NCBI RefSeq assembly: GCF_000767465.1
Contig: NZ_CP009291.1
Location: forward strand, 1,381,501 to 1,445,500
Direction of reading: 5' to 3'
DNA length: 64,000 nucleotides
Source: Novosphingobium pentaromativorans US6-1
GTDB taxonomy: Bacteria; Pseudomonadota; Alphaproteobacteria; Sphingomonadales; Sphingomonadaceae
Shown here: positions 1 through 64,000 of the stretch, piece after piece
Layout: every line of letters starts with the position of its first letter
Numbering within the stretch: the stretch's first letter is position 1
Position numbers and translations under genes: made by a program
The notes under the pieces: model-generated
Told to the model about the DNA's origin: nothing
Databases searched by the model: none
What the model saw: only the letters and a program-made list of their open reading frames with translations

Positions 1-755
1 GCGCCCTTGTCGTGGCCAAGCCGGCCGACGAAGAGAAAGCCCTCGTTGCGCTCCGCCGCCACCCGCTCCTCGGTCCAGGCCTGCGCGGGATTGGGGATCG
101 CGATCCTGTTCGGGGCCCGAAATCCACTGCTGGCGAATTTCTCCAGCATCCGGTCATGCAGGAAAGTGAAGGTCGCGCGATTTTCGGCAAAACGCGCGAC
201 ACTGTTCAAACGCATGTGCCGCAATGCGCGCCAATACTTGCGCGCGCTGCTGATCCGGTCGCACTGGCTCGCGAGGCATTGCGCCGAGAGCGAGCGGTGC
301 TGGCATGGCGTTGCGCTCGGGAAATGCGTGAAACCGCCGTTGGGGCAGATGTTGAAGAAGTCGTGGCAGGTCACGATCAGCCGGTCTTCCACCCCGCGCA
401 ATGCACGGAAGATGGAAGGGGACAGGATCTGCGACCAGTTGTTCAGGTGATAGACCGTGCCATGGGTATCGTTGTCGCGGATCCAGTCGGCAACCATGCG
501 CTCGGCAGCGGGATTGTGCAGTCCCTGCATCAGCGCATGGCGCGCCGGGAGGTCGAGCAATGCGTCCGATCCCAAGGTCACCTGCGCCACGCCCATGTCG
601 CTCAGCCGCGATGTCGGCGCATCGCCGCAGATATAGGTTACCGGGTATCCCAGCCGGCGATAGAGCCTGACCGCCTCCAACGCGATAACGGTTGCGCCTC
701 CGCGCGATGCAGAGGCAAAGTCGTTGATGACGACCACTTGATCGATCGAAGTCAT
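1..755 (-). CDS. GT4-family glycosyltransferase, partial at left edge
   Basis: The reading frame starts at an ATG at 755 and runs off the window, giving 251 codons. The N-terminal half shows a Rossmann-like start with a VVVINDFAS strand followed by SRGGATV, and a CHDFFNICPNGGF segment of the kind seen in GT-B glycosyltransferases of family GT4. The visible part ends in FVGRLGHDKG, which matches the first strand of the GT4 nucleotide-sugar domain. That domain with its Glu pair therefore lies outside the window. The ATG follows the stop of the upstream gene by four bases, and a GGGGGAG ribosome site lies inside that gene's last codons, so the two are co-transcribed. The sugar donor and acceptor are unknown. 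A role in surface polysaccharide or glycolipid synthesis is inferred from family and neighbour. Confidence 0.85.
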   Translation of the reverse strand, partial: MTSIDQVVVINDFASASRGGATVIALEAVRLYRRLGYPVTYICGDAPTSRLSDMGVAQVTLGSDALLDLPARHALMQGLHNPAAERMVADWIRDNDTHGTVYHLNNWSQILSPSIFRALRGVEDRLIVTCHDFFNICPNGGFTHFPSATPCQHRSLSAQCLASQCDRISSARKYWRALRHMRLNSVARFAENRATFTFLHDRMLEKFASSGFRAPNRIAIPNPAQAWTEERVAAERNEGFLFVGRLGHDKG

Positions 756-759
756 CGAG

Positions 760-2460
760 TCATTCGCTCCCCCTGAGATATTGCGAGCGGGCCGACCGCA
801 TGCCGAGCGCCGCAGACACCTTGCCCTCGGCCGTGCCCACGCGCGGTACGGCGCCTGTCGCGGATCGTGAGTCCGGACGGCCGCGCGCAAGGCCAGCAAA
901 GCCGCCGACGCGCCTGCGCACGTCCATCACTACCCGCCCGGCCCGCACGTCGAAGTGATGGCAGCCGGTTATGCCGGGCTCGAAATCCGGCTCGATCGCA
1001 TAGGCGAGGCTTTCCCGGTAATTGTCGAGGGACAGGTCCTCTATTTCCATAAGCCGCACGCCATAGCCGTACGTGCCGTGCGAATTGTCCTGCGCGGGGC
1101 GATAGAGCCTGCCGTCCAGATCCAGGATACGCCCGGCATTGCGGGCCTCACGCGCGTCGACGACGACGGGATTGAGGGCGTGGGGTTCCAGCTTCGCAAG
1201 ATCGGGCCCGTCGGCGCGGAAGATGTGCAACTGCGTGTTCATGTCGAGAAAAGCGTCGTCGGAGATATTGGTGAAAAGCCACCAGTTGCCGTCGATCAGG
1301 TTCAGCGTCGAATCGGCCGCCACAACGCCCTCCAGCGCAGTGGCGTGCAGTTCCCAGTCATGCGGAAACGCGCGGCACTTCCAAACTTCGAGCCGCCGAA
1401 CCTCGCAGCATTCGGGCATCATGTAGAGCTCGCCCTCGTGCTCGAAGAGATGGGGAAACGACAGGTGGTAATCCCGGCGCAGCGCGACCTGAATGTCGGT
1501 GAGCTGTCCGTCCTCGAAGCGCCCCACGCTGATGTGCCCGCGCCCGGTGCGGTAGTCGAACTCCTCGAAGAAGCAGTACAGCGCCCCCGCCCGCTCCCAC
1601 AGGAAGGGATCCGCGAAATAGCTGTTCCTCGCCGAGACATGCGGCGTTGCCCTCGCGGGATCGAACTCGGACCACGCTGCGGCGTATGACTTGAGAAAGA
1701 ACATGCCCGGGCGTGCGCCCAGATTCTCACCGACTTTCTCAACCACTTTGGCCGCCCCGTCACCCCCAAGACGAGCCAGATAGGTACAAAGACCAGATCC
1801 TCCCGGCTGCAGCGGCTCTGCGGACCTGGGCAAGGAAGGCAGTTCGGATGCTTGCGACTGATGCGCCCGCTTCAAGGCGTTGACGATCAGCGGCACCGCC
1901 TTTTCGAGCATGAAGTCCTCGTTGCGCGTGGCCAAGAACTTGGTGTTGAGCCGCCCCGTCGCGATCGTGATCTCCTCCTTGTCCGCAGCGCCGCGCAGTA
2001 GCGAAATCGCTATGACCGGATCACGCGCGAGAATCGCGGCCATCGCCGTAATCCCGGCAGGGCGCCGCAGGAAATCGGGGTACCAGATCCCCAGCCGTGC
2101 AGCCTCTGACGGAAAGATCCCGACGGCACGGCCGGACAGATCGACGATCACGTCGAGGTCCATGCCCACAATCGCAAGGTGATCGTCACTGGCAACGATC
2201 GGGAATTTGCCAGGCCGGTCAGCCCCATCGAGAGGGTCTGAGCCCTGCAGCTTGCCCACGACCCTGCGCTCGAACGCGTACCATGTGCGGATCAGGCCGT
2301 TACCCGATGATAGCTCCATGCCCGAAGGACAGGCGATGAGGGCCCGCAGGTCGAAACGCGGCTCGGCCTCGATCTGCTCCACCAGACGCGTGCACCATCC
2401 GGCGGGCCGATCGGGCGTTGGCAGAACGATCGCAATGCGCAGAGCTTGCATCCTCATCAA
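760..2460 (-). CDS. GINT1-like glycosyltransferase-family protein (formyltransferase-like N-terminus, propeller C-terminus)
   Basis: This 566-residue protein has two parts. Residues 1-200 begin with LRIAIVLPTPDRP and resemble a nucleotide-binding or formyltransferase-like fold (weak assignment). Residues 255-520 carry repeated blades such as YFADPFLWERAGALYCFFEE, LSFPHLFEHEGELYMMPE and DSTLNLIDGNWWLFTN. These match the domain found at the N-terminus of plant glucosamine inositolphosphorylceramide transferase 1, which is also widespread in bacterial polysaccharide loci. The plant enzyme glycosylates a sphingolipid, and sphingomonads make glycosphingolipids, so a sphingolipid or exopolysaccharide acceptor is possible but unproven. 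The last 45 residues are Arg/Ser-rich and look disordered. It sits four bases upstream of the GT4 gene in one operon. Confidence 0.75.
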   Translation of the reverse strand: MMRMQALRIAIVLPTPDRPAGWCTRLVEQIEAEPRFDLRALIACPSGMELSSGNGLIRTWYAFERRVVGKLQGSDPLDGADRPGKFPIVASDDHLAIVGMDLDVIVDLSGRAVGIFPSEAARLGIWYPDFLRRPAGITAMAAILARDPVIAISLLRGAADKEEITIATGRLNTKFLATRNEDFMLEKAVPLIVNALKRAHQSQASELPSLPRSAEPLQPGGSGLCTYLARLGGDGAAKVVEKVGENLGARPGMFFLKSYAAAWSEFDPARATPHVSARNSYFADPFLWERAGALYCFFEEFDYRTGRGHISVGRFEDGQLTDIQVALRRDYHLSFPHLFEHEGELYMMPECCEVRRLEVWKCRAFPHDWELHATALEGVVAADSTLNLIDGNWWLFTNISDDAFLDMNTQLHIFRADGPDLAKLEPHALNPVVVDAREARNAGRILDLDGRLYRPAQDNSHGTYGYGVRLMEIEDLSLDNYRESLAYAIEPDFEPGITGCHHFDVRAGRVVMDVRRRVGGFAGLARGRPDSRSATGAVPRVGTAEGKVSAALGMRSARSQYLRGSE

Positions 2461-2530
2461 CCGGCTGCGTGTGGGGGCGCGTCGAAAGGCAATCGGGGCC
2501 CACCCCGACAGCGCCTGATACCTAACGATA

Positions 2531-2540
2531 GGTCGCGACC
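2531..2540. promoter_or_regulatory. 10-bp perfect palindrome upstream of GINT1-like gene
   Basis: GGTCGCGACC is a perfect palindrome 71 bases before the start of the minus-strand operon, in the 194-base gap after the proline-dehydrogenase-like gene. It could be an operator. In GC-rich DNA a 10-bp palindrome can also arise by chance, so this is a weak call. Confidence 0.2.
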
Positions 2541-2654
2541 GCGATGCTTCCCATGCCCTATTAGGCGGTAGCTACAATGGGCTGCGCGCACGAAACGGGC
2601 AGCAGCGCTAATCCATTCGGATTGTTCGGAATCCCTCGCCCGAGACTGGACCGG

Positions 2655-3557
2655 TCAGTTCGCGACCGGCGCTGCGGGCATCTGCGCCGGGTCCAGCGAC
2701 GGCAGCACGAAGTTCCTGCCGCCGATCAGGTCACGGCCCAGCCAGTAAAGCGTCTTCGGGCTCTTGATCGCGCGCTTGAGCGAATAGGGCAGCCAGGCTT
2801 CGCCATAGGGAATGTACAGCCGTGCCCCGGCCCCGTAAGGCGCGCCTTCGCGCAGGGCAGCCTCGATAGGCAGCGGATAGACGAACTCCTGCTCGAACGG
2901 CGTTCCCGCCTCGGCAAGGATGCGCATGGCCTCTCGCGCAAGCGGCGCATCGTGGGTGGCGACGCCCACGAAGGCGGCCTTTCCGGCAAGACGCCTGATG
3001 ATGCCGAGGTACCCTTCGCGCAAGTCGATACCGGGATGGTCGGGATCGATCCACTCGCCCTTGACCACCCGCACGCGCACGCCCAGCTCGATAGCGCGGT
3101 CGGCATCGCGCAGGCTGCGCTTCCAGCGACCGGGGATGGCAAGGCCGACACCCTCGCGCGGATAGCGCTCGAGAGCCTTGAGCGTGTCGTCCGTCTGCGG
3201 CGGCGCGTGGGCATCGAATATGACCGGAGCACCGACCTCGCGGGCCTGCGCGACGACTTGTTCGACCAAGTCCTCCCGCTCCTTGAGCGCGGGCAGTTTG
3301 GCGGCGAGCGCGCCATTGATGCGGCCCTCGCCGACCAGCGAGAGGATCCTCGAATATTCGCGCACGACAATTTCGGGGTCTTCGGTTCCGTCGTTCCAGT
3401 AACACAAGGTGCAGCGCAGGTTCTGCTGGCCGGCACGCAAGGCCAGCTCGGCAGCATCTTCCAGAGTTTCGCCGGCCACGTACTTGCTGGTTGCCCGCTT
3501 CAGAACCGGACCGAGAATGGACTTGAGAGCTTCGCGCATCGTTCCCCGCAAATACAT
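2655..3557 (-). CDS. proline dehydrogenase family protein (stand-alone PRODH fold)
   Basis: This 300-residue protein is close to the size of a monofunctional proline dehydrogenase. In order it shows RVRVVKGEWIDP (compare RLVKGAYW), FVGVATHDAPLA (compare ATHN), EQEFVYPLP and ARLYIPYGEAWLPY (compare the YVPYG loop). These are the core strands of the FAD-dependent PRODH barrel that oxidises proline to pyrroline-5-carboxylate. There is no signal peptide. A CTLCYW segment near residue 52 is unusual. The genome also encodes PutA at the right edge of this window, so this copy is either redundant or acts on a related imino acid. The annotated ATG is the first of two (MYLRGTM); the second, six codons in, is an alternative start. 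Confidence 0.75.
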   Translation of the reverse strand: MYLRGTMREALKSILGPVLKRATSKYVAGETLEDAAELALRAGQQNLRCTLCYWNDGTEDPEIVVREYSRILSLVGEGRINGALAAKLPALKEREDLVEQVVAQAREVGAPVIFDAHAPPQTDDTLKALERYPREGVGLAIPGRWKRSLRDADRAIELGVRVRVVKGEWIDPDHPGIDLREGYLGIIRRLAGKAAFVGVATHDAPLAREAMRILAEAGTPFEQEFVYPLPIEAALREGAPYGAGARLYIPYGEAWLPYSLKRAIKSPKTLYWLGRDLIGGRNFVLPSLDPAQMPAAPVAN

Positions 3558-3818
3558 TTTCTCAATCGTTTCACGACGACCCTTTCAGGATTTCGGCGTG
3601 ACTTCGCGAGACTTCCCCTATGCCCTGACAATAGTCGGACATGCGCGGGTGCAGGTATCGTCCATTGGCATTTAACCCGGAAGAGTAGTTCGCAGGGGCC
3701 CGGTCTATACTCTTGCGCGGCTGCTTGCCTTGCAGTCGCCGGTGCGGCGTGCAAACTGCAGGCAGTGGCCCGCCTGGTCTTCAGGCGCCTCCATCCCTTT
3801 CCTGTCGGCGACGCTGCG

Positions 3819-5129
3819 ATGAAACCGTTCGGATACACGATCCTGTCACTGGTGGCGGTGATTGCCTGCCACGGCCCGGCGCTTGAAGGCGCAAGCCACA
3901 AGCAGGCCGACGTGACCGAAGGCGCAATCACCGAAGCGCAATTCGTCGACTCCATGGGGGTCAATGTCCACCTCAACTTCACCGACGGCGCCTATGCCCA
4001 GCTCGACCGGGTTCGCGACGACATGCGCTATCTGGGACTGGTCCACGTGCGGACCCACGACGGCGGCGACACCGTACCGCTCTCCGACTATGCCCGCCTC
4101 GCCTCCGAAGGCCTGCGCTTCAACCTGATCGCGACGGCGGACCAGATGGACCGGAACGTCAATTTCGCGGCAAACCTCATGGCCCAGGCCCCCGGGGCGG
4201 TCGTGAGTATCGAGGGCTTCAACGAGATCAACAACTGGCCCGTCAGCTATCGCGGCCTACACAAGGACGAAGCGGGGCGCGCCGCGCAGCGCGATCTCTA
4301 TGCCAAGGTCAAGGCGCATGCCGACCTTTCGCACCTGCCCGTGCTCTATTTCACGGGCGGAGAAGCGGTTTCGGACCTGTCGGGAATGGCGGACTGGGCG
4401 AATGTCCATGCCTATAGCAACAATGCACAGCAGCCCGGACCGGCGATTCGAAGCGCGTTCGACAAATACACCGGCAAGGCAGCAAAGGCACCGCGCGCCA
4501 ATACCGAATTCGGCAATTTCACGCTTCCCGAAGGCTGGCCCGAGGGCAAGCCGTACTGGGCCAACTACACGCAGCTCGGCATCGATGAAGTCGCCCAGGC
4601 CAAGCTGGTCCTCACCGCCTATTTCGAGGGCGCCGAGAGCGGCATCAGGCGTAGCTACATCTATGAACTGCTGGACGAGAAGCGCGATCCCAAGGGAACG
4701 GAGCCGGAATTTCACTTCGGCCTCTTCACTTTCGAACATCGGCCCAAGGCGGCGGCAAAGGCGCTTCACCGCCTGACCGGGTTCCTGGTCAAGACCCGCT
4801 CCGACAGGAACGACGGCCCGATCGGGGCCAGGCTGAAGACGGCGGACGGATCGATCGGCATACTTCCGCTCCAGCGCGAAGATGGCAGCCTGATCGTTGC
4901 GCTGTGGAGCCGGGCTCCGTTCTGGCGCTGGGACCAGACTTACGCGGGTCCGGCCCAGATGCCTACGAAGCAGGTGGATCTGGTTACATGGTTCGGCAGC
5001 GGGAAGATCAAGGCCGTGGCTTTCGACCCGCTGGAGGATACGACCGTAAAGATCAAGGTTCGGGGTGGACGCAACATCAGCGTTGCGGTGCCGAACTACC
5101 CGATCCTCATCTATCTCCAGAAGGGGTAG
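3819..5129 (+). CDS. secreted or lipid-anchored clan GH-A glycosidase-like protein
   Basis: The start chosen is the ATG that opens MKPFGYTILSLVAVIAC, a short positively charged signal peptide whose last four residues (VIAC) fit a lipobox. The mature protein has about 420 residues. It contains SIEGFNEINNWP, which matches the Asn-Glu acid/base signature of clan GH-A barrels (as in GH5 and GH39), and ANTEFGNF, where the Glu is a likely nucleophile. About 190 bases upstream of the start, TATACT (near 3702) could be a -10 element. No exact GH family can be assigned by eye. The frame stays open far upstream, but that part is antisense to the proline-dehydrogenase-like gene and is not coding. The neighbouring genes give no pathway. 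Confidence 0.7.
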   Translation: MKPFGYTILSLVAVIACHGPALEGASHKQADVTEGAITEAQFVDSMGVNVHLNFTDGAYAQLDRVRDDMRYLGLVHVRTHDGGDTVPLSDYARLASEGLRFNLIATADQMDRNVNFAANLMAQAPGAVVSIEGFNEINNWPVSYRGLHKDEAGRAAQRDLYAKVKAHADLSHLPVLYFTGGEAVSDLSGMADWANVHAYSNNAQQPGPAIRSAFDKYTGKAAKAPRANTEFGNFTLPEGWPEGKPYWANYTQLGIDEVAQAKLVLTAYFEGAESGIRRSYIYELLDEKRDPKGTEPEFHFGLFTFEHRPKAAAKALHRLTGFLVKTRSDRNDGPIGARLKTADGSIGILPLQREDGSLIVALWSRAPFWRWDQTYAGPAQMPTKQVDLVTWFGSGKIKAVAFDPLEDTTVKIKVRGGRNISVAVPNYPILIYLQKG

Positions 5130-5149
5130 CAGGCTCCTTGCAGAATCGG

Positions 5150-5197
5150 GCGGCCCAGCGCCCCGCGGTCTGATTGACCTTCGGGACGCTGGGCCGC
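5150..5197. terminator. bidirectional hairpin between convergent genes
   Basis: GCGGCCCAGCG (5150-5160) and CGCTGGGCCGC (5187-5197) form a perfect 11-bp inverted repeat with a 26-base loop. It lies between the converging 3' ends of the glycosidase-like gene and the Ser/Gly/Ala-rich gene. There is no clean U-tract on either side, so termination is inferred from position and stem strength. Confidence 0.5.
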
Positions 5198-5241
5198 GGG
5201 ACCTGAAAGAGCGGGGGGACGGGTTTCAGGCCCGTTTCGGT

Positions 5242-6081
5242 TCAGGCGCCGTCGGTCGTGCTGACGTTCACGCCCAAGCTGGCCGAACCGCTGGCGCCTT
5301 CCTTCGAGGCCGAGCCACTGCCCGAACCCGATGCGCTGGAGCTGGCATTACCGGCCGAAGCATTGGCCGAACCGCTGCCGTTACCGCTTGCCTGGGTGCT
5401 GGCAGCCGTGCTGGCGGCGTTGCCGGCCGCGTCACGAACCTGCGATCCCAGTGCGGTGGCCCGATCGCGCACGGCGCCGACCGCACTACCGGCGGCATCT
5501 GTCAGCTGCGAAGCCGATGGCGCCGAGCCGACCGGCAGGTCCGTAGAACCGGTCAGGGCCGAGTTCGCCGAACCGGAAGCCGAGCCGCTCGTGCCCGAGC
5601 CATTGGCGGAACCCGAAGCCGCCCCGGTCGCCGACCCCATGGCGTTGCCGCTGGCCGAACCGAGCGCACCCTTGGCGCCGCCCACCGCGTTGCCGGCGGT
5701 ATCACGCGCGGTACCGACAAGGCCGGTGGCGCGGTCGCGGGCATTGGCGGCGGCACTAGTGGCCTTGCCGGTCAATGCGGAAGCGTCCGGCGCGGAAACA
5801 TCGGGAGCCGTGACCGACTTGGAGGCCGACGCCTCGCCCGAGCCGTTGACGGTGGACGTCACGGTGCGGCCGGCGCGCGAAACCCCGATGTCGCCCATGG
5901 CGCTACCGGCGCCGCCAATGGTGCTGCCGACGCTCCCGACGCTCCCGCCAAGGGTTCCGCCGATCGAGCCGCCGAGGCCGCCCCCAAGGCTGCCCCCGCC
6001 AAGCAACTGGGCATTGGCTGCGCCCGGCAGGGCGACGAGTGCCAGGGTAGCGATTGCAGTTGCGAATGTGAGCTTCTTCAT
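5242..6081 (-). CDS. secreted low-complexity Ser/Gly/Ala/Asn-rich protein
   Basis: The start at 6081 gives a classical signal peptide, MKKLTFATAIATLALVAL ending near ANAQ, preceded by a strong GGAAGGAG ribosome site. The frame is open further upstream but without a better start. The mature part (about 255 residues) opens with a glycine-rich LGGG/IGG/LGG stretch, and then holds two related helical motifs, ARDRATGLVGTARDTAGNAV and VRDRATALGSQVRDAAGNAA, separated by SGSA-type linkers. The composition suggests a disordered or repeat-built envelope protein. No known family is recognised. Its promoter shares the motif found at the sigma and protease genes, so it is probably a target of that ECF sigma factor. 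It could be a structural surface protein or a protease substrate. Confidence 0.75.
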   Translation of the reverse strand: MKKLTFATAIATLALVALPGAANAQLLGGGSLGGGLGGSIGGTLGGSVGSVGSTIGGAGSAMGDIGVSRAGRTVTSTVNGSGEASASKSVTAPDVSAPDASALTGKATSAAANARDRATGLVGTARDTAGNAVGGAKGALGSASGNAMGSATGAASGSANGSGTSGSASGSANSALTGSTDLPVGSAPSASQLTDAAGSAVGAVRDRATALGSQVRDAAGNAASTAASTQASGNGSGSANASAGNASSSASGSGSGSASKEGASGSASLGVNVSTTDGA

Positions 6082-6150
6082 GATCTTGCTCCTTCCTTTG
6101 CTTTCCTTCCCTTCGGCGTGAACCTTGCCTCGGGGGTCTCTGGTGGAAGG

Positions 6151-6176
6151 AACGGATGGCACTTTGCCTTTCATCC
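6151..6176 (-). promoter_or_regulatory. ECF sigma promoter of the low-complexity protein gene
   Basis: Read on the minus strand, GGATGAAA (6176-6169) is followed after exactly 14 bases by CGTT (6154-6151). The same arrangement occurs on both strands in the sigma/protease intergenic region. The start codon lies 69 bases downstream of CGTT. Confidence 0.65.
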
Positions 6177-6218
6177 GCGCGGGGGCCGATTTTTTTGAAA
6201 GTTTTTTGACTTTGTCGG

Positions 6219-7466
6219 TCAGGCGCCCTTACGGCAGGCCCCGCAGAGCACCCCGCGCCCGGTCCGGCCCGATCCATCGACCGCCTCTGAATCGACCGCT
6301 TTGAGCGCCGCTACGGAGCTGCCGAGGCGCGGATACCGGGCCGCAATGCGGGCCGCGGCAAGCGGCGCGGCAAAGGAGGTCCCGCGCAAGGGTATGCGCC
6401 CCCGGCCGGGCACCAGCGCAGACATGTCCGCTCCCGGAGCCGCGTAATCGAGATGCAGCGCCTTGCCGGCCTCGATCAGGACGCGGCCCTTGCCATCGAC
6501 CCCGGTCACGGCAACGACGCCCGGGTAACTGGCCGGGTAGGCCGGGGGCGCCGCGGCGCCGTCATTGCCCACGGCCGCGACCACGACCATGCCGTGCGCA
6601 CGCGCTGCGGCAATGGCTTTGGCGAGCAGCAGGTTTTTCGGGCCGACCAGGCTGATCGAGACCACCGGCACGGCGTTCTGACGCATCCAGCCGATTGCCT
6701 TGGCAATCGCCAGCGCATTGCCGCCAGCCGGGTCGTCTCCATAGACGTCCGCGCCATAGAGCCTTGCCGTTCCGGCACCGGCAAGGAGCGAGGCGATCGC
6801 CGAAGCATGTTCGCTGGCCTTGGGCGCCCCTTCGGCAAACCCGCGCTGGCTGGCCAACCGGTCGGACCCGGCGATCCCGCCGTCGATCACGCCAACGGTC
6901 CCGCCCAGTGGCAGGTCTGCCCTCGCGGCGGACGATGCGGCCACGCTCAACGCGCTGCCGGACGGAAAATGTATCTGGTCAGCCGTGATTTCGCGCTCGG
7001 GAAGCAGCTTGCGCAGGGACCGGATCGCCTTGCCCAGCGAGCGGCCGCCCGGCACCGACAACCGTGCATAGGCAAGGCCGAGACCTTCGATAGTTCCCTG
7101 TTCGATCACTCCATAACCCGCGCCTTCGGCCCGGGCGACGTCCTCGCCGGCCGGATCGATCAGGAGCACTTCCCCGCGCCGCGCGGGCGCGCCGGTGTCG
7201 TCGAGTTCCACCGTCTCCCGGTTGCTGCGGGCAAAGCGGGTCAGGCGCTGCACCCGTTCTCGCGCGAGGCTGCGGGCACTTCGCGCCACATCGCGCACCG
7301 GCTCCAGCGCGTCGCGGGCGATATCGCCCAGATCCTGCGTCACCTGCCCCAGGGTGCCCAGCGGATTGCCGGGCAACGGCAGGCCCAGCTGCGCGCGCGC
7401 CGGACCTGCGATCAGCAGGAGCACGGCCGATACAAGGGCGCATCGCTTGAGGTTCCGGGTCTTCAT
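6219..7466 (-). CDS. S8 family (subtilisin-like) serine protease, exported
   Basis: Starting at the ATG at 7466, the protein has 415 residues and a signal peptide (MKTRNLKRCALVSAVLLLIA, cleavage near PARAQ). The catalytic set is complete: Asp195 in GVIDGGIA, His220 in KASEHASAI, Asn301 in AAVGNDG as the oxyanion residue, and Ser364 in GTSFAAP. Residues 40-80 form a charged helical region rich in ARD/VRD motifs that resembles parts of the neighbouring low-complexity protein and may act as a pro-region. The C-terminus has a CGAC pair. It is transcribed divergently from the sigma factor gene through a palindromic promoter region. It is likely periplasmic or secreted, and may process envelope proteins under control of the sigma factor. 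Confidence 0.88.
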   Translation of the reverse strand: MKTRNLKRCALVSAVLLLIAGPARAQLGLPLPGNPLGTLGQVTQDLGDIARDALEPVRDVARSARSLARERVQRLTRFARSNRETVELDDTGAPARRGEVLLIDPAGEDVARAEGAGYGVIEQGTIEGLGLAYARLSVPGGRSLGKAIRSLRKLLPEREITADQIHFPSGSALSVAASSAARADLPLGGTVGVIDGGIAGSDRLASQRGFAEGAPKASEHASAIASLLAGAGTARLYGADVYGDDPAGGNALAIAKAIGWMRQNAVPVVSISLVGPKNLLLAKAIAAARAHGMVVVAAVGNDGAAAPPAYPASYPGVVAVTGVDGKGRVLIEAGKALHLDYAAPGADMSALVPGRGRIPLRGTSFAAPLAAARIAARYPRLGSSVAALKAVDSEAVDGSGRTGRGVLCGACRKGA

Positions 7467-7499
7467 GGTCTTGTCCGATAACAAAAAAGATAGCACTCA

Positions 7500-7533
7500 G
7501 GGATGAAACGTTCCCGTCCATCCGTTTCATCCC
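7500..7533. promoter_or_regulatory. palindromic divergent ECF promoter region
   Basis: GGGATGAAACG (7500-7510) and CGTTTCATCCC (7523-7533) are a perfect 11-bp inverted repeat around a 12-base spacer. Read rightward it gives GGATGAAA (7501-7508), 14 bases, CGTT (7523-7526), and then the sigma ATG 23 bases on. Read leftward it gives GGATGAAA (7532-7525), 14 bases, CGTT (7510-7507), and then the protease ATG 40 bases on. The palindrome therefore lets one motif serve both directions, and implies sigma autoregulation. Confidence 0.7.
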
Positions 7534-7549
7534 CAGGCAAGGCAATTCG

Positions 7550-8047
7550 ATGAGCACGACACGCTTCTGCGAGGAACTGACAGCGCTGCTGCCGCGATTG
7601 CGGCGGTTTGCGCGCGGATTGACACAGGACAGTGCCGATGCCGACGACTTGTGCCAACAGACGATCGAACGGGCGCTGAAGGCCCGCCAGCAGTGGCAGG
7701 AAGGCACGCGGCTCGATGCTTGGGTATACAGGATCATGCGGAACCAGTGGATAGACGAAGTCAGGGCAAGAACGCGCCGGTCGCAGACTTTCGTCCATGA
7801 GGACGAAGGCGCGAACGTGGGCGTGGCCGGCGACAGGGACGCGGAGAACCGTGTGGAACTCGGCAATGTCGACCGGGCCCTGCAGCGCCTGCCCGAAGAA
7901 CAGCGCGAGGCGGTCGTTCTCGTGATGGTCGAAGGCTTCGGCTACAAGGAAGCTGCGCAGATTCTCGGCATTCCGCAAGGAACGCTGACCTCGCGGCTGG
8001 GACGCGGGCGCGAAGCCCTTTTGCGCGAACTGGGAGAAGCGGCATGA
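7550..8047 (+). CDS. ECF-type RNA polymerase sigma factor
   Basis: This 165-residue protein has a sigma region 2 with DADDLCQQTIERALKA and WVYRIMRNQWIDEVR (about residues 24-75). Region 4 has a helix-turn-helix around LPEEQREAVVLVMVEGFGY and AAQILGIPQGTLTSRLGRGR (about 115-158). Region 3 is missing, as in extracytoplasmic-function sigma factors. Its stop overlaps the anti-sigma start in an ATGA, so the two are translationally coupled. The upstream promoter carries the same GGATGAAA-N14-CGTT motif as two neighbouring genes, which supports positive autoregulation. The inducing signal is unknown. Confidence 0.92.
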   Translation: MSTTRFCEELTALLPRLRRFARGLTQDSADADDLCQQTIERALKARQQWQEGTRLDAWVYRIMRNQWIDEVRARTRRSQTFVHEDEGANVGVAGDRDAENRVELGNVDRALQRLPEEQREAVVLVMVEGFGYKEAAQILGIPQGTLTSRLGRGREALLRELGEAA

Positions 8048-8817
8048 AGGTGACCGACGAAGAGCTGATGGCCTATGCCGACGGCGAGCTTTCGCCGGTC
8101 GACGCTGCGCGGATCGAAGCCGCGATCGCTTCCGATCCCGACCTCGCCTTGCGACTCGATGCCGAACGCAAGCTGCGGGCGGCCTTGCGCGGCCATCTCG
8201 ATCCCGTTGCCGAGGAGCCCGTTCCGGACGCCTGGAAGGAAATGATCGCCGCCGCGGCCGAAGAGGACGCGCAGGCCGAGGAACGCAAGGTCGTGAGCCT
8301 TGCCGCCGCGAGGGCCGAAAAGGCGAAGAAAGCCGCGCAGGAAGCCAGGGGGACGGCCCGGGCGCGCCCGTTCATGCAGCGCTGGGGCACCGGCGTCGCC
8401 ATTGCCGCTTCGCTGGCCCTGGGGGTGTTCATGGGCACCCAGCTTACGCTCAAGGGCCCGGTAACCGACCGCGATGGCACGCTTGTGGCCTCGGGCGCGC
8501 TGGAACGCGGGCTGGACACCCAACTGGCCGCTGCGAGCGACAAGGGATCGCTCCAGATCCTGACGAGCTTTCAGCGCGGCGACGGCGACTACTGTCGCGT
8601 CTTCGCTTCCGGCGGCACCTCCGGTATCGCCTGCAAGGACGATCACGGCTGGGTGCTCGAACGCACGATCAACGGCGGGGCGCGGCAGGGGACCGAATAC
8701 CGGCAGGCGGGCTCGGCCAATTCCGAACTCATGGCCGCCGCGCAGGACATGGCCAAGGGCGCCCCGCTCGACGCGGAGCAGGAGAAGGCTGCGAAAGCGA
8801 ATGGGTGGAAGGACTAG
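8044..8817 (+). CDS. membrane-anchored anti-sigma factor
   Basis: This 257-residue protein starts with DEELMAYADGELSPVDAARIE, the usual N-terminal helix of transmembrane anti-sigma factors that binds the sigma factor. No HxxxCxxC zinc motif is present, so it is not a ZAS-type protein. A single membrane segment lies at about residues 114-136 (GTGVAIAASLALGVFMGTQ). A charged, probably coiled Ala/Glu/Lys-rich linker (66-105) precedes it, and about 120 residues follow on the periplasmic side. Two cysteines, in DYCRVF and GIACKDD, could form a disulfide in that domain. It overlaps the sigma gene by four bases. Release of the sigma factor probably needs proteolysis or a conformational signal from the periplasm. 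Confidence 0.85.
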   Translation: MKVTDEELMAYADGELSPVDAARIEAAIASDPDLALRLDAERKLRAALRGHLDPVAEEPVPDAWKEMIAAAAEEDAQAEERKVVSLAAARAEKAKKAAQEARGTARARPFMQRWGTGVAIAASLALGVFMGTQLTLKGPVTDRDGTLVASGALERGLDTQLAAASDKGSLQILTSFQRGDGDYCRVFASGGTSGIACKDDHGWVLERTINGGARQGTEYRQAGSANSELMAAAQDMAKGAPLDAEQEKAAKANGWKD

Positions 8818-8870
8818 AGCCCGCGGGCTGCGCGTGCCCCTTCGGCAGGCTCAGGATGATCGGGCTTATC

Positions 8871-8900
8871 TCGTCACCCCCGCGCAGGCTGGGATGACGG
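8871..8900. repeat. REP-like short palindrome
   Basis: CGTCACCCC and GGGATGACG flank a short GC-rich loop, forming an imperfect hairpin of the GTCATCCC type dispersed in many proteobacterial genomes. It lies between the converging ends of the anti-sigma gene and cobA and could act as a weak terminator. A further dispersed motif, GGCAGGCTCAGG, precedes it near 8844 and recurs near 17824. Confidence 0.4.
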
Positions 8901-8933
8901 TGTCTGAGAAAATGACGCTCTCTGGGTAAACCT

Positions 8934-9722
8934 TCAGATTGCCGTTCCGGCCTCCAGCACTGCCACCGCGGCGTCTTCGGGTCGGGCCATGGCCCGACCG
9001 ATCAGCAGCAGCGCGGGCCCGTCTCCCAGCGCGGTGCGGGCGGCAAGAGGGAGCAGGTCGAGGCGGGTATGGAAATGGCGTTCCTGCGGCAGGCTGGCGC
9101 TTTCGACCAGGGCAACCGGTGTATCGGCGGGAAGACCGGCCTCGATCAGTCTGGCCGAGACTTGCGGGGCCGCCGCCTTGCCCATGTAGACAGCGAGCGT
9201 GCCTTCCGGATCGGCAAGTCGCGACCAGTCGAGCTGCAGCTCCTCTCCGGCGCGCGCATGAGCGGTCACGAAAGTCAGCTTGCGGGCAAGACCGCGCAAG
9301 GTCAGCGAGGCGCCAAGGCTGGCCGCCGCTGCGCTGGCGGCGGTCACGCCCGGGCAAATTCGCACGATAACGCCCGCTTCGCGGCAGGCGTCGAGTTCCT
9401 CGGTGGCGCGGCCGAAGATTGCCGGGTCTCCGCCTTTGAGACGCACGACTTTCTCTCCCTGCAGCGCGGCTTCGACAATCAGCCTGTCGATCGTGCCCTG
9501 GTCTTTCGAGTGGCGACCGGATCGCTTGCCGACATGGACGAGGCGTGCCGAGCGCGCGGCCATCTCGAGAATCTCGGGACCGACCAGGGCGTCATAGAAG
9601 ACCACGCTGGCCTCGCCGATCAGGCGTTCGGCCTTGCGCGTCAGCAATTCGGCATCGCCCGGACCGGCACCGACCAGCCATACCGATCCGGCCGGGAAGT
9701 CCCCTTTGAACACATCGGTCAT
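8934..9722 (-). CDS. cobA: uroporphyrinogen-III C-methyltransferase (SUMT), nitrate-cluster copy
   Basis: This 262-residue enzyme of the tetrapyrrole methyltransferase fold has VWLVGAGPGDAELLT at the start, VVRLKGGDPAIFGR in the middle and CPGVTAASAAAASLGASLT around residue 125, the SAM-binding and active-site loops of SUMT. It makes precorrin-2 (S-adenosylmethionine-dependent methylation of uroporphyrinogen III), the first step to siroheme. It is the last gene of the nitrate cluster and overlaps the 3' end of nasA by four bases. Its product would feed the siroheme nitrite reductase NirB. There is no fused CysG-type dehydrogenase/chelatase domain. A second SUMT gene precedes cysI at 54758. 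Confidence 0.93.
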   Translation of the reverse strand: MTDVFKGDFPAGSVWLVGAGPGDAELLTRKAERLIGEASVVFYDALVGPEILEMAARSARLVHVGKRSGRHSKDQGTIDRLIVEAALQGEKVVRLKGGDPAIFGRATEELDACREAGVIVRICPGVTAASAAAASLGASLTLRGLARKLTFVTAHARAGEELQLDWSRLADPEGTLAVYMGKAAAPQVSARLIEAGLPADTPVALVESASLPQERHFHTRLDLLPLAARTALGDGPALLLIGRAMARPEDAAVAVLEAGTAI

Positions 9723-12298
9723 TCTGCAGCTTCCCTTTCAAGCGTCGAACAGACTTCCAGCAACCGGGCAATCGCCGGCCGGCACGATCCGCAGTTGGTG
9801 CCTGCGCGGGTGCAACCGCCCACTTCGGCCACTGTCGCCGCGCCCTCGTTGACCGCCAGTTCGATGTCCTTCTCGCCCACGCCGTGGCAGACGCAGACGA
9901 TCGGACCGCGATCCGGCAAGGGCGTGCTGGGGCGTCCGGCAAGCAGTTCTGCCGTGCTAGCTTCGTCAAGGCCGAGCTGGTCGGCCACCCAGCCGCGCGA
10001 GGGAAGTTCGCCCGAGCGGGTGAGATAGGCTGCGGCAACGAGCGAGCCCCCTTCCCCGCGCACCGCGATGCGGCGCATGCCGCGCGCAATGTCGGCGACT
10101 TCCAGCCGTTCGCCGTCGGGCAGCAACGCGCTGATGTCGATCGCCCCTTCGCCCGCGAGTTCATAGAGCCAGCCCGCCTTGATGCGCGAACGGGTCCAGT
10201 ACAGCAGTCCCTCGGGCGCGATGACGTCACCGCGCACGACGAAGGCCCGCCACGCGGGCGAAAGGGCGACGACACGCGCGGCGCCGTTCTTGAATCCGGG
10301 TTGGCCGGAAACGGGATCCACCGCCTGTGAGGGCAAACGGTTGGAGCGCCCTTCCCCGGCCATGGCGTCGGTCCAGTGCATCGGCACGCAGACTTCGCCG
10401 CGGCGTTGCCCCGTGGACACCTGAACCCGATAGACTGCCGATCCGCTTGCCGTCTCGACCCTGCCGAGGCCGCCATCGACAAGGCCGAAGGTTTCGGCAT
10501 CGGCGGGATGCACTTCCAGCAGCGGCTCGGGACGGTGCTGCGAAAGCGTGGCCGACAGACCGGTGCGCGTCATCGTGTGCCATTGGTCGCGATAGCGCGC
10601 GGTGTTTAGACGCAGCGGGAAATCGGCGCTCGTCACCGGCGCCGGTGGCCGCACCGACACGAGCCGGGCCTTGCCGCTCTCCGTAGGGAAGCGCCAGGCC
10701 AGCGGCCGCTCGCCGCCCCACTGGAACGGCTCCATCGCTTCGTAATCATCGTCGCTCAGCCGGGCATGATGCGTCAGGTCGAGGACCTTTCCGCGCGCCT
10801 TGGAAAGCGACGTCATGAGCGCGTATTCACGGAAGATCTGCGCAGGCTTGTCCCAGGCGAAACTCTCCGCCCAGCCCATCCGCGCCGCGACGTCGGCCAT
10901 GATCTTCCAGTCGGCGCGGGTCTGCCCCGGCGCAGCGAATAGGGCACGCTGGCGGCTGACGCAGCGTTCGGAATTGGTGACGGTGCCGTCCTTCTCTCCC
11001 CAGCCATGCGCAGGCAGGCGGACGTGGGCGAACCTGGCCGTGTCGGTATCGGCAATGATGTCGGAGACGACCACGGTCGGGCAACGCGAAAGTGCTTCGC
11101 GCACGAATTGGCTATCGGGCAGCGAGACGGCCGGATTGGTGGCCATGACCCAGAGGAACCTGATCTTGCCCTGATGAATGGCGCGGAACATGTCGACCGC
11201 CTTGAGGCCGGGCCCGGCGCATATGTTGGGCGCGGCCCAGAAGGCCGAGACATCGGCGCGTTCCTGCTCGGAAAATCCGAGATGGCACGCGAGCGTGTTG
11301 GCCAGTCCCCCCACCTCGCGACCACCCATTGCATTGGGCTGGCCGGTGATGCTGAACGGCCCCGCGCCAATCCGGTTGATCCGGCCTGTCGCGAGGTGGA
11401 AGTTGATGATCGCATTGCCCTTGTCGGTGCCGCCTACCGACTGGTTCGCCCCCTGGCTGAACAGGGTGACCATGCGCGGATGCTCGGCAACGATATTGCA
11501 CAGCTTGGCAAAGAGTCCCGGGGTTACGCCGGGATCGCAGTCAAGCCCATCCCAGAAGCCGGCGTCGGCTTCGACCCGATCGCGCAGGAATGCAGGGTCC
11601 AGCTTGCCGCGCCGGTTCATCTCGGCCAGCAGGGCGTTGAACAGCGCGGTATCGCCATCGGGGGCGATCGGCACGTGCAGGTCGGCCTGTTCGGCTGTCT
11701 CGGTACGGCGCGGATCGATGACCACGATCTTGGTGCCGCGCCGCTCGCGCGTCTTCTCGATGCGCTGCCAGACGACCGGGTGGCACCAGGCGGTGTTCGA
11801 GCCGACCAGCAGGACAAGGTCGGTGGCGTCCAGATCCTCGTAAGAGCACGGCACGACATCCTCGCCGAAGGCGCGGTTATGGGCGGCCACTGCGCTCGCC
11901 ATGCAAAGCCGCGAATTGGTGTCGATATTGCCGCTGCCGACGAAGCCCTTCATCAGCTTGTTGGCGACGTAATAGTCTTCGGTGAGCAATTGTCCCGAGA
12001 CATAGAAGGCGACGCTTTCGGGCCCGTGCCGGGCGATGCAGTCGCTCATCCGGTCGGCGACGAGATCGAGCGCGTCGTCCCAGCTCGCCTCGCCCTGGCC
12101 GATCATCGGCCTGAGCAGGCGGCCCTCCAGCCCTACCGTCTCGGCAAGGTGGGTGCCCTTAGAGCATAGCCGGCCGCTGTTCGCCGGATGCTGCCGATCC
12201 CCGACGATGGCGACCCCCCGATCACCATCGCCGGAAACCTCGGCAGTGATGCCGCAGCCTACTCCGCAATAGGCGCAAGTCGTGCGGATCACCTTCAT
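9719..12298 (-). CDS. nasA: assimilatory nitrate reductase, catalytic subunit with C-terminal BFD-like domain
   Basis: The 859-residue molybdoenzyme starts with TCAYCGVGCGITAEV followed by RLCSKGTHL, the four-cysteine 4Fe-4S site of periplasmic/assimilatory nitrate reductases. The molybdopterin domains follow, with segments such as NTNSRLCMASAV (a candidate Mo-ligand region), TNPAVSLPD and the C-terminal dinucleotide-binding part with LNTARYRDQWHTMTRTG. Residues 800-850 form a BFD-like 2Fe-2S domain with CVCHG and CGSCRPAIARLL, typical of the NasA/NasC type that takes electrons from an NAD(P)H partner. No signal peptide is present, so it is cytoplasmic. It reduces nitrate to nitrite for NirBD. 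It begins six bases after the nirD stop. Confidence 0.93.
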   Translation of the reverse strand: MKVIRTTCAYCGVGCGITAEVSGDGDRGVAIVGDRQHPANSGRLCSKGTHLAETVGLEGRLLRPMIGQGEASWDDALDLVADRMSDCIARHGPESVAFYVSGQLLTEDYYVANKLMKGFVGSGNIDTNSRLCMASAVAAHNRAFGEDVVPCSYEDLDATDLVLLVGSNTAWCHPVVWQRIEKTRERRGTKIVVIDPRRTETAEQADLHVPIAPDGDTALFNALLAEMNRRGKLDPAFLRDRVEADAGFWDGLDCDPGVTPGLFAKLCNIVAEHPRMVTLFSQGANQSVGGTDKGNAIINFHLATGRINRIGAGPFSITGQPNAMGGREVGGLANTLACHLGFSEQERADVSAFWAAPNICAGPGLKAVDMFRAIHQGKIRFLWVMATNPAVSLPDSQFVREALSRCPTVVVSDIIADTDTARFAHVRLPAHGWGEKDGTVTNSERCVSRQRALFAAPGQTRADWKIMADVAARMGWAESFAWDKPAQIFREYALMTSLSKARGKVLDLTHHARLSDDDYEAMEPFQWGGERPLAWRFPTESGKARLVSVRPPAPVTSADFPLRLNTARYRDQWHTMTRTGLSATLSQHRPEPLLEVHPADAETFGLVDGGLGRVETASGSAVYRVQVSTGQRRGEVCVPMHWTDAMAGEGRSNRLPSQAVDPVSGQPGFKNGAARVVALSPAWRAFVVRGDVIAPEGLLYWTRSRIKAGWLYELAGEGAIDISALLPDGERLEVADIARGMRRIAVRGEGGSLVAAAYLTRSGELPSRGWVADQLGLDEASTAELLAGRPSTPLPDRGPIVCVCHGVGEKDIELAVNEGAATVAEVGGCTRAGTNCGSCRPAIARLLEVCSTLEREAAE

Positions 12299-12303
12299 GG
12301 CGA

Positions 12304-12672
12304 TCAGGCCGCCGCCCGGGTCTGGGCGGTATCCGTCTCGCCTGTGCCGATAACGGCGGAACGCAGCAGGTAGATGCGCCCGGCATCGACCTTGAGCGGA
12401 ATGGTCGGGACGCAGCCCTCGTCATCGCCCAGCGCCTTGCCGCTGCGCAGCGAGATGTTCCAGTTGTGCAGCGGGCAGGTCACGACGTCACCGTGGACGA
12501 TGCCCTGGCTGAGCGGCCCCTGCTTGTGCGGGCACTTGTTGCGCAGCGCGAAGAATTCGTTGCGCATCGTGTGGAACACCGCGATTTCCTCGCCCCCTTC
12601 CACCGGAAGGGTGCGCGCGGTGCCGGCTTCGATCTGCGAGATCGGTCCGATATCAAGCCAGTCGCCGATCAT
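12304..12672 (-). CDS. nirD: nitrite reductase small subunit, Rieske-type
   Basis: The start MIGDWLDIGPISQIEAG gives 122 residues, the usual length for NirD. Its ATG overlaps the nirB stop by one base (TAATG), so the subunits are coupled. The Rieske fold has both ligand pairs intact: CPHKQGP and CPLHNWN. The frame is open further upstream, but that stretch is antisense-like and overlaps nirB. NirD is the partner of NirB in cytoplasmic NAD(P)H-dependent reduction of nitrite to ammonium. Confidence 0.93.
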   Translation of the reverse strand: MIGDWLDIGPISQIEAGTARTLPVEGGEEIAVFHTMRNEFFALRNKCPHKQGPLSQGIVHGDVVTCPLHNWNISLRSGKALGDDEGCVPTIPLKVDAGRIYLLRSAVIGTGETDTAQTRAAA

Positions 12673-15191
12673 TATGCCTTCTCCAGTTCCAGGGCCATGT
12701 CCAGCGGACGCACGGTGGCGATGTGGGCGTGCAGGTCCTTTCGGTCTCCCGCGGCCCGCTTGGCCCAGGGATCGTCCTGCATGAATTGCTGCGAATAGAG
12801 GAACCGGGCGGCGTAGGTCCGGACGGCGCCATCCTCGGCCAGCTTGTCCTTCACGTATTCGAGCCCGACCCGTTCGACCCAGGGAGCTGTGCGCTCGAGA
12901 TAATGTGCTTCCTCCCGGTAGAGCTGAATGAAGGCAGCGCACATCTCGAGCGCATCTTCCTCGCTATCGACCTTGCAGAGCAGGTCGGTCGCGCGGACCT
13001 TGATGCCGCCATTACCGGCGATGTGCAGTTCGTAGCCGGAGTCGACGCAGACGACCCCGAAGTCCTTGATCGTCGCCTCGGCGCAATTGCGCGGGCAACC
13101 GCTGACGGCGATCTTGAACTTGTGGGGCATCCACGAGCCCCAGGTCATCCTCTCGATCTTGACGCCAAGCCCGGTCGAATCCTGCGTACCGAAGCGGCAC
13201 CATTCGGAACCGACGCAGGTTTTCACCGTGCGCAGCGACTTGCCGTAGGCGTGGCCCGAGACCATGCCGGCGGCATTGAGGTCGGCCCAGACGGCAGGCA
13301 GGTCTTCCTTCTTGATGCCGAAAATGTCGAGGCGTTGTCCGCCGGTCACCTTGACCATCGGCGCGTTGTACTTCTCGACGACATCGGCAATCGCACGCAG
13401 TTCGGTGGGGTTGGTAAGCCCGCCCCACATGCGCGGGACGACCGAGTAAGTGCCGTCCTTCTGGATATTGGCATGAAGGCGTTCATTGACGAAGCGGCTC
13501 TTCTGGTCGTCTTCGTATTCGCCCGGCCACGCGCAGAGCAGATAATAGTTGAGCGCGGGGCGGCACGAGGCGCAGCCATCCGGCGTCGTCCAGTGCAGTT
13601 CCTGCATGACCTCGGGAATGACCTTGAGCTGCTTCTCCACGATCAGCTTGCGTACGTCGTCATGGGTAAAACTGGTGCACTTGCACATCGTCTTCGGGCC
13701 GCTCTCGACTTCGCCGCCCAGCGTCACCGCCAGCAGGCTTTCGACGAGGCCCGTGCACGAACCGCAGGAGGCCGAGGCCTTGCAGCCGCTGCGCACGGCA
13801 TCGAGCGAGTGTGCCCCGCCGGTGATGCACTGGACGACGGCGCCCTTGGAAACGCCGTTGCAGCCGCAGATCTCGGCATCGTCCGAGAGGGCAGCAACGG
13901 CGGCGTTAGGGTCCGCGAGCGCACCCCCGGACGCGAAGGCCTGGCCGAAGATCAGGGCCTCACGGATTTCGGAAACATCCTCGCCCTTCTTCATCAGGTC
14001 GAAGTACCAGGAGCCGTCGGCAGTATCGCCGTAAAGCACTGCGCCCAGGACCTTGTTGTCCTTGACGATGACGCGCTTGTACACCCCGCGCGAAGCATCG
14101 CGCATGACGATGTCCTCGCAGTCCTCGCCGCCGGAGAAATCCCCGGCCGAGAACAGGTCGATCCCCGAGACTTTCAGCTTGGTCGACGTGACCGAGCCTT
14201 CATAGCCGGTCGGGCTCTCGGTAACGAAGTCGGCCAGGGCACGGCACATGTCCCAGAGCGGCGCGACGAGGCCGTAGCACATGCCGCGGTGCTGGACGCA
14301 TTCGCCCACGGAGAGGATCGCCGGATCGGACGTGACCATGTGGTCGTCGACCATGATGCCGCGCTCGACCTCGAGGCCGGCGGCGCGGGCAAGGCCGGTG
14401 GCCGGGCGGATGCCGACGGCCATGACGACGATGTCGGCCGGGATCTCGGTGCCGTCATCCAGCATGACCCCGGCGACCTTGCCGTCCTTGCCGAGGATTT
14501 CCCTGGTATTCGCGCCGGTCAGGATGGTCTGGCCACGGCGTTCCAGCTCGGTCTTGAGCAGCCAGCCGGCTGCCTCGTCGAGCTGGCGTTCCATCAGCGT
14601 GGGCATGAGGTGGATGACCGTGACCTTCATCCCGCGCAGCGAGAGGCCGTGGGCCGCTTCGAGGCCGAGCAGGCCGCCGCCGATGACGACGGCATTGCCG
14701 CCGCCCCTGGCGTTGCCGGCTTCGGCCGCACCGAGCATCTTGTCGACGTCATCGAGGTCGCGGAAAGTAACGACGCCATCGAGGTCCTTGCCCGGCACGG
14801 GAATGATGAAGGGATCGGAGCCGGTGGCGATCAGCAGCCGGTCGTAGGGTTCGGCGCGGCCGGACGCGGAAATCACCGTCATCGCCTCGCGGTCGATGTG
14901 ATCGACCTTGTCGCCCGAGATCAGCGTGATGCCGTTATCATCGTACCATTGCTGGGTATTGATGACGATTTCGTCGAAGGTCTTCTCACCGGCCAGAACC
15001 GGAGAAAGCATGATGCGATTGTAGTTCACCCGCGGCTCGGCGCCGAAAATGGTGATGTCGAAGCGCTTCGGATCGCGCGCCAGGATTTCCTCGACGGCGC
15101 GGCAACCCGCCATGCCGTTGCCGATTACCACGAGCCTTTCCCGGCCCTGGCCGGGAAGGTCGCCCTTCTCGAAGTTCATCGGTGCATTCAC
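12672..15191 (-). CDS. nirB: nitrite reductase [NAD(P)H] large subunit
   Basis: The protein opens with an FAD-binding Rossmann motif (VVIGNGMAGCRAVEEIL) and a second dinucleotide site (VVIGGGLLGLEAAHGL). Two BFD-like 2Fe-2S regions follow (CGCNGVSKG with CGSCTG, and CKCTSF with CASCRPAL). Then come nitrite/sulfite reductase domains with CVGSEWCRFG and SGCPRNCAEA binding the 4Fe-4S/siroheme centre. Two starts are possible. A GTG at 15191 has GGAG seven bases upstream and gives 839 residues. The ATG at 15179 has no ribosome site. I chose the GTG. The gene heads nirB-nirD-nasA-cobA and lies behind a leader with an intrinsic attenuator, consistent with NasT control. Confidence 0.93.
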   Translation of the reverse strand: MNAPMNFEKGDLPGQGRERLVVIGNGMAGCRAVEEILARDPKRFDITIFGAEPRVNYNRIMLSPVLAGEKTFDEIVINTQQWYDDNGITLISGDKVDHIDREAMTVISASGRAEPYDRLLIATGSDPFIIPVPGKDLDGVVTFRDLDDVDKMLGAAEAGNARGGGNAVVIGGGLLGLEAAHGLSLRGMKVTVIHLMPTLMERQLDEAAGWLLKTELERRGQTILTGANTREILGKDGKVAGVMLDDGTEIPADIVVMAVGIRPATGLARAAGLEVERGIMVDDHMVTSDPAILSVGECVQHRGMCYGLVAPLWDMCRALADFVTESPTGYEGSVTSTKLKVSGIDLFSAGDFSGGEDCEDIVMRDASRGVYKRVIVKDNKVLGAVLYGDTADGSWYFDLMKKGEDVSEIREALIFGQAFASGGALADPNAAVAALSDDAEICGCNGVSKGAVVQCITGGAHSLDAVRSGCKASASCGSCTGLVESLLAVTLGGEVESGPKTMCKCTSFTHDDVRKLIVEKQLKVIPEVMQELHWTTPDGCASCRPALNYYLLCAWPGEYEDDQKSRFVNERLHANIQKDGTYSVVPRMWGGLTNPTELRAIADVVEKYNAPMVKVTGGQRLDIFGIKKEDLPAVWADLNAAGMVSGHAYGKSLRTVKTCVGSEWCRFGTQDSTGLGVKIERMTWGSWMPHKFKIAVSGCPRNCAEATIKDFGVVCVDSGYELHIAGNGGIKVRATDLLCKVDSEEDALEMCAAFIQLYREEAHYLERTAPWVERVGLEYVKDKLAEDGAVRTYAARFLYSQQFMQDDPWAKRAAGDRKDLHAHIATVRPLDMALELEKA

Positions 15192-15219
15192 GTCACGTCT
15201 CCGTTCGCAACGCGCACAC

Positions 15220-15266
15220 AAAAAAACCGCCTCGTGCCTGTTCCCGATCGGGAAAGGTACGGGCGG
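15220..15266 (-). terminator. leader attenuator in front of nirB
   Basis: On the minus strand CCGCC (15266-15262) pairs with GGCGG (15231-15227), followed at once by seven T (15226-15220). The loop contains the palindrome TTCCCGATCGGGAA. The flanks GCCGCCCG and CGAGGCGGTTTTTTT are identical in the nrtA leader. It ends 29 bases before the nirB start, so read-through is needed for expression. Confidence 0.75.
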
Positions 15267-15311
15267 CGTCGTTGCCACGCGTCTGTAAATCTGAAGGCGA
15301 GGCGCTCAATT

Positions 15312-15327
15312 CGTCCAACGGTGGACG
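15312..15327 (-). promoter_or_regulatory. ANTAR-type hexaloop hairpin, nirB leader
   Basis: CGUCC-ACCGUU-GGACG forms a 5-bp stem with a six-base loop carrying A at position 1 and G at position 4, the signature of RNA targets of ANTAR antiterminators. It lies 45 bases before the attenuator, exactly as in the nrtA leader. The expected second hexaloop is not clear here. The following segment folds only imperfectly. Confidence 0.6.
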
Positions 15328-15501
15328 GACGCTTTCTCGCTTGGGCTTGTTTAACCGATTCGCCGTGCGCGGCGCAAGACGGTTTTTTGCAGTGCAGCAG
15401 GAAAAGGTTGATTATACATATAAATCAGATGTTTATGATTACAGATCGGCCTTGCCCCGGATGGAATGGCGGTGGAAAGGCGAACAGTCTGAACCTGGCG
15501 A

Positions 15502-15532
15502 CCGTCACCCTGAAACGAATTCAGCATGACGG
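15502..15532. repeat. REP-like hairpin after cynS
   Basis: CCGTCA (15502-15507) pairs with TGACGG (15527-15532), and inside it CTGAA pairs with TTCAG around a five-base loop. On the minus strand this follows the cynS stop by about 20 bases and may terminate or stabilise that transcript. Its sequence resembles the common GTCATGCTGAA repeats. Confidence 0.5.
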
Positions 15533-15552
15533 CCGACCTGTGGTAGTTCCCC

Positions 15553-15996
15553 TTACCAGCTCTTGTAGGGAAGGAACTTGCCCGACATCTTCACTTCGAT
15601 GCGATCGCCCTTCTCGTTGGGGATCTTCTCGACGGTCATGTCGAAGTCGATGGCGCTCATGATGCCATCGCCACCCTTTTCCTGAATCAGTTCCTTCAGC
15701 GTTTCGCCATAGACGCCGACAATCTCGTAGAAGCGGTAGATGCACGGATCGGTGGGGACGGTCGCCTCGAACATCTTCTTGGGATATTCGGCCAGCACGA
15801 CCGCTGCCTCCTGCGGCAGGCCCAGGCCTTTAGCAACCTTGTCGGCGCTCTCGCGCGGAAGCGAATTCATGCCGAGGCATGCCGACGTCACGAAGACTTC
15901 CTGCATCCCGGCCATCTCGGCGATCTGCGCCCAGGTCACGCCGCCAGCGCGCTTCTTTTCATAGATCATGTCGGTGACATCGGCCTTGGTCATCAT
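15553..15996 (-). CDS. cynS: cyanate hydratase (cyanase)
   Basis: This 147-residue protein has the cyanase core. An N-terminal helix-turn-helix-like domain (WAQIAEMAGMQEVFVTSACL) precedes the catalytic segment CIYRFYEIVGVYGETLKELI, carrying the active-site Arg and Glu, and GDGIMSAIDF with the catalytic Ser. It converts cyanate and bicarbonate to ammonia and CO2. Its start overlaps the stop of the PP2C-kinase gene (ATGA), so it belongs to the same transcript as that gene and fnt. This places cyanate use inside the nitrate cluster as another nitrogen source. A second ATG directly follows the first (MMTKADV). Confidence 0.95.
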   Translation of the reverse strand: MMTKADVTDMIYEKKRAGGVTWAQIAEMAGMQEVFVTSACLGMNSLPRESADKVAKGLGLPQEAAVVLAEYPKKMFEATVPTDPCIYRFYEIVGVYGETLKELIQEKGGDGIMSAIDFDMTVEKIPNEKGDRIEVKMSGKFLPYKSW

Positions 15997-17804
15997 TCCG
16001 GGATCTCCTCGGTTCTGGGGGTGGAAACTCTATTGGCGCTGCCATGACTAGCGCCAGGCTCGCGCTCGTTGCCGCGTGTCGCGATGGACAGGGCAAGGGC
16101 CAGCGCCAGGGCGGCGCTGATCGCCTGCCACAAGCGTTCCGGTCGCCGAGCCAGCCAGGGACGCGGCGGCGGCGCGGCAAGCGCGGTATTGGGATGGGCA
16201 AAGTCGTACGTGAATTCGGACAGTTCTTCGTAGCGATCCGCCGGATCGAGCGCGAGTGCCCGTGCCAGTGCGGCATCCATCCAGTCGGGCACTTCGGGGT
16301 TGATCTCGCTCGCCGGGATATAGGCCAGCTTCCTCTGCGCCGCCCGTGTACGCGCGGCGCTGAGACGCACACCGTAGGGAAGGCTGCGGGTCAGCATGAA
16401 ATAGGCGATTGCGCCAAGCGACCACAGATCGGACTTCCGGCTTGCGCCAGCGCCCAGCCATATTTCCGGCGCAGTGAACTGCATGGTCCCGGCGAACATC
16501 GCGTCCTCCGCCCGCGGCGCCAGCTCGTCGAGCCCGGCCACGAGTGCGGAGCCGAAGTCGATGATCCGGGCCGTCCCCTCACTGTCGACGATGACGTTGG
16601 CGGGTCGCAGGTCGCGATGGAGGATCTCTAGCCGATGAAGCGCCTGCAGGCCGGAGGCGACCTGCTTCACGATCGAACGTATGGCCACAAGGTCGGTGGT
16701 CCCGGACTGGAACCCGACCCAGTCTTCCAGGGTCGCGCCTTCGAGAAATTCGGTAACCGCATAGGCATGTCGGCGAGACGCTCGCGCAGCGGGCGCGCCC
16801 AGAACGTGCGTATTCCTGACGCGCCGCGCGATCCATTCCTCCAGCATCAGGCGGCGCAGCTCTGCCGGATCCGCACCATTTTCGGTGGAGGGCACCTTGA
16901 TCGCCACCCGCTGCCAGGTCTCATCATCGCGCGCGAGATAGACGTGGCTGCGATGCCCGGCATGCAGCTCGCGCAGGACCGTGAAGCCTTCGAAATCCTG
17001 CCCGGCAATCAGATGCGGCGCAGGCGGCAGCGCCGCCTCTTCCCCCGCAAGATCGTCCAGGTCGCTTTGCGGCAAGTCCTCCACGCGAAGGATCTGGACC
17101 GTGAGATTGTCCTCGCTGCCTGCCGCCAGCGCGGCATCGGCGAGGAAGCGCGCCGCCGCGTCGAGGTCCTCTCCCCTCGCCGCCTCGAGGAAGGCAGTGT
17201 CGGGCAGCACGTCGTGGACGCCGTCGCTCGTCAGGATGAAGATGTCGCCCCTCGCCACCGGCACCTTGCGGCGGTCGATCTCGACGCGCCTGTCGATCCC
17301 GAGCGCGCGGGCAAGATAACTCTCCCCCCCGCCCAGATAGACGCGGTGCGGTTCGGTCAGCGGCTCGAGGACCGAGCCGGCGACCCGCGCCACGCGCGCA
17401 TCGCCGACATGAAAGACGTAGGCCGAGCGCGACTTGAGAACCAGCGCCGAGAGCGTGCAGACCATGCCCCGCTCGCGCTCCCCGTCGGACAGGTTCGTGC
17501 CGCGCCCCTTGAGGTTCTGCGCGTGCATCCAGGAATTCGTCGCAGAGATCACGCGGGCCGCGCTGGTCTGGACCGACCAGGCTTCGGAGGTCGCGAAATA
17601 GTCTGTAAGGAAGGACTTTACCGCGGTCTCCGCCGCTGCCGCGCCCAGCGCGCTCGTGCTGATCCCGTCCGCCAGGGCAAGGGCCACGCCCTTGGTCCAC
17701 AGTTCCTCGCCATCGGGAACCAAGGCGCCATGGAAGTCCTGGTTCGCCTCCTTGGTTCCGGCCGTCGAATACTGGCCGATGGTTACGGCAAGCTGGTTTC
17801 GCAA
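15993..17804 (-). CDS. bifunctional PP2C phosphatase / Ser-Thr protein kinase, membrane-anchored
   Basis: Residues 1-245 form a PP2C phosphatase with KEANQDFHGA, ALADGISTSALG, FHVGDARVAR, ILTSDGVHDVL and GSEDNLTVQI, covering the metal-binding aspartates. Residues 265-520 form a Hanks-type kinase with VAIKVPS (ATP lysine), HRDLRPANV (catalytic loop, with Arg where Lys is usual), IDFGSAL and APEIW. A single membrane helix near residues 565-585 (AISAALALALALSIA) leaves a short tail. The domains would face the cytoplasm. It is embedded between fnt and cynS, overlapping cynS by four bases. A similar kinase lies in the Pseudomonas aeruginosa nirBD locus (PA1782, from memory). Likely substrates are transporters or regulators of nitrogen uptake, but none is known. 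Confidence 0.88.
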   Translation of the reverse strand: MRNQLAVTIGQYSTAGTKEANQDFHGALVPDGEELWTKGVALALADGISTSALGAAAAETAVKSFLTDYFATSEAWSVQTSAARVISATNSWMHAQNLKGRGTNLSDGERERGMVCTLSALVLKSRSAYVFHVGDARVARVAGSVLEPLTEPHRVYLGGGESYLARALGIDRRVEIDRRKVPVARGDIFILTSDGVHDVLPDTAFLEAARGEDLDAAARFLADAALAAGSEDNLTVQILRVEDLPQSDLDDLAGEEAALPPAPHLIAGQDFEGFTVLRELHAGHRSHVYLARDDETWQRVAIKVPSTENGADPAELRRLMLEEWIARRVRNTHVLGAPAARASRRHAYAVTEFLEGATLEDWVGFQSGTTDLVAIRSIVKQVASGLQALHRLEILHRDLRPANVIVDSEGTARIIDFGSALVAGLDELAPRAEDAMFAGTMQFTAPEIWLGAGASRKSDLWSLGAIAYFMLTRSLPYGVRLSAARTRAAQRKLAYIPASEINPEVPDWMDAALARALALDPADRYEELSEFTYDFAHPNTALAAPPPRPWLARRPERLWQAISAALALALALSIATRGNEREPGASHGSANRVSTPRTEEIPE

Positions 17805-17847
17805 GGATCCGTCCTCGCCTGCGGCAGGCTCAGGTAATCGGGAAAGG

Positions 17848-17879
17848 GATCGGGAGGGTTTGCTGGGCCCCTCCCGATC
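17848..17879. terminator. hairpin after fnt
   Basis: GATCGGGAGGG (17848-17858) and CCCTCCCGATC (17869-17879) are a perfect 11-bp inverted repeat with a ten-base loop. It starts 21 bases after the fnt stop and lies before the PP2C-kinase start. On the minus strand it is followed by CCTTTCCCG, a weak U-tract. It may terminate or attenuate the fnt transcript. Confidence 0.55.
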
Positions 17880-17900
17880 GAATGCAGCCAGCAGGATAGC

Positions 17901-18722
17901 TCAGGCTGCCATCTTGACCACGCGCTTCGCGCCGGTACGAGCATGCGTGGTGTAGAGCATGAGACCGGTAAAGGTCAGGCCGCCGACCAGGTTGCCCAGG
18001 ACGGTCGGGATCTCGTTCCACCAGAAGTAATCGCCTATGGTGAAGTTACCGCCGAGCATCAGCGCGGTCGGGAACAGGAACATGTTCACGATCGAGTGCT
18101 CGAAGACCATGTAGAAGAACAGCATGATCGGCATCCACATCGCGATCACCTTGCCCGATACGGTGGTCGAGATCTGGGCACCCACGACGCCGGTCGAGAC
18201 CATCCAGTTGCACAGCATGCCGCGCACGAAGATCGTCAGCCAGCCGGCCATGCCGTATTCGGCATAGCCCACCGTGCGGGCGACACCGGTGCCCGCGAGT
18301 TTAACACCCACTTCGCTTGGCTCGGCGGCAAAACCATATGTGAAGTAGATGGCCATAAGCACGGCTGTCGTCAGGGCCCCGGCGAAGTTGCCGGTGAAAA
18401 CGAGCCCCCAGTTGCGCAGGACACCGGACCAGTTGCAGCCCGGCCGCTTGTCCCATACCGCAAGCGGGGCCAGCACGAATACACCGGTCAGGAGGTCGTA
18501 GCCGAGCAGGTAGAGCATGCAGAAGCCGACCGGGAACAGGACGGCGCCCGCCAGCGGCTGACCGGTCTGGACGTTGATGGTAACGGCAAAAGCCGCAGCA
18601 AGGGCCAGCGTGGCACCGGCCATGTAGGCGCGAACCAGCGTGTCCTTGGTCGACATCATGATCTTCGATTCACCAGCATCGATCAGCTTGGTGACAAATT
18701 CTGAAGGCGCAAGATATGCCAT
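17901..18722 (-). CDS. formate/nitrite transporter (FNT) family channel
   Basis: This 273-residue integral membrane protein has the six-helix FNT pattern, with MAGATLALAAAFAVT, LLGYDLLTGVFVLAP, FTGNFAGALTTAVL, RGMLCNWMVSTGVV and FEHSIVNMFLFPTALM. The His in EHSIVNM corresponds to the central pore histidine of FocA/NirC. In this cluster nitrite (or nitrate) movement is the natural role, but family alone does not distinguish nitrite from formate. A GGGGAG ribosome site lies nine bases before the ATG. It follows the outer-membrane protein gene after 154 bases without a clear terminator, so co-transcription with it is likely. Confidence 0.9.
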   Translation of the reverse strand: MAYLAPSEFVTKLIDAGESKIMMSTKDTLVRAYMAGATLALAAAFAVTINVQTGQPLAGAVLFPVGFCMLYLLGYDLLTGVFVLAPLAVWDKRPGCNWSGVLRNWGLVFTGNFAGALTTAVLMAIYFTYGFAAEPSEVGVKLAGTGVARTVGYAEYGMAGWLTIFVRGMLCNWMVSTGVVGAQISTTVSGKVIAMWMPIMLFFYMVFEHSIVNMFLFPTALMLGGNFTIGDYFWWNEIPTVLGNLVGGLTFTGLMLYTTHARTGAKRVVKMAA

Positions 18723-18876
18723 CTACGAATACTCCCCGTTGCCAGATAAAAGGTTCAATGCGTACGCTAGACTTTTCCTTCGTTTGAAATCGTTCGGTTC
18801 CGGCTGCAGCCCGGGCATTGCTTCGGCATTTGCTCGGCCATGCCTGAACTGCAGCCAGTTCCCCTCCTCAAGTCGG

Positions 18877-20115
18877 TCAGTACTTGAATGCCAGTTGCAG
18901 CCAGAACTTCTCGGTATCGGTACCGAAGTTCTTGGCATCGTAATTCGCGTATTTGAGCAGAACGGCGTAGTTCCTGATCGAGAAGCCCAGGCTGGCATCC
19001 CATTCCTGGCCATAGTTCACGCTGCCGAAATCGCTTTCGAACTTGTGATAGACGACCGCGCCGTTCAGGCCCTTGAGCGGACCGGCGTCGCCGATCTTCT
19101 TGGTGAAGCCGCCGTAATAGTCACGCAGACCTGCCGCCGGCGTGGTCAGGAACAGGTCGGCCCAGCCGTTGAAGGCATGGGCGGTGGCCAGCGGGGTCTG
19201 GAAGGCGGCTACGCCGTCATCGCTGCCCAGTTCCTCATATCCGGCCTTGAGCCCGAAGCCCATGACCGATGCGCCCAGTTCGGCATTGATGTAATCCGCG
19301 GCATAGTTGACCGGATTGAGCTTGTAATCGCTCTGGCGTGCATAAGTCACCGAGAAGTTCAGCTTGAACGCATCGCCGAGCGGAATGGCGCCATTGGCGA
19401 GCACGCCGTAAGTCTGGCTCGAGTAGGCGAGACGGCTGTCGTAGTCGAGCAGGTAGGCGAAGCCCTTCACCTTGGCGACTTTCAGGTCCAGCCCGCCCTG
19501 GACGAGGAACATGTCTCCATCGAAGTATTCGTTCGGGCTGTCCGCACCGAAGATCGTGCGCTGGGAAATGGCGTAAGTGCCATCGAACATCACCGGACCG
19601 ATCTTGGTCTCGGCGCGAATTGCATCGAAAGTCTGCTCGTTCTGGCGCCAGCCGACATTGCCGACGAAACGGGCATTGTCGAGAATTATGCGCTGGCGGC
19701 CGATGGTCACCTTGCTGCCCTTGGCCGCATAAGCCACCTGCAGACGGTTGAGTTCGACGTTCTGCGGATCGGCCACGACCGAATAGGGCTCTGCGCCCAG
19801 ATATCCGTTATTGCCGGGAATAGTGTCGTTGTAATGGTCGACGATCGCCAGGGTGCCCTCGCCTTCGGCCAGCAGCGACAGGCCGTGGGTGGACACTTCG
19901 GCGCCCGCGCGCAGGCGCACGGTCACGGCATCTGCATCGAGATTGATATCGTCCTGGTCGACGTGTTCATAACGCAGGACACCGTCGATGATGGGGTCGA
20001 TGGTTACATCGTCACTGACCTTGACCGGGTCCCCGACCTTGGCCTGTGCTGGCGCAGACAGGCCAAGCGTGGCGACAGTGGCGGCCAGAGCGGCAAGCGA
20101 GAGAGTCATTTTCAT
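18877..20115 (-). CDS. outer-membrane beta-barrel, alginate-export-like porin in nitrate cluster
   Basis: This 412-residue protein has a signal peptide ending near SAPAQA and alternating hydrophobic strands through to a C-terminal WLQLAFKY with an aromatic last residue, as in outer-membrane barrels. Segments such as VTIGRQRIILDNARFVGNVG and RQNEQTFDAIRAE match the alginate export (AlgE-like) barrel family. No alginate genes are near. Its position between nrtCD and fnt suggests passage of nitrate, nitrite or a similar small anion across the outer membrane. That role is inference only. Confidence 0.75.
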   Translation of the reverse strand: MKMTLSLAALAATVATLGLSAPAQAKVGDPVKVSDDVTIDPIIDGVLRYEHVDQDDINLDADAVTVRLRAGAEVSTHGLSLLAEGEGTLAIVDHYNDTIPGNNGYLGAEPYSVVADPQNVELNRLQVAYAAKGSKVTIGRQRIILDNARFVGNVGWRQNEQTFDAIRAETKIGPVMFDGTYAISQRTIFGADSPNEYFDGDMFLVQGGLDLKVAKVKGFAYLLDYDSRLAYSSQTYGVLANGAIPLGDAFKLNFSVTYARQSDYKLNPVNYAADYINAELGASVMGFGLKAGYEELGSDDGVAAFQTPLATAHAFNGWADLFLTTPAAGLRDYYGGFTKKIGDAGPLKGLNGAVVYHKFESDFGSVNYGQEWDASLGFSIRNYAVLLKYANYDAKNFGTDTEKFWLQLAFKY

Positions 20116-20291
20116 ATGCGTAAGCCTCCACGGGCGCCATCCCCCGGCGCCCCTTCCGAACAGGAACGAAGGCAGACACCGTTGCCCGCCGCTATGACCC
20201 TCTCCCGGTGCGGACCGTGCGATCCGCTTGTGCGCGTCGGACGAACGGACTCCATTGCCCGTCGCCGCCCCTCATGAGCGCGCGCGTTCGC

Positions 20292-20319
20292 GGCCGCCGC
20301 GCTTTGCGCGCGTGCGGCC
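20292..20319. terminator. strong GC hairpin after nrtCD
   Basis: GGCCGC, an inner CGCGC, a five-base loop, GCGCG and GCGGCC form an 11-bp stem with a single bulge, ten bases past the nrtCD stop. No U-tract follows. It may end the nrt transcript or protect its 3' end ahead of the porin gene. The rest of the 213-base gap shows no clear promoter. Confidence 0.4.
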
Positions 20320-20328
20320 ATCTTTGTA

Positions 20329-22038
20329 TCAGGCGGCCTTGGCCGCCGGTCCGTGATCGTATTCGGCCAGGAAGTGCAGCACTTCCTGCCGGTATTGGTA
20401 GAACTTGGGATGATCGAGCAGCGCCTTGCGATCGCGCGGGCGCGGCAGGTCGACCTTCAGAACCTTGCCGATGGTGGCCTGCGGGCCATTGGTCATCATC
20501 ACCACGCGGTCGGCCAGCAGGATCGCCTCGTCGACGTCGTGGGTGACCATGATCGCGGTGACCTTGGTGCGGTTCCAGGTCTCGACCAGCACGTCCTGCA
20601 GGTCCCAGCGCGTCAGGCTGTCGAGCATGCCGAAGGGCTCGTCGAGCAGCAGCAAGCGCGGCGAAAGCGCGAAGGCGCGGGCAATGCCGACACGCTGGCG
20701 CATGCCGTTGGACATCTCCGCCGCCATCTTCTCCTTGGCATCGGCGAGGCCCACGCGGTCGAGGTAATAGTCGACGATGTCGCGGCGCTCGGCCTTGGAC
20801 GCATGCGGATAGACCCGCTCGACCCCCAGCGCGACGTTCTGGCGCGCGGTAAGCCAGGGCATCAGGCTCGGCGCCTGGAAAACCACCGCCTTGTCCGGCC
20901 CCGCAACGTCCACCTCGCGGTTATCGAGGATGATGCCGCCCTTGCTGATCTCGTTGAGGCCGGCCGCCATCGTCAGCACGGTCGACTTGCCGCAGCCCGA
21001 GTGTCCGATGAGCGAGATGAATTCGCCCTTGTCCATCAGGAGATTGAAGTCTTCGACGACGGTCAGCGGCCCCTTGGGCGTCGGGTAGACCTTGTGGAGC
21101 TTGTAGAACTCCATGTAGCGCCGCTCCACCGCGGTCTTCGCGGCTTCGGTATAGGCTGCGGGAAGCTCGGCTTCCTTGCCCGCGAACAGGTCCAGCGGCA
21201 CCACTTCGGGCAGTTCGACAGAGCTTTCGCCCACGCTTGACCCCTGCTCGTTGAGCATGCCGAGGTAGGCGACGATCTGCTTGCGCAGCGACTGGAAGTG
21301 GTGATCGTCGTTCACCGCTTCGCGGTCGCGCGGGCGCGGCACGTCGACTTCGAAGATCCGCCCGATCGTGGCGGCAGGCGCAGGCGTCAGGATCGCGACC
21401 CGATCGGCCAGCAGGAGTGCCTCGTCGACATCGTTGGTGACGAGGATAATGGTGCGCTTTTCTTCCTTGCGGATACGCTCGATCTCATCCTGGAGCTTGG
21501 AGCGGGTCAGTGCGTCGAGCGCGGAAAGCGGTTCGTCGAGAAGCAGGATCTCCGGCTCCATCGCCAGTGCGCGGGCCACCGAGACGCGCTGGCGCATGCC
21601 GCCGGAAAGCTGGGCGGGCTTGCGGTCCATCGCGTGGCCCAGACCGACCAGTTCGATCTTCTGCTTCACCAGTGCCGCACGGTCCTGCTTGCTGCGGTCC
21701 TTGTGGACGGCATCGACGGCCAGCGCGACATTCTTTTCGACCGTCAGCCAGGGGAACAGCGAATAGGACTGGAAAACGAGGCCACGGTCCTTGTCGGGCC
21801 CCTCGATCTGCTTGCCGTGCAGCAGGATCTCGCCCGCGTCGGGCTCGATCAGTCCGGCGATCGAGGAGATCAGCGTCGTCTTGCCCGCGCCCGAGAAGCC
21901 GAGGATGGCGATAAATTCGCCCTCCTCGACATCGAGGTCGATACCCTCGAGCACTTGCGTGACGCCGCCATTCTGTCCGCCCTTCGCCTTGGACGAGTAG
22001 GACTTGGAGACACCCTTGAGCGAAAGGATCGTGGCCAT
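20329..22038 (-). CDS. nitrate ABC transporter ATPase, tandem NrtC/NrtD-type fusion
   Basis: This 569-residue protein holds two complete ABC ATPase domains in one chain. Domain 1 has Walker A GFSGAGKT (47-54), signature LSGGMRQ (144-150) and Walker B ILLLDEP. Its switch position reads VTNDVDEA, with Asn where His is expected. Domain 2 has Walker A GHSGCGKS (345-352), a divergent signature MSNGMRQ (442-448), Walker B LLLLDEP and a normal switch MVTHDVDEA. Each predicted composite site therefore differs: one consensus, one degenerate. It would energise NrtB. The start is 32 bases after the nrtB stop. Cyanobacterial NrtC carries a substrate-binding-like C-terminal domain, which is absent here. 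Confidence 0.9.
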   Translation of the reverse strand: MATILSLKGVSKSYSSKAKGGQNGGVTQVLEGIDLDVEEGEFIAILGFSGAGKTTLISSIAGLIEPDAGEILLHGKQIEGPDKDRGLVFQSYSLFPWLTVEKNVALAVDAVHKDRSKQDRAALVKQKIELVGLGHAMDRKPAQLSGGMRQRVSVARALAMEPEILLLDEPLSALDALTRSKLQDEIERIRKEEKRTIILVTNDVDEALLLADRVAILTPAPAATIGRIFEVDVPRPRDREAVNDDHHFQSLRKQIVAYLGMLNEQGSSVGESSVELPEVVPLDLFAGKEAELPAAYTEAAKTAVERRYMEFYKLHKVYPTPKGPLTVVEDFNLLMDKGEFISLIGHSGCGKSTVLTMAAGLNEISKGGIILDNREVDVAGPDKAVVFQAPSLMPWLTARQNVALGVERVYPHASKAERRDIVDYYLDRVGLADAKEKMAAEMSNGMRQRVGIARAFALSPRLLLLDEPFGMLDSLTRWDLQDVLVETWNRTKVTAIMVTHDVDEAILLADRVVMMTNGPQATIGKVLKVDLPRPRDRKALLDHPKFYQYRQEVLHFLAEYDHGPAAKAA

Positions 22039-22070
22039 TGTCTGTTTCCTTCGGCTGGTGGGGTTGACGA

Positions 22071-23123
22071 TCAGATCGTGTGGTTACGGTTGGCGAGCGA
22101 CTGGAGCATCATCATGATCCGGTCGAGCAGGAAGCCGATCAGGCCGATCACGATCACCGCGAACATGATCCGGGCAAGCGACTGGCTGGAACCGTTCTGG
22201 AACTCATCCCACACGAACTTGCCGAGGCCAGGGTTCTGGGCGAGCATTTCCGCGGCGATCAGCACCATCCAGCCCACGCCCAACGAGAGGCGCATGCCGG
22301 TGAAGATGTAGGGAAGCGAGCTGGGCAGGACGAGGCGGGTCAGCTTCGCGAACCAGCCGAGCTTGAGCACGCGGCCGACGTTAAGCAGGTCCTTGTCGAT
22401 CGAGGCGGTGCCGATGGCGGTATTGATCAGCGTCGGCCACAGCGAGCAGAGCATAACGACGATGGCCGAGATGACGAAGCTCTTGGCCAGCATCGGGTCG
22501 GCGCTGGAAACCGTCGCCGAGACGACCATGGTCACGATCGGCAGCCAGGCGAGCGGGCTGACCGGCTTCATGATCTGCACCAGCGGATTGATCGCGGCGT
22601 TGAACATCGGCGAAAGGCCCGCGGCAAGGCCGATGGGCACGGCGAACACCGTGGCCAGGATGAACCCGAGCGCGACCGTCTTGAGCGAGGTCAGCACCTG
22701 GTCGAGAAAGGTCGGCGGACCGGCATAGTTAAAGGCCACCGCCTGGGTTCCCGCCGCGATGCGGCCGTCCTGCGCCTCGTAGAACTCGGCCTTGGCGACA
22801 TTCGCTGCCTGCCATTCATCGTACAGGGCAACACCCTGCTCGGCGACTTCCAAGGGGCCAGGAAGCGCGCCGAGCGAGGTGTCGACCTGCGGGGCGAGAG
22901 CCGCCCAGATGGCAAGGAATGCCGCGATTCCGAGGATCGGGGCAATCAGCCCCTTGCCGAATTTCGCAATGACGTCCTGCACCTTGGCCAGGACTGCCGG
23001 CGGCGCGGCCTTTTCGGCCTTGCTTTCGGACGCAGCCGGCTCGGTTGCAGCTTGGGTCACGGGGTTCTCCGACTGGGCCTGAGCCATTCCCTTCGGCTCT
23101 ACATCGGCAAAGGCGGTTGCCAT
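22071..23123 (-). CDS. nrtB: nitrate ABC transporter permease
   Basis: The 350-residue protein has an Ala/Glu/Lys-rich N-terminal cytoplasmic stretch (1-55), a first membrane segment near residues 58-80 and the BPD-type permease core. The coupling-loop region is LNVGRVLKLGWFAKLTRLVLPSSLPYIFTG. Helices include LGFILATVFAVPIGLAAG and LARIMFAVIVIGLIGFLL. The loop between the first helices (about residues 95-150) is longer than in many relatives. It forms the channel for nitrate (or nitrite/cyanate) with the NrtCD ATPase, and is fed by NrtA. It lies 28 bases after nrtA in the same operon. Confidence 0.92.
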   Translation of the reverse strand: MATAFADVEPKGMAQAQSENPVTQAATEPAASESKAEKAAPPAVLAKVQDVIAKFGKGLIAPILGIAAFLAIWAALAPQVDTSLGALPGPLEVAEQGVALYDEWQAANVAKAEFYEAQDGRIAAGTQAVAFNYAGPPTFLDQVLTSLKTVALGFILATVFAVPIGLAAGLSPMFNAAINPLVQIMKPVSPLAWLPIVTMVVSATVSSADPMLAKSFVISAIVVMLCSLWPTLINTAIGTASIDKDLLNVGRVLKLGWFAKLTRLVLPSSLPYIFTGMRLSLGVGWMVLIAAEMLAQNPGLGKFVWDEFQNGSSQSLARIMFAVIVIGLIGFLLDRIMMMLQSLANRNHTI

Positions 23124-23151
23124 CGAAATTCTCCTCGGATTAGCTTGGGTG

Positions 23152-24579
23152 TCAGCCGCCGGTCACGCCGGAAGCCGTCACCTTCTGGCCCTTCTTCAGA
23201 CCGATCTTGAGCGACTGGATATAGGCATTCGGCTTGTGGCCATCGTAGGGGATGTGATCCATGAAGCCGTTGTCGACCGGCTTGAAACCGTCGGTTTCGG
23301 GGATCGCATCGGCAGGGATCACGCCCTTTTCGGCAAGGCCCTTGGCAGCTGCCAGATAGAGGTCGGGACGATAGACGGCCTTGGCCTGGTCGATGTACCA
23401 CTGGTCATCGTGATCCTCGGGGATCTGGCCCCAGCGGCGCATCTGCGTCAGATACCAGATCGCGTCCGAATAGAACGGATAGCCGGCGTTCTTGTCGAAG
23501 AAGATGTTGAAGCCGGGCGCATCGCGGGTATCGCCCGGCTCGAACGTGAACTTGCCGGTCATCGATGCGGCAATCACCTTCTCGTCAGCGCCCACATAGT
23601 TGGGCTGCGAGAGGATCTTCACCGCCTCGGCGCGGTTCTTGCCGCCATCGGCATCGAGCCACTGCTGCGCCTTGATGATCGCACGCAGCATGGCTGCGGT
23701 CGTGCCCGGATACTTCTCGGCGAAGTCCTTGCGCAGGCCGAAGACCTTCTCGGGGTTGTCATGCCAGACTTCGTTGTCGGTGATGATCGGCACGCCGATC
23801 TTCTTCTGCACCGCCGCCTGGTTCCACGGCTCGCCCACGCAATAGCCTTCGATGGTGCCGGCCTCGAGCGTGGCAGGCATCTGCGGCGGCGGGGTAACCG
23901 AGAGCTGGACGTCCGCGTCGACCGTGCCGCCGACATCGCCGGGCGTGTAAAAACCCGGGTTCAGGCCGCCGGCGGCAAGCCAGTAGCGCAGCTCGTAGTT
24001 GTGGGTCGAAACCGGGAAGACCATGCCCATGTTGAAGGGCTTGCCCTGCTGCTTGAAGCTGGCGACGACCGGCTGGAGGACCGAAGCCGAAATCGGGTGC
24101 TTTGGCTTGCCGCCTTCCATCGGAAGGCTCGGCTTGACCATGTCCCAGACCTTGTTGGAAACCGTAATGGCATTGCCGTTGAGATCGAGGCTGAGGGGGG
24201 CGATCAGGTCGGCCTTGGTGCCGTATCCGATGGTGGCGGCGATAGGCTGACCGGCCAGCATGTGGGCGCCGTCAAGCTGTCCGCCGATCACACCGTCGAG
24301 CAGAACCTTCCAGTTCGCCTGCGGCTCGAGCGTGACGTTGAGGCCTTCCTCGGCGAAGAAGCCCTTCTCCTTGGCGATGGCGAGCGGGGCCATGTCGGTG
24401 AGCTTGATGAAGCCGAGCTTGAGCACCGGCTTCTCGATGCCGCCCGGTGCCGCTGCAGCCTTCACCGCATCGCCCGACGGAGCCTCGCTCTTGCTGCCGC
24501 AACCGGCCAGCGCGACGCTGGCCATCAGCGCGACAACTGCAGCGCGACGTGTAAACCCGAACCCCCGCTTCATGCTCAT
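23152..24579 (-). CDS. nrtA: nitrate ABC transporter substrate-binding lipoprotein
   Basis: This 475-residue protein has a lipoprotein signal, MSMKRGFGFTRRAAVVALM then VALAGC, so the mature protein is lipid-anchored. The RR pair hints at possible Tat export. The binding domain shows LKLGFIKLTDMAPLAIAKEKG, DGAHMLAGQPIAATIGYG, LNGNAITVSNKVWDM, VSTHNYELRYWLAAGGL and YCVGEPWNQAA, all features of NrtA/CmpA-type anion-binding proteins. It delivers nitrate to NrtB/NrtCD. It is preceded by an attenuator leader and shares extended similarity with the cytoplasmic sensor NasS encoded just upstream. Confidence 0.93.
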   Translation of the reverse strand: MSMKRGFGFTRRAAVVALMASVALAGCGSKSEAPSGDAVKAAAAPGGIEKPVLKLGFIKLTDMAPLAIAKEKGFFAEEGLNVTLEPQANWKVLLDGVIGGQLDGAHMLAGQPIAATIGYGTKADLIAPLSLDLNGNAITVSNKVWDMVKPSLPMEGGKPKHPISASVLQPVVASFKQQGKPFNMGMVFPVSTHNYELRYWLAAGGLNPGFYTPGDVGGTVDADVQLSVTPPPQMPATLEAGTIEGYCVGEPWNQAAVQKKIGVPIITDNEVWHDNPEKVFGLRKDFAEKYPGTTAAMLRAIIKAQQWLDADGGKNRAEAVKILSQPNYVGADEKVIAASMTGKFTFEPGDTRDAPGFNIFFDKNAGYPFYSDAIWYLTQMRRWGQIPEDHDDQWYIDQAKAVYRPDLYLAAAKGLAEKGVIPADAIPETDGFKPVDNGFMDHIPYDGHKPNAYIQSLKIGLKKGQKVTASGVTGG

Positions 24580-24612
24580 TCGAACAAATCCCCAAGTTCA
24601 TCAGGCAAACGC

Positions 24613-24659
24613 AAAAAAAACCGCCTCGACGCGAACCCAAGCAGGGTTACATCGGGCGG
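24613..24659 (-). terminator. leader attenuator in front of nrtA
   Basis: On the minus strand CCGCC (24659-24655) pairs with GGCGG (24625-24621), followed by eight T (24620-24613). Inside, AACCC pairs with GGGTT. The outer flanks GCCGCCCG and CGAGGCGGTTTTTTT equal those of the nirB attenuator. It ends 33 bases before the nrtA start. Confidence 0.78.
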
Positions 24660-24685
24660 CTGCGTTGCCACTGATTTCTGATACC

Positions 24686-24722
24686 CGCAGTCCGATCTTG
24701 CGTTGCTCCCGTCCTTGGGAGC
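24686..24722 (-). promoter_or_regulatory. two-hexaloop ANTAR RNA target, nrtA leader
   Basis: Hairpin P1 is GCUCCC-AAGGAC-GGGAGC (24722-24705), a 6-bp stem. After a two-base linker, P2 is CGCA(A)G-AUCGGA-CUGCG (24702-24686), a stem with one bulged A. Both six-base loops have A at position 1 and G at position 4, as ANTAR-domain antiterminators require. The attenuator follows 26 bases after P2. NasT, encoded by the first gene of this cluster, is the obvious ligand. Confidence 0.75.
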
Positions 24723-24743
24723 CGACCGTTCTGCGTGACTTGA

Positions 24744-24760
24744 TGTTTAAGCGATTCGCC
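24744..24760 (-). promoter_or_regulatory. 17-nt block shared by nrtA and nirB leaders
   Basis: GGCGAATCGCTTAAACA here and GGCGAATCGGTTAAACA at 15364-15348 match at 16 of 17 positions. Each lies 20-21 bases before the first hexaloop hairpin. Both are preceded by TGCAAAAA. The function is unknown. It may be part of the RNA element or a protein site near the transcription start. Confidence 0.55.
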
Positions 24761-24804
24761 CCGCTCGCGTAAAGGCCTTTTTGCACCGCACAACGAATTT
24801 TCGC

Positions 24805-26013
24805 TCAGGGCAGCCGGGACAGATAGCCCTCGATGTCGCTGGGATCGAACACCTCTCCGTCGAAAAACGTGTTCGGTTCCAACTGGATAGCACCCTGCTG
24901 GGTGCTTACGACCATGGACGTCTCGATGCTGCCCTCGACCTTCGAACTGGCTCCCGGCAGCGGCTCGCCCGTGCCCAAGAGTGCACTGCGGTAAACGTCG
25001 GGGCGGAACACGCGGGCCGCCCTTTGCGCATCCTGCGCATCGAAAGGCACGTTATCCCAGCGAACCATCTGGGTGTAGAGCCACTCCGCCTGGCTGACCC
25101 AGGGGAAGTTCGCCGCCTCGCGGTACTGGAACATGAAATCGGGATAGTGGATCAGGGCGCCCCCGCGCGCGATCAGCAACTGGTCCGAGATCGCGCGGCG
25201 GATCAGTTCGGCCGATCCGTCGAGATATTCCGGACGCGCGAGAATCTCGGCATTGAGTTCCCAGTTGACCGGATCCACGAAGTGCGCTCCGGCCTTGCAC
25301 AAGGCGCGGATCAGGCGCTGCACGCCCTCGCGCTTCTCGTCGAGAACCTGCTCGCGCAGGGCCAGCACCTTCTCCACGCCCCGCCGCCAGATCTGCGCGG
25401 TAGATAGCACGATCTCGCCGGCGCCCTGTTCGACCGCAACCGAATTCCACGGCTCGCCGACGCAAATTCCGTCGACTTCCCCCTGCTTGAGCGCATCGGC
25501 ACAGAAGGGCGGCGGAACCGTTGTGATGTCGACGTCGATGTCGGGCCGGATACCGCAGCCCGCCAGCCAGTAACGCAGCATGTAGTTATGGCTCGAATAG
25601 CGATGGACGACACCGAAAGTCAGCGGCTTGCCGGCGGCCTTGCGTTCCTGGGCGATTGTCTTGAGCGCCGCGCCCACTTCGGCCGCATCGCCGATCTGCC
25701 CTTCAGGCCGGACCATCCGGGCGATCTCGGGCCGCAAGGTCACGGCATTGCCGTTGAGGCCGAGGACAAAGGGCACCGAAAGCGATTGCGCCGGACGCCC
25801 GCGGCCCAGCGTGGCGGCAATCGCCAGCGGAGCGACGAGATGCGCGGCATCGCTGTGGCCATAAAGCAGGCGGTCGAGCACGGTCGCCCAGCTCATGTCC
25901 TTCACCAGCGAGAGCGTGACGCCCTCTTCCTCGGCAAAGCCATGTTCCTTCGCCAGAATAGGCAGGCACGCATCCACCAGAGGCAAAAAGCCGACGGTCA
26001 GCTCGGTACTCAC
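24805..26013 (-). CDS. nasS: nitrate/nitrite sensor protein NasS
   Basis: This 402-residue protein is homologous to NrtA, with LTVGFLPLVDACLPILAKEHG, LNGNAVTLRPEIARM, SSHNYMLRYWLAGCGI and ICVGEPWNSVAVE, but has no signal peptide. That is the hallmark of cytoplasmic NasS. It starts with GTG one base after the nasT stop. In the known system NasS binds NasT in the absence of nitrate or nitrite and releases it when the anion is bound. Its stop lies 45 bases before the block that opens the nrtA leader, so nasTS could be constitutively expressed with nrtABC added by antitermination. Confidence 0.9.
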   Translation of the reverse strand: MSTELTVGFLPLVDACLPILAKEHGFAEEEGVTLSLVKDMSWATVLDRLLYGHSDAAHLVAPLAIAATLGRGRPAQSLSVPFVLGLNGNAVTLRPEIARMVRPEGQIGDAAEVGAALKTIAQERKAAGKPLTFGVVHRYSSHNYMLRYWLAGCGIRPDIDVDITTVPPPFCADALKQGEVDGICVGEPWNSVAVEQGAGEIVLSTAQIWRRGVEKVLALREQVLDEKREGVQRLIRALCKAGAHFVDPVNWELNAEILARPEYLDGSAELIRRAISDQLLIARGGALIHYPDFMFQYREAANFPWVSQAEWLYTQMVRWDNVPFDAQDAQRAARVFRPDVYRSALLGTGEPLPGASSKVEGSIETSMVVSTQQGAIQLEPNTFFDGEVFDPSDIEGYLSRLP

Positions 26014-26014
26014 G

Positions 26015-26593
26015 TCAATGATCCCCCATCAGCCGGTCGGCCGTCACAATGGCCTCGGCGATATCGACTATGCGCTTGCCCTGGTTCATCGCCGCCTTGC
26101 GCAGTTCTGCATAGGCCTTCGGTTCGGGCAAGCCCTTGCTGTTCATCAGAATGCGCTTCGCCGCATCGATGGTTTCGCGTTCGGCCAGCTTGCCCTTGGC
26201 CGCGGCGAGGTCGTTCTGAAGGCGCGAAAAGGCATTGAAGCGCGTGATTGCCAGATCGAGGATCGGCCGAATACGGTTGGGCGCCAGGCCGTCGACGACG
26301 TAGGACGAGACGCCTGCCTCCACCGAAGCGGCAATGGATTCGTCGTCCGACTCGTCGACGAACATCGCGATCGGCCGGTCGAGCGCCCTGCTCACCGAGA
26401 AATACTCTTCCAGCACGTCGCGCGAGGGGTTGCCGAGGTCCATGAGGACGATGTCGGGATTGATCTCGCCGATCCGCGCCAGCAGGCCCCGGCGCTCCGT
26501 CAGGACAAAGATCTCGCAATCATCCAGGGCGACCAGCCCCTCCTGGATGATCGAGGCGCGCGCGGCGCTTTCGTCGATGACGGCAATTCGCAT
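26015..26593 (-). CDS. nasT: ANTAR-domain antiterminator NasT
   Basis: The ATG at 26593 gives 192 residues, normal for NasT. Residues 1-120 are a receiver-like domain (MRIAVIDESAARASIIQEGL, PDIVLMDLGNPSRDVLEEYF). The C-terminal part, KGKLAERETIDAAKRILMNS followed by EAYAEL-like and NQGKRIVDIAEAIVTA segments, is the three-helix ANTAR domain with its conserved Ala and aromatic positions. It binds paired hexaloop RNA hairpins and prevents termination. Two such leaders occur in this cluster, before nrtA and nirB. The 129-base gap upstream carries no obvious sigma-70 consensus. The frame is open upstream but without a better start. Confidence 0.92.
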   Translation of the reverse strand: MRIAVIDESAARASIIQEGLVALDDCEIFVLTERRGLLARIGEINPDIVLMDLGNPSRDVLEEYFSVSRALDRPIAMFVDESDDESIAASVEAGVSSYVVDGLAPNRIRPILDLAITRFNAFSRLQNDLAAAKGKLAERETIDAAKRILMNSKGLPEPKAYAELRKAAMNQGKRIVDIAEAIVTADRLMGDH

Positions 26594-26722
26594 GATCACC
26601 CCATTGTGCAGCGCAGCAGCGCCGTTTGGCAAGTAGCCAGATGCTCGATGCCCCCCCGGGCGGATGCGGCTCATTGCGGCAAAGCGCCCGAATGGCAAGC
26701 GTAGAGTGCCGATCAGGCCGAT

Positions 26723-28528
26723 TCAGATCGCGGCGAGGCGCACTTCGCGATCATGGCGGCGCACCTCCACGCGAATGCCGCCGTCCTGTTCGCGCGCTTC
26801 GTAGACGAACCCTTCGCTATGCGGGTTCTCCCAGTCGGCCACGGACTTGGGCTCGCCGTCGAGCCTGTGCCATGCGACGGTATCGGGAAAGCGCGCAAAC
26901 CATGCGCGCCGCTTCGCCCGGACCAGCGAGAGCCGGGCGACATGGTCCTCCAGAGCGAGATCGCGGCTTTCCCAGTCGATCCAGCCGATTTCGTTGTCCT
27001 GGCAATAGGCGTTATTGTTGCCCTGCTGGGTGCGGCCGAATTCGTCGCCCGCCGTCAGCATGATCGTCCCGGTCGAGGCGAACAGCGTACCGAGAAGCGC
27101 GCGCAGGTCATGGGCGCGCCTTGCCAGCACGTGGGGATCGTCCGTCGGTCCTTCGGCGCCGTTGTTCCAGCTGTAGTTCTCGCCGTGCCCGTCCCGGTTC
27201 TCCTCGCCGTTGGCCTCATTGTGGCGGTGCGCGTAGGAAACCGTGTCCGCCAGCGTGAAGCCGTCGTGCGCGGCAAGAAAGTTGACCGAGCGGCAATCGG
27301 CATGGGGCCAGTGCGGCCCGAAGATGTCGGAAGACCCTGCCAGCCGGGTGGCCAGCTTGCCCACGCCCTCCTCCTCGCGCCAGAACCGGCGGACGTCGTC
27401 GCGAAAACGGTCGTTCCATTCCAGCCAATGCGCCGGAAAATTGGCGAGCTGGTAGCCGCCCGGGCCGATATCCCAGGGCTCGGCGATCAGCACCCGGCTC
27501 GACAGCAGCGGGTCGTCCTCGATCTCGGCGAAGATCGGCGCGGCGGGATCGAAGCCCGGCCCGCGCGCAAGGATGGGAGCGAGATCGAAGCGAAAACCGT
27601 CGACGCCGCACTGACTGACGAAATGGCGCATGGCATCGAGCGCGATCCGGCGCACGGCGGGATTGCCGCAGTCGAGCGTATTGCCGCAGCCGGAATCGTT
27701 GATCAGCGCGCCGTCCGGTGCGCGGCCATAGACCGCATCGTCGAGACCACGCAGCGAGATCACCCCGCCCTCGACATCGCTTTCGCCGGTATGGTTGAAG
27801 ACCAGATCGAGCAGGACGCCGATCCCCTCGGCATGAAGCGCCGCGACTGTCTTACGCAGTTCGGCCACGCCGCCGGGACACAGGCCGGGATCGAGCGCCA
27901 TCATGGCTACGGGGTTGTAGCCCCAGGCGTTCACGAGGCCGAGCGGCGGCAAGTGCCGCTCGTCGATCCACGCCACTACCGGCATCAGTTCGACAGCCGT
28001 GACATGGAGCTTTTTCAGGTGTGCCACTACCGCCGGATGCGCCAGCGCCGCCACGGTCCCGCGCAGGCGCCGGGGTACGTCGGGATGGCGCATCGTGAAG
28101 GCGCGCACATTGATTTCGTAAACCAGTCCGCCGGCGGCGAAGCGCGGCGCCTCGACCGGCACGGATGGCTGGCTCGCGGGAACGCGCGCCTTGGGAACGA
28201 TGGCGGCGGTATCCTTGCCGAAAGCAGCCAGACGCGGATCCTGACGGAAGCGGCGATCCAGTTCCACGGCATAAGGATCGACCAGCAGCTTGGCAGGATC
28301 GAACCAGCAGCCCTGCTCCGGCGCCCACTTTCCTGCGGCACGGTAGCCATAACGCGCGCCGGACAGGTCTTCCGGCAATTCGAGCGTCCAGACTTCGCCA
28401 TCGCGCGCCATTTCATGGCGGGTTTCCCTGCGGCCTGTGAACAGGCACAACCAGACACGTTCGGCCCTCGGAGAGCGCACCGCAAAACGCGTGGTGCCTT
28501 CCCGAACCCTCGCGCCGAGCGGGATCAT
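26723..28528 (-). CDS. glgX: glycogen debranching enzyme
   Basis: The ATG at 28528 overlaps the glgA stop (ATGA) and gives 601 residues, a little shorter than Escherichia coli GlgX. An N-terminal CBM48-like domain (TTRFAVRSPRAERVWLCLF, residues 10-100) is followed by a GH13_11 barrel. The catalytic set is Asp in VDGFRFDLAP, Glu in VLIAEPWD and Asp in FLAAHDGFTL. GWDxxxGxYQ-type loops are replaced by DIGPGGYQLANFP, as usual in GlgX. It hydrolyses alpha-1,6 branches of phosphorylase-limited glycogen. It is the last gene of glgP-glgB-glgC-glgA-glgX. An upstream extension of the frame overlaps glgA and is unlikely to be used. Confidence 0.93.
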   Translation of the reverse strand: MIPLGARVREGTTRFAVRSPRAERVWLCLFTGRRETRHEMARDGEVWTLELPEDLSGARYGYRAAGKWAPEQGCWFDPAKLLVDPYAVELDRRFRQDPRLAAFGKDTAAIVPKARVPASQPSVPVEAPRFAAGGLVYEINVRAFTMRHPDVPRRLRGTVAALAHPAVVAHLKKLHVTAVELMPVVAWIDERHLPPLGLVNAWGYNPVAMMALDPGLCPGGVAELRKTVAALHAEGIGVLLDLVFNHTGESDVEGGVISLRGLDDAVYGRAPDGALINDSGCGNTLDCGNPAVRRIALDAMRHFVSQCGVDGFRFDLAPILARGPGFDPAAPIFAEIEDDPLLSSRVLIAEPWDIGPGGYQLANFPAHWLEWNDRFRDDVRRFWREEEGVGKLATRLAGSSDIFGPHWPHADCRSVNFLAAHDGFTLADTVSYAHRHNEANGEENRDGHGENYSWNNGAEGPTDDPHVLARRAHDLRALLGTLFASTGTIMLTAGDEFGRTQQGNNNAYCQDNEIGWIDWESRDLALEDHVARLSLVRAKRRAWFARFPDTVAWHRLDGEPKSVADWENPHSEGFVYEAREQDGGIRVEVRRHDREVRLAAI

Positions 28529-29994
28529 GCGATCAGCGAACGATAGAGGTCGGCATAGGCCTTGCCGCTTGCCTTCCAGGAAAAGTCGCACTTCATCGCA
28601 TTCTTCTGGATCTTCTGCCAGACCTCGGGCTGGCGATAGAGATCGACCGTTCGGGTCAGCGCGGCGGCCAGGGCATCGTAGGTCACGCCGTCATGCTGGA
28701 TGCCGGTGGCGCAGCCCGCGGCAAGCGCGGCCGGGTTGGCATCGATCACCGTGTCGGCCAGACCGCCGGTGCGCGAGACAACCGGGATGCAGCCATAAGC
28801 CAGGCCATAAAGCTGCGTCAGCCCGCAAGGCTCGAAGCGCGAAGGCACAAGGATCGCATCGCCCCCGCCCTGCATCCGGTGCGACAGGTCCTCGTCGTAA
28901 CCGATGCGAATGCCGATCCGGCCGGGGTGACGCGCGGCGCCTTCGAACAGCTGATGTTCGATATGGGGATCGGCCGAGCCGAGCAGCGCCAACCTGCCGC
29001 CGATGCCGACGAGATGGTCGAGCACTTCGGGCAGGACGTCCATGCCCTTTTGCCAGGTCAGGCGACTGACGACGATGAACAGCGGGCCATCGTCCTCGTC
29101 GAGATCGAAATCGGCTTCCAGCGCGCGCTTGTTCGCCATGCGCCGCTCCAGCGTGCGCGCCGTGAAGGAAGAGGCCAGCGCCTTGTCGGTGGCGGGATTC
29201 CACACATCGGTGTCGATGCCGTTGAGGATGCCCGAAACCGCATTGCCGCGCGCGATGATCAGGCCCTCCAGCCCCATGCCGAACGTCCCGGAGCGGATCT
29301 CACGCGCGTAAGTGGGGCTGACCGTGGTCACTGCATCGGCCGAGGCGAGCCCCGCCTTCAACATGCCGACGCCGCCGTGATACTCCACGCCGTCCATCGT
29401 CCAGGCCCTGGGCGGCAGGCCGAGCTGCGCGAAGATCTCCCGGCCGAACCAGCCTTGGAAGGCCATGTTGTGGATTGTCACCACCGATGGGATGCGCGCA
29501 CCGCCATAGGGCGCGAAACGAAGGTAGGCGCAGGCCATCGCAGCCTGCCAGTCGTGCGCATGGACGAGGTCAAAGCCTTGCGGCTTGCCGCGCCTTACCA
29601 TGGCGCCCCCGGCAATATCGGCTGCAGCGCGGCCAAGCGCTGCAAAACGCCGCCAGTTGTCGTTCCAGTCCTTGCCCGAAACGTCGCTGTACGGTGTCCC
29701 GTCCCGCGTGAAGAGTTCGGGCGCATCGAGCACCAGCAGCGGATGCTCTGCGCCCTTGGCGCCGATCTTGCCCGACAACAGCCGCGCCGGCGAACCGAGC
29801 AGCGAATCCCACTGGTGCACCGCCCTGGCCCGGGCCATGGCCTTGAGCACGGAAGGGTAACCGGGAAGCAGGGTCGTCATCGCCACATCGTGATCGGCCA
29901 CGGCACCCGGCAGCGCCCCGGCTACGTCGGCCAGACCGCCCGTCTTGATCAACGGAACCGCTTCGGAAGCGACGCTCAGGACTTTCAACGTCAC
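28525..29994 (-). CDS. glgA: glycogen synthase (ADP-glucose)
   Basis: This GT5 enzyme of about 489 residues has the ADP-glucose loop PLIKTGGLADVAGALP at the N-terminus, HDWQAAMACAYLRF, VVSRLTWQKGMD at the start of the second Rossmann domain and VPSRFEPCGLTQLYGL carrying the donor-site Glu. The longest form begins with GTG at 29994. TTG at 29988 has AAAGG seven bases upstream and would begin with MKVLSVASE as in typical GlgA, so it may be the real start. It elongates alpha-1,4-glucan chains. It lies four bases after glgC. Confidence 0.94.
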   Translation of the reverse strand: MTLKVLSVASEAVPLIKTGGLADVAGALPGAVADHDVAMTTLLPGYPSVLKAMARARAVHQWDSLLGSPARLLSGKIGAKGAEHPLLVLDAPELFTRDGTPYSDVSGKDWNDNWRRFAALGRAAADIAGGAMVRRGKPQGFDLVHAHDWQAAMACAYLRFAPYGGARIPSVVTIHNMAFQGWFGREIFAQLGLPPRAWTMDGVEYHGGVGMLKAGLASADAVTTVSPTYAREIRSGTFGMGLEGLIIARGNAVSGILNGIDTDVWNPATDKALASSFTARTLERRMANKRALEADFDLDEDDGPLFIVVSRLTWQKGMDVLPEVLDHLVGIGGRLALLGSADPHIEHQLFEGAARHPGRIGIRIGYDEDLSHRMQGGGDAILVPSRFEPCGLTQLYGLAYGCIPVVSRTGGLADTVIDANPAALAAGCATGIQHDGVTYDALAAALTRTVDLYRQPEVWQKIQKNAMKCDFSWKASGKAYADLYRSLIA

Positions 29995-29998
29995 GCCT

Positions 29999-31264
29999 TT
30001 ACTGCCCCAGTCGATCGATCATCGGCTTGGTGATGAGGCACACCCCGTTCTCGGTCCGGCGGAAGCGTCGGCCATCGAGAACCGGGTCCTCGCCCACGAC
30101 GAGACCCTCAGGGATACGCACGCCGGAATCAATGATGACCCGGCTTAGCCGCGCCTTGCGGCCGATATTGCAGTACGGCAGGATCACCGCTTCATCGACG
30201 CTGGAAAAGCTGCCCATCTTGACCCCGGTGAACAACAGAGACCGGCGCGCGGTCGAGCCCGAGACGATGCAGTCGTTGGAGATCAGCGAGGAGATCGCCA
30301 TGCCGCGCCGCCCTTCCTCGTCATGGACGAACTTGGCCGGCGCGGCGACCACCGCATCCGACCAGATCGGCCAGTCGCGATCGTACATGTCGAGCTTTGG
30401 CACAGTATCGGTAAGGTCGAGGTTGGCCTCGAAATAGGCATCCACCGTACCGACGTCGCGCCAGTACTCCTCGATCTCTTCGGCCGCGCGAATGCACGAA
30501 TTCGTGAAACGGTGGGCCTGCGCCTTCCCGTGCTTGACGATGTAGGGAATGATGTCCCCGCCGAAATCGCGCTTGGAATTGGGATCGTCGGCATCGCGGC
30601 GCAGCTGTTCGAAGAGGAATTCGGTCTCGAAGACGTAGATGCCCATCGAAGCGAGCGCCATGTCCTCCTGCCCGGGAATGCCCGGCGGGTCGGCTGGTTT
30701 CTCGACGAAGGCGGTGATGCGATCGTCCTTGTCCACGTGCATGACGCCGAAACCGGTCGCCTCCATGCGCGGCACGACAAGACAGCCGACGGTGACGTCC
30801 GCGCCCGAGTTGACGTGCTGCTGCAGCATCAGCTCGTAGTCCATCTTGTAGACGTGGTCCCCGGCGAGGATGACCATGTACTTCGGACCGTGGACGGCAA
30901 TGATGTCGATGTTCTGGAACACCGCATCGGCCGTGCCTTCATACCACAGCATTTCGGAAATGCGCTGGCTGGCGGGCAGGATGTCGAAACTCTCGTTGCG
31001 TTCGGGGCGCATGAAGTTCCACGCCCGCTGCATGTGGCGGATCAGGCTGTGCGCCTTGTACTGCGTGGCGACGCCGATGCGGCGAATGCCCGAATTGATC
31101 GCATTGGAAAGGGCGAAGTCGATAATCCGCGTCTTCCCGCCGAAATAGACCGCAGGCTTGGCGCGATTGTCTGTCAGTTCCGCCAGACGGCTGCCCCGCC
31201 CACCGGCAAGGACATAGGCCATGGCATCGCGCGCAAGCGGCTGACCGATCGGACTTCTCATCAC
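29999..31264 (-). CDS. glgC: glucose-1-phosphate adenylyltransferase (ADP-glucose pyrophosphorylase)
   Basis: The 421-residue protein carries [20 protein letters not shown] (nucleotide site), [31 protein letters not shown], the sugar-phosphate region [10 protein letters not shown] and a C-terminal left-handed beta-helix with [23 protein letters not shown] hexapeptides. It makes ADP-glucose from glucose-1-phosphate and ATP, the committed and allosterically controlled step of bacterial glycogen synthesis. It lies 12 bases after glgB and four before glgA. Confidence 0.95.
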
Positions 31265-31276
31265 CCCTCTCCTGCT

Positions 31277-33451
31277 TCAGCCCGCATATTCGAGCATGAT
31301 AGTACCCAGCGGCGGCAAGGTCACCGTCGCCGCGCCGCCTTCAGACTTCACCTGACCCAGGTTCCCCTTGCCCGATCCGCCGTAATGCGCGGAATCGCTG
31401 TTGAGGATCTCGTTCCACTTGCCCTCGTGCGGCAGGGGCACGCGGTATCCGCTGCGCAGCGCCGGGGTCATGTTGCATATCACCGCAACCGGCTTCGCGC
31501 CCCGCGCCTTGCGCAGCCACGCGAAGACCGAATTCTGGGCATCGTCGACAATGAGCCATTCAAAGCAGCCCGCGTCGCAATCGCCGGCATGAAGCGCGGG
31601 CTTCTGGCGGTAGAGGCGATTGAGATCCTTCACCAGATTGCGGATGCCTTCATGGGCGGGAGCATCGCACAAGTCCCAGTCGAGCGCGCGCTCCTCGCTC
31701 CATTCGCGGCGCTGGGCGAACTCCTGCCCCATGAACAGCAGTTTCTTGCCGGGATATCCCCACATGAGCGCATAATAAGCGCGCAAGTTGGCGAACTTCT
31801 GCCAGTCGTCGCCGCTCATCTTGGTCAGCAGCGACCCCTTGCCGTGGACCACCTCGTCATGGCTTAGCGGCAGCACGAAGTTCTCGCTGAAGGCGTACAT
31901 CAGGCCGAAGGTGATATCATGGTGGTGATAGCGCCGGTGGACGGGATCACGGCTCATGTACTGCAACGTGTCGTGCATGAAGCCCATGTTCCACTTGAAG
32001 CCGAAGCCCAGCGCGGTCGGCCGTTCCCCGCCCTCGGCGTCATAGGCGGGTTGGGTAACGCCGGGCCACGCGGTGGATTCCTCGGCGAATGTCATGAAGC
32101 CGGGATGCGTTCCGTAAAGCGCACGGTTGGTGGCGCGCAGGAAGTCCACCGCTTCCCAGTTCTCGCGCCCGCCCTGCTGGTTCGGTATCCATTCGCCCGC
32201 CTTGCGCGAATAGTCGCGGTAGAGCATCGAGGCGACGGCATCCACGCGCAGCCCGTCGACATGGTAGTGCTCGGCCCAGAACAGCGCATTGTTGACAAGG
32301 AAGCTCGACACCTCGCGCCGGCCGAAGTTGTAGATCAGCGTGTTCCAGTCCGGATGATAGCCGAGCCTGGGGTCCTCGTGCTCGTAAAGCGCGGTGCCGT
32401 CGAAGCGGACCAGTCCGTGTTCGTCGGTGGGAAAGTGCGCCGGAACCCAGTCGAGAAGCACGCCGATCCCGGCGCGGTGCGCCCCGTCGACGAACCGCGC
32501 GAAGCCTGCCGGTTCGCCGAAGCGGGCGGTCGGCGCAAACAGGCCGGTCGTCTGGTAGCCCCACGAGGGATCGTAGGGATGCTCGCTGATCGGCAGGAAT
32601 TCGATATGGGTAAAGCCCATGTCGACAACATAGGGGATGAGACGGTCGGCCAGTTCATCCCAGTTGAGAAACCAGTTCCACTGGTCGCGCTGCCAGGATC
32701 CGGCGTGAACTTCGTAGATCGAGATCGGCACCTTGCGCGGATCGACCGTGGCCCAGTGCGCACGATGCGCCTCGTCGCCCCAGTCCAGCTTGGCCGGGTG
32801 CGCCGTCATCGAGGCGCTCTTGGGGCGGATCTCGGCCATGAAGGCGAAGGGATCGGCCTTGAGCGGCTGCACCGCGCCGTCGGCCCCGACGATGCGGTAT
32901 TTATAGGCGCGGTAGTCGCCGATGTCGGGAATGAAGATCTCCCAGACGCCGATGTCCTTGCGATGGCGCATGACATGGCGCGCACGGTCCCAATCGTTGA
33001 AATCGCCTACCACGCTGACGAGGCGGGCATTGGGCGCCCAGACCGCAAAGTGGACGCCGCTCGCCCCCTGGTGATCGATGATGTGAGCGCCCAGCTTGTC
33101 GAACAGGCGCTGGTGCGTTCCTTCCGCGATCAGCAGGTCATCGAGCGGGCCGAGCACAGGCCCGAAGCTGTAGGGGTCTGTGACGAGCCAGTCGTGCTCG
33201 CCGGCGCTGCAGCGGTAGCGCACCGGCTGCGGTTTGCCTGCCAGTTCCCCTTCGAACAGGCAGCGGTCATCGACCTTGTCGAGCGTGCCGAGAGCCTTGC
33301 CGTCGAGACTGAAGGCCTCGACCGTATCGGCCCCGGGCAGGATCGCCCGCGCGAAACTGCCAGTGGGACCGGAATACAGACCAAGCAACGAAAATGGATC
33401 GGCGTGAGAACCTAGAAGAAGGGATTCAAGGGCGCTCTTCGTTGGCTTCAC
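31277..33451 (-). CDS. glgB: 1,4-alpha-glucan branching enzyme
   Basis: This 724-residue GH13_9 enzyme has an N-terminal N1 domain, a CBM48 domain (GVHFAVWAPNARLVSVVGDFN) and the barrel with YHVDGLRVDAVASML (nucleophile Asp), FAEESTAWPG (acid Glu) and LPLSHDEVVHGKGS (third Asp). It closes with an all-beta C-domain. It transfers alpha-1,4 segments to make alpha-1,6 branches. The start overlaps the glgP stop in an ATGA. Length and domain order match typical long-form proteobacterial GlgB. Confidence 0.95.
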   Translation of the reverse strand: MKPTKSALESLLLGSHADPFSLLGLYSGPTGSFARAILPGADTVEAFSLDGKALGTLDKVDDRCLFEGELAGKPQPVRYRCSAGEHDWLVTDPYSFGPVLGPLDDLLIAEGTHQRLFDKLGAHIIDHQGASGVHFAVWAPNARLVSVVGDFNDWDRARHVMRHRKDIGVWEIFIPDIGDYRAYKYRIVGADGAVQPLKADPFAFMAEIRPKSASMTAHPAKLDWGDEAHRAHWATVDPRKVPISIYEVHAGSWQRDQWNWFLNWDELADRLIPYVVDMGFTHIEFLPISEHPYDPSWGYQTTGLFAPTARFGEPAGFARFVDGAHRAGIGVLLDWVPAHFPTDEHGLVRFDGTALYEHEDPRLGYHPDWNTLIYNFGRREVSSFLVNNALFWAEHYHVDGLRVDAVASMLYRDYSRKAGEWIPNQQGGRENWEAVDFLRATNRALYGTHPGFMTFAEESTAWPGVTQPAYDAEGGERPTALGFGFKWNMGFMHDTLQYMSRDPVHRRYHHHDITFGLMYAFSENFVLPLSHDEVVHGKGSLLTKMSGDDWQKFANLRAYYALMWGYPGKKLLFMGQEFAQRREWSEERALDWDLCDAPAHEGIRNLVKDLNRLYRQKPALHAGDCDAGCFEWLIVDDAQNSVFAWLRKARGAKPVAVICNMTPALRSGYRVPLPHEGKWNEILNSDSAHYGGSGKGNLGQVKSEGGAATVTLPPLGTIMLEYAG

Positions 33452-35877
33452 ATCACCTTCCAGATGTCTTTGGCATATTCCGAGATGGTCCGGTCAGAGG
33501 AAAACCAGCCGACATTGGCGATGTTGCGGATCGCCGCCGCACGCCAGCCGGCCTTGTCCTCCCAGCGCGCGTCGACCGAACGCTGGGCCGCAGCATAACT
33601 ATCGAAGTCGGCCGCGCACATAAACCAGTCGTGGTCGTAGATGCCGCCGACAAGGCCTGTGTAGCGGTTCGGATCGTCGGGCGAAAACACGCCCGAGGCG
33701 ATGGCGGAAAGCGCCTGCCCCAGTTCGCGCGACCCTTCGATGACTTCGCGCGGATTGTACCCATCGGCACGCTTTTCCGCCACATCTTCGGCAGTGAGAC
33801 CGAAGATCACGATGTTTTCGTCGCCGACGTGGTCCCTGATCTCGACATTGGCGCCGTCGAGCGTGCCGATGGTCAGCGCGCCGTTGAGCGCGAACTTCAT
33901 GTTGCCGGTGCCTGAGGCTTCCATGCCCGCAGTCGAGATCTGTTCCGACAGGTCGGCCGCGGGGATGATCCGTTCGGCCAGGCTGACGTTGTAGTTGGGC
34001 ACGAACACAACCTTGAGCAGCCCGCCTACGGACGGGTCGGCGTTGACCCTGCGCGCGATGTCGTTGGCCAGTTTGATGACAAGCTTGGCGTTGTGATAGC
34101 TCGGCGCGGCCTTACCGCCGAAGATCTTCACGCGCGGAATCCAGTCGCGCTCGGGATGGCTGCGGATCTGGTCGTAGAGCGCCACCGTCTCGATCAGGTT
34201 CAGGAGCTGGCGCTTGTATTCGTGGATGCGCTTGATCTGGACGTCGAACAGGGCATCGGGATCGAGGCGGATACCCATGGTGCGCTTGATGTAGTCGGAC
34301 AGCGCAACCTTGTTCGAGCGCTTCACTTCGGCGATCCGCTCACCCAGCGCGGCATCGCCGGCCAGGGCATTGAGGGCCGTCAGCTTCGCGGCATCGTCGA
34401 GGAATTCGTCGCCGATCGCGTCGCGGATGACCTTGGTCAGCCCGGGATTGCACTGCTGCAACCAGCGCCGCGGAGTGACGCCGTTGGTCTTGTTGTTGAT
34501 CCGATCCGGATAAAGGCGGTGCAAGTCGGCAAAGACCGTCTCCTTCATCAGTTCGGTATGCAGTGCGGCCACGCCGTTGATCGAATGGGCCCCGGCAAAG
34601 GCGAGGTTGGCCATGCGCACGCGCCGCTCTCCGCCTTCGTCGATAAGCGAGATCGCCGCGATCTGCGCGTCGTCGCAGCCCGCCTTGCGCGCCTCGCGCA
34701 GGACCCGGCTGTTGATCGCATAAATGATCTGCATGTGGCGCGGCAGCAGCCGTTCGAACAGCGGCAGCGGCCAGGATTCCAGCGCTTCGGGCAGCAGGGT
34801 GTGATTGGTGTAGGAAACGGTCTTCTGGCACAGCGCCCAGGCCTCGTTGAACTCCAGCCCGTGTTCGTCGACGAACAGGCGCATCAGTTCGGCCACCGCG
34901 ACCGAAGGGTGCGTATCGTTGAGCTGAATCGCGGCTTTTTCCGGCAGGGTCCGGATGTCGTTCTCGTATTGCATGTGCCGGCGCACGATGTCCTGCACCG
35001 ATGCCGCAGTGAAGAAGTACTCCTGCCGCAGCCGCAGTTCCTGCCCGGCCGGGGTCTGGTCAGCCGGATAGAGCACGCGCACGAGGCTGTCGGCCCGCAC
35101 CTGCTCTTCCAGCGCGCCGAAGTGGTCGCCCGCATTGAAGGCATCGAGCCGGATCGGATCGAGCGGGCTCGCGGTCCACAGGCGCAGGGTGTTCACCCGC
35201 TTGCCGCGCCAGCCGACGACCGGAGTATCGACGGCCGTCGCCTCGACCGCCTCGGCCGGATTCCAGGTCACGTGGTCGCCCTTGGCCACGACCTCGCCGC
35301 CGAAGCCGATCCGGTAGGAACATTCCATCCGGTCGAATTCCCAGGGGTTGCCGTGGGCCAGCCAGGTCTCGGGCAATTCGACCTGCCAGCCGTCGCTGAT
35401 GCGCTGGCGGAACATGCCGTTCACGTAACGGATGCCATACCCGTAAGCGGGAATGTCCAGCGTCGCGAGGCTTTCCATGAAGCAGGCGGCAAGGCGCCCG
35501 AGCCCTCCGTTGCCGAGCGCCGCGTCGGGTTCCAGCTCTTCCAGCTCGGCAAGGTCGAGCCCATGGGCCCGCAGTGCCTGCTCCATCTGGCGGGTCATGC
35601 CCATGTTGGACAGCGCATCGCGCAGCAGCCGCCCGATCAGGAACTCCATCGAGAGATAGTACACCCGCTTGTCGCCGGCATCGTAAGTGCGGCGCGTCGA
35701 TTCGATCCAGCGGTCGATAATGGCGTCGCGCAGGGCATAGATCGACGCATTGTACCAGTCGTGCTTCTTGGCCGCCTTCTCGTCCTTGCCGATGCGGTGA
35801 CGCAGGACCCGGACGATATGTTCGTCGAATTCCGACTGGAAGGCGTTCTTGGAATCGAGCACAGGATCAGTAGCCAC
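33448..35877 (-). CDS. glgP: glycogen/maltodextrin phosphorylase
   Basis: This GT35 enzyme includes RVYYLSMEFLIGRLL, ALGNGGLGRLAACFMESLA, the nucleotide/phosphate region with GGKAAPSYHNAKLVIKL, and the pyridoxal-phosphate motif EASGTGNMKFALNGALTIG with its Lys. I chose GTG at 35877 (809 residues) because AGGAG lies seven bases upstream. An ATG six codons earlier has no good ribosome site. It releases glucose-1-phosphate from glycogen. It is the first gene of the operon, and its ribosome site is partly inside a small stem (35887-35918). Confidence 0.94.
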   Translation of the reverse strand: MATDPVLDSKNAFQSEFDEHIVRVLRHRIGKDEKAAKKHDWYNASIYALRDAIIDRWIESTRRTYDAGDKRVYYLSMEFLIGRLLRDALSNMGMTRQMEQALRAHGLDLAELEELEPDAALGNGGLGRLAACFMESLATLDIPAYGYGIRYVNGMFRQRISDGWQVELPETWLAHGNPWEFDRMECSYRIGFGGEVVAKGDHVTWNPAEAVEATAVDTPVVGWRGKRVNTLRLWTASPLDPIRLDAFNAGDHFGALEEQVRADSLVRVLYPADQTPAGQELRLRQEYFFTAASVQDIVRRHMQYENDIRTLPEKAAIQLNDTHPSVAVAELMRLFVDEHGLEFNEAWALCQKTVSYTNHTLLPEALESWPLPLFERLLPRHMQIIYAINSRVLREARKAGCDDAQIAAISLIDEGGERRVRMANLAFAGAHSINGVAALHTELMKETVFADLHRLYPDRINNKTNGVTPRRWLQQCNPGLTKVIRDAIGDEFLDDAAKLTALNALAGDAALGERIAEVKRSNKVALSDYIKRTMGIRLDPDALFDVQIKRIHEYKRQLLNLIETVALYDQIRSHPERDWIPRVKIFGGKAAPSYHNAKLVIKLANDIARRVNADPSVGGLLKVVFVPNYNVSLAERIIPAADLSEQISTAGMEASGTGNMKFALNGALTIGTLDGANVEIRDHVGDENIVIFGLTAEDVAEKRADGYNPREVIEGSRELGQALSAIASGVFSPDDPNRYTGLVGGIYDHDWFMCAADFDSYAAAQRSVDARWEDKAGWRAAAIRNIANVGWFSSDRTISEYAKDIWKVM

Positions 35878-35886
35878 GGGCGCACT

Positions 35887-35918
35887 CCTGAACATGCCGT
35901 CCGGGCCGCCCGTTCAGG
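35887..35918 (-). promoter_or_regulatory. stem-loop touching the glgP ribosome site
   Basis: On the minus strand CCTGAAC (35918-35912) pairs with GTTCAGG (35893-35887), with a GC-rich loop containing a further GGGC/CCCG helix. The last three stem bases are the first three of the AGGAG ribosome site. This could dampen glgP translation, but a 7-bp stem may be fortuitous. Confidence 0.35.
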
Positions 35919-36035
35919 CGCCAGGATGCGGCACCGATTATCGCCGATACGGGGGCGACACCCTCCTCTCGATCCCAATCTTCCGATACATGGCTAGCAC
36001 AGCCCCACCGCTCTACAAGAGCCATTGTGCAGTGC

Positions 36036-36050
36036 CGCAAAAAATTTGCG
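36036..36050. promoter_or_regulatory. AT-centred palindrome between glgP and alpha-glucosidase
   Basis: CGCAAA-AAA-TTTGCG is a perfect 6-bp inverted repeat with an A-tract centre in the 230-base divergent region between glgP and the GH13 gene. It sits 58 bases before the alpha-glucosidase start. It is a candidate operator for a sugar-responsive repressor, for example of the LacI type. Confidence 0.4.
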
Positions 36051-36107
36051 CGCAGCGTCAATCGGTGATCTATGTTCGCGCTGAGCCCCCAGCCGCGAAA
36101 GGTGCGC

Positions 36108-37721
36108 ATGAGCCTGCCCGAGACCGCCCATTCGACGCCCTGGTGGAAGGGCGCCGTGATCTACCAGATCTACCCGCGCAGCTTTCAGGATTCGAATGGC
36201 GACGGCATCGGCGACCTGCCGGGAATCACCCGGCGGCTTGACCATGTCGCTGCGCTGGGCGTCGATGCCATCTGGATCTCGCCCTTCTTCACCTCGCCAA
36301 TGCGCGATTTCGGCTACGACGTGGCCGACTATTGCGATGTCGACCCGATCTTCGGCACCCTCGCCGACTTCGACGCACTGGTCGCACGCGCGCACGAACT
36401 GGGCCTCAAGGTCATCATCGACCAGGTCTATGCCCATACCTCGGACCTGCACCCGTGGTTCACCGAGAGCCGCACCTCGCGCGAAGGCGACAAGGCCGAC
36501 TGGTACGTCTGGCACGATCCCCGGCCCGACGGGGGACCGCCGAGCAACTGGCAATCCGTGTTCGGCGGCCCGGCATGGACCTGGGACGCCCGCCGCCGCC
36601 AGTACTACATGCACACGTTCCTCAAGGAGCAGCCGCAGCTCAACATGCATGAACCGGCGGTGCAGCAGGCCGTGCTGGACGTTGCGCGGTTCTGGCTGGA
36701 CCGCGGAGTCGACGGTTTCCGCCTCGATGCGCTGAACCACGCGATGCACGACCCGCTGCTGCGCGACAATCCGCCTGCGCCAGAGGATGGCCGCGTCCGG
36801 ACCCGGCCCTTCGATTTCCAGCTCAAGACCTACAGCCAGTCGCACCCAGACATGGTCCATTTCGTGCACAGGCTGCGCGCGCTTTGCGACGAATATGGCG
36901 CGGGCGCGATCCATACCGTGGCCGAGATCGGCGGCGACGAACCGCAGGCCGACCGGCGCGCCTATACCGCGGGCGAGAACCGCCTCAACAGCGCCTACGG
37001 CTTCGACTTCCTATATGCCCCGCTGCTGAGCGCCGATGTCGTTGCCGCGACGCTCGAGCGCTGGGCCGAAGGACCGGACGAAGCGGGCGGCTGGCCGAGC
37101 TGGGCTTTCGAGAACCACGACGCACCGCGCGCCGTCTCGCGCTGGTGCGCCGGAGGCGACATGGCCCGTTTCGCCCGTACCAAGCTGGCCCTGCTACTCG
37201 CCCTGCGCGGCAATGCAATCATCTACGAAGGCGAGGAACTGGGCCTCGAACAGGACACCATCCCCTACGATCTGCTGCAGGACCCGGAGGCAATCGCCAA
37301 CTGGCCGCTGACACTGTCACGCGACGGGGCCCGCACGCCGATGCCCTGGGACGAAAGCGCGCAAGGCGGGTTCACCACCGGCACGCCCTGGCTGCCCCTC
37401 TCGCCGCAGAACCTCTCACGCGCGGTCTCGCGGCAGGAAGACGATGCGCAATCGCTCCTGCAATTCACGCGCAGGCTCCTGGCGCTGCGCAAGGCCCATC
37501 CCGCGCTGCGGCTTGGCGATCTCACCGATTGCCGGGCGCAAGGCAACCTGCTGTCGTTCAAGCGCACGCTGGGCGAAACGCGCATCCTGTGCCTCTTCAA
37601 CCTTGGCGAAGAGCCGGTCGCACTGCCCGAAGCGGCGCAGGGCGAAGTGCTGCTGCTGGTGAACGGGGGCGGCGACGGCGCCCTTCCCGGCTTCGGCTCG
37701 ATCTGGCTGGAACTGGGCTGA
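36108..37721 (+). CDS. GH13 alpha-glucosidase (oligo-1,6/alpha-glucosidase type)
   Basis: Starting at the ATG after AAAGGTGCGC, the protein has 537 residues. It contains WWKGAVIYQIYPRSFQDSNG, GVDAIWISPFFTSPMRDFGY, the nucleophile region RGVDGFRLDALNHAMHD, the acid Glu in HTVAEIGGDE and FENHDAPRAVSRW with the third Asp. These are typical of GH13 alpha-glucosidases (subfamily 23-like). There is no signal peptide, so it acts in the cytoplasm on maltose or isomalto-oligosaccharides. It is divergent from glgP, consistent with a shared role in alpha-glucan turnover. A longer form starting 12 codons upstream lacks a ribosome site. Confidence 0.92.
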   Translation: MSLPETAHSTPWWKGAVIYQIYPRSFQDSNGDGIGDLPGITRRLDHVAALGVDAIWISPFFTSPMRDFGYDVADYCDVDPIFGTLADFDALVARAHELGLKVIIDQVYAHTSDLHPWFTESRTSREGDKADWYVWHDPRPDGGPPSNWQSVFGGPAWTWDARRRQYYMHTFLKEQPQLNMHEPAVQQAVLDVARFWLDRGVDGFRLDALNHAMHDPLLRDNPPAPEDGRVRTRPFDFQLKTYSQSHPDMVHFVHRLRALCDEYGAGAIHTVAEIGGDEPQADRRAYTAGENRLNSAYGFDFLYAPLLSADVVAATLERWAEGPDEAGGWPSWAFENHDAPRAVSRWCAGGDMARFARTKLALLLALRGNAIIYEGEELGLEQDTIPYDLLQDPEAIANWPLTLSRDGARTPMPWDESAQGGFTTGTPWLPLSPQNLSRAVSRQEDDAQSLLQFTRRLLALRKAHPALRLGDLTDCRAQGNLLSFKRTLGETRILCLFNLGEEPVALPEAAQGEVLLLVNGGGDGALPGFGSIWLELG

Positions 37722-37805
37722 CGCGGCGGCGCGTGAACGCTGGTGCCCGCCGTTTCTGTCCGGGCGAGCTAGGAAATCGTTGCAGGTCAGGCTAATGTCC
37801 CACCC

Positions 37806-39083
37806 ATGCATGACCTGACCGCGTTCGACGCCGCCGCGATACTCATCGTCCTTGCTGCCGGGCTCGGTTACTTCAACTACCGCGTTCTCAAGCTCCCTTC
37901 GACCGTCGGACTGACGGTCATGGGCACGCTCGCCTCGCTGCTGATCGTCGCCTACGACAAGCTGGTGCCCAGCAGCAGCATGGCCGAGAAATTCGGGCGC
38001 TTCCTCAGCGATATCGACTTTAGCACCACCCTGATGGAAGGGATGCTCTCGTTCCTGCTGTTCGCCGGCGCGATGCACGTGAGCTGGTCGAACATGCGCA
38101 AGGGGCGCTGGCCGATCCTGGTGTTCAGCACCGTTGGCGTGGTCCTGTCGACGGCAATCGTCGGCTTTGCCTTCCACTACCTTACCATGCTGCTCGGCCT
38201 CACCGTGCCCCTGATGTGGAGCCTCGTCTTCGGCGCACTGATATCGCCGACCGACCCGGTTTCGGTCATGGCGGTGATGAAGCGCGCGGCGATGCCCGAA
38301 ACCCTGCAGGCGACGGTTGCGGGCGAGAGCCTGTTCAACGACGGCATCGGCGTCGTCGTCTTCACCATCCTCGTCTCGCTGGCGACCGGCGCCGAGACCT
38401 TCAGCTGGTCCTTTGCCATCGGACATTTCGTGCAGGAGGCGCTGGGCGGCGCAGTGCTGGGCCTCGTGGTCGGCTGGATCGGTTACGTCGCGATGAAATC
38501 CATCGACGAGTACAACATCGAGGCAATGATCAGCCTTGCCGTCGTGATGGGCGGCTACAGTCTTGCCATGGCGCTCCATGTCAGCGGACCGGTAGCGATG
38601 GCGGTCGCCGGCCTGATCATCGGCAATGCCGGTGTCGCCCATGCCATGAGCGACGTGACGCGCGACTACATCATCAAGTTCTGGGCGCTGATCGACGAGA
38701 TTCTCAACGCCGTCCTGTTCCTGCTGATCGGCCTCGAAGTCATCGCCCTCGAATTCGAAAACACGTATATCCTCGCCGGGCTCGGCGCGATCGTGATCGT
38801 GCTCATCGCCCGGATGATTGCGGTCGGCGTGCCGCTGGCAGCCATGAAGAGGATGATCGACATGGGCCCGCTCGCCTTTCCCACGCTGGTCTGGGGCGGA
38901 CTGCGCGGCGGCATTTCGGTGGCGCTCGCGCTGGCCCTGCCCGCCTCGGTCATTCGTGACGAACTGCTGGTCGTCACCTACATCGTCGTCCTCTTCGCGG
39001 TCGTCGCGCAGGGCAGCACCATCTCCGGCCTGATCGCTCGCATCAGGAGCCGCCAGGCAACGGCCCCGGCACAGAAAGCCTGA
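37806..39083 (+). CDS. CPA1-family Na+/H+ antiporter
   Basis: This 425-residue membrane protein has about 12 hydrophobic segments. It shows GALISPTDPVSVMAVMKR, with the paired Asp region, and GESLFNDGIGVVVFTIL, with the ND motif. Both are hallmarks of the NhaP/NHE-type CPA1 antiporters. It also has VWGGLRGGISVALALALP near the C-terminus, which is equally typical. No long cytoplasmic C-terminal domain is present. It exchanges sodium or another alkali cation for protons. The DUF389 gene starts three bases after its stop, so the two probably form an operon. Confidence 0.93.
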   Translation: MHDLTAFDAAAILIVLAAGLGYFNYRVLKLPSTVGLTVMGTLASLLIVAYDKLVPSSSMAEKFGRFLSDIDFSTTLMEGMLSFLLFAGAMHVSWSNMRKGRWPILVFSTVGVVLSTAIVGFAFHYLTMLLGLTVPLMWSLVFGALISPTDPVSVMAVMKRAAMPETLQATVAGESLFNDGIGVVVFTILVSLATGAETFSWSFAIGHFVQEALGGAVLGLVVGWIGYVAMKSIDEYNIEAMISLAVVMGGYSLAMALHVSGPVAMAVAGLIIGNAGVAHAMSDVTRDYIIKFWALIDEILNAVLFLLIGLEVIALEFENTYILAGLGAIVIVLIARMIAVGVPLAAMKRMIDMGPLAFPTLVWGGLRGGISVALALALPASVIRDELLVVTYIVVLFAVVAQGSTISGLIARIRSRQATAPAQKA

Positions 39084-39085
39084 CC

Positions 39086-40921
39086 ATGAACGACACCCCG
39101 ACGGCCATGCCCGACGACCCATTGCCGGGTCAGTCGAACCCATCCGGCGCTGGCCGGTCTTCCCCGCACGACGCACGCGAACCCAACGCCGCATTCGCCA
39201 GCCGGGTCGAAGCCGCCTGGAAGAAGCGGCCCATGTGGATACGCCGCGCCGAGGCATTCGTGCACCTCATGCGCCTGCGCCTGGCCCACGCGGTGCTGTT
39301 GCCGCAATTGACGCCGGATCAGGCCTACGACTTGCGCCAGCACGTGCGCAAGGACGGGGAACTGACCAACGGCTATATCCTGATGTCCGCCCTCGCCGCA
39401 GGCATTGCCACGCTCGGCCTGCTGCAATCCTCGACTGCTGTCGTGATCGGCGCGATGCTCGTCTCGCCGCTGATGGCGCCGATCGCCTCGATGGGCTTCG
39501 GCTTCGCCTCGCTCGACGGCCATCGCATCCGCGACGCGGCCAAGGTGGTGGCGGTGGGCGCGGCCATTGGCATCCTTACCGGAATGCTGCTGACATGGCT
39601 TTCGCCGATCCGCAACGCCACGCCCGAGATCCTCGCGCGCACCGAACCCAACCTGCTCGACCTCGCCATCGCGCTGTTTTCGGGGATTGCCGGCGGCTAC
39701 TCGACGGTGATCGGCAAGGGGGGTACTGCCATCGGCGTTGCCATCGCCACCGCGTTGATGCCGCCGCTGACCGTCATCGGCTACGGCATCGGCGTGTTCC
39801 AGCCGATGTTCGCGATGGGCGCGCTGCTCCTGTTCCTGACCAACCTTGCCGCGATCACTTTCGCATTCGCGCTCATCGCGCGGCTATCCGGGGCTGCCCG
39901 TCCCTTCGGCAAAGTCGAATGGACGCCGCGTTACGTGACCATCCTCGTCGCGGCCTTCCTCGCCCTCGGCACGCCGCTGTCGATGACGCTGATGAAGCTG
40001 TCGACCGAGGCCAAGATCCGCACCGCCGCGCGGGCCGCGATCCTGCAGGCTTGCGGCACCAAGGGCGTCACCATTGCCCAGCTCGACGTCAAATCCGGCG
40101 TGTTCAGCGCGCCCTCGGTCGACGCCCTCGTGATCGCCCGCAGCTATACGACCAATGCCGAAGCCTCCGCCGAGGAGCTGATCCGCAAGGCCCTGGGCGA
40201 CGAGGTGACTATCAACCTGCAGCAGGTTCTGGCCGCCGACGTGCAGGCCCAGACCCGAGCCATGGTCGATGCGGCGATGGAGCGCACGGCGGCCGGCATC
40301 GCGGCAGACGTCCCGCCGTTCAATGCCATCCGCCAGAGCGTGGGCCTGCCCACGCGCTCGGTATGGAGCGACCGCGCCCAGCGGATGGTCTATGTCGAAC
40401 CGATCCCCGCGCCCGGCTGGACCCTGGCGGACTATCGCACGACCGAACAGGCTGCGAGCAAGGAGACGCAGGGCTGGACAGTCCGGATCGTGCCGCCGGC
40501 ACAGGCCGTCATGGACGTTGCCCTGTCAGGCGAGAACGGCAGGAAGCACCCGGAAGGCGCGATTTCCGCCGATCTGGCGCTATGGGCGCTCCAGCGCTGG
40601 GGCATGGCCAGGGTTTCGGTTTCAAGCGAAGATGAGGAACACCTAGGCGCCCTGGTGAAGTTCTTCTCGGACGCCGGGATCGAAGTGCAGGTCCAGCATC
40701 TCGTCCCGGCCCTCGCAGCCTCCGCAATGCCGAAGGAAACGGCGATGCCGAAGCAGGCAAAGGACAAGGAAGGCGAAGCACAGGTGCCCACGGCCACAGT
40801 CAGGGTCTATGGGCAAAGCCCTTCTCAGCAGGCCGCCGAAGCCGCGCGCGCTGCGGCGCAAAAGGCGGCGGAAGAAGCCGCGGCTGAGCAGGCCGCCGCC
40901 CAGCAGGCTCCGGCGCGATAG
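39086..40921 (+). CDS. DUF389 membrane protein
   Basis: This 611-residue protein has a cytoplasmic N-terminal segment and then the DUF389 membrane core: GIATLGLLQSSTAVVIGAML, VSPLMAPIASMGFGFASLDG, GIAGGYSTVIGKGGTAIGVA and MPPLTVIGYGIGVF. The C-terminal 280 residues are soluble, ending in an Ala/Lys/Glu-rich, probably helical tail (EAARAAAQKAAEEAAAEQAA). The biochemical function of DUF389 proteins is unknown. Coupling with a cation/proton antiporter suggests a role in ion or envelope homeostasis, but this is speculation. Confidence 0.88.
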   Translation: MNDTPTAMPDDPLPGQSNPSGAGRSSPHDAREPNAAFASRVEAAWKKRPMWIRRAEAFVHLMRLRLAHAVLLPQLTPDQAYDLRQHVRKDGELTNGYILMSALAAGIATLGLLQSSTAVVIGAMLVSPLMAPIASMGFGFASLDGHRIRDAAKVVAVGAAIGILTGMLLTWLSPIRNATPEILARTEPNLLDLAIALFSGIAGGYSTVIGKGGTAIGVAIATALMPPLTVIGYGIGVFQPMFAMGALLLFLTNLAAITFAFALIARLSGAARPFGKVEWTPRYVTILVAAFLALGTPLSMTLMKLSTEAKIRTAARAAILQACGTKGVTIAQLDVKSGVFSAPSVDALVIARSYTTNAEASAEELIRKALGDEVTINLQQVLAADVQAQTRAMVDAAMERTAAGIAADVPPFNAIRQSVGLPTRSVWSDRAQRMVYVEPIPAPGWTLADYRTTEQAASKETQGWTVRIVPPAQAVMDVALSGENGRKHPEGAISADLALWALQRWGMARVSVSSEDEEHLGALVKFFSDAGIEVQVQHLVPALAASAMPKETAMPKQAKDKEGEAQVPTATVRVYGQSPSQQAAEAARAAAQKAAEEAAAEQAAAQQAPAR

Positions 40922-40928
40922 GCCGCCT

Positions 40929-41285
40929 TCAGGCAATCATCCGCAGCGGCGGCGATGCCGAATTGCGGACCGATGTCAGGAATGTTCGGTGATTGCGATG
41001 CAAGTGCTCGACGACCGGGGCGTAGAGCGGCTGGACAAAACGGATCCCGGCTTCCCGGCCATTGACCCAGCGCACTTCGCCGCCCAGCCCTTCGAGCATT
41101 TCCGGCCGAACGACGACGATGTCTCCCACGCGCAAGTTCACTGCGCAGCTCTTGATCCGGCAACCGCCGATGGAGATGTCATAGACCATCACATGGTCGC
41201 GGAACCCGTTGCGCAGGCGGCAGACGGCCGGGACCATGATGGACAACCGTTCTGCCTGACGCGATGCGCGGTGACTCTCTTGCAT
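40929..41285 (-). CDS. PilZ-domain protein (single domain)
   Basis: The ATG at 41285, with GGAG eight bases upstream, gives 118 residues. The PilZ c-di-GMP motifs are intact: RQAER (RxxxR) near residue 8 and DISIGG (DxSxxG) near residue 37, followed by beta strands with EVRWVNGREAGIRFV. It is expected to bind c-di-GMP and act through protein contacts, since it has no output domain. It converges on the DUF389 gene and has no operon partner. Confidence 0.85.
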   Translation of the reverse strand: MQESHRASRQAERLSIMVPAVCRLRNGFRDHVMVYDISIGGCRIKSCAVNLRVGDIVVVRPEMLEGLGGEVRWVNGREAGIRFVQPLYAPVVEHLHRNHRTFLTSVRNSASPPLRMIA

Positions 41286-41455
41286 TCGTGAAACTCCGAC
41301 GCGATTCTCTCGGCCGGTACGATGCAACCCCTCGTCCGGCTCATGCTCGACTAGGACGGCACCGGCGAAACAAGGTTAATAAGGGCAGCCCCTGAGTTCA
41401 CCCTCAGGATTGCACGAATGTGGCAGACCTCCGGCGGACATTCCGGCCGTTCCGG

Positions 41456-42811
41456 TCAGCTTATGGCAAAAAGCGCGATCGCCAGGACAAGGCCGATCGT
41501 CGGCACCACAACGGTGAGCAGGCCCACGGCGGGATAGGCGTCGCGGTGGGTCTCGCCGCAGATCGCCCGGATCGTCGTTACCACGTAGCCGTTGTGCGGC
41601 AGACTATCGAGCGCGCCGCTGGCAATGGCGACGGTACGGTGAAGCTGCGAGGGATCCGCGCCCATGGCCAGATAGCCGGGTGCCAGCAAGGGCAGCGCGA
41701 TCGACTGGCCGCCCGAAGCGGAGCCGGTAAGCCCCGCAATCACCGTCACCGCGATGGCTGCGCCGATAAGCGGATCGCCCGGCATGTGCTGGACGGCATC
41801 GAGCGCCGCCTGAAATGCGGGCGACAGCGATGCCACGGCCCCGAAGCCGACGACCGCGCAGGTATTGGTGATCGCGACGACCGCGCCGGTCGCCCCGCGC
41901 GAAAATGCGGCGGGCATCGCCCCGCGCGAGCGCAGCCCGATCAGGACCGCGATAGCCGTACCTGCGCCCAGCGCGACGATCAGCGCCCACTTGCCCAGCG
42001 ACTCCCGGGGCAGAAGCGCCGCGAGGCCGGCGATGGCCTGCGGATACTGGAAGAGCATGAACACGCCGAGCACGGCGACAAGCGGCAGGATGCACAGCAG
42101 CGGATGCGGCAAGTGGCGGTCTGCCGAGCTGACATCGTCACCTGGCCTGCTTTCGAAGCGTTCGCCGCGCGCCACGGCCCGCTTCACCATGCGATCGAGC
42201 AGAAAATAGCCCAGCCCAGCCATCATGACTGCGACGACGAGGCTGACCTGCCAGCCGGCATAGGCGTCGGTGCCCAGGTACTGCATCGGGATCAGGTTCT
42301 GAATCTCGGGAGAACCCGCGCTCGTCATCGTGAAGGTCACCGAACCGAAGCACAGCGCACCGGGGATGAAGCGGCGCGGCATGTCTGCCTCGCGGAACAG
42401 GTGGACGGCCAGGGGATAGACCGCGAAGCCGACGATAAAGACCGACACGCCTCCATATGTGAGGATGGCACAGGCCGCGACGACCGCGAGCACGGCGTGG
42501 CAGATGCCGATTTTCCTGACGACCCAGTGCGCCACGCTGGCCGCCGCACCGCTGGCGCTCATGACTTCGCCGAAGATCGCGCCCAGCAGGAACATCAGGA
42601 ACCAGTCGCCGAAAAAGCCAGTGAAGCCCTTCATGTAGGCGGTCGCAAAGTCCGGCGCGCCTTCGGTAGCGAGCGGGGGCAACCACGCCAGCCCGCTCGT
42701 CCACGCGACGATTGCGGCGGCAACGGGCCCGGCAAGGAGGATGTTCACGCCCCGTACTGTCATCCAGATCAGCAGAATCAGGGCTCCTGCAAGACCGATG
42801 GCACTGATCAA
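41456..42811 (-). CDS. GntP-family permease
   Basis: The protein has about 451 residues from a TTG at 42811, which has GGAGG eight bases upstream. An ATG at 42859 would add 16 residues. Twelve or so hydrophobic segments are seen, with FFGDWFLMFLLGAIFGEVMS, HAVLAVVAACAILTYGGVSVF, TSAGSPEIQNLIPMQYLGT, GLTGSASGGQSIALPLLAP and SGALDSLPHNGYVVTT. These match the GntP/D-beta-hydroxybutyrate permease group of carboxylate:proton symporters. The substrate cannot be told from sequence. No metabolic gene is adjacent. Confidence 0.85.
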   Translation of the reverse strand: MISAIGLAGALILLIWMTVRGVNILLAGPVAAAIVAWTSGLAWLPPLATEGAPDFATAYMKGFTGFFGDWFLMFLLGAIFGEVMSASGAAASVAHWVVRKIGICHAVLAVVAACAILTYGGVSVFIVGFAVYPLAVHLFREADMPRRFIPGALCFGSVTFTMTSAGSPEIQNLIPMQYLGTDAYAGWQVSLVVAVMMAGLGYFLLDRMVKRAVARGERFESRPGDDVSSADRHLPHPLLCILPLVAVLGVFMLFQYPQAIAGLAALLPRESLGKWALIVALGAGTAIAVLIGLRSRGAMPAAFSRGATGAVVAITNTCAVVGFGAVASLSPAFQAALDAVQHMPGDPLIGAAIAVTVIAGLTGSASGGQSIALPLLAPGYLAMGADPSQLHRTVAIASGALDSLPHNGYVVTTIRAICGETHRDAYPAVGLLTVVVPTIGLVLAIALFAIS

Positions 42812-43023
42812 GACCTCATCCTCCCCCAAGCATTGCGCATCTTCGGCAAACACGCGCATCCCTTGCGGATTTATCGTGTGATGTCGTCATGTTGCAGGGC
42901 CTGGCGAGGCTTGTCCATGCAGCAATGTGTCGGTTGGTTAAACGACTGTTACCCAAAGAAACCGCAACCTCTTTTAACGCTATGACCCGTAACCTGCGGC
43001 TACTGACAAAACTTGGCGGTCGC

Positions 43024-44334
43024 ATGGCGTTAAAGAAAATTTCCACCTCCCAGGTCGAACTGGGAATGTTCATTCACGGTTTTCAGGGCAACTGGCTGAG
43101 CCATCCCTTCTGGAAAGCCAGGTTCGTCGTGGCCGACGAGGACAGGCTGGAGACCCTGCGCGCGAGCAAGCTGGACGCCATCATCATCGACACCGATCGC
43201 GGAATCGACGTGCCTGCGAACGAGGACCAGGCCGCAGCGACCATCACCTCCGCGCCGCGCCCGAACGGCACCATGCAGGCCCGGCAGTTCGAACGGCGCA
43301 CCATGCCGCGCCCGGCTCCGGCCCTTGCGCAGGCGGCAGGCGGCAATTCCGCGGCCTTCCGATCCGGCCCGGTCCCTGTGGCGCGCGAATTCGGCAAGGC
43401 ACGCCAGACTGCAGGCAAGGCCCGCAAGGTCATTTCCAAGGTCTTCCTCGAGGCACGGCTCGGCAAGGCGCCGAGGGTCGCCGAAGTGGCTCCCGTCGTG
43501 GAGGACATCTACGCCTCTATCCAACGCAATCCCTACGCCTTTTCCGGGCTCATGCGGTGCAAGGCTGAAAGCGAGACGATCTACCAGCACATGCTTTCGG
43601 TCAGTGCGCTGATGATCTCGCTGGCCCGGCAGATGAAGCTTTCACCCAACGATACGCGCAATGCCGGGATGGCCGGGCTGCTGCTCGACGTCGGCGTGAG
43701 CCGGCTCTACGTCAACATCGATCCCCACGCGGGCGGCATCAGCGCGATCCCCAGCGACGTCTGGCATCGCCATCCCTACATCGGCAAGGACCTGCTCGAA
43801 GCGGCAGGAGAAGTTCCAGAGGACGTGCTGAACGCGGTGATGCGCCATCATGAACGGCTGGATGGAACCGGCTTTCCGCAAAACCTCTCCGGCTCGCAGG
43901 TCGACCTTCTCTCACGCATGGCTGCGGTCTGCGACACGTACGACCACATCGTCTCGGGCATGCTCAACGGGCATGCGGCGGACCCTGCCAATGCCATGCA
44001 GGAACTGATCGAGATGCGCGACGTGTTCGACGGTGAAGTGCTGGACCGCTTCGTCGAGGCGCTGGGCGTCTATCCGGTCGGCTCGTTCGTGCTGCTGCGC
44101 TCTGAACGGATCGCCATGGTCATCGACCAGAACCCGGAAGAGCCCGCCGCGCCGACGGTGCGCACTTTCTACTCGCTGGCGAACCGCAAGCGCATTGTGC
44201 CCAAGACGATCGTGCTGTCCAACTGCTTCGGCGAGGACGCGATCATCGGCGTGGAATCGCTGGACGGTCTGGGCCTGCCCCCGGTGGAGGAACTGCGCGA
44301 GCAGATCCTGACCGGAAAGGCCCCTCAGGGCTAG
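43024..44334 (+). CDS. HD-GYP-type protein with DUF3391 N-terminus, degenerate HD site
   Basis: The ATG at 43024 (MALKKISTSQVELGMFIHGF) gives 436 residues with a DUF3391-type N-terminal domain (1-130) and an HD-GYP domain (190-390). The domain keeps YQHMLSVS, RHPYIGKDLL, VMRHHERLDGTGFP and AVCDTYDHI. The core HDxGK signature, however, reads LLDVGVS, so a metal-ligand His is replaced by Leu and the following Lys by Val. GYP is GFP. Phosphodiesterase activity on c-di-GMP is therefore doubtful, and it may be a sensor or receptor. The frame is open upstream from 42889, but the DUF3391 start fits the later ATG. Confidence 0.85.
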   Translation: MALKKISTSQVELGMFIHGFQGNWLSHPFWKARFVVADEDRLETLRASKLDAIIIDTDRGIDVPANEDQAAATITSAPRPNGTMQARQFERRTMPRPAPALAQAAGGNSAAFRSGPVPVAREFGKARQTAGKARKVISKVFLEARLGKAPRVAEVAPVVEDIYASIQRNPYAFSGLMRCKAESETIYQHMLSVSALMISLARQMKLSPNDTRNAGMAGLLLDVGVSRLYVNIDPHAGGISAIPSDVWHRHPYIGKDLLEAAGEVPEDVLNAVMRHHERLDGTGFPQNLSGSQVDLLSRMAAVCDTYDHIVSGMLNGHAADPANAMQELIEMRDVFDGEVLDRFVEALGVYPVGSFVLLRSERIAMVIDQNPEEPAAPTVRTFYSLANRKRIVPKTIVLSNCFGEDAIIGVESLDGLGLPPVEELREQILTGKAPQG

Positions 44335-44432
44335 GACGCAGGCGCCGCGATTGCGCAACTGCCCGTCGCCCCGGCCCCGTCCGGGATAACAGGTAGCTCC
44401 GGGATGACAGGCAGTCAGGCGGTGTCTGGCGC

Positions 44433-46214
44433 CTAGATTCCGTACCAGTAAACCAGCGTCGTCGAGAGCGCGGCGACCATGATCAGCACCAGCGGGATGC
44501 CCGAGCGCAAGTAGTCCGCGAAACGGTAGTCGCCCTCGGTCAGGATCATCATGTTGGTCTGGTAGGCGACCGGGGTCGCGTAGCACAGGTTGCAGCCGAA
44601 CAGCACCGCCAGCACCAGCGGCTCGGGCGGCAGGTTGAGCTGGCTGGCGATGTTGAAGGCGATTGGGGTGCCCACCGCCGCTGCCGCGGTGTTCGAGGCG
44701 AAGTTGGTGAGCATGGTGACGAAGACCATGATCGCGGCCAGAACGCCTGCGGGAGGCAAGTACTGCAGGCCGCTTGCCAGCAGTCCGCCCATCCATGCCG
44801 CGGCGCCCGAGACGAGGATGAACTTGCCGAGCGCAATCGAGGCGGCGACAAGGACGATGACCTGCGCCGACAGCGCCCGCCCCACCCTCTCGAAGCGTAC
44901 GCACCCCGTCACGAACATCAGGATCGCACCGGCCAACGAGGAAATCGCGATGGGCACGAGACCGACGCTGGCAAGGCCGACAGCACCGGCCATGATCGCC
45001 AGCGCAACCGGTGCCTTGGTGGAACGGGTCACTTCCTGCCCGCCTTCCAGCTGCAGCAGGCCGTCGCTCTCCGCAAAGCGGCGCAGATCGCCGGCCATTC
45101 CCATGACGAGAAGAACGTCGCCTTCCATCATGGGTGCGTCGGGCGAATGCAGGCGGGTATCGCGGAACGGCTGGCGGGCATGGTGGATGCCCAGCAGCGC
45201 CACGCCGACGAAGCCTGCCGTCTTGGGCGTCAGGCCGATCAGGCGGCTGTCGGGCGCAATGATCATCTCGGCGACCATCAGATCGTCGCCGGTGCGGCTG
45301 GAATTGGCACGAATGCGCTCCAGCAGCCAGGTCGGCGCCAGCTTGGCGGAGAGCTTGCGGGCGGCTTCCTGCAAGTCTTCCAGCGTGCCCGAGGCCATGA
45401 CCCGGCGGTCGACCGAGCCGTTCGCGCCGACCGGCAGCCAGACGCTCACCCCGGCAGGTACGTTGCCGCGCACTTCCTCGATGGTCTTGCCGCGCATCGG
45501 CGAATCGCCCTCGACCCGCAACTTGGCAAGAAACGTGCGGCTCTCGACCGCGACGGCCTTGGTGTTGTCGGGCAGCAACCGCGGCATCACCAGCCAGATG
45601 TAGGGCAGCGCGAAGACCATTGCGCACAGGACAATCGGGGTGAAGTGGAACACCGTAAGCGTCCTGAGCCCAAGGTCCTGCGCGATCGAGACGACCAGCA
45701 GGTTCGTCGAGGTGCCGATGGTCGTCGCCATGCCGCCGATCAGGATCGCGGCATTGACCGGGATCAGCGTCTTGGAGGCCGGCATTCCCCCGCGTCCCGC
45801 CATCTGGGCCAGGATCGGGATCATCAGCACCAGCACCGGAGTGTCGTTGATGATCATCGAGAGGAACATGCACATGACCACGGTCAGCAGCAGCCCCAGC
45901 GACTTGTTGTACTGCCAGATCCGGGCCAGTGCCCGCGCCGCGGGATCGAGAGAGCCGGTTACCACCAGCCCCCGCCCAAGGATCATCAGCGAACAGATCG
46001 TCACCAGCGCGTAGTGCCCGAACCCCTCGAAGGCGAGCGCCAGTCCTGCATACTTGTCCTGCCCCGGCATCGGCAGGACGTAGAGCAGGAGCGCGATCGA
46101 ACCGATCGTCAGCAGCGAAACGATTTCCACGCGCAAGGTGCCGTTGGCAAAGCCGTAGAACATCCCCAGCGCGATGAACATCGCGCCGAAGGCGTGGAGG
46201 TCTGGCAAGGCCAT
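44433..46214 (-). CDS. SLC13-family anion permease with two TrkA-C (RCK_C) domains
   Basis: This 593-residue membrane protein of the divalent-anion:sodium symporter group has helices such as GHYALVTICSLMILGRGLVV, MFLSMIINDTPVLVLMIPIL and GGMATTIGTSTNLLVVSIA. The last carries the TSTNL-type SNT motif. A cytoplasmic middle part (about 215-390) holds two RCK_C-like domains, SPMRGKTIEEVRGN and DSRLIGLTPKTAGFVGVA. A second SNT-like site lies in TNFASNTAAAAVGTPIAFNI. Sulfate, dicarboxylate or phosphate could be the substrate. It lies 16 bases after the GNAT-nitrilase gene stop. Confidence 0.88.
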   Translation of the reverse strand: MALPDLHAFGAMFIALGMFYGFANGTLRVEIVSLLTIGSIALLLYVLPMPGQDKYAGLALAFEGFGHYALVTICSLMILGRGLVVTGSLDPAARALARIWQYNKSLGLLLTVVMCMFLSMIINDTPVLVLMIPILAQMAGRGGMPASKTLIPVNAAILIGGMATTIGTSTNLLVVSIAQDLGLRTLTVFHFTPIVLCAMVFALPYIWLVMPRLLPDNTKAVAVESRTFLAKLRVEGDSPMRGKTIEEVRGNVPAGVSVWLPVGANGSVDRRVMASGTLEDLQEAARKLSAKLAPTWLLERIRANSSRTGDDLMVAEMIIAPDSRLIGLTPKTAGFVGVALLGIHHARQPFRDTRLHSPDAPMMEGDVLLVMGMAGDLRRFAESDGLLQLEGGQEVTRSTKAPVALAIMAGAVGLASVGLVPIAISSLAGAILMFVTGCVRFERVGRALSAQVIVLVAASIALGKFILVSGAAAWMGGLLASGLQYLPPAGVLAAIMVFVTMLTNFASNTAAAAVGTPIAFNIASQLNLPPEPLVLAVLFGCNLCYATPVAYQTNMMILTEGDYRFADYLRSGIPLVLIMVAALSTTLVYWYGI

Positions 46215-46230
46215 TGCGGGTCCCCCGCCC

Positions 46231-47796
<1,566 letters not shown>

Positions 47797-48120
47797 GTGC
47801 CGCCTTCTTACGCGCAGCCGCGCGCCGGGTTCCAGTGTCTATTGCATCGAAAGGAAAAAATCCGCGGACCGCGCCATCGAGGCTCCCGCGGCAAGATGCA
47901 GTTGCGAGGTGTGGCATTTCTCACGCGCGACCATGGGGCATTGCCCACATCGCGGCCCGCAGTTCCCGCCTACAGATAGGATGCGCGTTGCAAGTTGCAA
48001 TGCGCCCCCGGAACCAACGCCCTCAACGGCAATGTTTTTTCGGGGATCGCAATTTTCTTGCCCGGATCGGGATACTTTTACGCATCCGCTCCGTTATTTC
48101 TGATGAAAGGAGACATAGGC
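47797..48120. other. 324-base divergent intergenic region with a 23-bp palindrome
   Basis: The gap between the GNAT-nitrilase start and the small protein gene has no convincing gene. At 47983-48005 there is an imperfect palindrome, GCGC-g-TTGCAA-g-TTGCAA-t-GCGC, with one mismatched pair and an odd centre, suited to a dimeric regulator. An AT-richer stretch (48030-48075) with T-tracts may hold the promoter of the downstream gene. AAAGGAG precedes that gene. Confidence 0.45.
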
Positions 48121-48393
48121 ATGAGTGCTACACTGATCGCCCTCGCCCTGTTCGGCTGCAGCGACGACGGCAGCGCCTGCGAACGCCTCCGCATGCCGGT
48201 GGAAACCTATCAGACCCGCGCGCAATGCACGGCCAGGCTCGACGAAGCGCTGGGCAGCGACGCCGCCATGCGCGCCGAATATCCCACCGTCTACGCCCAG
48301 TGCCTGTCGAGCAGGCAGCTCTCGATGCTGGGTGGCGGCAAGGTTGACCTGCGCCGCGTCAACGGCGTGAATTTCGCCGCTGCGGGGCTTTAA
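48121..48393 (+). CDS. small hypothetical protein, possibly exported
   Basis: A strong AAAGGAG ribosome site nine bases upstream supports this 90-residue reading frame, beginning [21 protein letters not shown] short hydrophobic stretch (residues 4-13) is followed by Cys13 and Cys20, with further cysteines in QCTARL and YAQCLSS. The four cysteines suggest disulfides in the periplasm. The hydrophobic stretch is short for a signal peptide, so export is uncertain. No family is recognised. It converges on queF, whose stop overlaps its last codons. Confidence 0.65.
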
Positions 48394-48851
48394 CCGCGCC
48401 CGCGGTAGCTCTGCACGCCCTGATCGGGAACCCAGAGGCCATCGGGTACCGCGCCCGACTGCCAGAAGACGTCGATGGGTATGCCGCCGCGCGGATACCA
48501 GTATCCGCCGATACGCAGCCAGCGCGGTTTCATCTCAGCGAACAGGCGCTGGCCGATCCCGACCGTGACGTCTTCGTGAAAGCCGCTGTGATTGCGGAAG
48601 GAGCCGAGAAAGAGCTTCAGGCTCTTCGATTCCACGATGGTCTCGCCAGGCGCATAGTCGATCACGAGATGTGCGAAATCGGGCTGACCGGTGACCGGAC
48701 ACAAGGAAGTGAATTCCGGCGCGGCAAAGCGGACCATGTACAGGGAACCGGCGCGCGGGTTGGGCACATAGTCCAGCACCGCTTCGGTCGGAGACGCGGG
48801 AAGCGCGCTCTGCTGGCCAAGGTGAAGGGGGTTCGCGGGTGTATCGCTCAT
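48390..48851 (-). CDS. queF: NADPH-dependent 7-cyano-7-deazaguanine reductase
   Basis: Starting at [14 protein letters not shown] the protein has 153 residues, matching the short single-domain QueF. It contains the catalytic Cys and Asp in [16 protein letters not shown], the substrate-binding Glu in [21 protein letters not shown] and the C-terminal [13 protein letters not shown]. It reduces preQ0 to preQ1 in queuosine tRNA modification. A longer open frame upstream lacks conserved residues. No preQ1-type riboswitch was recognised in the short upstream gap. Confidence 0.95.
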
Positions 48852-49006
48852 GCCCCGGCCATGACCCGAACGCGCCGCGATGACAAGCCTGATATGGCAG
48901 CGACGGAAGCAAGCAAGCGCCGGTTTGGCGGCAGGCCGCAACGGCTCGGCGCGGAGAGCCCGCGCATTAACTTTCGGTTCAGCGAGAATCCTGTGATGGC
49001 TCGCGC

Positions 49007-50284
49007 ATGAGGGGCTTGAACGGGACTCACACTCGCATCACTCTTGCGCTGCTGCTGGCGGGCACACCTGTCATCGGACATGCGCAGCCGGTCGGCTCGT
49101 GGAGCTTGCCCGAACCGGACTCGGCCTCCAGCGCACCTGCGCCGCAAGGGCCGGTCGACGCCCAGCATCCGATCCTTCGCCCGGAAACCGGTGAGACCGC
49201 TCCGTCGGCCAAACCTGCCGCCAGTCCGACGCCGGCTCCACTGGTCACCGCGCCGCCGCCTCCGCCTGCCGAGCCCACCGCACGCGCGGCGGCCAAGCCC
49301 GCCACGCCCAAGACGACCACGCCCTCCCGACCCTCACCCTCGCAGCGCCCGGCAGCGCAGGTCCCCGCCCCGGAGCCGACCGCAAGCGAAAGCGCCGTGC
49401 CCGTCGAGCCCTCTGCGCAGCCCGAACACCCCCCTGCCCCGCAGACAATCGAGCCCGAAGCCTTCGGCGCCGAGCCCCCGTCGTGGCCCGCATGGTGGTG
49501 GGCGCTTCCCGCAGGCATCGCCGCGATTGCCCTGGCGCTGTTCCTCCTGCGCCGACGTCGTCCGCAGGACCTGGAGTGGGAAGAAACCGGCGAGACCACT
49601 GCCGAGGCGCAGCCGGAGAGCCCCCCTGCCGCACCCCCGCTCGATGCCGCGCCGACGCCCGATTCCGCACCGAGGCGTCCGCTGCCCGAACCCGCCTTCA
49701 CGCCGGCTCCGCGCAAACCGGTCGTACCGCCACGCCCGGCCCCTGCCGCGGGCAGCCCAGCGCAAATTGGCGTCGATCTCGAACCGGTCGCAATGCGCCT
49801 CTCGCTGTTCTACGCCACGCTGCAGTACCGCCTCACGCTCACTGCCGAGGAAGCGCGCGGGCCGGTCACGGTGTCGGGAGACATGATTTCCGCCCACGCC
49901 TCGCTCTCGCAGGATCAGCAGCTGGCCCCGCAAGTGCAGGACATGGCCCGGCTTCATGAACTGCGGGGCCTTGAAGCCGGCGGGACAGCGCAGCTCAAGG
50001 GCGAGATCCAGCTGCCGCTGGCCGAGATCCGCGCCATGCGCCAGGGCGGCGCGGCGCTTTTCGTGCCGCTGGTGCGCCTGTGCCTGACCGGTGCCGATGG
50101 ACTGGCGCTGCGCCGTGTCTTCACACTTGGCATTCCGGGCAGCGGCACCGGCCTGTCACCCTTGCGCACCGACACCGGCCCGCGCACCTTCGAGCCGCTT
50201 GCAGCCCGCGAAATCGAGGCCGCACGGCAAATACCCTTGCAAACGGGGACCTTGCCTCTCGACCCTCAACGCGCAGCGGGCTAG
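49007..50284 (+). CDS. proline-rich bitopic membrane protein, unknown function
   Basis: This 425-residue protein has an N-terminal signal ([17 protein letters not shown]). A Pro/Ala/Thr-rich periplasmic region follows (about 30-160). One membrane helix near 165-184 ([19 protein letters not shown]) ends in an RRRR stop-transfer. After a second Pro-rich linker, a folded cytoplasmic domain of about 170 residues begins at [22 protein letters not shown]. The last part looks beta-rich. I recognise no named family. It lies 22 bases before metC on the same strand. The topology suggests an envelope-spanning linker. Confidence 0.75.
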
Positions 50285-50306
50285 GCTTCTCCGCGCGACA
50301 GCGGAG

Positions 50307-51527
50307 ATGATCTTGAGCGATTCAACGGGGCTGAAAAACAAGGCACATGCCACGAAGCTGGTCGGAGCCGGCCGGCGCAGGGAATGGACCGGGGCGGTCG
50401 TCAACCCGCCGGTCTGGCGTGCCAGCACGCACTTGTACGTTAGCACGAAGGACCTCGCGGAAGGTCCGCGCCGCAACGAGGACGGTCGGTTTTTCTACGG
50501 CAGGCGCGGCGCGCCCACGCAGTGGGCCCTGTGCGATGCGCTGACCGAAATCGAACCGGGTGCCGCCGGTACGGTGCTCTACCCCTCCGGCGTGGCGGCC
50601 ATCGCCGGCGTTCTCTTGACCCTGCTGCGGCCCGGAGACGTGCTGCTGATGACCGACAACGCCTATGACCCGAGCCGGGCCATGGGCAGGGGCCTGCTCC
50701 ACGACCTTGGCGTCGAGACCCGCTTTTTCGACCCGCTCGACATGTCCGCCTACGAGGCCCTGTTCTGCCAGAAGACGCGCGCAGTCCTGCTGGAAGCGCC
50801 GGGCAGCCTCTCGATGGAAGTGTGCGACGTGCCCGCGCTCGCCCGCATCGCCCGCGAGAAAGGCGCGGTATCGGTGCTCGACAACACCTGGGCCGGACCG
50901 CTGGGCTTCGCCGCTCTCGACAAGGGCGTGGACATTAGCCTGATGGCCCTCACCAAGCATGTCGGCGGGCACTCGGACCTGATGATGGGCTGTGCCAGCG
51001 CGGGGCCGGAACTCTATGCGAAACTGCGCCAACGCGCGCAGCAGCTCGGCACCGTCGTCTCGCCCGACGACGCATCGCTGGCCCTGCGCGGCCTGCGCAC
51101 GCTCAACTTGCGGCTCGGGCAGGAAACCGCCTCGGCTCTCGCCATTGCCGAATGGCTCTCGCGGCGGCCCGAAATCGCGCAGGTCCTGTGCCCGATGCTG
51201 CCCGGATCGACCGGCCATGAGTTCTGGAAGCGCGACTTCACCGGCGGCTGCGGCCTGTTCAGCTTCACCTTCAAGGGCGGCGACGGGGCAAGCCGCAACC
51301 GCTTCATCGATGCGCTGGAGCTGTTCGGGATCGGCTATTCCTGGGGCGGCTACGAAAGCCTTGCCCTGCCGATAGAGCCTTCGCACTATCGCACATGCAT
51401 GGCCTGGCCGCCGCGCGGCGGCGATCCGCAGGACTGCCACGGCGTGCGCCTGTCGATCGGGCTGGAAGACCCGAACGACCTTATCGCCGACATCGAACAG
51501 GCGCTCGCGCGGATGCAGGGATCGTGA
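50307..51527 (+). CDS. metC: cystathionine beta-lyase
   Basis: This PLP enzyme of the Cys/Met metabolism family (406 residues) shows RRNEDGRFFYGRRGAPTQ, VLYPSGVAAIAGVLLTLL, SVLDNTWAGPLGFAALDKGV and the PLP lysine in LMALTKHVGGHSDLMMG. The C-terminal segment YSWGGYESLALP is typical of MetC, which splits cystathionine to homocysteine, pyruvate and ammonia. A TTG at 50313 with GGAG at 50303-50306 is an alternative start. The stop overlaps the mscS-type gene by GTGA. Confidence 0.92.
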   Translation: MILSDSTGLKNKAHATKLVGAGRRREWTGAVVNPPVWRASTHLYVSTKDLAEGPRRNEDGRFFYGRRGAPTQWALCDALTEIEPGAAGTVLYPSGVAAIAGVLLTLLRPGDVLLMTDNAYDPSRAMGRGLLHDLGVETRFFDPLDMSAYEALFCQKTRAVLLEAPGSLSMEVCDVPALARIAREKGAVSVLDNTWAGPLGFAALDKGVDISLMALTKHVGGHSDLMMGCASAGPELYAKLRQRAQQLGTVVSPDDASLALRGLRTLNLRLGQETASALAIAEWLSRRPEIAQVLCPMLPGSTGHEFWKRDFTGGCGLFSFTFKGGDGASRNRFIDALELFGIGYSWGGYESLALPIEPSHYRTCMAWPPRGGDPQDCHGVRLSIGLEDPNDLIADIEQALARMQGS

Positions 51528-52624
51528 GCGCCCCGCTCGATCCCGCGGCGGCGGGCACGCCTCTGTCCGATTCGACCAGCGCGGTCGATCCCGGCGTGCT
51601 GGTCCCGGTCCCTACGCCCACCCCGATAGACGATCAGCCGATATCCGGGGCCGATGGGCTCAAGAACGCCGTTGCGTCAAAAAGCGGCACCATCGGCGAC
51701 ATCATCAACTCGCTCGATAGCCTGGCGTTGCAGGTCGGCGGGACGCGCATATCGGTGTGGGACCTGATCGTCATCATGCTGGTCCTTGCCCTCGTGATCA
51801 CGGTCGCCTGGGCTGCCAGCAAGTTCGCCGCAAGGGTGATCGGCCGCATGAGCCGGCTCGACACGACCCAGCACCTCCTGGCCGAGAAGATGGTCAGCCT
51901 CGTCATCTGGGGCATCGCGATCCTCGTGGGCATCGATGTCCTGGGCATAGACCTGACAGCCTTCGCGGTCTTTTCCGGTGCTTTCGGTCTGGCCATCGGT
52001 TTCGGCCTGCAGAAGACCTTCGGCAACCTGATTGCGGGAATCATCCTGCTGATGGACAAGTCGATCAAGCCCGGAGACGTCATCGCCATCACCGACCAGG
52101 CGGGCAATTCCACCTTCGGCCAGATCCGCCGCATCGGCATTCGTGCGGTTTCGCTTACGACCCGCGACCAGAAGGAATACCTGATTCCCAATGAAAACCT
52201 GATGATCAATCAGGTGGAGAACTGGTCCTACTCATCCAAGAACGTGCGCATTCAGGTGCCGGTCGGCATCTCCTACAATGCCGATATCGTGAAGGCAGAG
52301 GAACTGATGCTGGAAGCGGCGCGCGGCGTGAAGCGCATCCTGGCAGCGCCGCCGCCCACCGCATGGCTGGATTCCTATGGCGACAGCTCGGTGAATTTCA
52401 TCATCCACTGCTGGATCACCGATCCCGAGGAAGGCACCGGAAACGTGCGCTCGGCGGTGCTCAAGAACCTGTGGCACCTGTTCCACGAGCACGGCATCGA
52501 GATTCCGTTCCCGCAGCGCGACATCAACTTGCGCCAGAACGAGGCGCTTCGCGACCTGATCGAGGCCATGCGCGAGAGCAAGGCAAGCAACGGGAAGAAC
52601 GCAGGACCCGGGCCCGAAGCCTGA
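51524..52624 (+). CDS. MscS-family mechanosensitive channel
   Basis: The GTG at 51524 overlaps the metC stop and gives 366 residues. A Pro/Asp-rich N-terminus (1-50) precedes membrane helices at about 80-105 and 125-150. The pore helix region is AFAVFSGAFGLAIGFGLQKT followed by FGNLIAGIILL, the Gly/Ala-patterned TM3 of MscS. The beta domain has KPGDVIAITDQAGNSTFGQI and YLIPNENLMINQVENWSYS. It releases solutes on hypo-osmotic shock. An Arg/Asn-containing hydrophilic tail ends the protein. Confidence 0.92.
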   Translation: MSAPLDPAAAGTPLSDSTSAVDPGVLVPVPTPTPIDDQPISGADGLKNAVASKSGTIGDIINSLDSLALQVGGTRISVWDLIVIMLVLALVITVAWAASKFAARVIGRMSRLDTTQHLLAEKMVSLVIWGIAILVGIDVLGIDLTAFAVFSGAFGLAIGFGLQKTFGNLIAGIILLMDKSIKPGDVIAITDQAGNSTFGQIRRIGIRAVSLTTRDQKEYLIPNENLMINQVENWSYSSKNVRIQVPVGISYNADIVKAEELMLEAARGVKRILAAPPPTAWLDSYGDSSVNFIIHCWITDPEEGTGNVRSAVLKNLWHLFHEHGIEIPFPQRDINLRQNEALRDLIEAMRESKASNGKNAGPGPEA

Positions 52625-52655
52625 TCCGTCCGCCCCGAACGCGCAGCCCGAACGC

Positions 52656-53564
52656 TCAGTGCGTGGCTACGGGACGTTCCTTTTCCAGTTCGAGGCGGTT
52701 ACGCCCCTTTGCCTTGGCGCAGAACAGCGCAAGCTCGGCCCGCTCGATGGTCCGGTCGAGGTTGTCGCCGATGTGGGCGATGCTGGCACTGGCGGTGATG
52801 GCAAGGCGGCTCTCGCCCACTTTCTGGCGCAGTTCGGCCAGCGTCGTCACCACGCGATGGCAGATCGCCTGCGCCTGCTCGGTAGAGGTCCGCGGCAACA
52901 GCACGGCAAAACGCTCGGAACCGATCCTTGAAATGATGTCCTCGGCCCGCAGCATCTCGCGAAGCAGATCGGCGAAGACCCGCAGGACCTCGTCCCCGGT
53001 CGACTGGCCGTACTTCATGTTGATGGTGCGGAAGAAATCGATGCTGAACAGCGCCAGGCACCCGTCCATATCCGATTCGATCATGTGCTCGAGCATCGAG
53101 ATAAAGGCGGCGCGGTTGGTCAGGCCGGTGAGCGGATCGGTATAAGTCGCGGCGAAGAGCTGGTCCTTGAGCTGGCGGCGCTCATCAATGCTGCGCATGA
53201 TGCTGAGAGCGCCGTAGATCTCGCCCTCGTCGTCGCGCAGGGCGCGCGCCTGGATCTCGAACCAGTGCTGGCGTTCGTCGGCGGTGACAGCCGGAAATTC
53301 GACCCACTTGCCCACGTCGCGCCCGTCGAGCGCATCAGAAAGTGCGCGACCGACGATATCGCGGTGCGAGGTTTCGACGATGTCGAGCAGGTTGGGTGAG
53401 ATCAGCGAGCCGGGAATGCGGAAACCCATCCGCTCAAACGCCGGTGAGGCGTGAACGATGAAACCTTCCCGGTCCGTCTTCAGGATCACATCCGAGCTGC
53501 TTTCAGCCAGCAACCCGTAAAGTGCCGAAGTCTCCTGTACCGTGAAATTCATGCCCATCGTCAT
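52656..53564 (-). CDS. PAS-GGDEF protein with degenerate catalytic motif
   Basis: From the ATG at 53564 the protein has 302 residues: a PAS domain (10-130; SSSDVILKTDREGFIVHASP) and a GGDEF domain (140-300; DPLTGLTNRAAFISMLEHMI). The signature reads RIGSERF instead of RxGGDEF, so the second Gly and the fourth-position Glu are changed. The expected FKxxND is FRTINM. The inhibitory RxxD site (RAED, five residues before GSERF) is intact. It probably lacks diguanylate cyclase activity and may sense c-di-GMP or a PAS ligand. It lies 273 bases downstream of the PilZ-HTH gene on the same strand. Confidence 0.85.
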   Translation of the reverse strand: MTMGMNFTVQETSALYGLLAESSSDVILKTDREGFIVHASPAFERMGFRIPGSLISPNLLDIVETSHRDIVGRALSDALDGRDVGKWVEFPAVTADERQHWFEIQARALRDDEGEIYGALSIMRSIDERRQLKDQLFAATYTDPLTGLTNRAAFISMLEHMIESDMDGCLALFSIDFFRTINMKYGQSTGDEVLRVFADLLREMLRAEDIISRIGSERFAVLLPRTSTEQAQAICHRVVTTLAELRQKVGESRLAITASASIAHIGDNLDRTIERAELALFCAKAKGRNRLELEKERPVATH

Positions 53565-53837
53565 AAGCCCCGGACTCTCGCTTCCCTGTCGGACGGGAAG
53601 TGCGGCTGGGCCGCTGCAGCCCCTGTGCACTTTCCGCCGATAACTGACGGAAACATCCGTCGCGTTAGCCCTGTTACCTAACGAAACTAAATATTTCCTT
53701 AATATTCAGTTATTTAACATCGAAAAACGGAACGGAAAAGCGGGATTCTCAGGGGTTGGGCCGGTTAACCATCTTTTATGCACAAGGCTTACGGGGCCGA
53801 TCCCTCCAAGCCTCTGAATCTTGGGAAAGATGCAGCT

Positions 53838-54518
53838 TCACAGCTCGATCATGATCTTGATCTTCTCCGGAGTCGTTTCGACCGCTTCGGCAATCTGGCT
53901 GCGGCAGCGCGCGATCAGCTCGGGCAGGCCGACGATCGTGCGAGTCGGCTTGAGATCGGACGCCGTGACGCCCAGAGCCTGTGCAATCGGCTCGATGCGA
54001 TCCTCGATCGGCCGCGCACGGTCCTGTTCCCAGGCCCATACGGTCGGTTTGCTGACGCCCAGCTTCTCGGCGAGTTCGCCCTGGGTCATGCCGCGCAGCT
54101 TGCGCAGGCGGTGCAATCGTTCGCCCAGCGTTTCGCCGCCGATCGCGGCAACGCTCTGGACCTTGGCACCGCTGTCCGTCTCGGCACCCGGTTCAACCGC
54201 GCCGCGCAGCTGGGCCGCACTCAGCGCGAATGCGGACAGCGCCTTGTCGAAGCTGCAGCCGTAGAGCGCGCCGCTTGCCCATTCCACCGTCGCGTGGACC
54301 TGGCCCGCCTCGGGAAAATCGAGGTCGATGGCCTCGCCGATCTCCAGCTCGGTCTTGCTCTCCATGAGCATGCCCGATTCGGAAAGGTTATGAATGACGA
54401 CAGAGGTCTCGGTGCCGGACTCCAGCGCGCCGCGCGCTTCCAGCCGCAGCTTGCGCCTGTGCGCGCGCGGTCGGGCCGCATCGACCGGTAGTTCATCGAA
54501 TTGGGCGGCAATGGCCAT
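53838..54518 (-). CDS. PilZ / XRE helix-turn-helix fusion regulator
   Basis: AGGAGG eight bases before the ATG at 54518 supports this 226-residue frame. Residues 25-105 form a PilZ domain with RAHRR (RxxxR) and NLSESG (NxSxxG), both compatible with c-di-GMP binding. Residues 130-190 form a Cro/CI-type helix-turn-helix (LHRLRKLRGMTQGELAEKLG, VSKPTVWAWEQDR). The tail (ELIARCRSQIAEAVETTPEK) may dimerise. A DNA-binding protein with its own PilZ domain implies direct c-di-GMP control of transcription. Targets are unknown. Confidence 0.87.
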   Translation of the reverse strand: MAIAAQFDELPVDAARPRAHRRKLRLEARGALESGTETSVVIHNLSESGMLMESKTELEIGEAIDLDFPEAGQVHATVEWASGALYGCSFDKALSAFALSAAQLRGAVEPGAETDSGAKVQSVAAIGGETLGERLHRLRKLRGMTQGELAEKLGVSKPTVWAWEQDRARPIEDRIEPIAQALGVTASDLKPTRTIVGLPELIARCRSQIAEAVETTPEKIKIMIEL

Positions 54519-54757
54519 GCACGTAACCTCCTGAAAGATCCCCAAATCGTCACCCCTTACGGTTAAGATTTGGTTAGGAGGCCCTCAGCAGTCCGGCCGG
54601 AGGTCCTTCAGTTGATTGACGAGGCATGTGAAACCGGCGGAATTGCGCCCGCCGGCAGCTTCAACGGTTCGTCGCAACCGGGCCCTAAAGCTCCCCTTAC
54701 CCCCTCGAAAGCCATTATGGCTGGCAATGGCGGGCCATCGCGGCCACATGGCGCACC

Positions 54758-55573
54758 ATGCAAGCGAATCCCGCCACTACCGGTCAGGAAGGCCGCATCG
54801 GCACCGTCTATCTCGTCGGCGCAGGCCCGGGCGATCCGGACCTGCTGACGCTGCGCGCCGCGCGGCTGCTGATGTCGGCCGGCCTCGTCGTGCACGATGG
54901 CCTTGTCGATCCGGCGATCCTCGCCATGGCCCGCTCGTCGGCGCGCCTGATCTCCGTCGCCAAGAGCCGCTCGCGCCACACCATGGAGCAGGAGGCGATC
55001 TGCGACCTGCTGGTGAAGGAAGCGCTTGCCGGCAACGACGTCGTGCGCCTCAAGGGCGGCGATCCCTTCGTCTTCGGGCGTGGCGGCGAAGAAGCCGAAG
55101 CCTGCCGCGCTGCCGGGGTCCCGGTAGAGGTCGTGCCCGGCATCTCCTCGGCGCTGGGCGCATCGGCGGCGGCACAGATCCCGCTGACCCACCGCGACCA
55201 CGCCTCGATCGTCTCGTTCGTCGCCGGTCAGTGCAAGGGCCTTACCGATCAGGATTGGTCGGGCCTTGCCGGCAAGGGCCGCACCCTGGTGATCTTCATG
55301 GGCCTGGCCACCGCCGCCCAGATCTCGGAAAAGCTGATCGCCGACGGCCTGACGCCGGAGGTTCCGATCGCCGTCATCGAGAACGCGACCCGCAAGCAGA
55401 TGCGCGTGCTGCGCGCCTCGCTGGCCGGCCTTGCCGACCTTGTTCGCGATGAGAGGGTGCAAAGTCCCGCCCTCATCGTTATCGGCGACGTCGCACGCGC
55501 CGAATCCGGCGATACCGACAATTCCATTCGCGCCCTGGCGCTTGAGGCCCAGAACATGGAGATAGGGCAGTGA
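54758..55573 (+). CDS. cobA: uroporphyrinogen-III C-methyltransferase, sulfate-cluster copy
   Basis: This 271-residue SUMT has GTVYLVGAGPGDPDLLTLRA, VVRLKGGDPFVFGRGGEEAE and VPGISSALGASAAAQIPLTH, closer to the textbook SUMT motifs than the copy at 8934. It supplies precorrin-2 for siroheme, here for CysI. It opens the block SUMT-DUF2849-cysI-DUF934-cysH, and its stop overlaps the next start by GTGA. No ribosome site is evident at the chosen ATG, so the true start may lie a few codons downstream. The 239 bases before it show no clear sigma-70 promoter. Confidence 0.92.
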   Translation: MQANPATTGQEGRIGTVYLVGAGPGDPDLLTLRAARLLMSAGLVVHDGLVDPAILAMARSSARLISVAKSRSRHTMEQEAICDLLVKEALAGNDVVRLKGGDPFVFGRGGEEAEACRAAGVPVEVVPGISSALGASAAAQIPLTHRDHASIVSFVAGQCKGLTDQDWSGLAGKGRTLVIFMGLATAAQISEKLIADGLTPEVPIAVIENATRKQMRVLRASLAGLADLVRDERVQSPALIVIGDVARAESGDTDNSIRALALEAQNMEIGQ

Positions 55574-55866
55574 AAATTCTTACGGGCAACGACCTGAAGA
55601 CCGGAGCGGTCATCTGGTGGACCGGCGTGGGCTGGTCGCTGGACGTCAACGAATCGGCCGATGTCGGCGAGCATGGCGCGGCGGTCATCGCCCGCGAGGA
55701 AGGCGCGCAGAACGTCTTCGCCGCCTATATCATCGACGGCCAGAAGGACGCCGAGGGCGTTCGCCCCGCCCATATCAAGGACCGCATCCGCGCCCTGGGC
55801 CCCACCGTGCGCCCCGACCTGACGCTCAAGCCGTCCGAACCCGAAGCCGTGAACTGGGTGATCTGA
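55570..55866 (+). CDS. DUF2849 protein in sulfite-reductase operon
   Basis: This 98-residue protein, starting at GTG, has the DUF2849 pattern: LKTGAVIWWTGVGWSLDV, EGAQNVFAAYIIDG and RIRALGPTVRPDLTL. The family is found in alphaproteobacteria directly upstream of cysI. Its function is unknown. It has no cysteines, so it cannot itself bind an iron-sulfur cluster through Cys. It overlaps SUMT upstream and cysI downstream (TGATG), implying tight stoichiometric coupling. A structural or assembly role with CysI is plausible. Confidence 0.85.
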   Translation: MKILTGNDLKTGAVIWWTGVGWSLDVNESADVGEHGAAVIAREEGAQNVFAAYIIDGQKDAEGVRPAHIKDRIRALGPTVRPDLTLKPSEPEAVNWVI

Positions 55867-57500
55867 TGTACAAGTACGACCAATACGACCAGCAGATGGT
55901 CGACACGCGCGTCGCGGAATTCCGCGACCAGGTGAAGCGCCGCCTCGACGGCGACCTGACCGAGGACCAGTTCCGGCCGCTGCGCCTGCAGAACGGCCTG
56001 TACCTCCAGCTGCACGCCTACATGCTGCGCGTTGCGGTGCCCTACGGCACCCTCAACTCGACGCAGATGAAGATGCTGGGCGACATCGCGGACAAGTACG
56101 ACCGCGGCTATGGCCACTTCACCACCCGCCAGAACATCCAGTACAACTGGATCAAGCTGGAAGACACGCCTGACATCCTCGCCGACCTCGCCTCGGTCGA
56201 GATGCATGCCATCCAGACCAGCGGCAACTGCATCCGCAACATCAGTTCGGACCAGTACGCCGGTGCGGCCGCGGACGAAGTGATCGACCCGCGCCCCTAT
56301 GCCGAGCTGCTGCGCCAGTGGTCGAGCTTCCACCCGGAATTCCTCACCCTGCCGCGCAAGTTCAAGATCGCCGTCATTGCCAGCGAGACCGACCGCGCGG
56401 CGATGAAGCTGCACGACATCGGCATCAGGATGGTCAGGAACGACGCCGGCGAGATCGGCGCGCGCTTCTACGTCGGCGGCGGCATGGGCCGCACCCCGAT
56501 GATCGCGCCGGTCATCCGCGAATTCGTGCCGCTCGACCAGCTGATCACGTACTCCGAGGCGTGCCTGCGCGTGTACAACCGCTATGGCCGCCGCGACAAC
56601 AAGTACAAGGCGCGCATCAAGATCCTCGTCCATGAACTGGGCAAGGAAGAATACACGCGTCAGGTCGAGGAAGAGTTCGCACACCTGATGTCGCAGGGCA
56701 TCGAGCCGCCGCTGGCCGAGCTTGAGCGCATCAAGCAGTACTTCGTCGACCCCGCCTACGAAACCGGCCTGTCCGACGAACTCGACCTGACCGATCCCGA
56801 CTTCCGCCTCTGGGTGGAGCGCAACTGCCAGGAACACAAGCAGGCCGGCTACATCATCGCCACTGTCTCGCTGAAGCCGGTGGGCGGCATTCCGGGCGAC
56901 GCTTCGGCCGACCAGATCCGCCTGATGGCCCAGCTCGCCAAGGACTACAGCTTCGACGAACTGCGCGTCACCCACGCCCAGAACATCGTCTTCCCGCACG
57001 TGAAGAAGGCCGACCTCTACACGCTGTGGCAGAAGCTCGACGAGGCCGGTCTCTCGACCGCCAACCTCGACACCGTGGGCGACATCATCGCCTGCCCGGG
57101 CCTCGACTACTGCAGCCTTGCAAATGCCCGCTCGATCCCGGTGGCGCAGAAGATTTCTGAGCGCTTCGGCAGCGCCGAGAAGCAGGCCGAGATCGGCGAG
57201 CTGAAGCTGAAGATCTCCGGCTGCATCAACGCCTGCGGCCACCACCACGCGGGCCACATCGGCATCCTCGGCGTCGACCGCAAGGGCGTGGAGAACTACC
57301 AGCTTCTGCTCGGCGGCTCGGAAGGCGCCGACACGTCACTGGGCAAGATCACCGGCCCGGGCTTCGACGAGGACGGTATCGTCGATGCCGTCGAAAAGGC
57401 CACGCAAGTCTATCTCTCCAACCGCGAGGACGGGGAACGCTTCCTCGACACGTACCGCCGGATCGGCATGGATCCGTTCAAGGAGGCTATCTATGGTTGA
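55866..57500 (+). CDS. cysI: sulfite reductase, siroheme/4Fe-4S hemoprotein subunit
   Basis: This 544-residue protein shows the two nitrite/sulfite reductase halves, with YGHFTTRQNIQYNWIKLEDT and IQTSGNCIRNISSDQYAG in the first, and the cluster motifs CPGLDYCSLANA and KISGCINACGHHHAGHIG. Together these cysteines bind the bridged 4Fe-4S/siroheme. It reduces sulfite to sulfide with six electrons. No CysJ flavoprotein gene is present in the operon, so ferredoxin or another donor is likely. It overlaps DUF2849 and DUF934 genes. Confidence 0.93.
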   Translation: MYKYDQYDQQMVDTRVAEFRDQVKRRLDGDLTEDQFRPLRLQNGLYLQLHAYMLRVAVPYGTLNSTQMKMLGDIADKYDRGYGHFTTRQNIQYNWIKLEDTPDILADLASVEMHAIQTSGNCIRNISSDQYAGAAADEVIDPRPYAELLRQWSSFHPEFLTLPRKFKIAVIASETDRAAMKLHDIGIRMVRNDAGEIGARFYVGGGMGRTPMIAPVIREFVPLDQLITYSEACLRVYNRYGRRDNKYKARIKILVHELGKEEYTRQVEEEFAHLMSQGIEPPLAELERIKQYFVDPAYETGLSDELDLTDPDFRLWVERNCQEHKQAGYIIATVSLKPVGGIPGDASADQIRLMAQLAKDYSFDELRVTHAQNIVFPHVKKADLYTLWQKLDEAGLSTANLDTVGDIIACPGLDYCSLANARSIPVAQKISERFGSAEKQAEIGELKLKISGCINACGHHHAGHIGILGVDRKGVENYQLLLGGSEGADTSLGKITGPGFDEDGIVDAVEKATQVYLSNREDGERFLDTYRRIGMDPFKEAIYG

Positions 57501-57924
57501 TGTCCAGTTCCGCTTCCGTGACGATGAAGCGGTCAACGATCCCGCCGTCACGGTCGATGCTTTCACCGAGCAGAGCAATGCCTCGGCCGTGCGCATCGAG
57601 CCGGGCGACGACGCCCGCGACCTGCTGCCCCACCTCGACCGCATTGCGCTGGTCGAAGTGAATTTCCCGGCATGGACCGACGGGCGCGGCTATTCCTCGG
57701 CCCGGGTCCTGCGCGAAGCGGGATTTACCGGCGAGATCCGCGCCGTGGGCGATGTCGTGATCGACATGCTCAGTCATCTCAAGCGCTGCGGCTTCGACGC
57801 TTTCGCACCCGACAAGCCGCTCAACCCGACCGACGCGCAGAACGCGTTCGAGCGTTGGGACAACGTCTATCAGGCGACGGCTGACGGCCGCCAGCCTATC
57901 TGGGCGCTACGGCACCCGGCCTGA
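57493..57924 (+). CDS. DUF934 protein in sulfite-reductase operon
   Basis: AGGAGG six bases before the ATG at 57493, inside the end of cysI, supports this 143-residue frame. It has LPHLDRIALVEVNFPAWTDG, RGYSSARVLREAGFTGEIRA and DVVIDMLSHLKRCGFDAFAP, matching DUF934, an oxidoreductase-associated family linked to cysI in proteobacteria. A single Cys is present. The function is unknown. It may bridge CysI to CysH or to the electron donor. Confidence 0.88.
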   Translation: MVDVQFRFRDDEAVNDPAVTVDAFTEQSNASAVRIEPGDDARDLLPHLDRIALVEVNFPAWTDGRGYSSARVLREAGFTGEIRAVGDVVIDMLSHLKRCGFDAFAPDKPLNPTDAQNAFERWDNVYQATADGRQPIWALRHPA

Positions 57925-57964
57925 GGCCGGCGCCAGACCCGGAGCTTCACCGAGGATTTCCGAT

Positions 57965-58762
57965 ATGACCGAAGCGACACGCATCCGCGACCGCATTGAC
58001 ACCGGCCCCCGCTTTGCCGAGGCCGATGCCGTGCGCCTCAACCGCCTCTTCCGCGGTACCGACACGATCGAAATGCTCGAGACGGTGCTCAAGGAAGGCA
58101 TGGCGGGCGATGTCGGGATCGTGTCCAGCTTCGGTGCGGAATCCGCGGTGCTGCTCCACCTCGTCTCGCAGGTCGACCCCGGCGTGCCGGTCCTGTTCCT
58201 GGAAACCGGCAAGCACTTCCCCGAGACACTCGCCTACCGTGACCTGCTGATCGAGCGCCTTGGCCTCAAGGACCTGCGCAACCTGACCCCGGATGCCGAG
58301 GAACTGGCCAAGAAGGACGAATCCGGCCTGCGCTGGTCCTACGATCCGGACGGCTGCTGCGACATCCGCAAGGTGAAGCCGCTGGCCAAGGCCCTGCTCG
58401 GCCTGGATGCCTCGATCACGGGACGCAAGGCTTTCCAGGCCTCGACCCGCGCGACGCTGCCGCGTTTCGAGATCGACACGACCGACGAACAGGGCCGCCT
58501 CAAGATCAATCCGTTGATCGACTGGTCGCCCGAACGGATTGCCGCCTATATCGAGGAGCACGACCTGCCGCCGCACCCGCTGGTGGCCGAAGGCTATCCC
58601 TCGATCGGCTGCATGCCGTGCACCAGCAAGGTCGCACCGGGCGAAGACCCGCGTTCGGGCCGCTGGCGCGGTTGGGACAAGACCGAGTGCGGCATCCACG
58701 TCGCGCATCACACCCCCGACCATACCGAGCAGGTTGCACCGGAATTCGACCCGGGCCTCTAA
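57965..58762 (+). CDS. cysH: assimilatory phosphoadenylyl/adenylyl-sulfate reductase
   Basis: This 265-residue enzyme has the PP-loop-like SSFGAESAVLLHLVSQVDP, VLFLETGKHFPETLAYRD, GCCDIRKVKPL and IGCMPCTSKV. The CC and CxxC pairs bind a 4Fe-4S cluster, which marks the APS-reducing type. The nucleophilic Cys lies in KTECGIHVA. It produces sulfite for CysI using thioredoxin. It begins 40 bases after the DUF934 stop and ends the sulfate block. Confidence 0.93.
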   Translation: MTEATRIRDRIDTGPRFAEADAVRLNRLFRGTDTIEMLETVLKEGMAGDVGIVSSFGAESAVLLHLVSQVDPGVPVLFLETGKHFPETLAYRDLLIERLGLKDLRNLTPDAEELAKKDESGLRWSYDPDGCCDIRKVKPLAKALLGLDASITGRKAFQASTRATLPRFEIDTTDEQGRLKINPLIDWSPERIAAYIEEHDLPPHPLVAEGYPSIGCMPCTSKVAPGEDPRSGRWRGWDKTECGIHVAHHTPDHTEQVAPEFDPGL

Positions 58763-58860
58763 GGGCTCCCTAGCGACCCCACTGCCAACCCGGCTGCGTA
58801 ACCGCGCCCTTGTGATTCCGCCCAAGGAAGGGGGCTTACCCGCCTGACGTCGGGTCCGGA

Positions 58861-59631
58861 TCAGCTTGTCGCGGGCGCGGTGCCGCCGGGGTGCCTCCCT
58901 GCCCTTTGCGGCAGAACTGCAATCAGCAGGACGATGCCGAGGACCAGCACCGCCGTTGCGATCGGGCGGCTGAAATCGAGCCCGCCCTGCGCCAGCGGCT
59001 TGTCGAGGAAATCGCCAACGGTGGCGCCCAGCGGGCGAGTGAGCACGAATGCCGCCCAGAACAGCGCCACGCGGTTCGCCCGGGTAAAAGCCCAAAGCGC
59101 AACGAGCCCCAGCAGCAGGCCGCCGAAAAGGGCCGCGCCTCCCAGATAGCCCAGACCGCCGTCATCGGCGGCCCAGTCTCCCAGCGCGGTTCCAAGGGTC
59201 TGCGAAAATGTGATGGTCAGCCAGTAAAAGGCCTCCGTACGCGCCGAAACGACCGTATCGACCGACACCGAGCCATTCACGGCTTTCCAGACGAGCAGCG
59301 AGCCGATCACCAAGGCTCCCAGAACAAGCGTTCCGCCGGGATAACCGATACCAAGCGAGCGGGTGGCGAAGTCGGCCATTGTCGTGCCGGCCGTGGTCGA
59401 GGCCACGATCGTCGCCCAATAAAGCCAGGGGCGAAACTGCACAGCCCGCACCTGGGCCAGGATCAGGAGGACGAGCGGCACGAAAAATACCAGGGTGCTC
59501 AGCCAATAGCCAAGGTCGTAAGTCATCGACAGCGTATCGCCGCCGGTTTCGCCCAGCGTCGTCGCCAGAATCTTGATGATCCAGAAACCCAGCGTAATCG
59601 CCGGCACTTTCGTCGCCTTATGTCCCATCAT
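58861..59631 (-). CDS. COG4705-like repeat-built integral membrane protein
   Basis: This protein has about 256 residues and eight or so hydrophobic segments. Four internal repeats can be read: FWIIKILATTLGETGGD, YWATIVASTTAGTTMADF, YWLTITFSQTLGTALGDW and FWAAFVLTRPLGATVGDF. Each starts with an aromatic-Trp and ends with an acidic residue after a TxGxT-like turn. This matches uncharacterised membrane-anchored proteins of COG4705. The regular Asp/Glu within helices could form an ion path, but no activity is known. Starts at 59643, 59631 or 59628 are all possible. It is divergent from the MFS gene. Confidence 0.75.
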   Translation of the reverse strand: MMGHKATKVPAITLGFWIIKILATTLGETGGDTLSMTYDLGYWLSTLVFFVPLVLLILAQVRAVQFRPWLYWATIVASTTAGTTMADFATRSLGIGYPGGTLVLGALVIGSLLVWKAVNGSVSVDTVVSARTEAFYWLTITFSQTLGTALGDWAADDGGLGYLGGAALFGGLLLGLVALWAFTRANRVALFWAAFVLTRPLGATVGDFLDKPLAQGGLDFSRPIATAVLVLGIVLLIAVLPQRAGRHPGGTAPATS

Positions 59632-59805
59632 GCCTCGCCGCATCGAATTGCACGTCTCTGCATGATGCCGCGGGACGGCCCATTCCTCAGTGCCTGCCCA
59701 GATTTTTCAAGGGTCGCTTGCGGTTGCATGGAAAGAACCGGGGCGTGAGATAAACGCAAGGCCGCTGCCCTTACCCTCGCTGGCGCAGGGCACTACATCG
59801 CGAAC

Positions 59806-61032
59806 ATGTCCATACCGCAGTGCAGCATCAACGAGTCGAGCGGCGCCTCCGCCCGCGCGGTCCACCCCTTTCTCGTCACACTGGCGCTGGCAATGGGTGC
59901 CTTCGCGATCGGCACGACCGAATTCGCGGCGATGAGCCTGGTGCCCTATTTCTCCCGCGATCTGGGGATTACCGAGCCCCAGGCCGGCCATGCGATCAGC
60001 GCCTATGCCTTGGGCGTGGTGGTGGGCGCTCCGGTCATCGCGGTACTGGCCGCGAAGCTGCCGCGCCGCGCGCTGCTGATCGGGCTCATGGCCATGTTCG
60101 CGCTGGGCAACGGCCTGTCCGCCATGGCCCCAAGCTATGACCTGCTATTGCTCTTCCGATTTCTCAGCGGCCTGCCGCATGGGGCCTATTTCGGGGTCGC
60201 CGCGCTCGTCGCAGCCTCGCTGGTGCCATCGAACAGGCGCGCGCAGTCCGTTGCGCTGGTCATGTCCGGCTTGACGGTCGCGACGATCATCGGCGTGCCG
60301 CTGGCGAACTGGCTCGGCCAGGCAATGGGCTGGCGCAGCGGCTTTGCCGTCGTATCGGGCCTTGCGCTGCTGACGATGGCTCTCGTCGCGCTGTTCGCGC
60401 CGCACCAGACTGCCGCGAAAGGCGCCAGCCCGATGCGCGAGTTGGGCGCACTGCGCCGCCCGCAAGTCCTGCTGACGCTGCTGACCGGCGCCATCGGCTT
60501 CGGCGGCCTCTTTGCCGTCTATACTTACGTCGCCTCGACCCTGATCGAGGTCACCCACGTCTCGGAAAGCATGGTGCCGGTGATCCTGGCCGTGTTCGGC
60601 GTCGGCATGACGGTGGGCAACCTGTTCTGGGCCTGGGCCGCCGACCGCGCCCAGAACCGCGCGGCCATAGGTGCCCTGCTGTGGAGCGCGGTCGCCCTTG
60701 CGCTGTTCCCGCTGGCGGCGGCCAATATTTGGAGCCTCACTGCGGTCATCCTACTGATCGGTTTCGGCGGCGGGCTCGGCACGATCCTCCAGACCCGGCT
60801 GATGGACGTTGCCGGCGAGGCGCAGGCGCTGGCCGCCGCAGCGCACCACAGCGCCTTCAACATCGCCAATGCCCTTGGCCCATGGCTGGGCGGGCTGGCG
60901 ATCACGGCGGGCTATGGCCTCACGTCGACCGGATGGATCGGCGCCGCGCTTTCACTTGCCGGTCTCGGCATCTTCATTGTGACGATAACGCAGCATCGCA
61001 AGCAGGTGGACCTGCAGCCCGCCCTGGCCTGA
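59806..61032 (+). CDS. MFS transporter, AraJ/DHA1-type efflux
   Basis: This 408-residue protein has 12 predicted membrane segments. It carries the first-helix motif LALAMGAFAIGTTEFAAMSL, a short KLPRRALLIG loop matching MFS motif A, and RFLSGLPHGAYFGVAALVAA in helix 4. These place it in the drug:proton or sugar efflux (AraJ/YdhP-like) group. The substrate is unknown. No regulator gene is adjacent. It stands alone between divergent and convergent neighbours. Confidence 0.9.
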   Translation: MSIPQCSINESSGASARAVHPFLVTLALAMGAFAIGTTEFAAMSLVPYFSRDLGITEPQAGHAISAYALGVVVGAPVIAVLAAKLPRRALLIGLMAMFALGNGLSAMAPSYDLLLLFRFLSGLPHGAYFGVAALVAASLVPSNRRAQSVALVMSGLTVATIIGVPLANWLGQAMGWRSGFAVVSGLALLTMALVALFAPHQTAAKGASPMRELGALRRPQVLLTLLTGAIGFGGLFAVYTYVASTLIEVTHVSESMVPVILAVFGVGMTVGNLFWAWAADRAQNRAAIGALLWSAVALALFPLAAANIWSLTAVILLIGFGGGLGTILQTRLMDVAGEAQALAAAAHHSAFNIANALGPWLGGLAITAGYGLTSTGWIGAALSLAGLGIFIVTITQHRKQVDLQPALA

Positions 61033-61045
61033 TGCTTGCGGAAGG

Positions 61046-61597
61046 CTAATGCTCGACGCGGCGTTCGAGTTTCATGTGCACGGCGCCCGGTGTCGTTTCC
61101 ACGGCGCTGACGAAGAATTCCTTGCCCGGCTTGCCAGGCCCGAACAGGGGCGTGCCGCCGCCGGTTTCCTTGGCAATGACGCGCAGCCACATCTCGTCGG
61201 CCATGCCCGACAGCAAAGCGGCCTGCACCGTGCTCGCCTCGCCGATGGCAAGGACGGCTTTCTCTCCGGCTGCCTGCTCCGCCCGCTCGAACGCTTCGGT
61301 GAAAGTGTCGAGGAAATGGAACCGCAAGCGTTCGTTTTCCTTGGGGTAGCGTGCTGGCGGCGAATCGTCGGAAACGACGAAAATCGGCACCTGCAGCTCG
61401 TAATTGTCGGCAAACCAATCCGGGTCCGTCACCGTATCGAAGCTGCGGCGGCTCATCACCACCGCCCCGCAGGCGGATACCAGCGGCTGACGCAAGTCCG
61501 CACGGTTGAGGGCCTCGATGGGAATGATGCTTTGGCCGCGAGCATCGGCACAGAACCCGTCCATGCTGGTGGCGGCATCGATAATCATCCTGCCCAT
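61046..61597 (-). CDS. dihydrofolate reductase / RibD C-terminal-like reductase
   Basis: The start at MGRMIIDAATSMDGFCADAR gives 183 residues. The fold of bacterial DHFR/RibD-C proteins is indicated by LVSACGAVVMSRRSFDTVTD, VPIFVVSDDSPPARYPK, KAVLAIGEASTVQAAL (cofactor loop) and ADEMWLRVIAKETGGGTPLF. Such proteins reduce pterin- or pyrimidine-like substrates with NADPH. Physiological substrates are usually not known, and the family is often called YyaP-like. It converges on the MFS gene. Confidence 0.82.
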   Translation of the reverse strand: MGRMIIDAATSMDGFCADARGQSIIPIEALNRADLRQPLVSACGAVVMSRRSFDTVTDPDWFADNYELQVPIFVVSDDSPPARYPKENERLRFHFLDTFTEAFERAEQAAGEKAVLAIGEASTVQAALLSGMADEMWLRVIAKETGGGTPLFGPGKPGKEFFVSAVETTPGAVHMKLERRVEH

Positions 61598-61933
61598 TCC
61601 ACTCACTCCCGACTTTGTGCCACGCCGCATGCAGTGGCACACTAGCGGTAACAATCCGCCCAACCCCGTCAGAGTTCCCATAGGTCGGTCAGGCGGTCCT
61701 GCAGCCAAACGACCACAAGGGGCATAGTGTACCATGCTCCTATCCAACCGGGCTACGTCTTTATGCGAGGGTCCCTGCCCCATCGCCGCCATGTCATCCG
61801 CAGTATGGAAATTGCGTCGCAATAAGGATTAGCCAATTGTCCTTTTGACGCACGGCCTCAATGATCGCCAGCTGTTCCTTCGGTCAGGCAGTAATCGGGC
61901 CGGTTTCAACAATAGACCATCCAGAGCAACAGT
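61598..61933. other. 336-base intergenic region between putA end and DHFR-like gene
   Basis: No gene is supported here. ATTGCG-T-CGCAAT at 61811-61823 is a 13-bp palindrome with an odd centre that may be an operator for the minus-strand DHFR-like gene. The stretch directly after the putA stop (61900-61933) has no strong hairpin with a U-tract, so the putA terminator is not identified. Confidence 0.35.
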
Positions 61934-64000
61934 TTAACCGATCATCATCAAGCTGGCATTGCCGCCTGCCGCGGTCGTGTTGATAGAGATGGAGACTTCC
62001 TCCAGCAGAAAATCGAGCGGCCACTCCAGATCCTTGCCCGGCAGAGAAGCGTGGACCGTGACGATCGCGCCGGGGCGTCTTGCGACTGCCTCGCAAGCCT
62101 TGCGAACGTCCTCGCTACCCCCTTCGACAAGCACGGCACCGAACGATTCGTCCGAGTCGCTTTCGAAGAAGGACGCCACTTGTCGCGGCAAGTCGGCGGG
62201 AAGCGCCATGCCTTCCACCACCGCGCGATTGCCCGTTGCCAGTGCTGCGGCGATCTGTGCGAAGAGCCCTTCGCGCGTCTTCGGGAACAGCAGGATCCGG
62301 CCGCGCGGATGCAGCGCATAGAGGTTACGTTCTCCGACCGGGCCCGGCAGCGCAAGCTCGGTGCCGAGCGCGCTGGCCGCACCCATCGCGTGGGCGCGAT
62401 CGGCGGCCGCAGTCTCGCCTTGCCTCTCCAGCCACTCGATAAAAGCACCGAGCGCATCGAAAGGTATTCCCGAGGGCGGGAGGACCTGCGGCGGAACCGT
62501 GACCAACCGCCCCTGGTAGAGCGGCCCGCCGGCCTTGGGGCCGGTCCCCGAAAGGCCGCGCCCACCGAAAGGCTGCACCCCGACGATGGCACCGATGATG
62601 TTGCGATTGACGTAGAGGTTGCCTGCCTTCGCGCGCGAAGCAACTTGTGCCACGGTACCGTCCAGTCGCGTATGCAGGCCGAAAGTCAGGCCGTAGCCGG
62701 TAGCGTTGATCGCATCGACCAGCTTGCCGAGGTCCGCCCTGCGGAAACGCAGCACGTGCAGGACCGGGCCGAAGACCTCGCGGCCGAGATCCGCAATGCT
62801 GTCGATCTCGATGATCGTCGGGGCCACGAAAGTGCCATGGGCTGTCTCGTCAGCGGGGACCGCGACCTGCTCGACCTTGTGCCCGCGCTTGCGCATCGCT
62901 TCGATGTGCGCGTTGATGTTGTCCCGGGCCTCGGCCGTGATGACCGGGCCGATGTCGACGGCCAGTTGCTGCGTGTTGCCGATGCGCAATTCGGCCAGCG
63001 CCCCCTTGAGCATAGTTAGGGTGCGGTCGGCGATGTCTTCCTGCAGGCACAGCACGCGCAATGCCGAGCAGCGCTGGCCCGCACTGTCGAAGGCCGAAGC
63101 GATGACGTCGCCCACGACCTGTTCGGCCAGTGCCGAGGAATCGACGATCATTGCGTTCTGTCCACCGGTTTCGGCGATCAGCGGGATCGGCTTGCCGGCC
63201 GGCGACAACCGCGAGGAAAGCTGCCGCTGGATCAGGCGCGCCACTTCGATGGACCCGGTGAACATCACCGCGGCAACCTTGGAGGCGGCCACCAGCGCCG
63301 CGCCGACCTTGCCGTCTCCCGGAACGAGTTGGAGCGCATCCCTGGGAACGCCGGCCTCGTGCAGGATACGCACGGCTTCGGCAGCAATCAGCGGGGTTTC
63401 CTCGGCGGGTTTGGCCAGCACCGGGTTGCCCGAGACCAGTGCGGCGGTGACCTGCCCGATGAAGATGGCGAGAGGGAAGTTCCACGGGCTGATGCAGACC
63501 ACAGGGCCAAGCGGCGCCTGATCCTCGCCCAGCGTATCGCGGGCCTGCCTGGCGTAGTAACGCAGGAAATCGATCGCCTCGCGCACTTCGGCAATGGCAT
63601 TTGCGGCCGACTTGCCCGCCTCGCGCATAACGAGACCCATGAGCACCCCGATCCGGTCCTGAAGGACGTCGGCGGCGGTTTCCAGCATAGCCGCGCGCTC
63701 GGCTACCGGCACATACTTCCAGCGGCTGAGCGCCGCGCGTGAGACTGCCATTTCCGACACTTGGGGCGCGGCTTCGAAGACGCAGCCCACGACGTCACGA
63801 TGATCGGCCGGGTTCAGGACCGGGCGCTCCTCTCCCTGCCCATATTCGGGCATGGCATACCAATCGATACTTGCGGATTTGCGCAATTGACCGGCCAGGG
63901 CCGCCAGCTCGGCTTCGCTGGACAGGTCGATACCGTCCGAATTGCGGCGATGAGGATAGAGGTCGCGCGGCAGGGCGATCAGCGGATGTCGCGCACCCGG
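61934..64000 (-). CDS. putA: bifunctional proline dehydrogenase / P5C dehydrogenase PutA, partial at right edge
   Basis: The frame continues past the window. The first visible residues, ARHPLIALPRDLYPHRRNSD, are the conserved PutA linker after the PRODH barrel. What remains is the aldehyde dehydrogenase module (ISPWNFPLAIFIGQVTAALV, FTGSIEVARLI, AETGGQNAMIVDSSA, GQRCSALRVLCLQED with the catalytic Cys, and VFGPVLHVLRF) and the C-terminal trimming domain ending TTAAGGNASLMMIG. It oxidises P5C/glutamate semialdehyde to glutamate with NAD+. The PRODH half and any DNA-binding domain are outside the window. A TTG inside the frame at 63886 is not the start. Confidence 0.93.
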   Translation of the reverse strand, partial: PGARHPLIALPRDLYPHRRNSDGIDLSSEAELAALAGQLRKSASIDWYAMPEYGQGEERPVLNPADHRDVVGCVFEAAPQVSEMAVSRAALSRWKYVPVAERAAMLETAADVLQDRIGVLMGLVMREAGKSAANAIAEVREAIDFLRYYARQARDTLGEDQAPLGPVVCISPWNFPLAIFIGQVTAALVSGNPVLAKPAEETPLIAAEAVRILHEAGVPRDALQLVPGDGKVGAALVAASKVAAVMFTGSIEVARLIQRQLSSRLSPAGKPIPLIAETGGQNAMIVDSSALAEQVVGDVIASAFDSAGQRCSALRVLCLQEDIADRTLTMLKGALAELRIGNTQQLAVDIGPVITAEARDNINAHIEAMRKRGHKVEQVAVPADETAHGTFVAPTIIEIDSIADLGREVFGPVLHVLRFRRADLGKLVDAINATGYGLTFGLHTRLDGTVAQVASRAKAGNLYVNRNIIGAIVGVQPFGGRGLSGTGPKAGGPLYQGRLVTVPPQVLPPSGIPFDALGAFIEWLERQGETAAADRAHAMGAASALGTELALPGPVGERNLYALHPRGRILLFPKTREGLFAQIAAALATGNRAVVEGMALPADLPRQVASFFESDSDESFGAVLVEGGSEDVRKACEAVARRPGAIVTVHASLPGKDLEWPLDFLLEEVSISINTTAAGGNASLMMIG

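Follow-up and report, generated by a model that had tools for sequence, protein, structure and literature searches.

The locus described here raises the question of which regulator reads three copies of one promoter-like motif, GGATGAAA-N14-CGTT, that lie around a sigma factor gene. A first-pass annotation had taken all three for promoters and proposed a local regulon in which the sigma factor drives its own operon and two neighbouring genes. We examined the 64-kb stretch of DNA that contains the locus (the window), the host genome and related genomes. From these comparisons it is very probable that the three sites are promoters of an autoregulated ECF sigma factor encoded at 7550-8047, and that they belong to a regulon with an interlocked bidirectional promoter. 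The features of the locus are the following.

7501..7532, no strand: predicted interlocked bidirectional promoter, GGATGAAACG-N12-CGTTTCATCC, from direct reading and conservation
7501..7526, plus strand: predicted promoter of the sigma/anti-sigma operon; -35 GGATGAAA at 7501-7508, -10 CGTT at 7523-7526, start site putative
7507..7532, minus strand: predicted promoter of the S8 protease gene; -35 at 7532-7525, -10 at 7510-7507
7550..8047, plus strand: ECF sigma factor, 165 aa, regions 2 and 4 only, from Pfam, NCBIfam and solved structures
8044..8817, plus strand: anti-sigma factor, 257 aa, zf-HC2; its start overlaps the sigma stop (ATGA)
6219..7466, minus strand: S8 (subtilisin-family) serine protease, 415 aa, predicted to be exported; PF00082, triad motifs
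6151..6176, minus strand: predicted single-direction promoter of the class C gene; -35 at 6176-6169, -10 at 6154-6151
5242..6081, minus strand: class C protein, Gly/Ala/Ser-rich, 279 aa; signal-peptide-like start, then QLLGGGSLGGG

A direct scan of the window found exactly three matches to GGATGAAA-N14-CGTT, at 7501-7526 (plus strand), 7532-7507 (minus strand) and 6176-6151 (minus strand), confirming the positions and the 14-base spacing given by the first-pass annotation. The annotation was also right that the window holds no fourth copy, since allowing spacers of 10-20 bases added no match within it, and the distance from the motif to the start codon, put at 23-69 bases, measured 23 bases from CGTT to ATG for the sigma gene, 40 for the S8 gene and 69 for the class C gene. 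The mean number of matches expected by chance in the window was 0.01, and none of 100 dinucleotide-preserving shuffles reached three. The whole genome (5.46 Mb) contains five exact copies and no copy of the reversed pattern. A chance origin of the motif was ruled out by the shuffles, the reversed-pattern control in the genome and the cross-genome counts given below. The two exact copies beyond the window lie on contigs C2 and C4. The copy on C2 precedes the gene of an exported barrel-like protein (E), homologues of which have the motif in several other genomes. The copy on C4 (124810-124835) sits within an open frame, has no recognised target and may be either a chance occurrence or an unknown regulon member.

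The sigma factor matched Pfam Sigma70_r2 (1.2e-16) and Sigma70_r4_2 (1.1e-16), the NCBIfam family sigma70-ECF (3.6e-27; 95 bits against a curated cut-off of 42.9) and solved ECF sigma structures (best 1.3e-24). ECF sigma factors have regions 2 and 4 only and about 160-200 aa, as does this protein with its 165 aa, and the gene of a cognate anti-sigma factor adjoins at 8044-8817. The anti-sigma factor matched zf-HC2 (3.3e-05; 24.3 bits against a cut-off of 22.2), and its most hydrophobic 19-residue stretch begins at residue 118; its profile gave nothing significant against solved structures. The protein lacks an N-terminal H-x3-C-x2-C motif because its only two cysteines are residues 184 and 197, both of which are invariant in an alignment of 43 anti-sigma sequences (42 of them drawn from the best 120 of 405 homologues). 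When narrow regular expressions were applied to a set of 67 homologous loci (see below), 32 anti-sigma loci were retrieved, of which 30 had the cysteine pair and none had H-x3-C-x2-C.

The S8 protease matched PF00082 (3.8e-15) and subtilisin chains (best 6.6e-17) and contains the catalytic motifs VIDGG (193), EHASA (219) and GTSFAAP (362); the triad was present in 18 of the 19 loci that narrow regular expressions retrieved from the same 67. Its signal-peptide-like start suggests that the protease is exported. Among named genomes, Novosphingobium mathurense has the closest relative of the locus, with an S8 protease that is 90% identical, which makes it very probable that the window comes from Novosphingobium. 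The class C protein contains 61 Ala, 56 Gly and 50 Ser residues among its 279 aa, and the copy in the window matched no Pfam family above the cut-off. Two neighbouring regions may be mentioned here. A 300-aa frame at 2655-3557 (minus strand), for which Pfam gave no match with an E of 1 or less, resembles in our view a proline dehydrogenase. The cluster at 8934-17804, which adjoins the regulon and includes a cobA-like methylase, is presumably a nitrate/nitrite assimilation cluster, with molybdopterin oxidoreductase-like and nirB-like genes plus a PP2C-kinase-like frame.

The two divergent copies of the motif are not independent, because they come from reading a single inverted repeat on its two strands. 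Positions 7501-7532 form a 32-bp inverted repeat, perfect in the window, with 10-bp arms and a 12-bp spacer, in which the CGTT (-10) of either direction overlaps the last two bases of the opposite -35. All three promoter copies that had been counted are thus present, but they represent two independent objects, the repeat and the single site at 6151-6176.

Anti-sigma homologues were found in 88 of the 249 genomes of the family. We counted as having the anti-sigma gene the 71 genomes with a match of E 4.5e-19 or better, and counted the 17 with weaker matches (1.4e-10 or worse) as without. From 66 of the 71 genomes we took 68 loci and dropped one (L192), which lies at a contig end and has no sigma gene. 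The loci were selected by their anti-sigma match, so that the presence of the anti-sigma gene in all 67 reflects this selection. Their sigma factors are 45-68% identical to that of the window, and in 66 of 67 the best-matching S8 gene is divergent. The repeat, called present when at least 17 of its 20 arm positions matched, was found in 64 of the 67 loci, where it adjoins the ECF sigma/anti-sigma operon with a divergent S8 protease gene, and its spacer is 12 bases in 64 of 64. Since each of these repeats places the motif upstream of the sigma gene, autoregulation is predicted for 64 of the 67 loci. The repeat was also found at all nine named related loci.

When the window is added to the homologous loci, the information content is 1.49-2 bits at 18 of the 20 arm columns, whereas 11 of the 12 spacer columns hold less than 0.6 bits, the exception being column 19 with 1.1 bits. 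Most of the variation in columns 5 and 28 is between two bases, and a GGAT/GGAA difference described below lies in columns 4 and 29. Among the three loci that lack the repeat, it is degenerate in L168, where the S8 gene is not divergent, has one side only in L169, and is missing altogether in L184, which has a distant sigma factor. In most loci the gap between the sigma and S8 genes (estimated) ranges from about 32 to 137 bases, and the repeat is nonetheless kept; it is kept as well in both copies of the locus in one genome (G071) and in copies from other families.

The single site upstream of the class C gene is conserved too. Of the 67 loci, 59 contain it, with a median distance of 1353 bases to the sigma start, and so do nine of nine named relatives; scans for the opposite orientation and for a reversed control gave no site in any of the 67. 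Conservation at orthologous loci, on which the first-pass annotation had staked its reading, therefore holds for the repeat and for the class C site alike. A Gly/Ala/Ser/Thr-rich frame follows 57 of the 59 sites, and the frames downstream of the other two have AQILGGGG after a signal-like start. Several class C homologues (L067-L088) have a terminal stretch that was PRC barrel-like in the one copy scanned (weak, E 0.015); the copy in the window seems to be without such an end.

Across the family, the motif follows the anti-sigma gene. The form GGATKAAA-N14-CGTT (K = G or T, position 5) has 199 copies in the 71 genomes whose anti-sigma match is strong, 66 of which contain it, compared with 52 copies in 44 of the 178 genomes without such a match, eight of which hold two or more; a reversed control gave 4 and 19 copies, respectively. 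Such a scan of the genome and its relatives had been proposed in the annotation, and the enrichment of the motif with the anti-sigma gene gave a Fisher p of 1.9e-24, a value that ignores relatedness. Weaker or paralogous systems may account for part of the excess of 52 over 19 copies in the genomes without a strong match. One genome (G232) has four identical copies of a single motif instance (on C13, C38, C50 and C55), which suggests a repeated element carrying the motif by chance.

We also searched with the repeat pattern (W at position 4) alone. Order-wide, it matched in 65 of 296 genomes, all of them from the window's own family, and in none of the 83 genomes from other families. Class-wide, it matched in 5 of 385 genomes, two from the own family and three from two other families. 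Each of the three matches outside the order is flanked by a sigma gene (49-58% identical) on one side and a divergent S8 gene (39-42%) on the other, and two newly matched genomes of the family that were checked (L221 and L223) had the same arrangement of sigma and divergent S8 genes. A relative of the same genus (G111) contains a second interlocked repeat, of the GGAAGAAACG/CGTTTATTCC version, at C1:1598737-1598768. Its surroundings include a weak match to the anti-sigma factor (1597498) and a homologue of E (1600543); this is apparently a paralogous system.

Two further families of predicted regulon members, D and E, came from motif searches in 30 genomes with the anti-sigma gene. D is an exported protein of about 115 aa, whose gene often lies just past the anti-sigma gene and whose profile gave nothing significant against solved structures. 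E is a barrel-like exported protein of about 270 aa; of two copies scanned for domains, one gave a borderline match to YadA_anchor (22.8 bits against a cut-off of 22.7) and the other matched nothing. The host genome has its E gene at 694560-695372 of contig C2, 171 bases downstream of the motif, and D was judged absent from it (best E 0.25), in agreement with the family-wide search. The regulon is not strictly local, because its predicted member E lies on C2.

For both families an upstream motif was scored at a spacer of 14 with exact CGTT and at least 6 of 8 positions in the -35. For D, counting all 45 match rows, the motif stands upstream of 26 of the 29 copies that come from anti-sigma genomes and of none of the 16 that come from the other genomes, a comparison weakened by the fact that the D homologues without an anti-sigma gene are also more distant. 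Three D copies in anti-sigma genomes are without the motif: G001 and G108 each have a second copy that lacks it, as does the D match in G021, which is weak. In the case of E, the motif precedes 9 of 20 copies in genomes with the anti-sigma gene, leaving 11 without it, and 0 of 10 genes in genomes that lack it (of the 34 match rows, three were omitted as further fragments of genes that had already entered the count). The opposite orientation was absent from the 240-base windows upstream of D and E and occurred at 1 of 30 D loci in 400-base windows. Outside the sigma locus the 30 genomes have 13 exact copies of the motif, five of which precede D or E and eight of which have no recognised target.

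The -35 of the predicted promoters is GGATKAAA, or GGAAGAAA in the genus g43. In three g43 genomes the -35 reads GGAAGAA, not the GGAT type, at the sigma, C and D promoters, and the S8 promoter has the GGAA form in two of the three; the S8 side of the remaining genome (G122) is GGACGAAA. The order-wide scan added six g43 genomes with GGAAGAAACG on both sides, and another g43 genome (G430) has one arm of each kind. This coordinated change from GGAT to GGAA is best explained by a regulator shared by these promoters. No residue of sigma region 4.2 that would match GGAA in g43 was diagnostic by eye.

Taken together, motif conservation, co-occurrence with the anti-sigma gene, orientation and the coordinated -35 change support the prediction, also made in the annotation, that the sigma factor drives all three units. 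We propose that the anti-sigma factor, whose periplasmic part probably holds the cysteine pair, would keep the sigma factor bound until its release by an envelope signal. The released holoenzyme would then read GGATKAAA-N14-CGTT. The mirror-symmetric interlocked copy would drive the sigma/anti-sigma operon rightward and the S8 protease gene leftward, and plain copies would drive the low-complexity exported protein C (6151-6176), the barrel-like exported protein E (on C2) and, in relatives, the exported protein D of about 115 aa. Positive autoregulation, start points at these sites and an envelope-stress type response with an exported-protein output are what we infer from this arrangement. The S8 protease could be an effector, a processor of C or a cutter of the anti-sigma factor.

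Each -10 lies partly inside the opposite -35, so that two holoenzymes should not fit the repeat at once; from this geometry of one polymerase at a time, the two directions would be expected to compete. A tentative reading, which we consider somewhat doubtful, is that the interlocked repeat is a selected regulatory device in at least three families of the class, that of the window among them: a single 32-bp site would be bound by a single sigma factor in either orientation but not in both, each initiation would yield either sigma/anti-sigma or protease, and the ratio would be set by the -35 variants (GGATGAAA or GGATTAAA) and the spacer. The chances are even that the overlap of the divergent promoters has instead no regulatory role and is an accident, kept since doubly used bases cannot drift. 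The arm bases serve two promoters, and purifying selection together with common descent would keep the geometry. In addition, five E. coli bidirectional promoters tested in the part of PMC12825309 that we draw on had basal activity too low for polymerase competition. The persistence of the repeat over gaps of different length, in both G071 copies and in other families speaks against an accident, but it is not decisive because common descent explains it as well.

That some other sigma factor reads these promoters, for example EcfG of the general stress response, is very unlikely. The EcfG promoter of Sphingopyxis granuli TFA is GGAAC-N16-CGTT as given in the accessible portion of PMC7083833, close to the present sites in its -10 CGTT and core spacing, and close paralogues could cross-talk. 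However, the -35 of EcfG is GGAAC, the motif tracks the cognate anti-sigma gene and not the family at large, and the change from GGAT to GGAA is common to linked and unlinked promoters of the same genomes. Neither nepR nor phyR is among the six neighbouring proteins scanned, and the anti-sigma alignment profile gave a non-significant match to NepR (E 0.084).

Least credible of all is a palindromic operator at 7501-7532 that would serve a dimeric repressor or activator, with the promoter likeness secondary. The 10-bp inverted repeat would suit such a protein, being perfect in the window and kept in perfect or near-perfect form at 64 of 67 loci. An operator, however, should keep both half-sites at all sites, and none of the 104 non-repeat sites of C, D and E (for which CGTT and 6 of 8 positions in the -35 were the search criterion) does so: they have only the -35 and the -10 in common, TNATCC never follows CGTT, and CG stands at positions 9-10 in only 20, so that the mirror arms belong to the opposite promoter. 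Moreover, the C, D and E sites point towards the gene, and no regulator besides the sigma and anti-sigma factors was recognised among the genes scanned, from 5242 to 8817.

The predicted promoters of the ECF sigma factor make up a sharply defined and testable regulon, with a common regulator proposed for three families of exported proteins whose domain assignment is borderline or lacking altogether. The 20-base signature of the repeat was sufficient, as a pure DNA pattern, to pick out the locus in other families of the class. If the repeat is a selected device, it would couple feedback to effector output. The interlocked promoter offers a clean natural case in which to ask whether competition between polymerase orientations balances feedback and output in a sigma circuit. 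A literature search did not find a description of the motif or the module, which is weak evidence since subscription journals were mostly outside its reach, and its only match to the motif letters together with sigma terms concerned Clostridioides difficile.

The system resembles autoregulated ECF (group IV) sigma factors with a co-transcribed anti-sigma factor in its two-domain sigma factor, in the overlapping anti-sigma gene with a hydrophobic segment and in the sigma factor's own promoter with the target motif. It differs in its predicted output, which consists of an S8 protease and of Gly/Ala/Ser-rich, small exported and barrel-like proteins. DegP is a target of RpoE in E. coli. A sigma factor with a membrane-type anti-sigma factor, and an exported serine protease in the predicted output, are features shared with E. 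coli sigma-E (RpoE/RseA), to the extent that this system is covered by the section of PMC8103513 consulted; the sigma-E protease is of the HtrA type, whereas the one here is S8.

The likeness to EcfG promoters, namely the -10 CGTT and a GGA-type -35 at nearly equal spacing (GGATK and 17 bases to CGTT here), fits an ECF sigma factor as the reader. The differences from EcfG are the -35 GGATKAAA and the adjoining zf-HC2-type anti-sigma factor with a hydrophobic segment; EcfG has 79 operons, by the same portion of PMC7083833, compared with the five promoter classes seen here. The E. coli bidirectional sigma-70 promoters, so far as the available part of PMC12825309 describes them, are pseudo-symmetric DNA on which polymerase takes two mutually exclusive orientations around one shared -10. 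In contrast, the repeat analysed here has two CGTT elements, one per strand and each overlapping the opposite -35, is predicted to be read by an ECF sigma factor and has a geometry fixed across 64 loci. An ECF regulon is a known kind of system; the conserved interlocked promoter and the uncharacterised set of exported proteins are the part that is a new variant.
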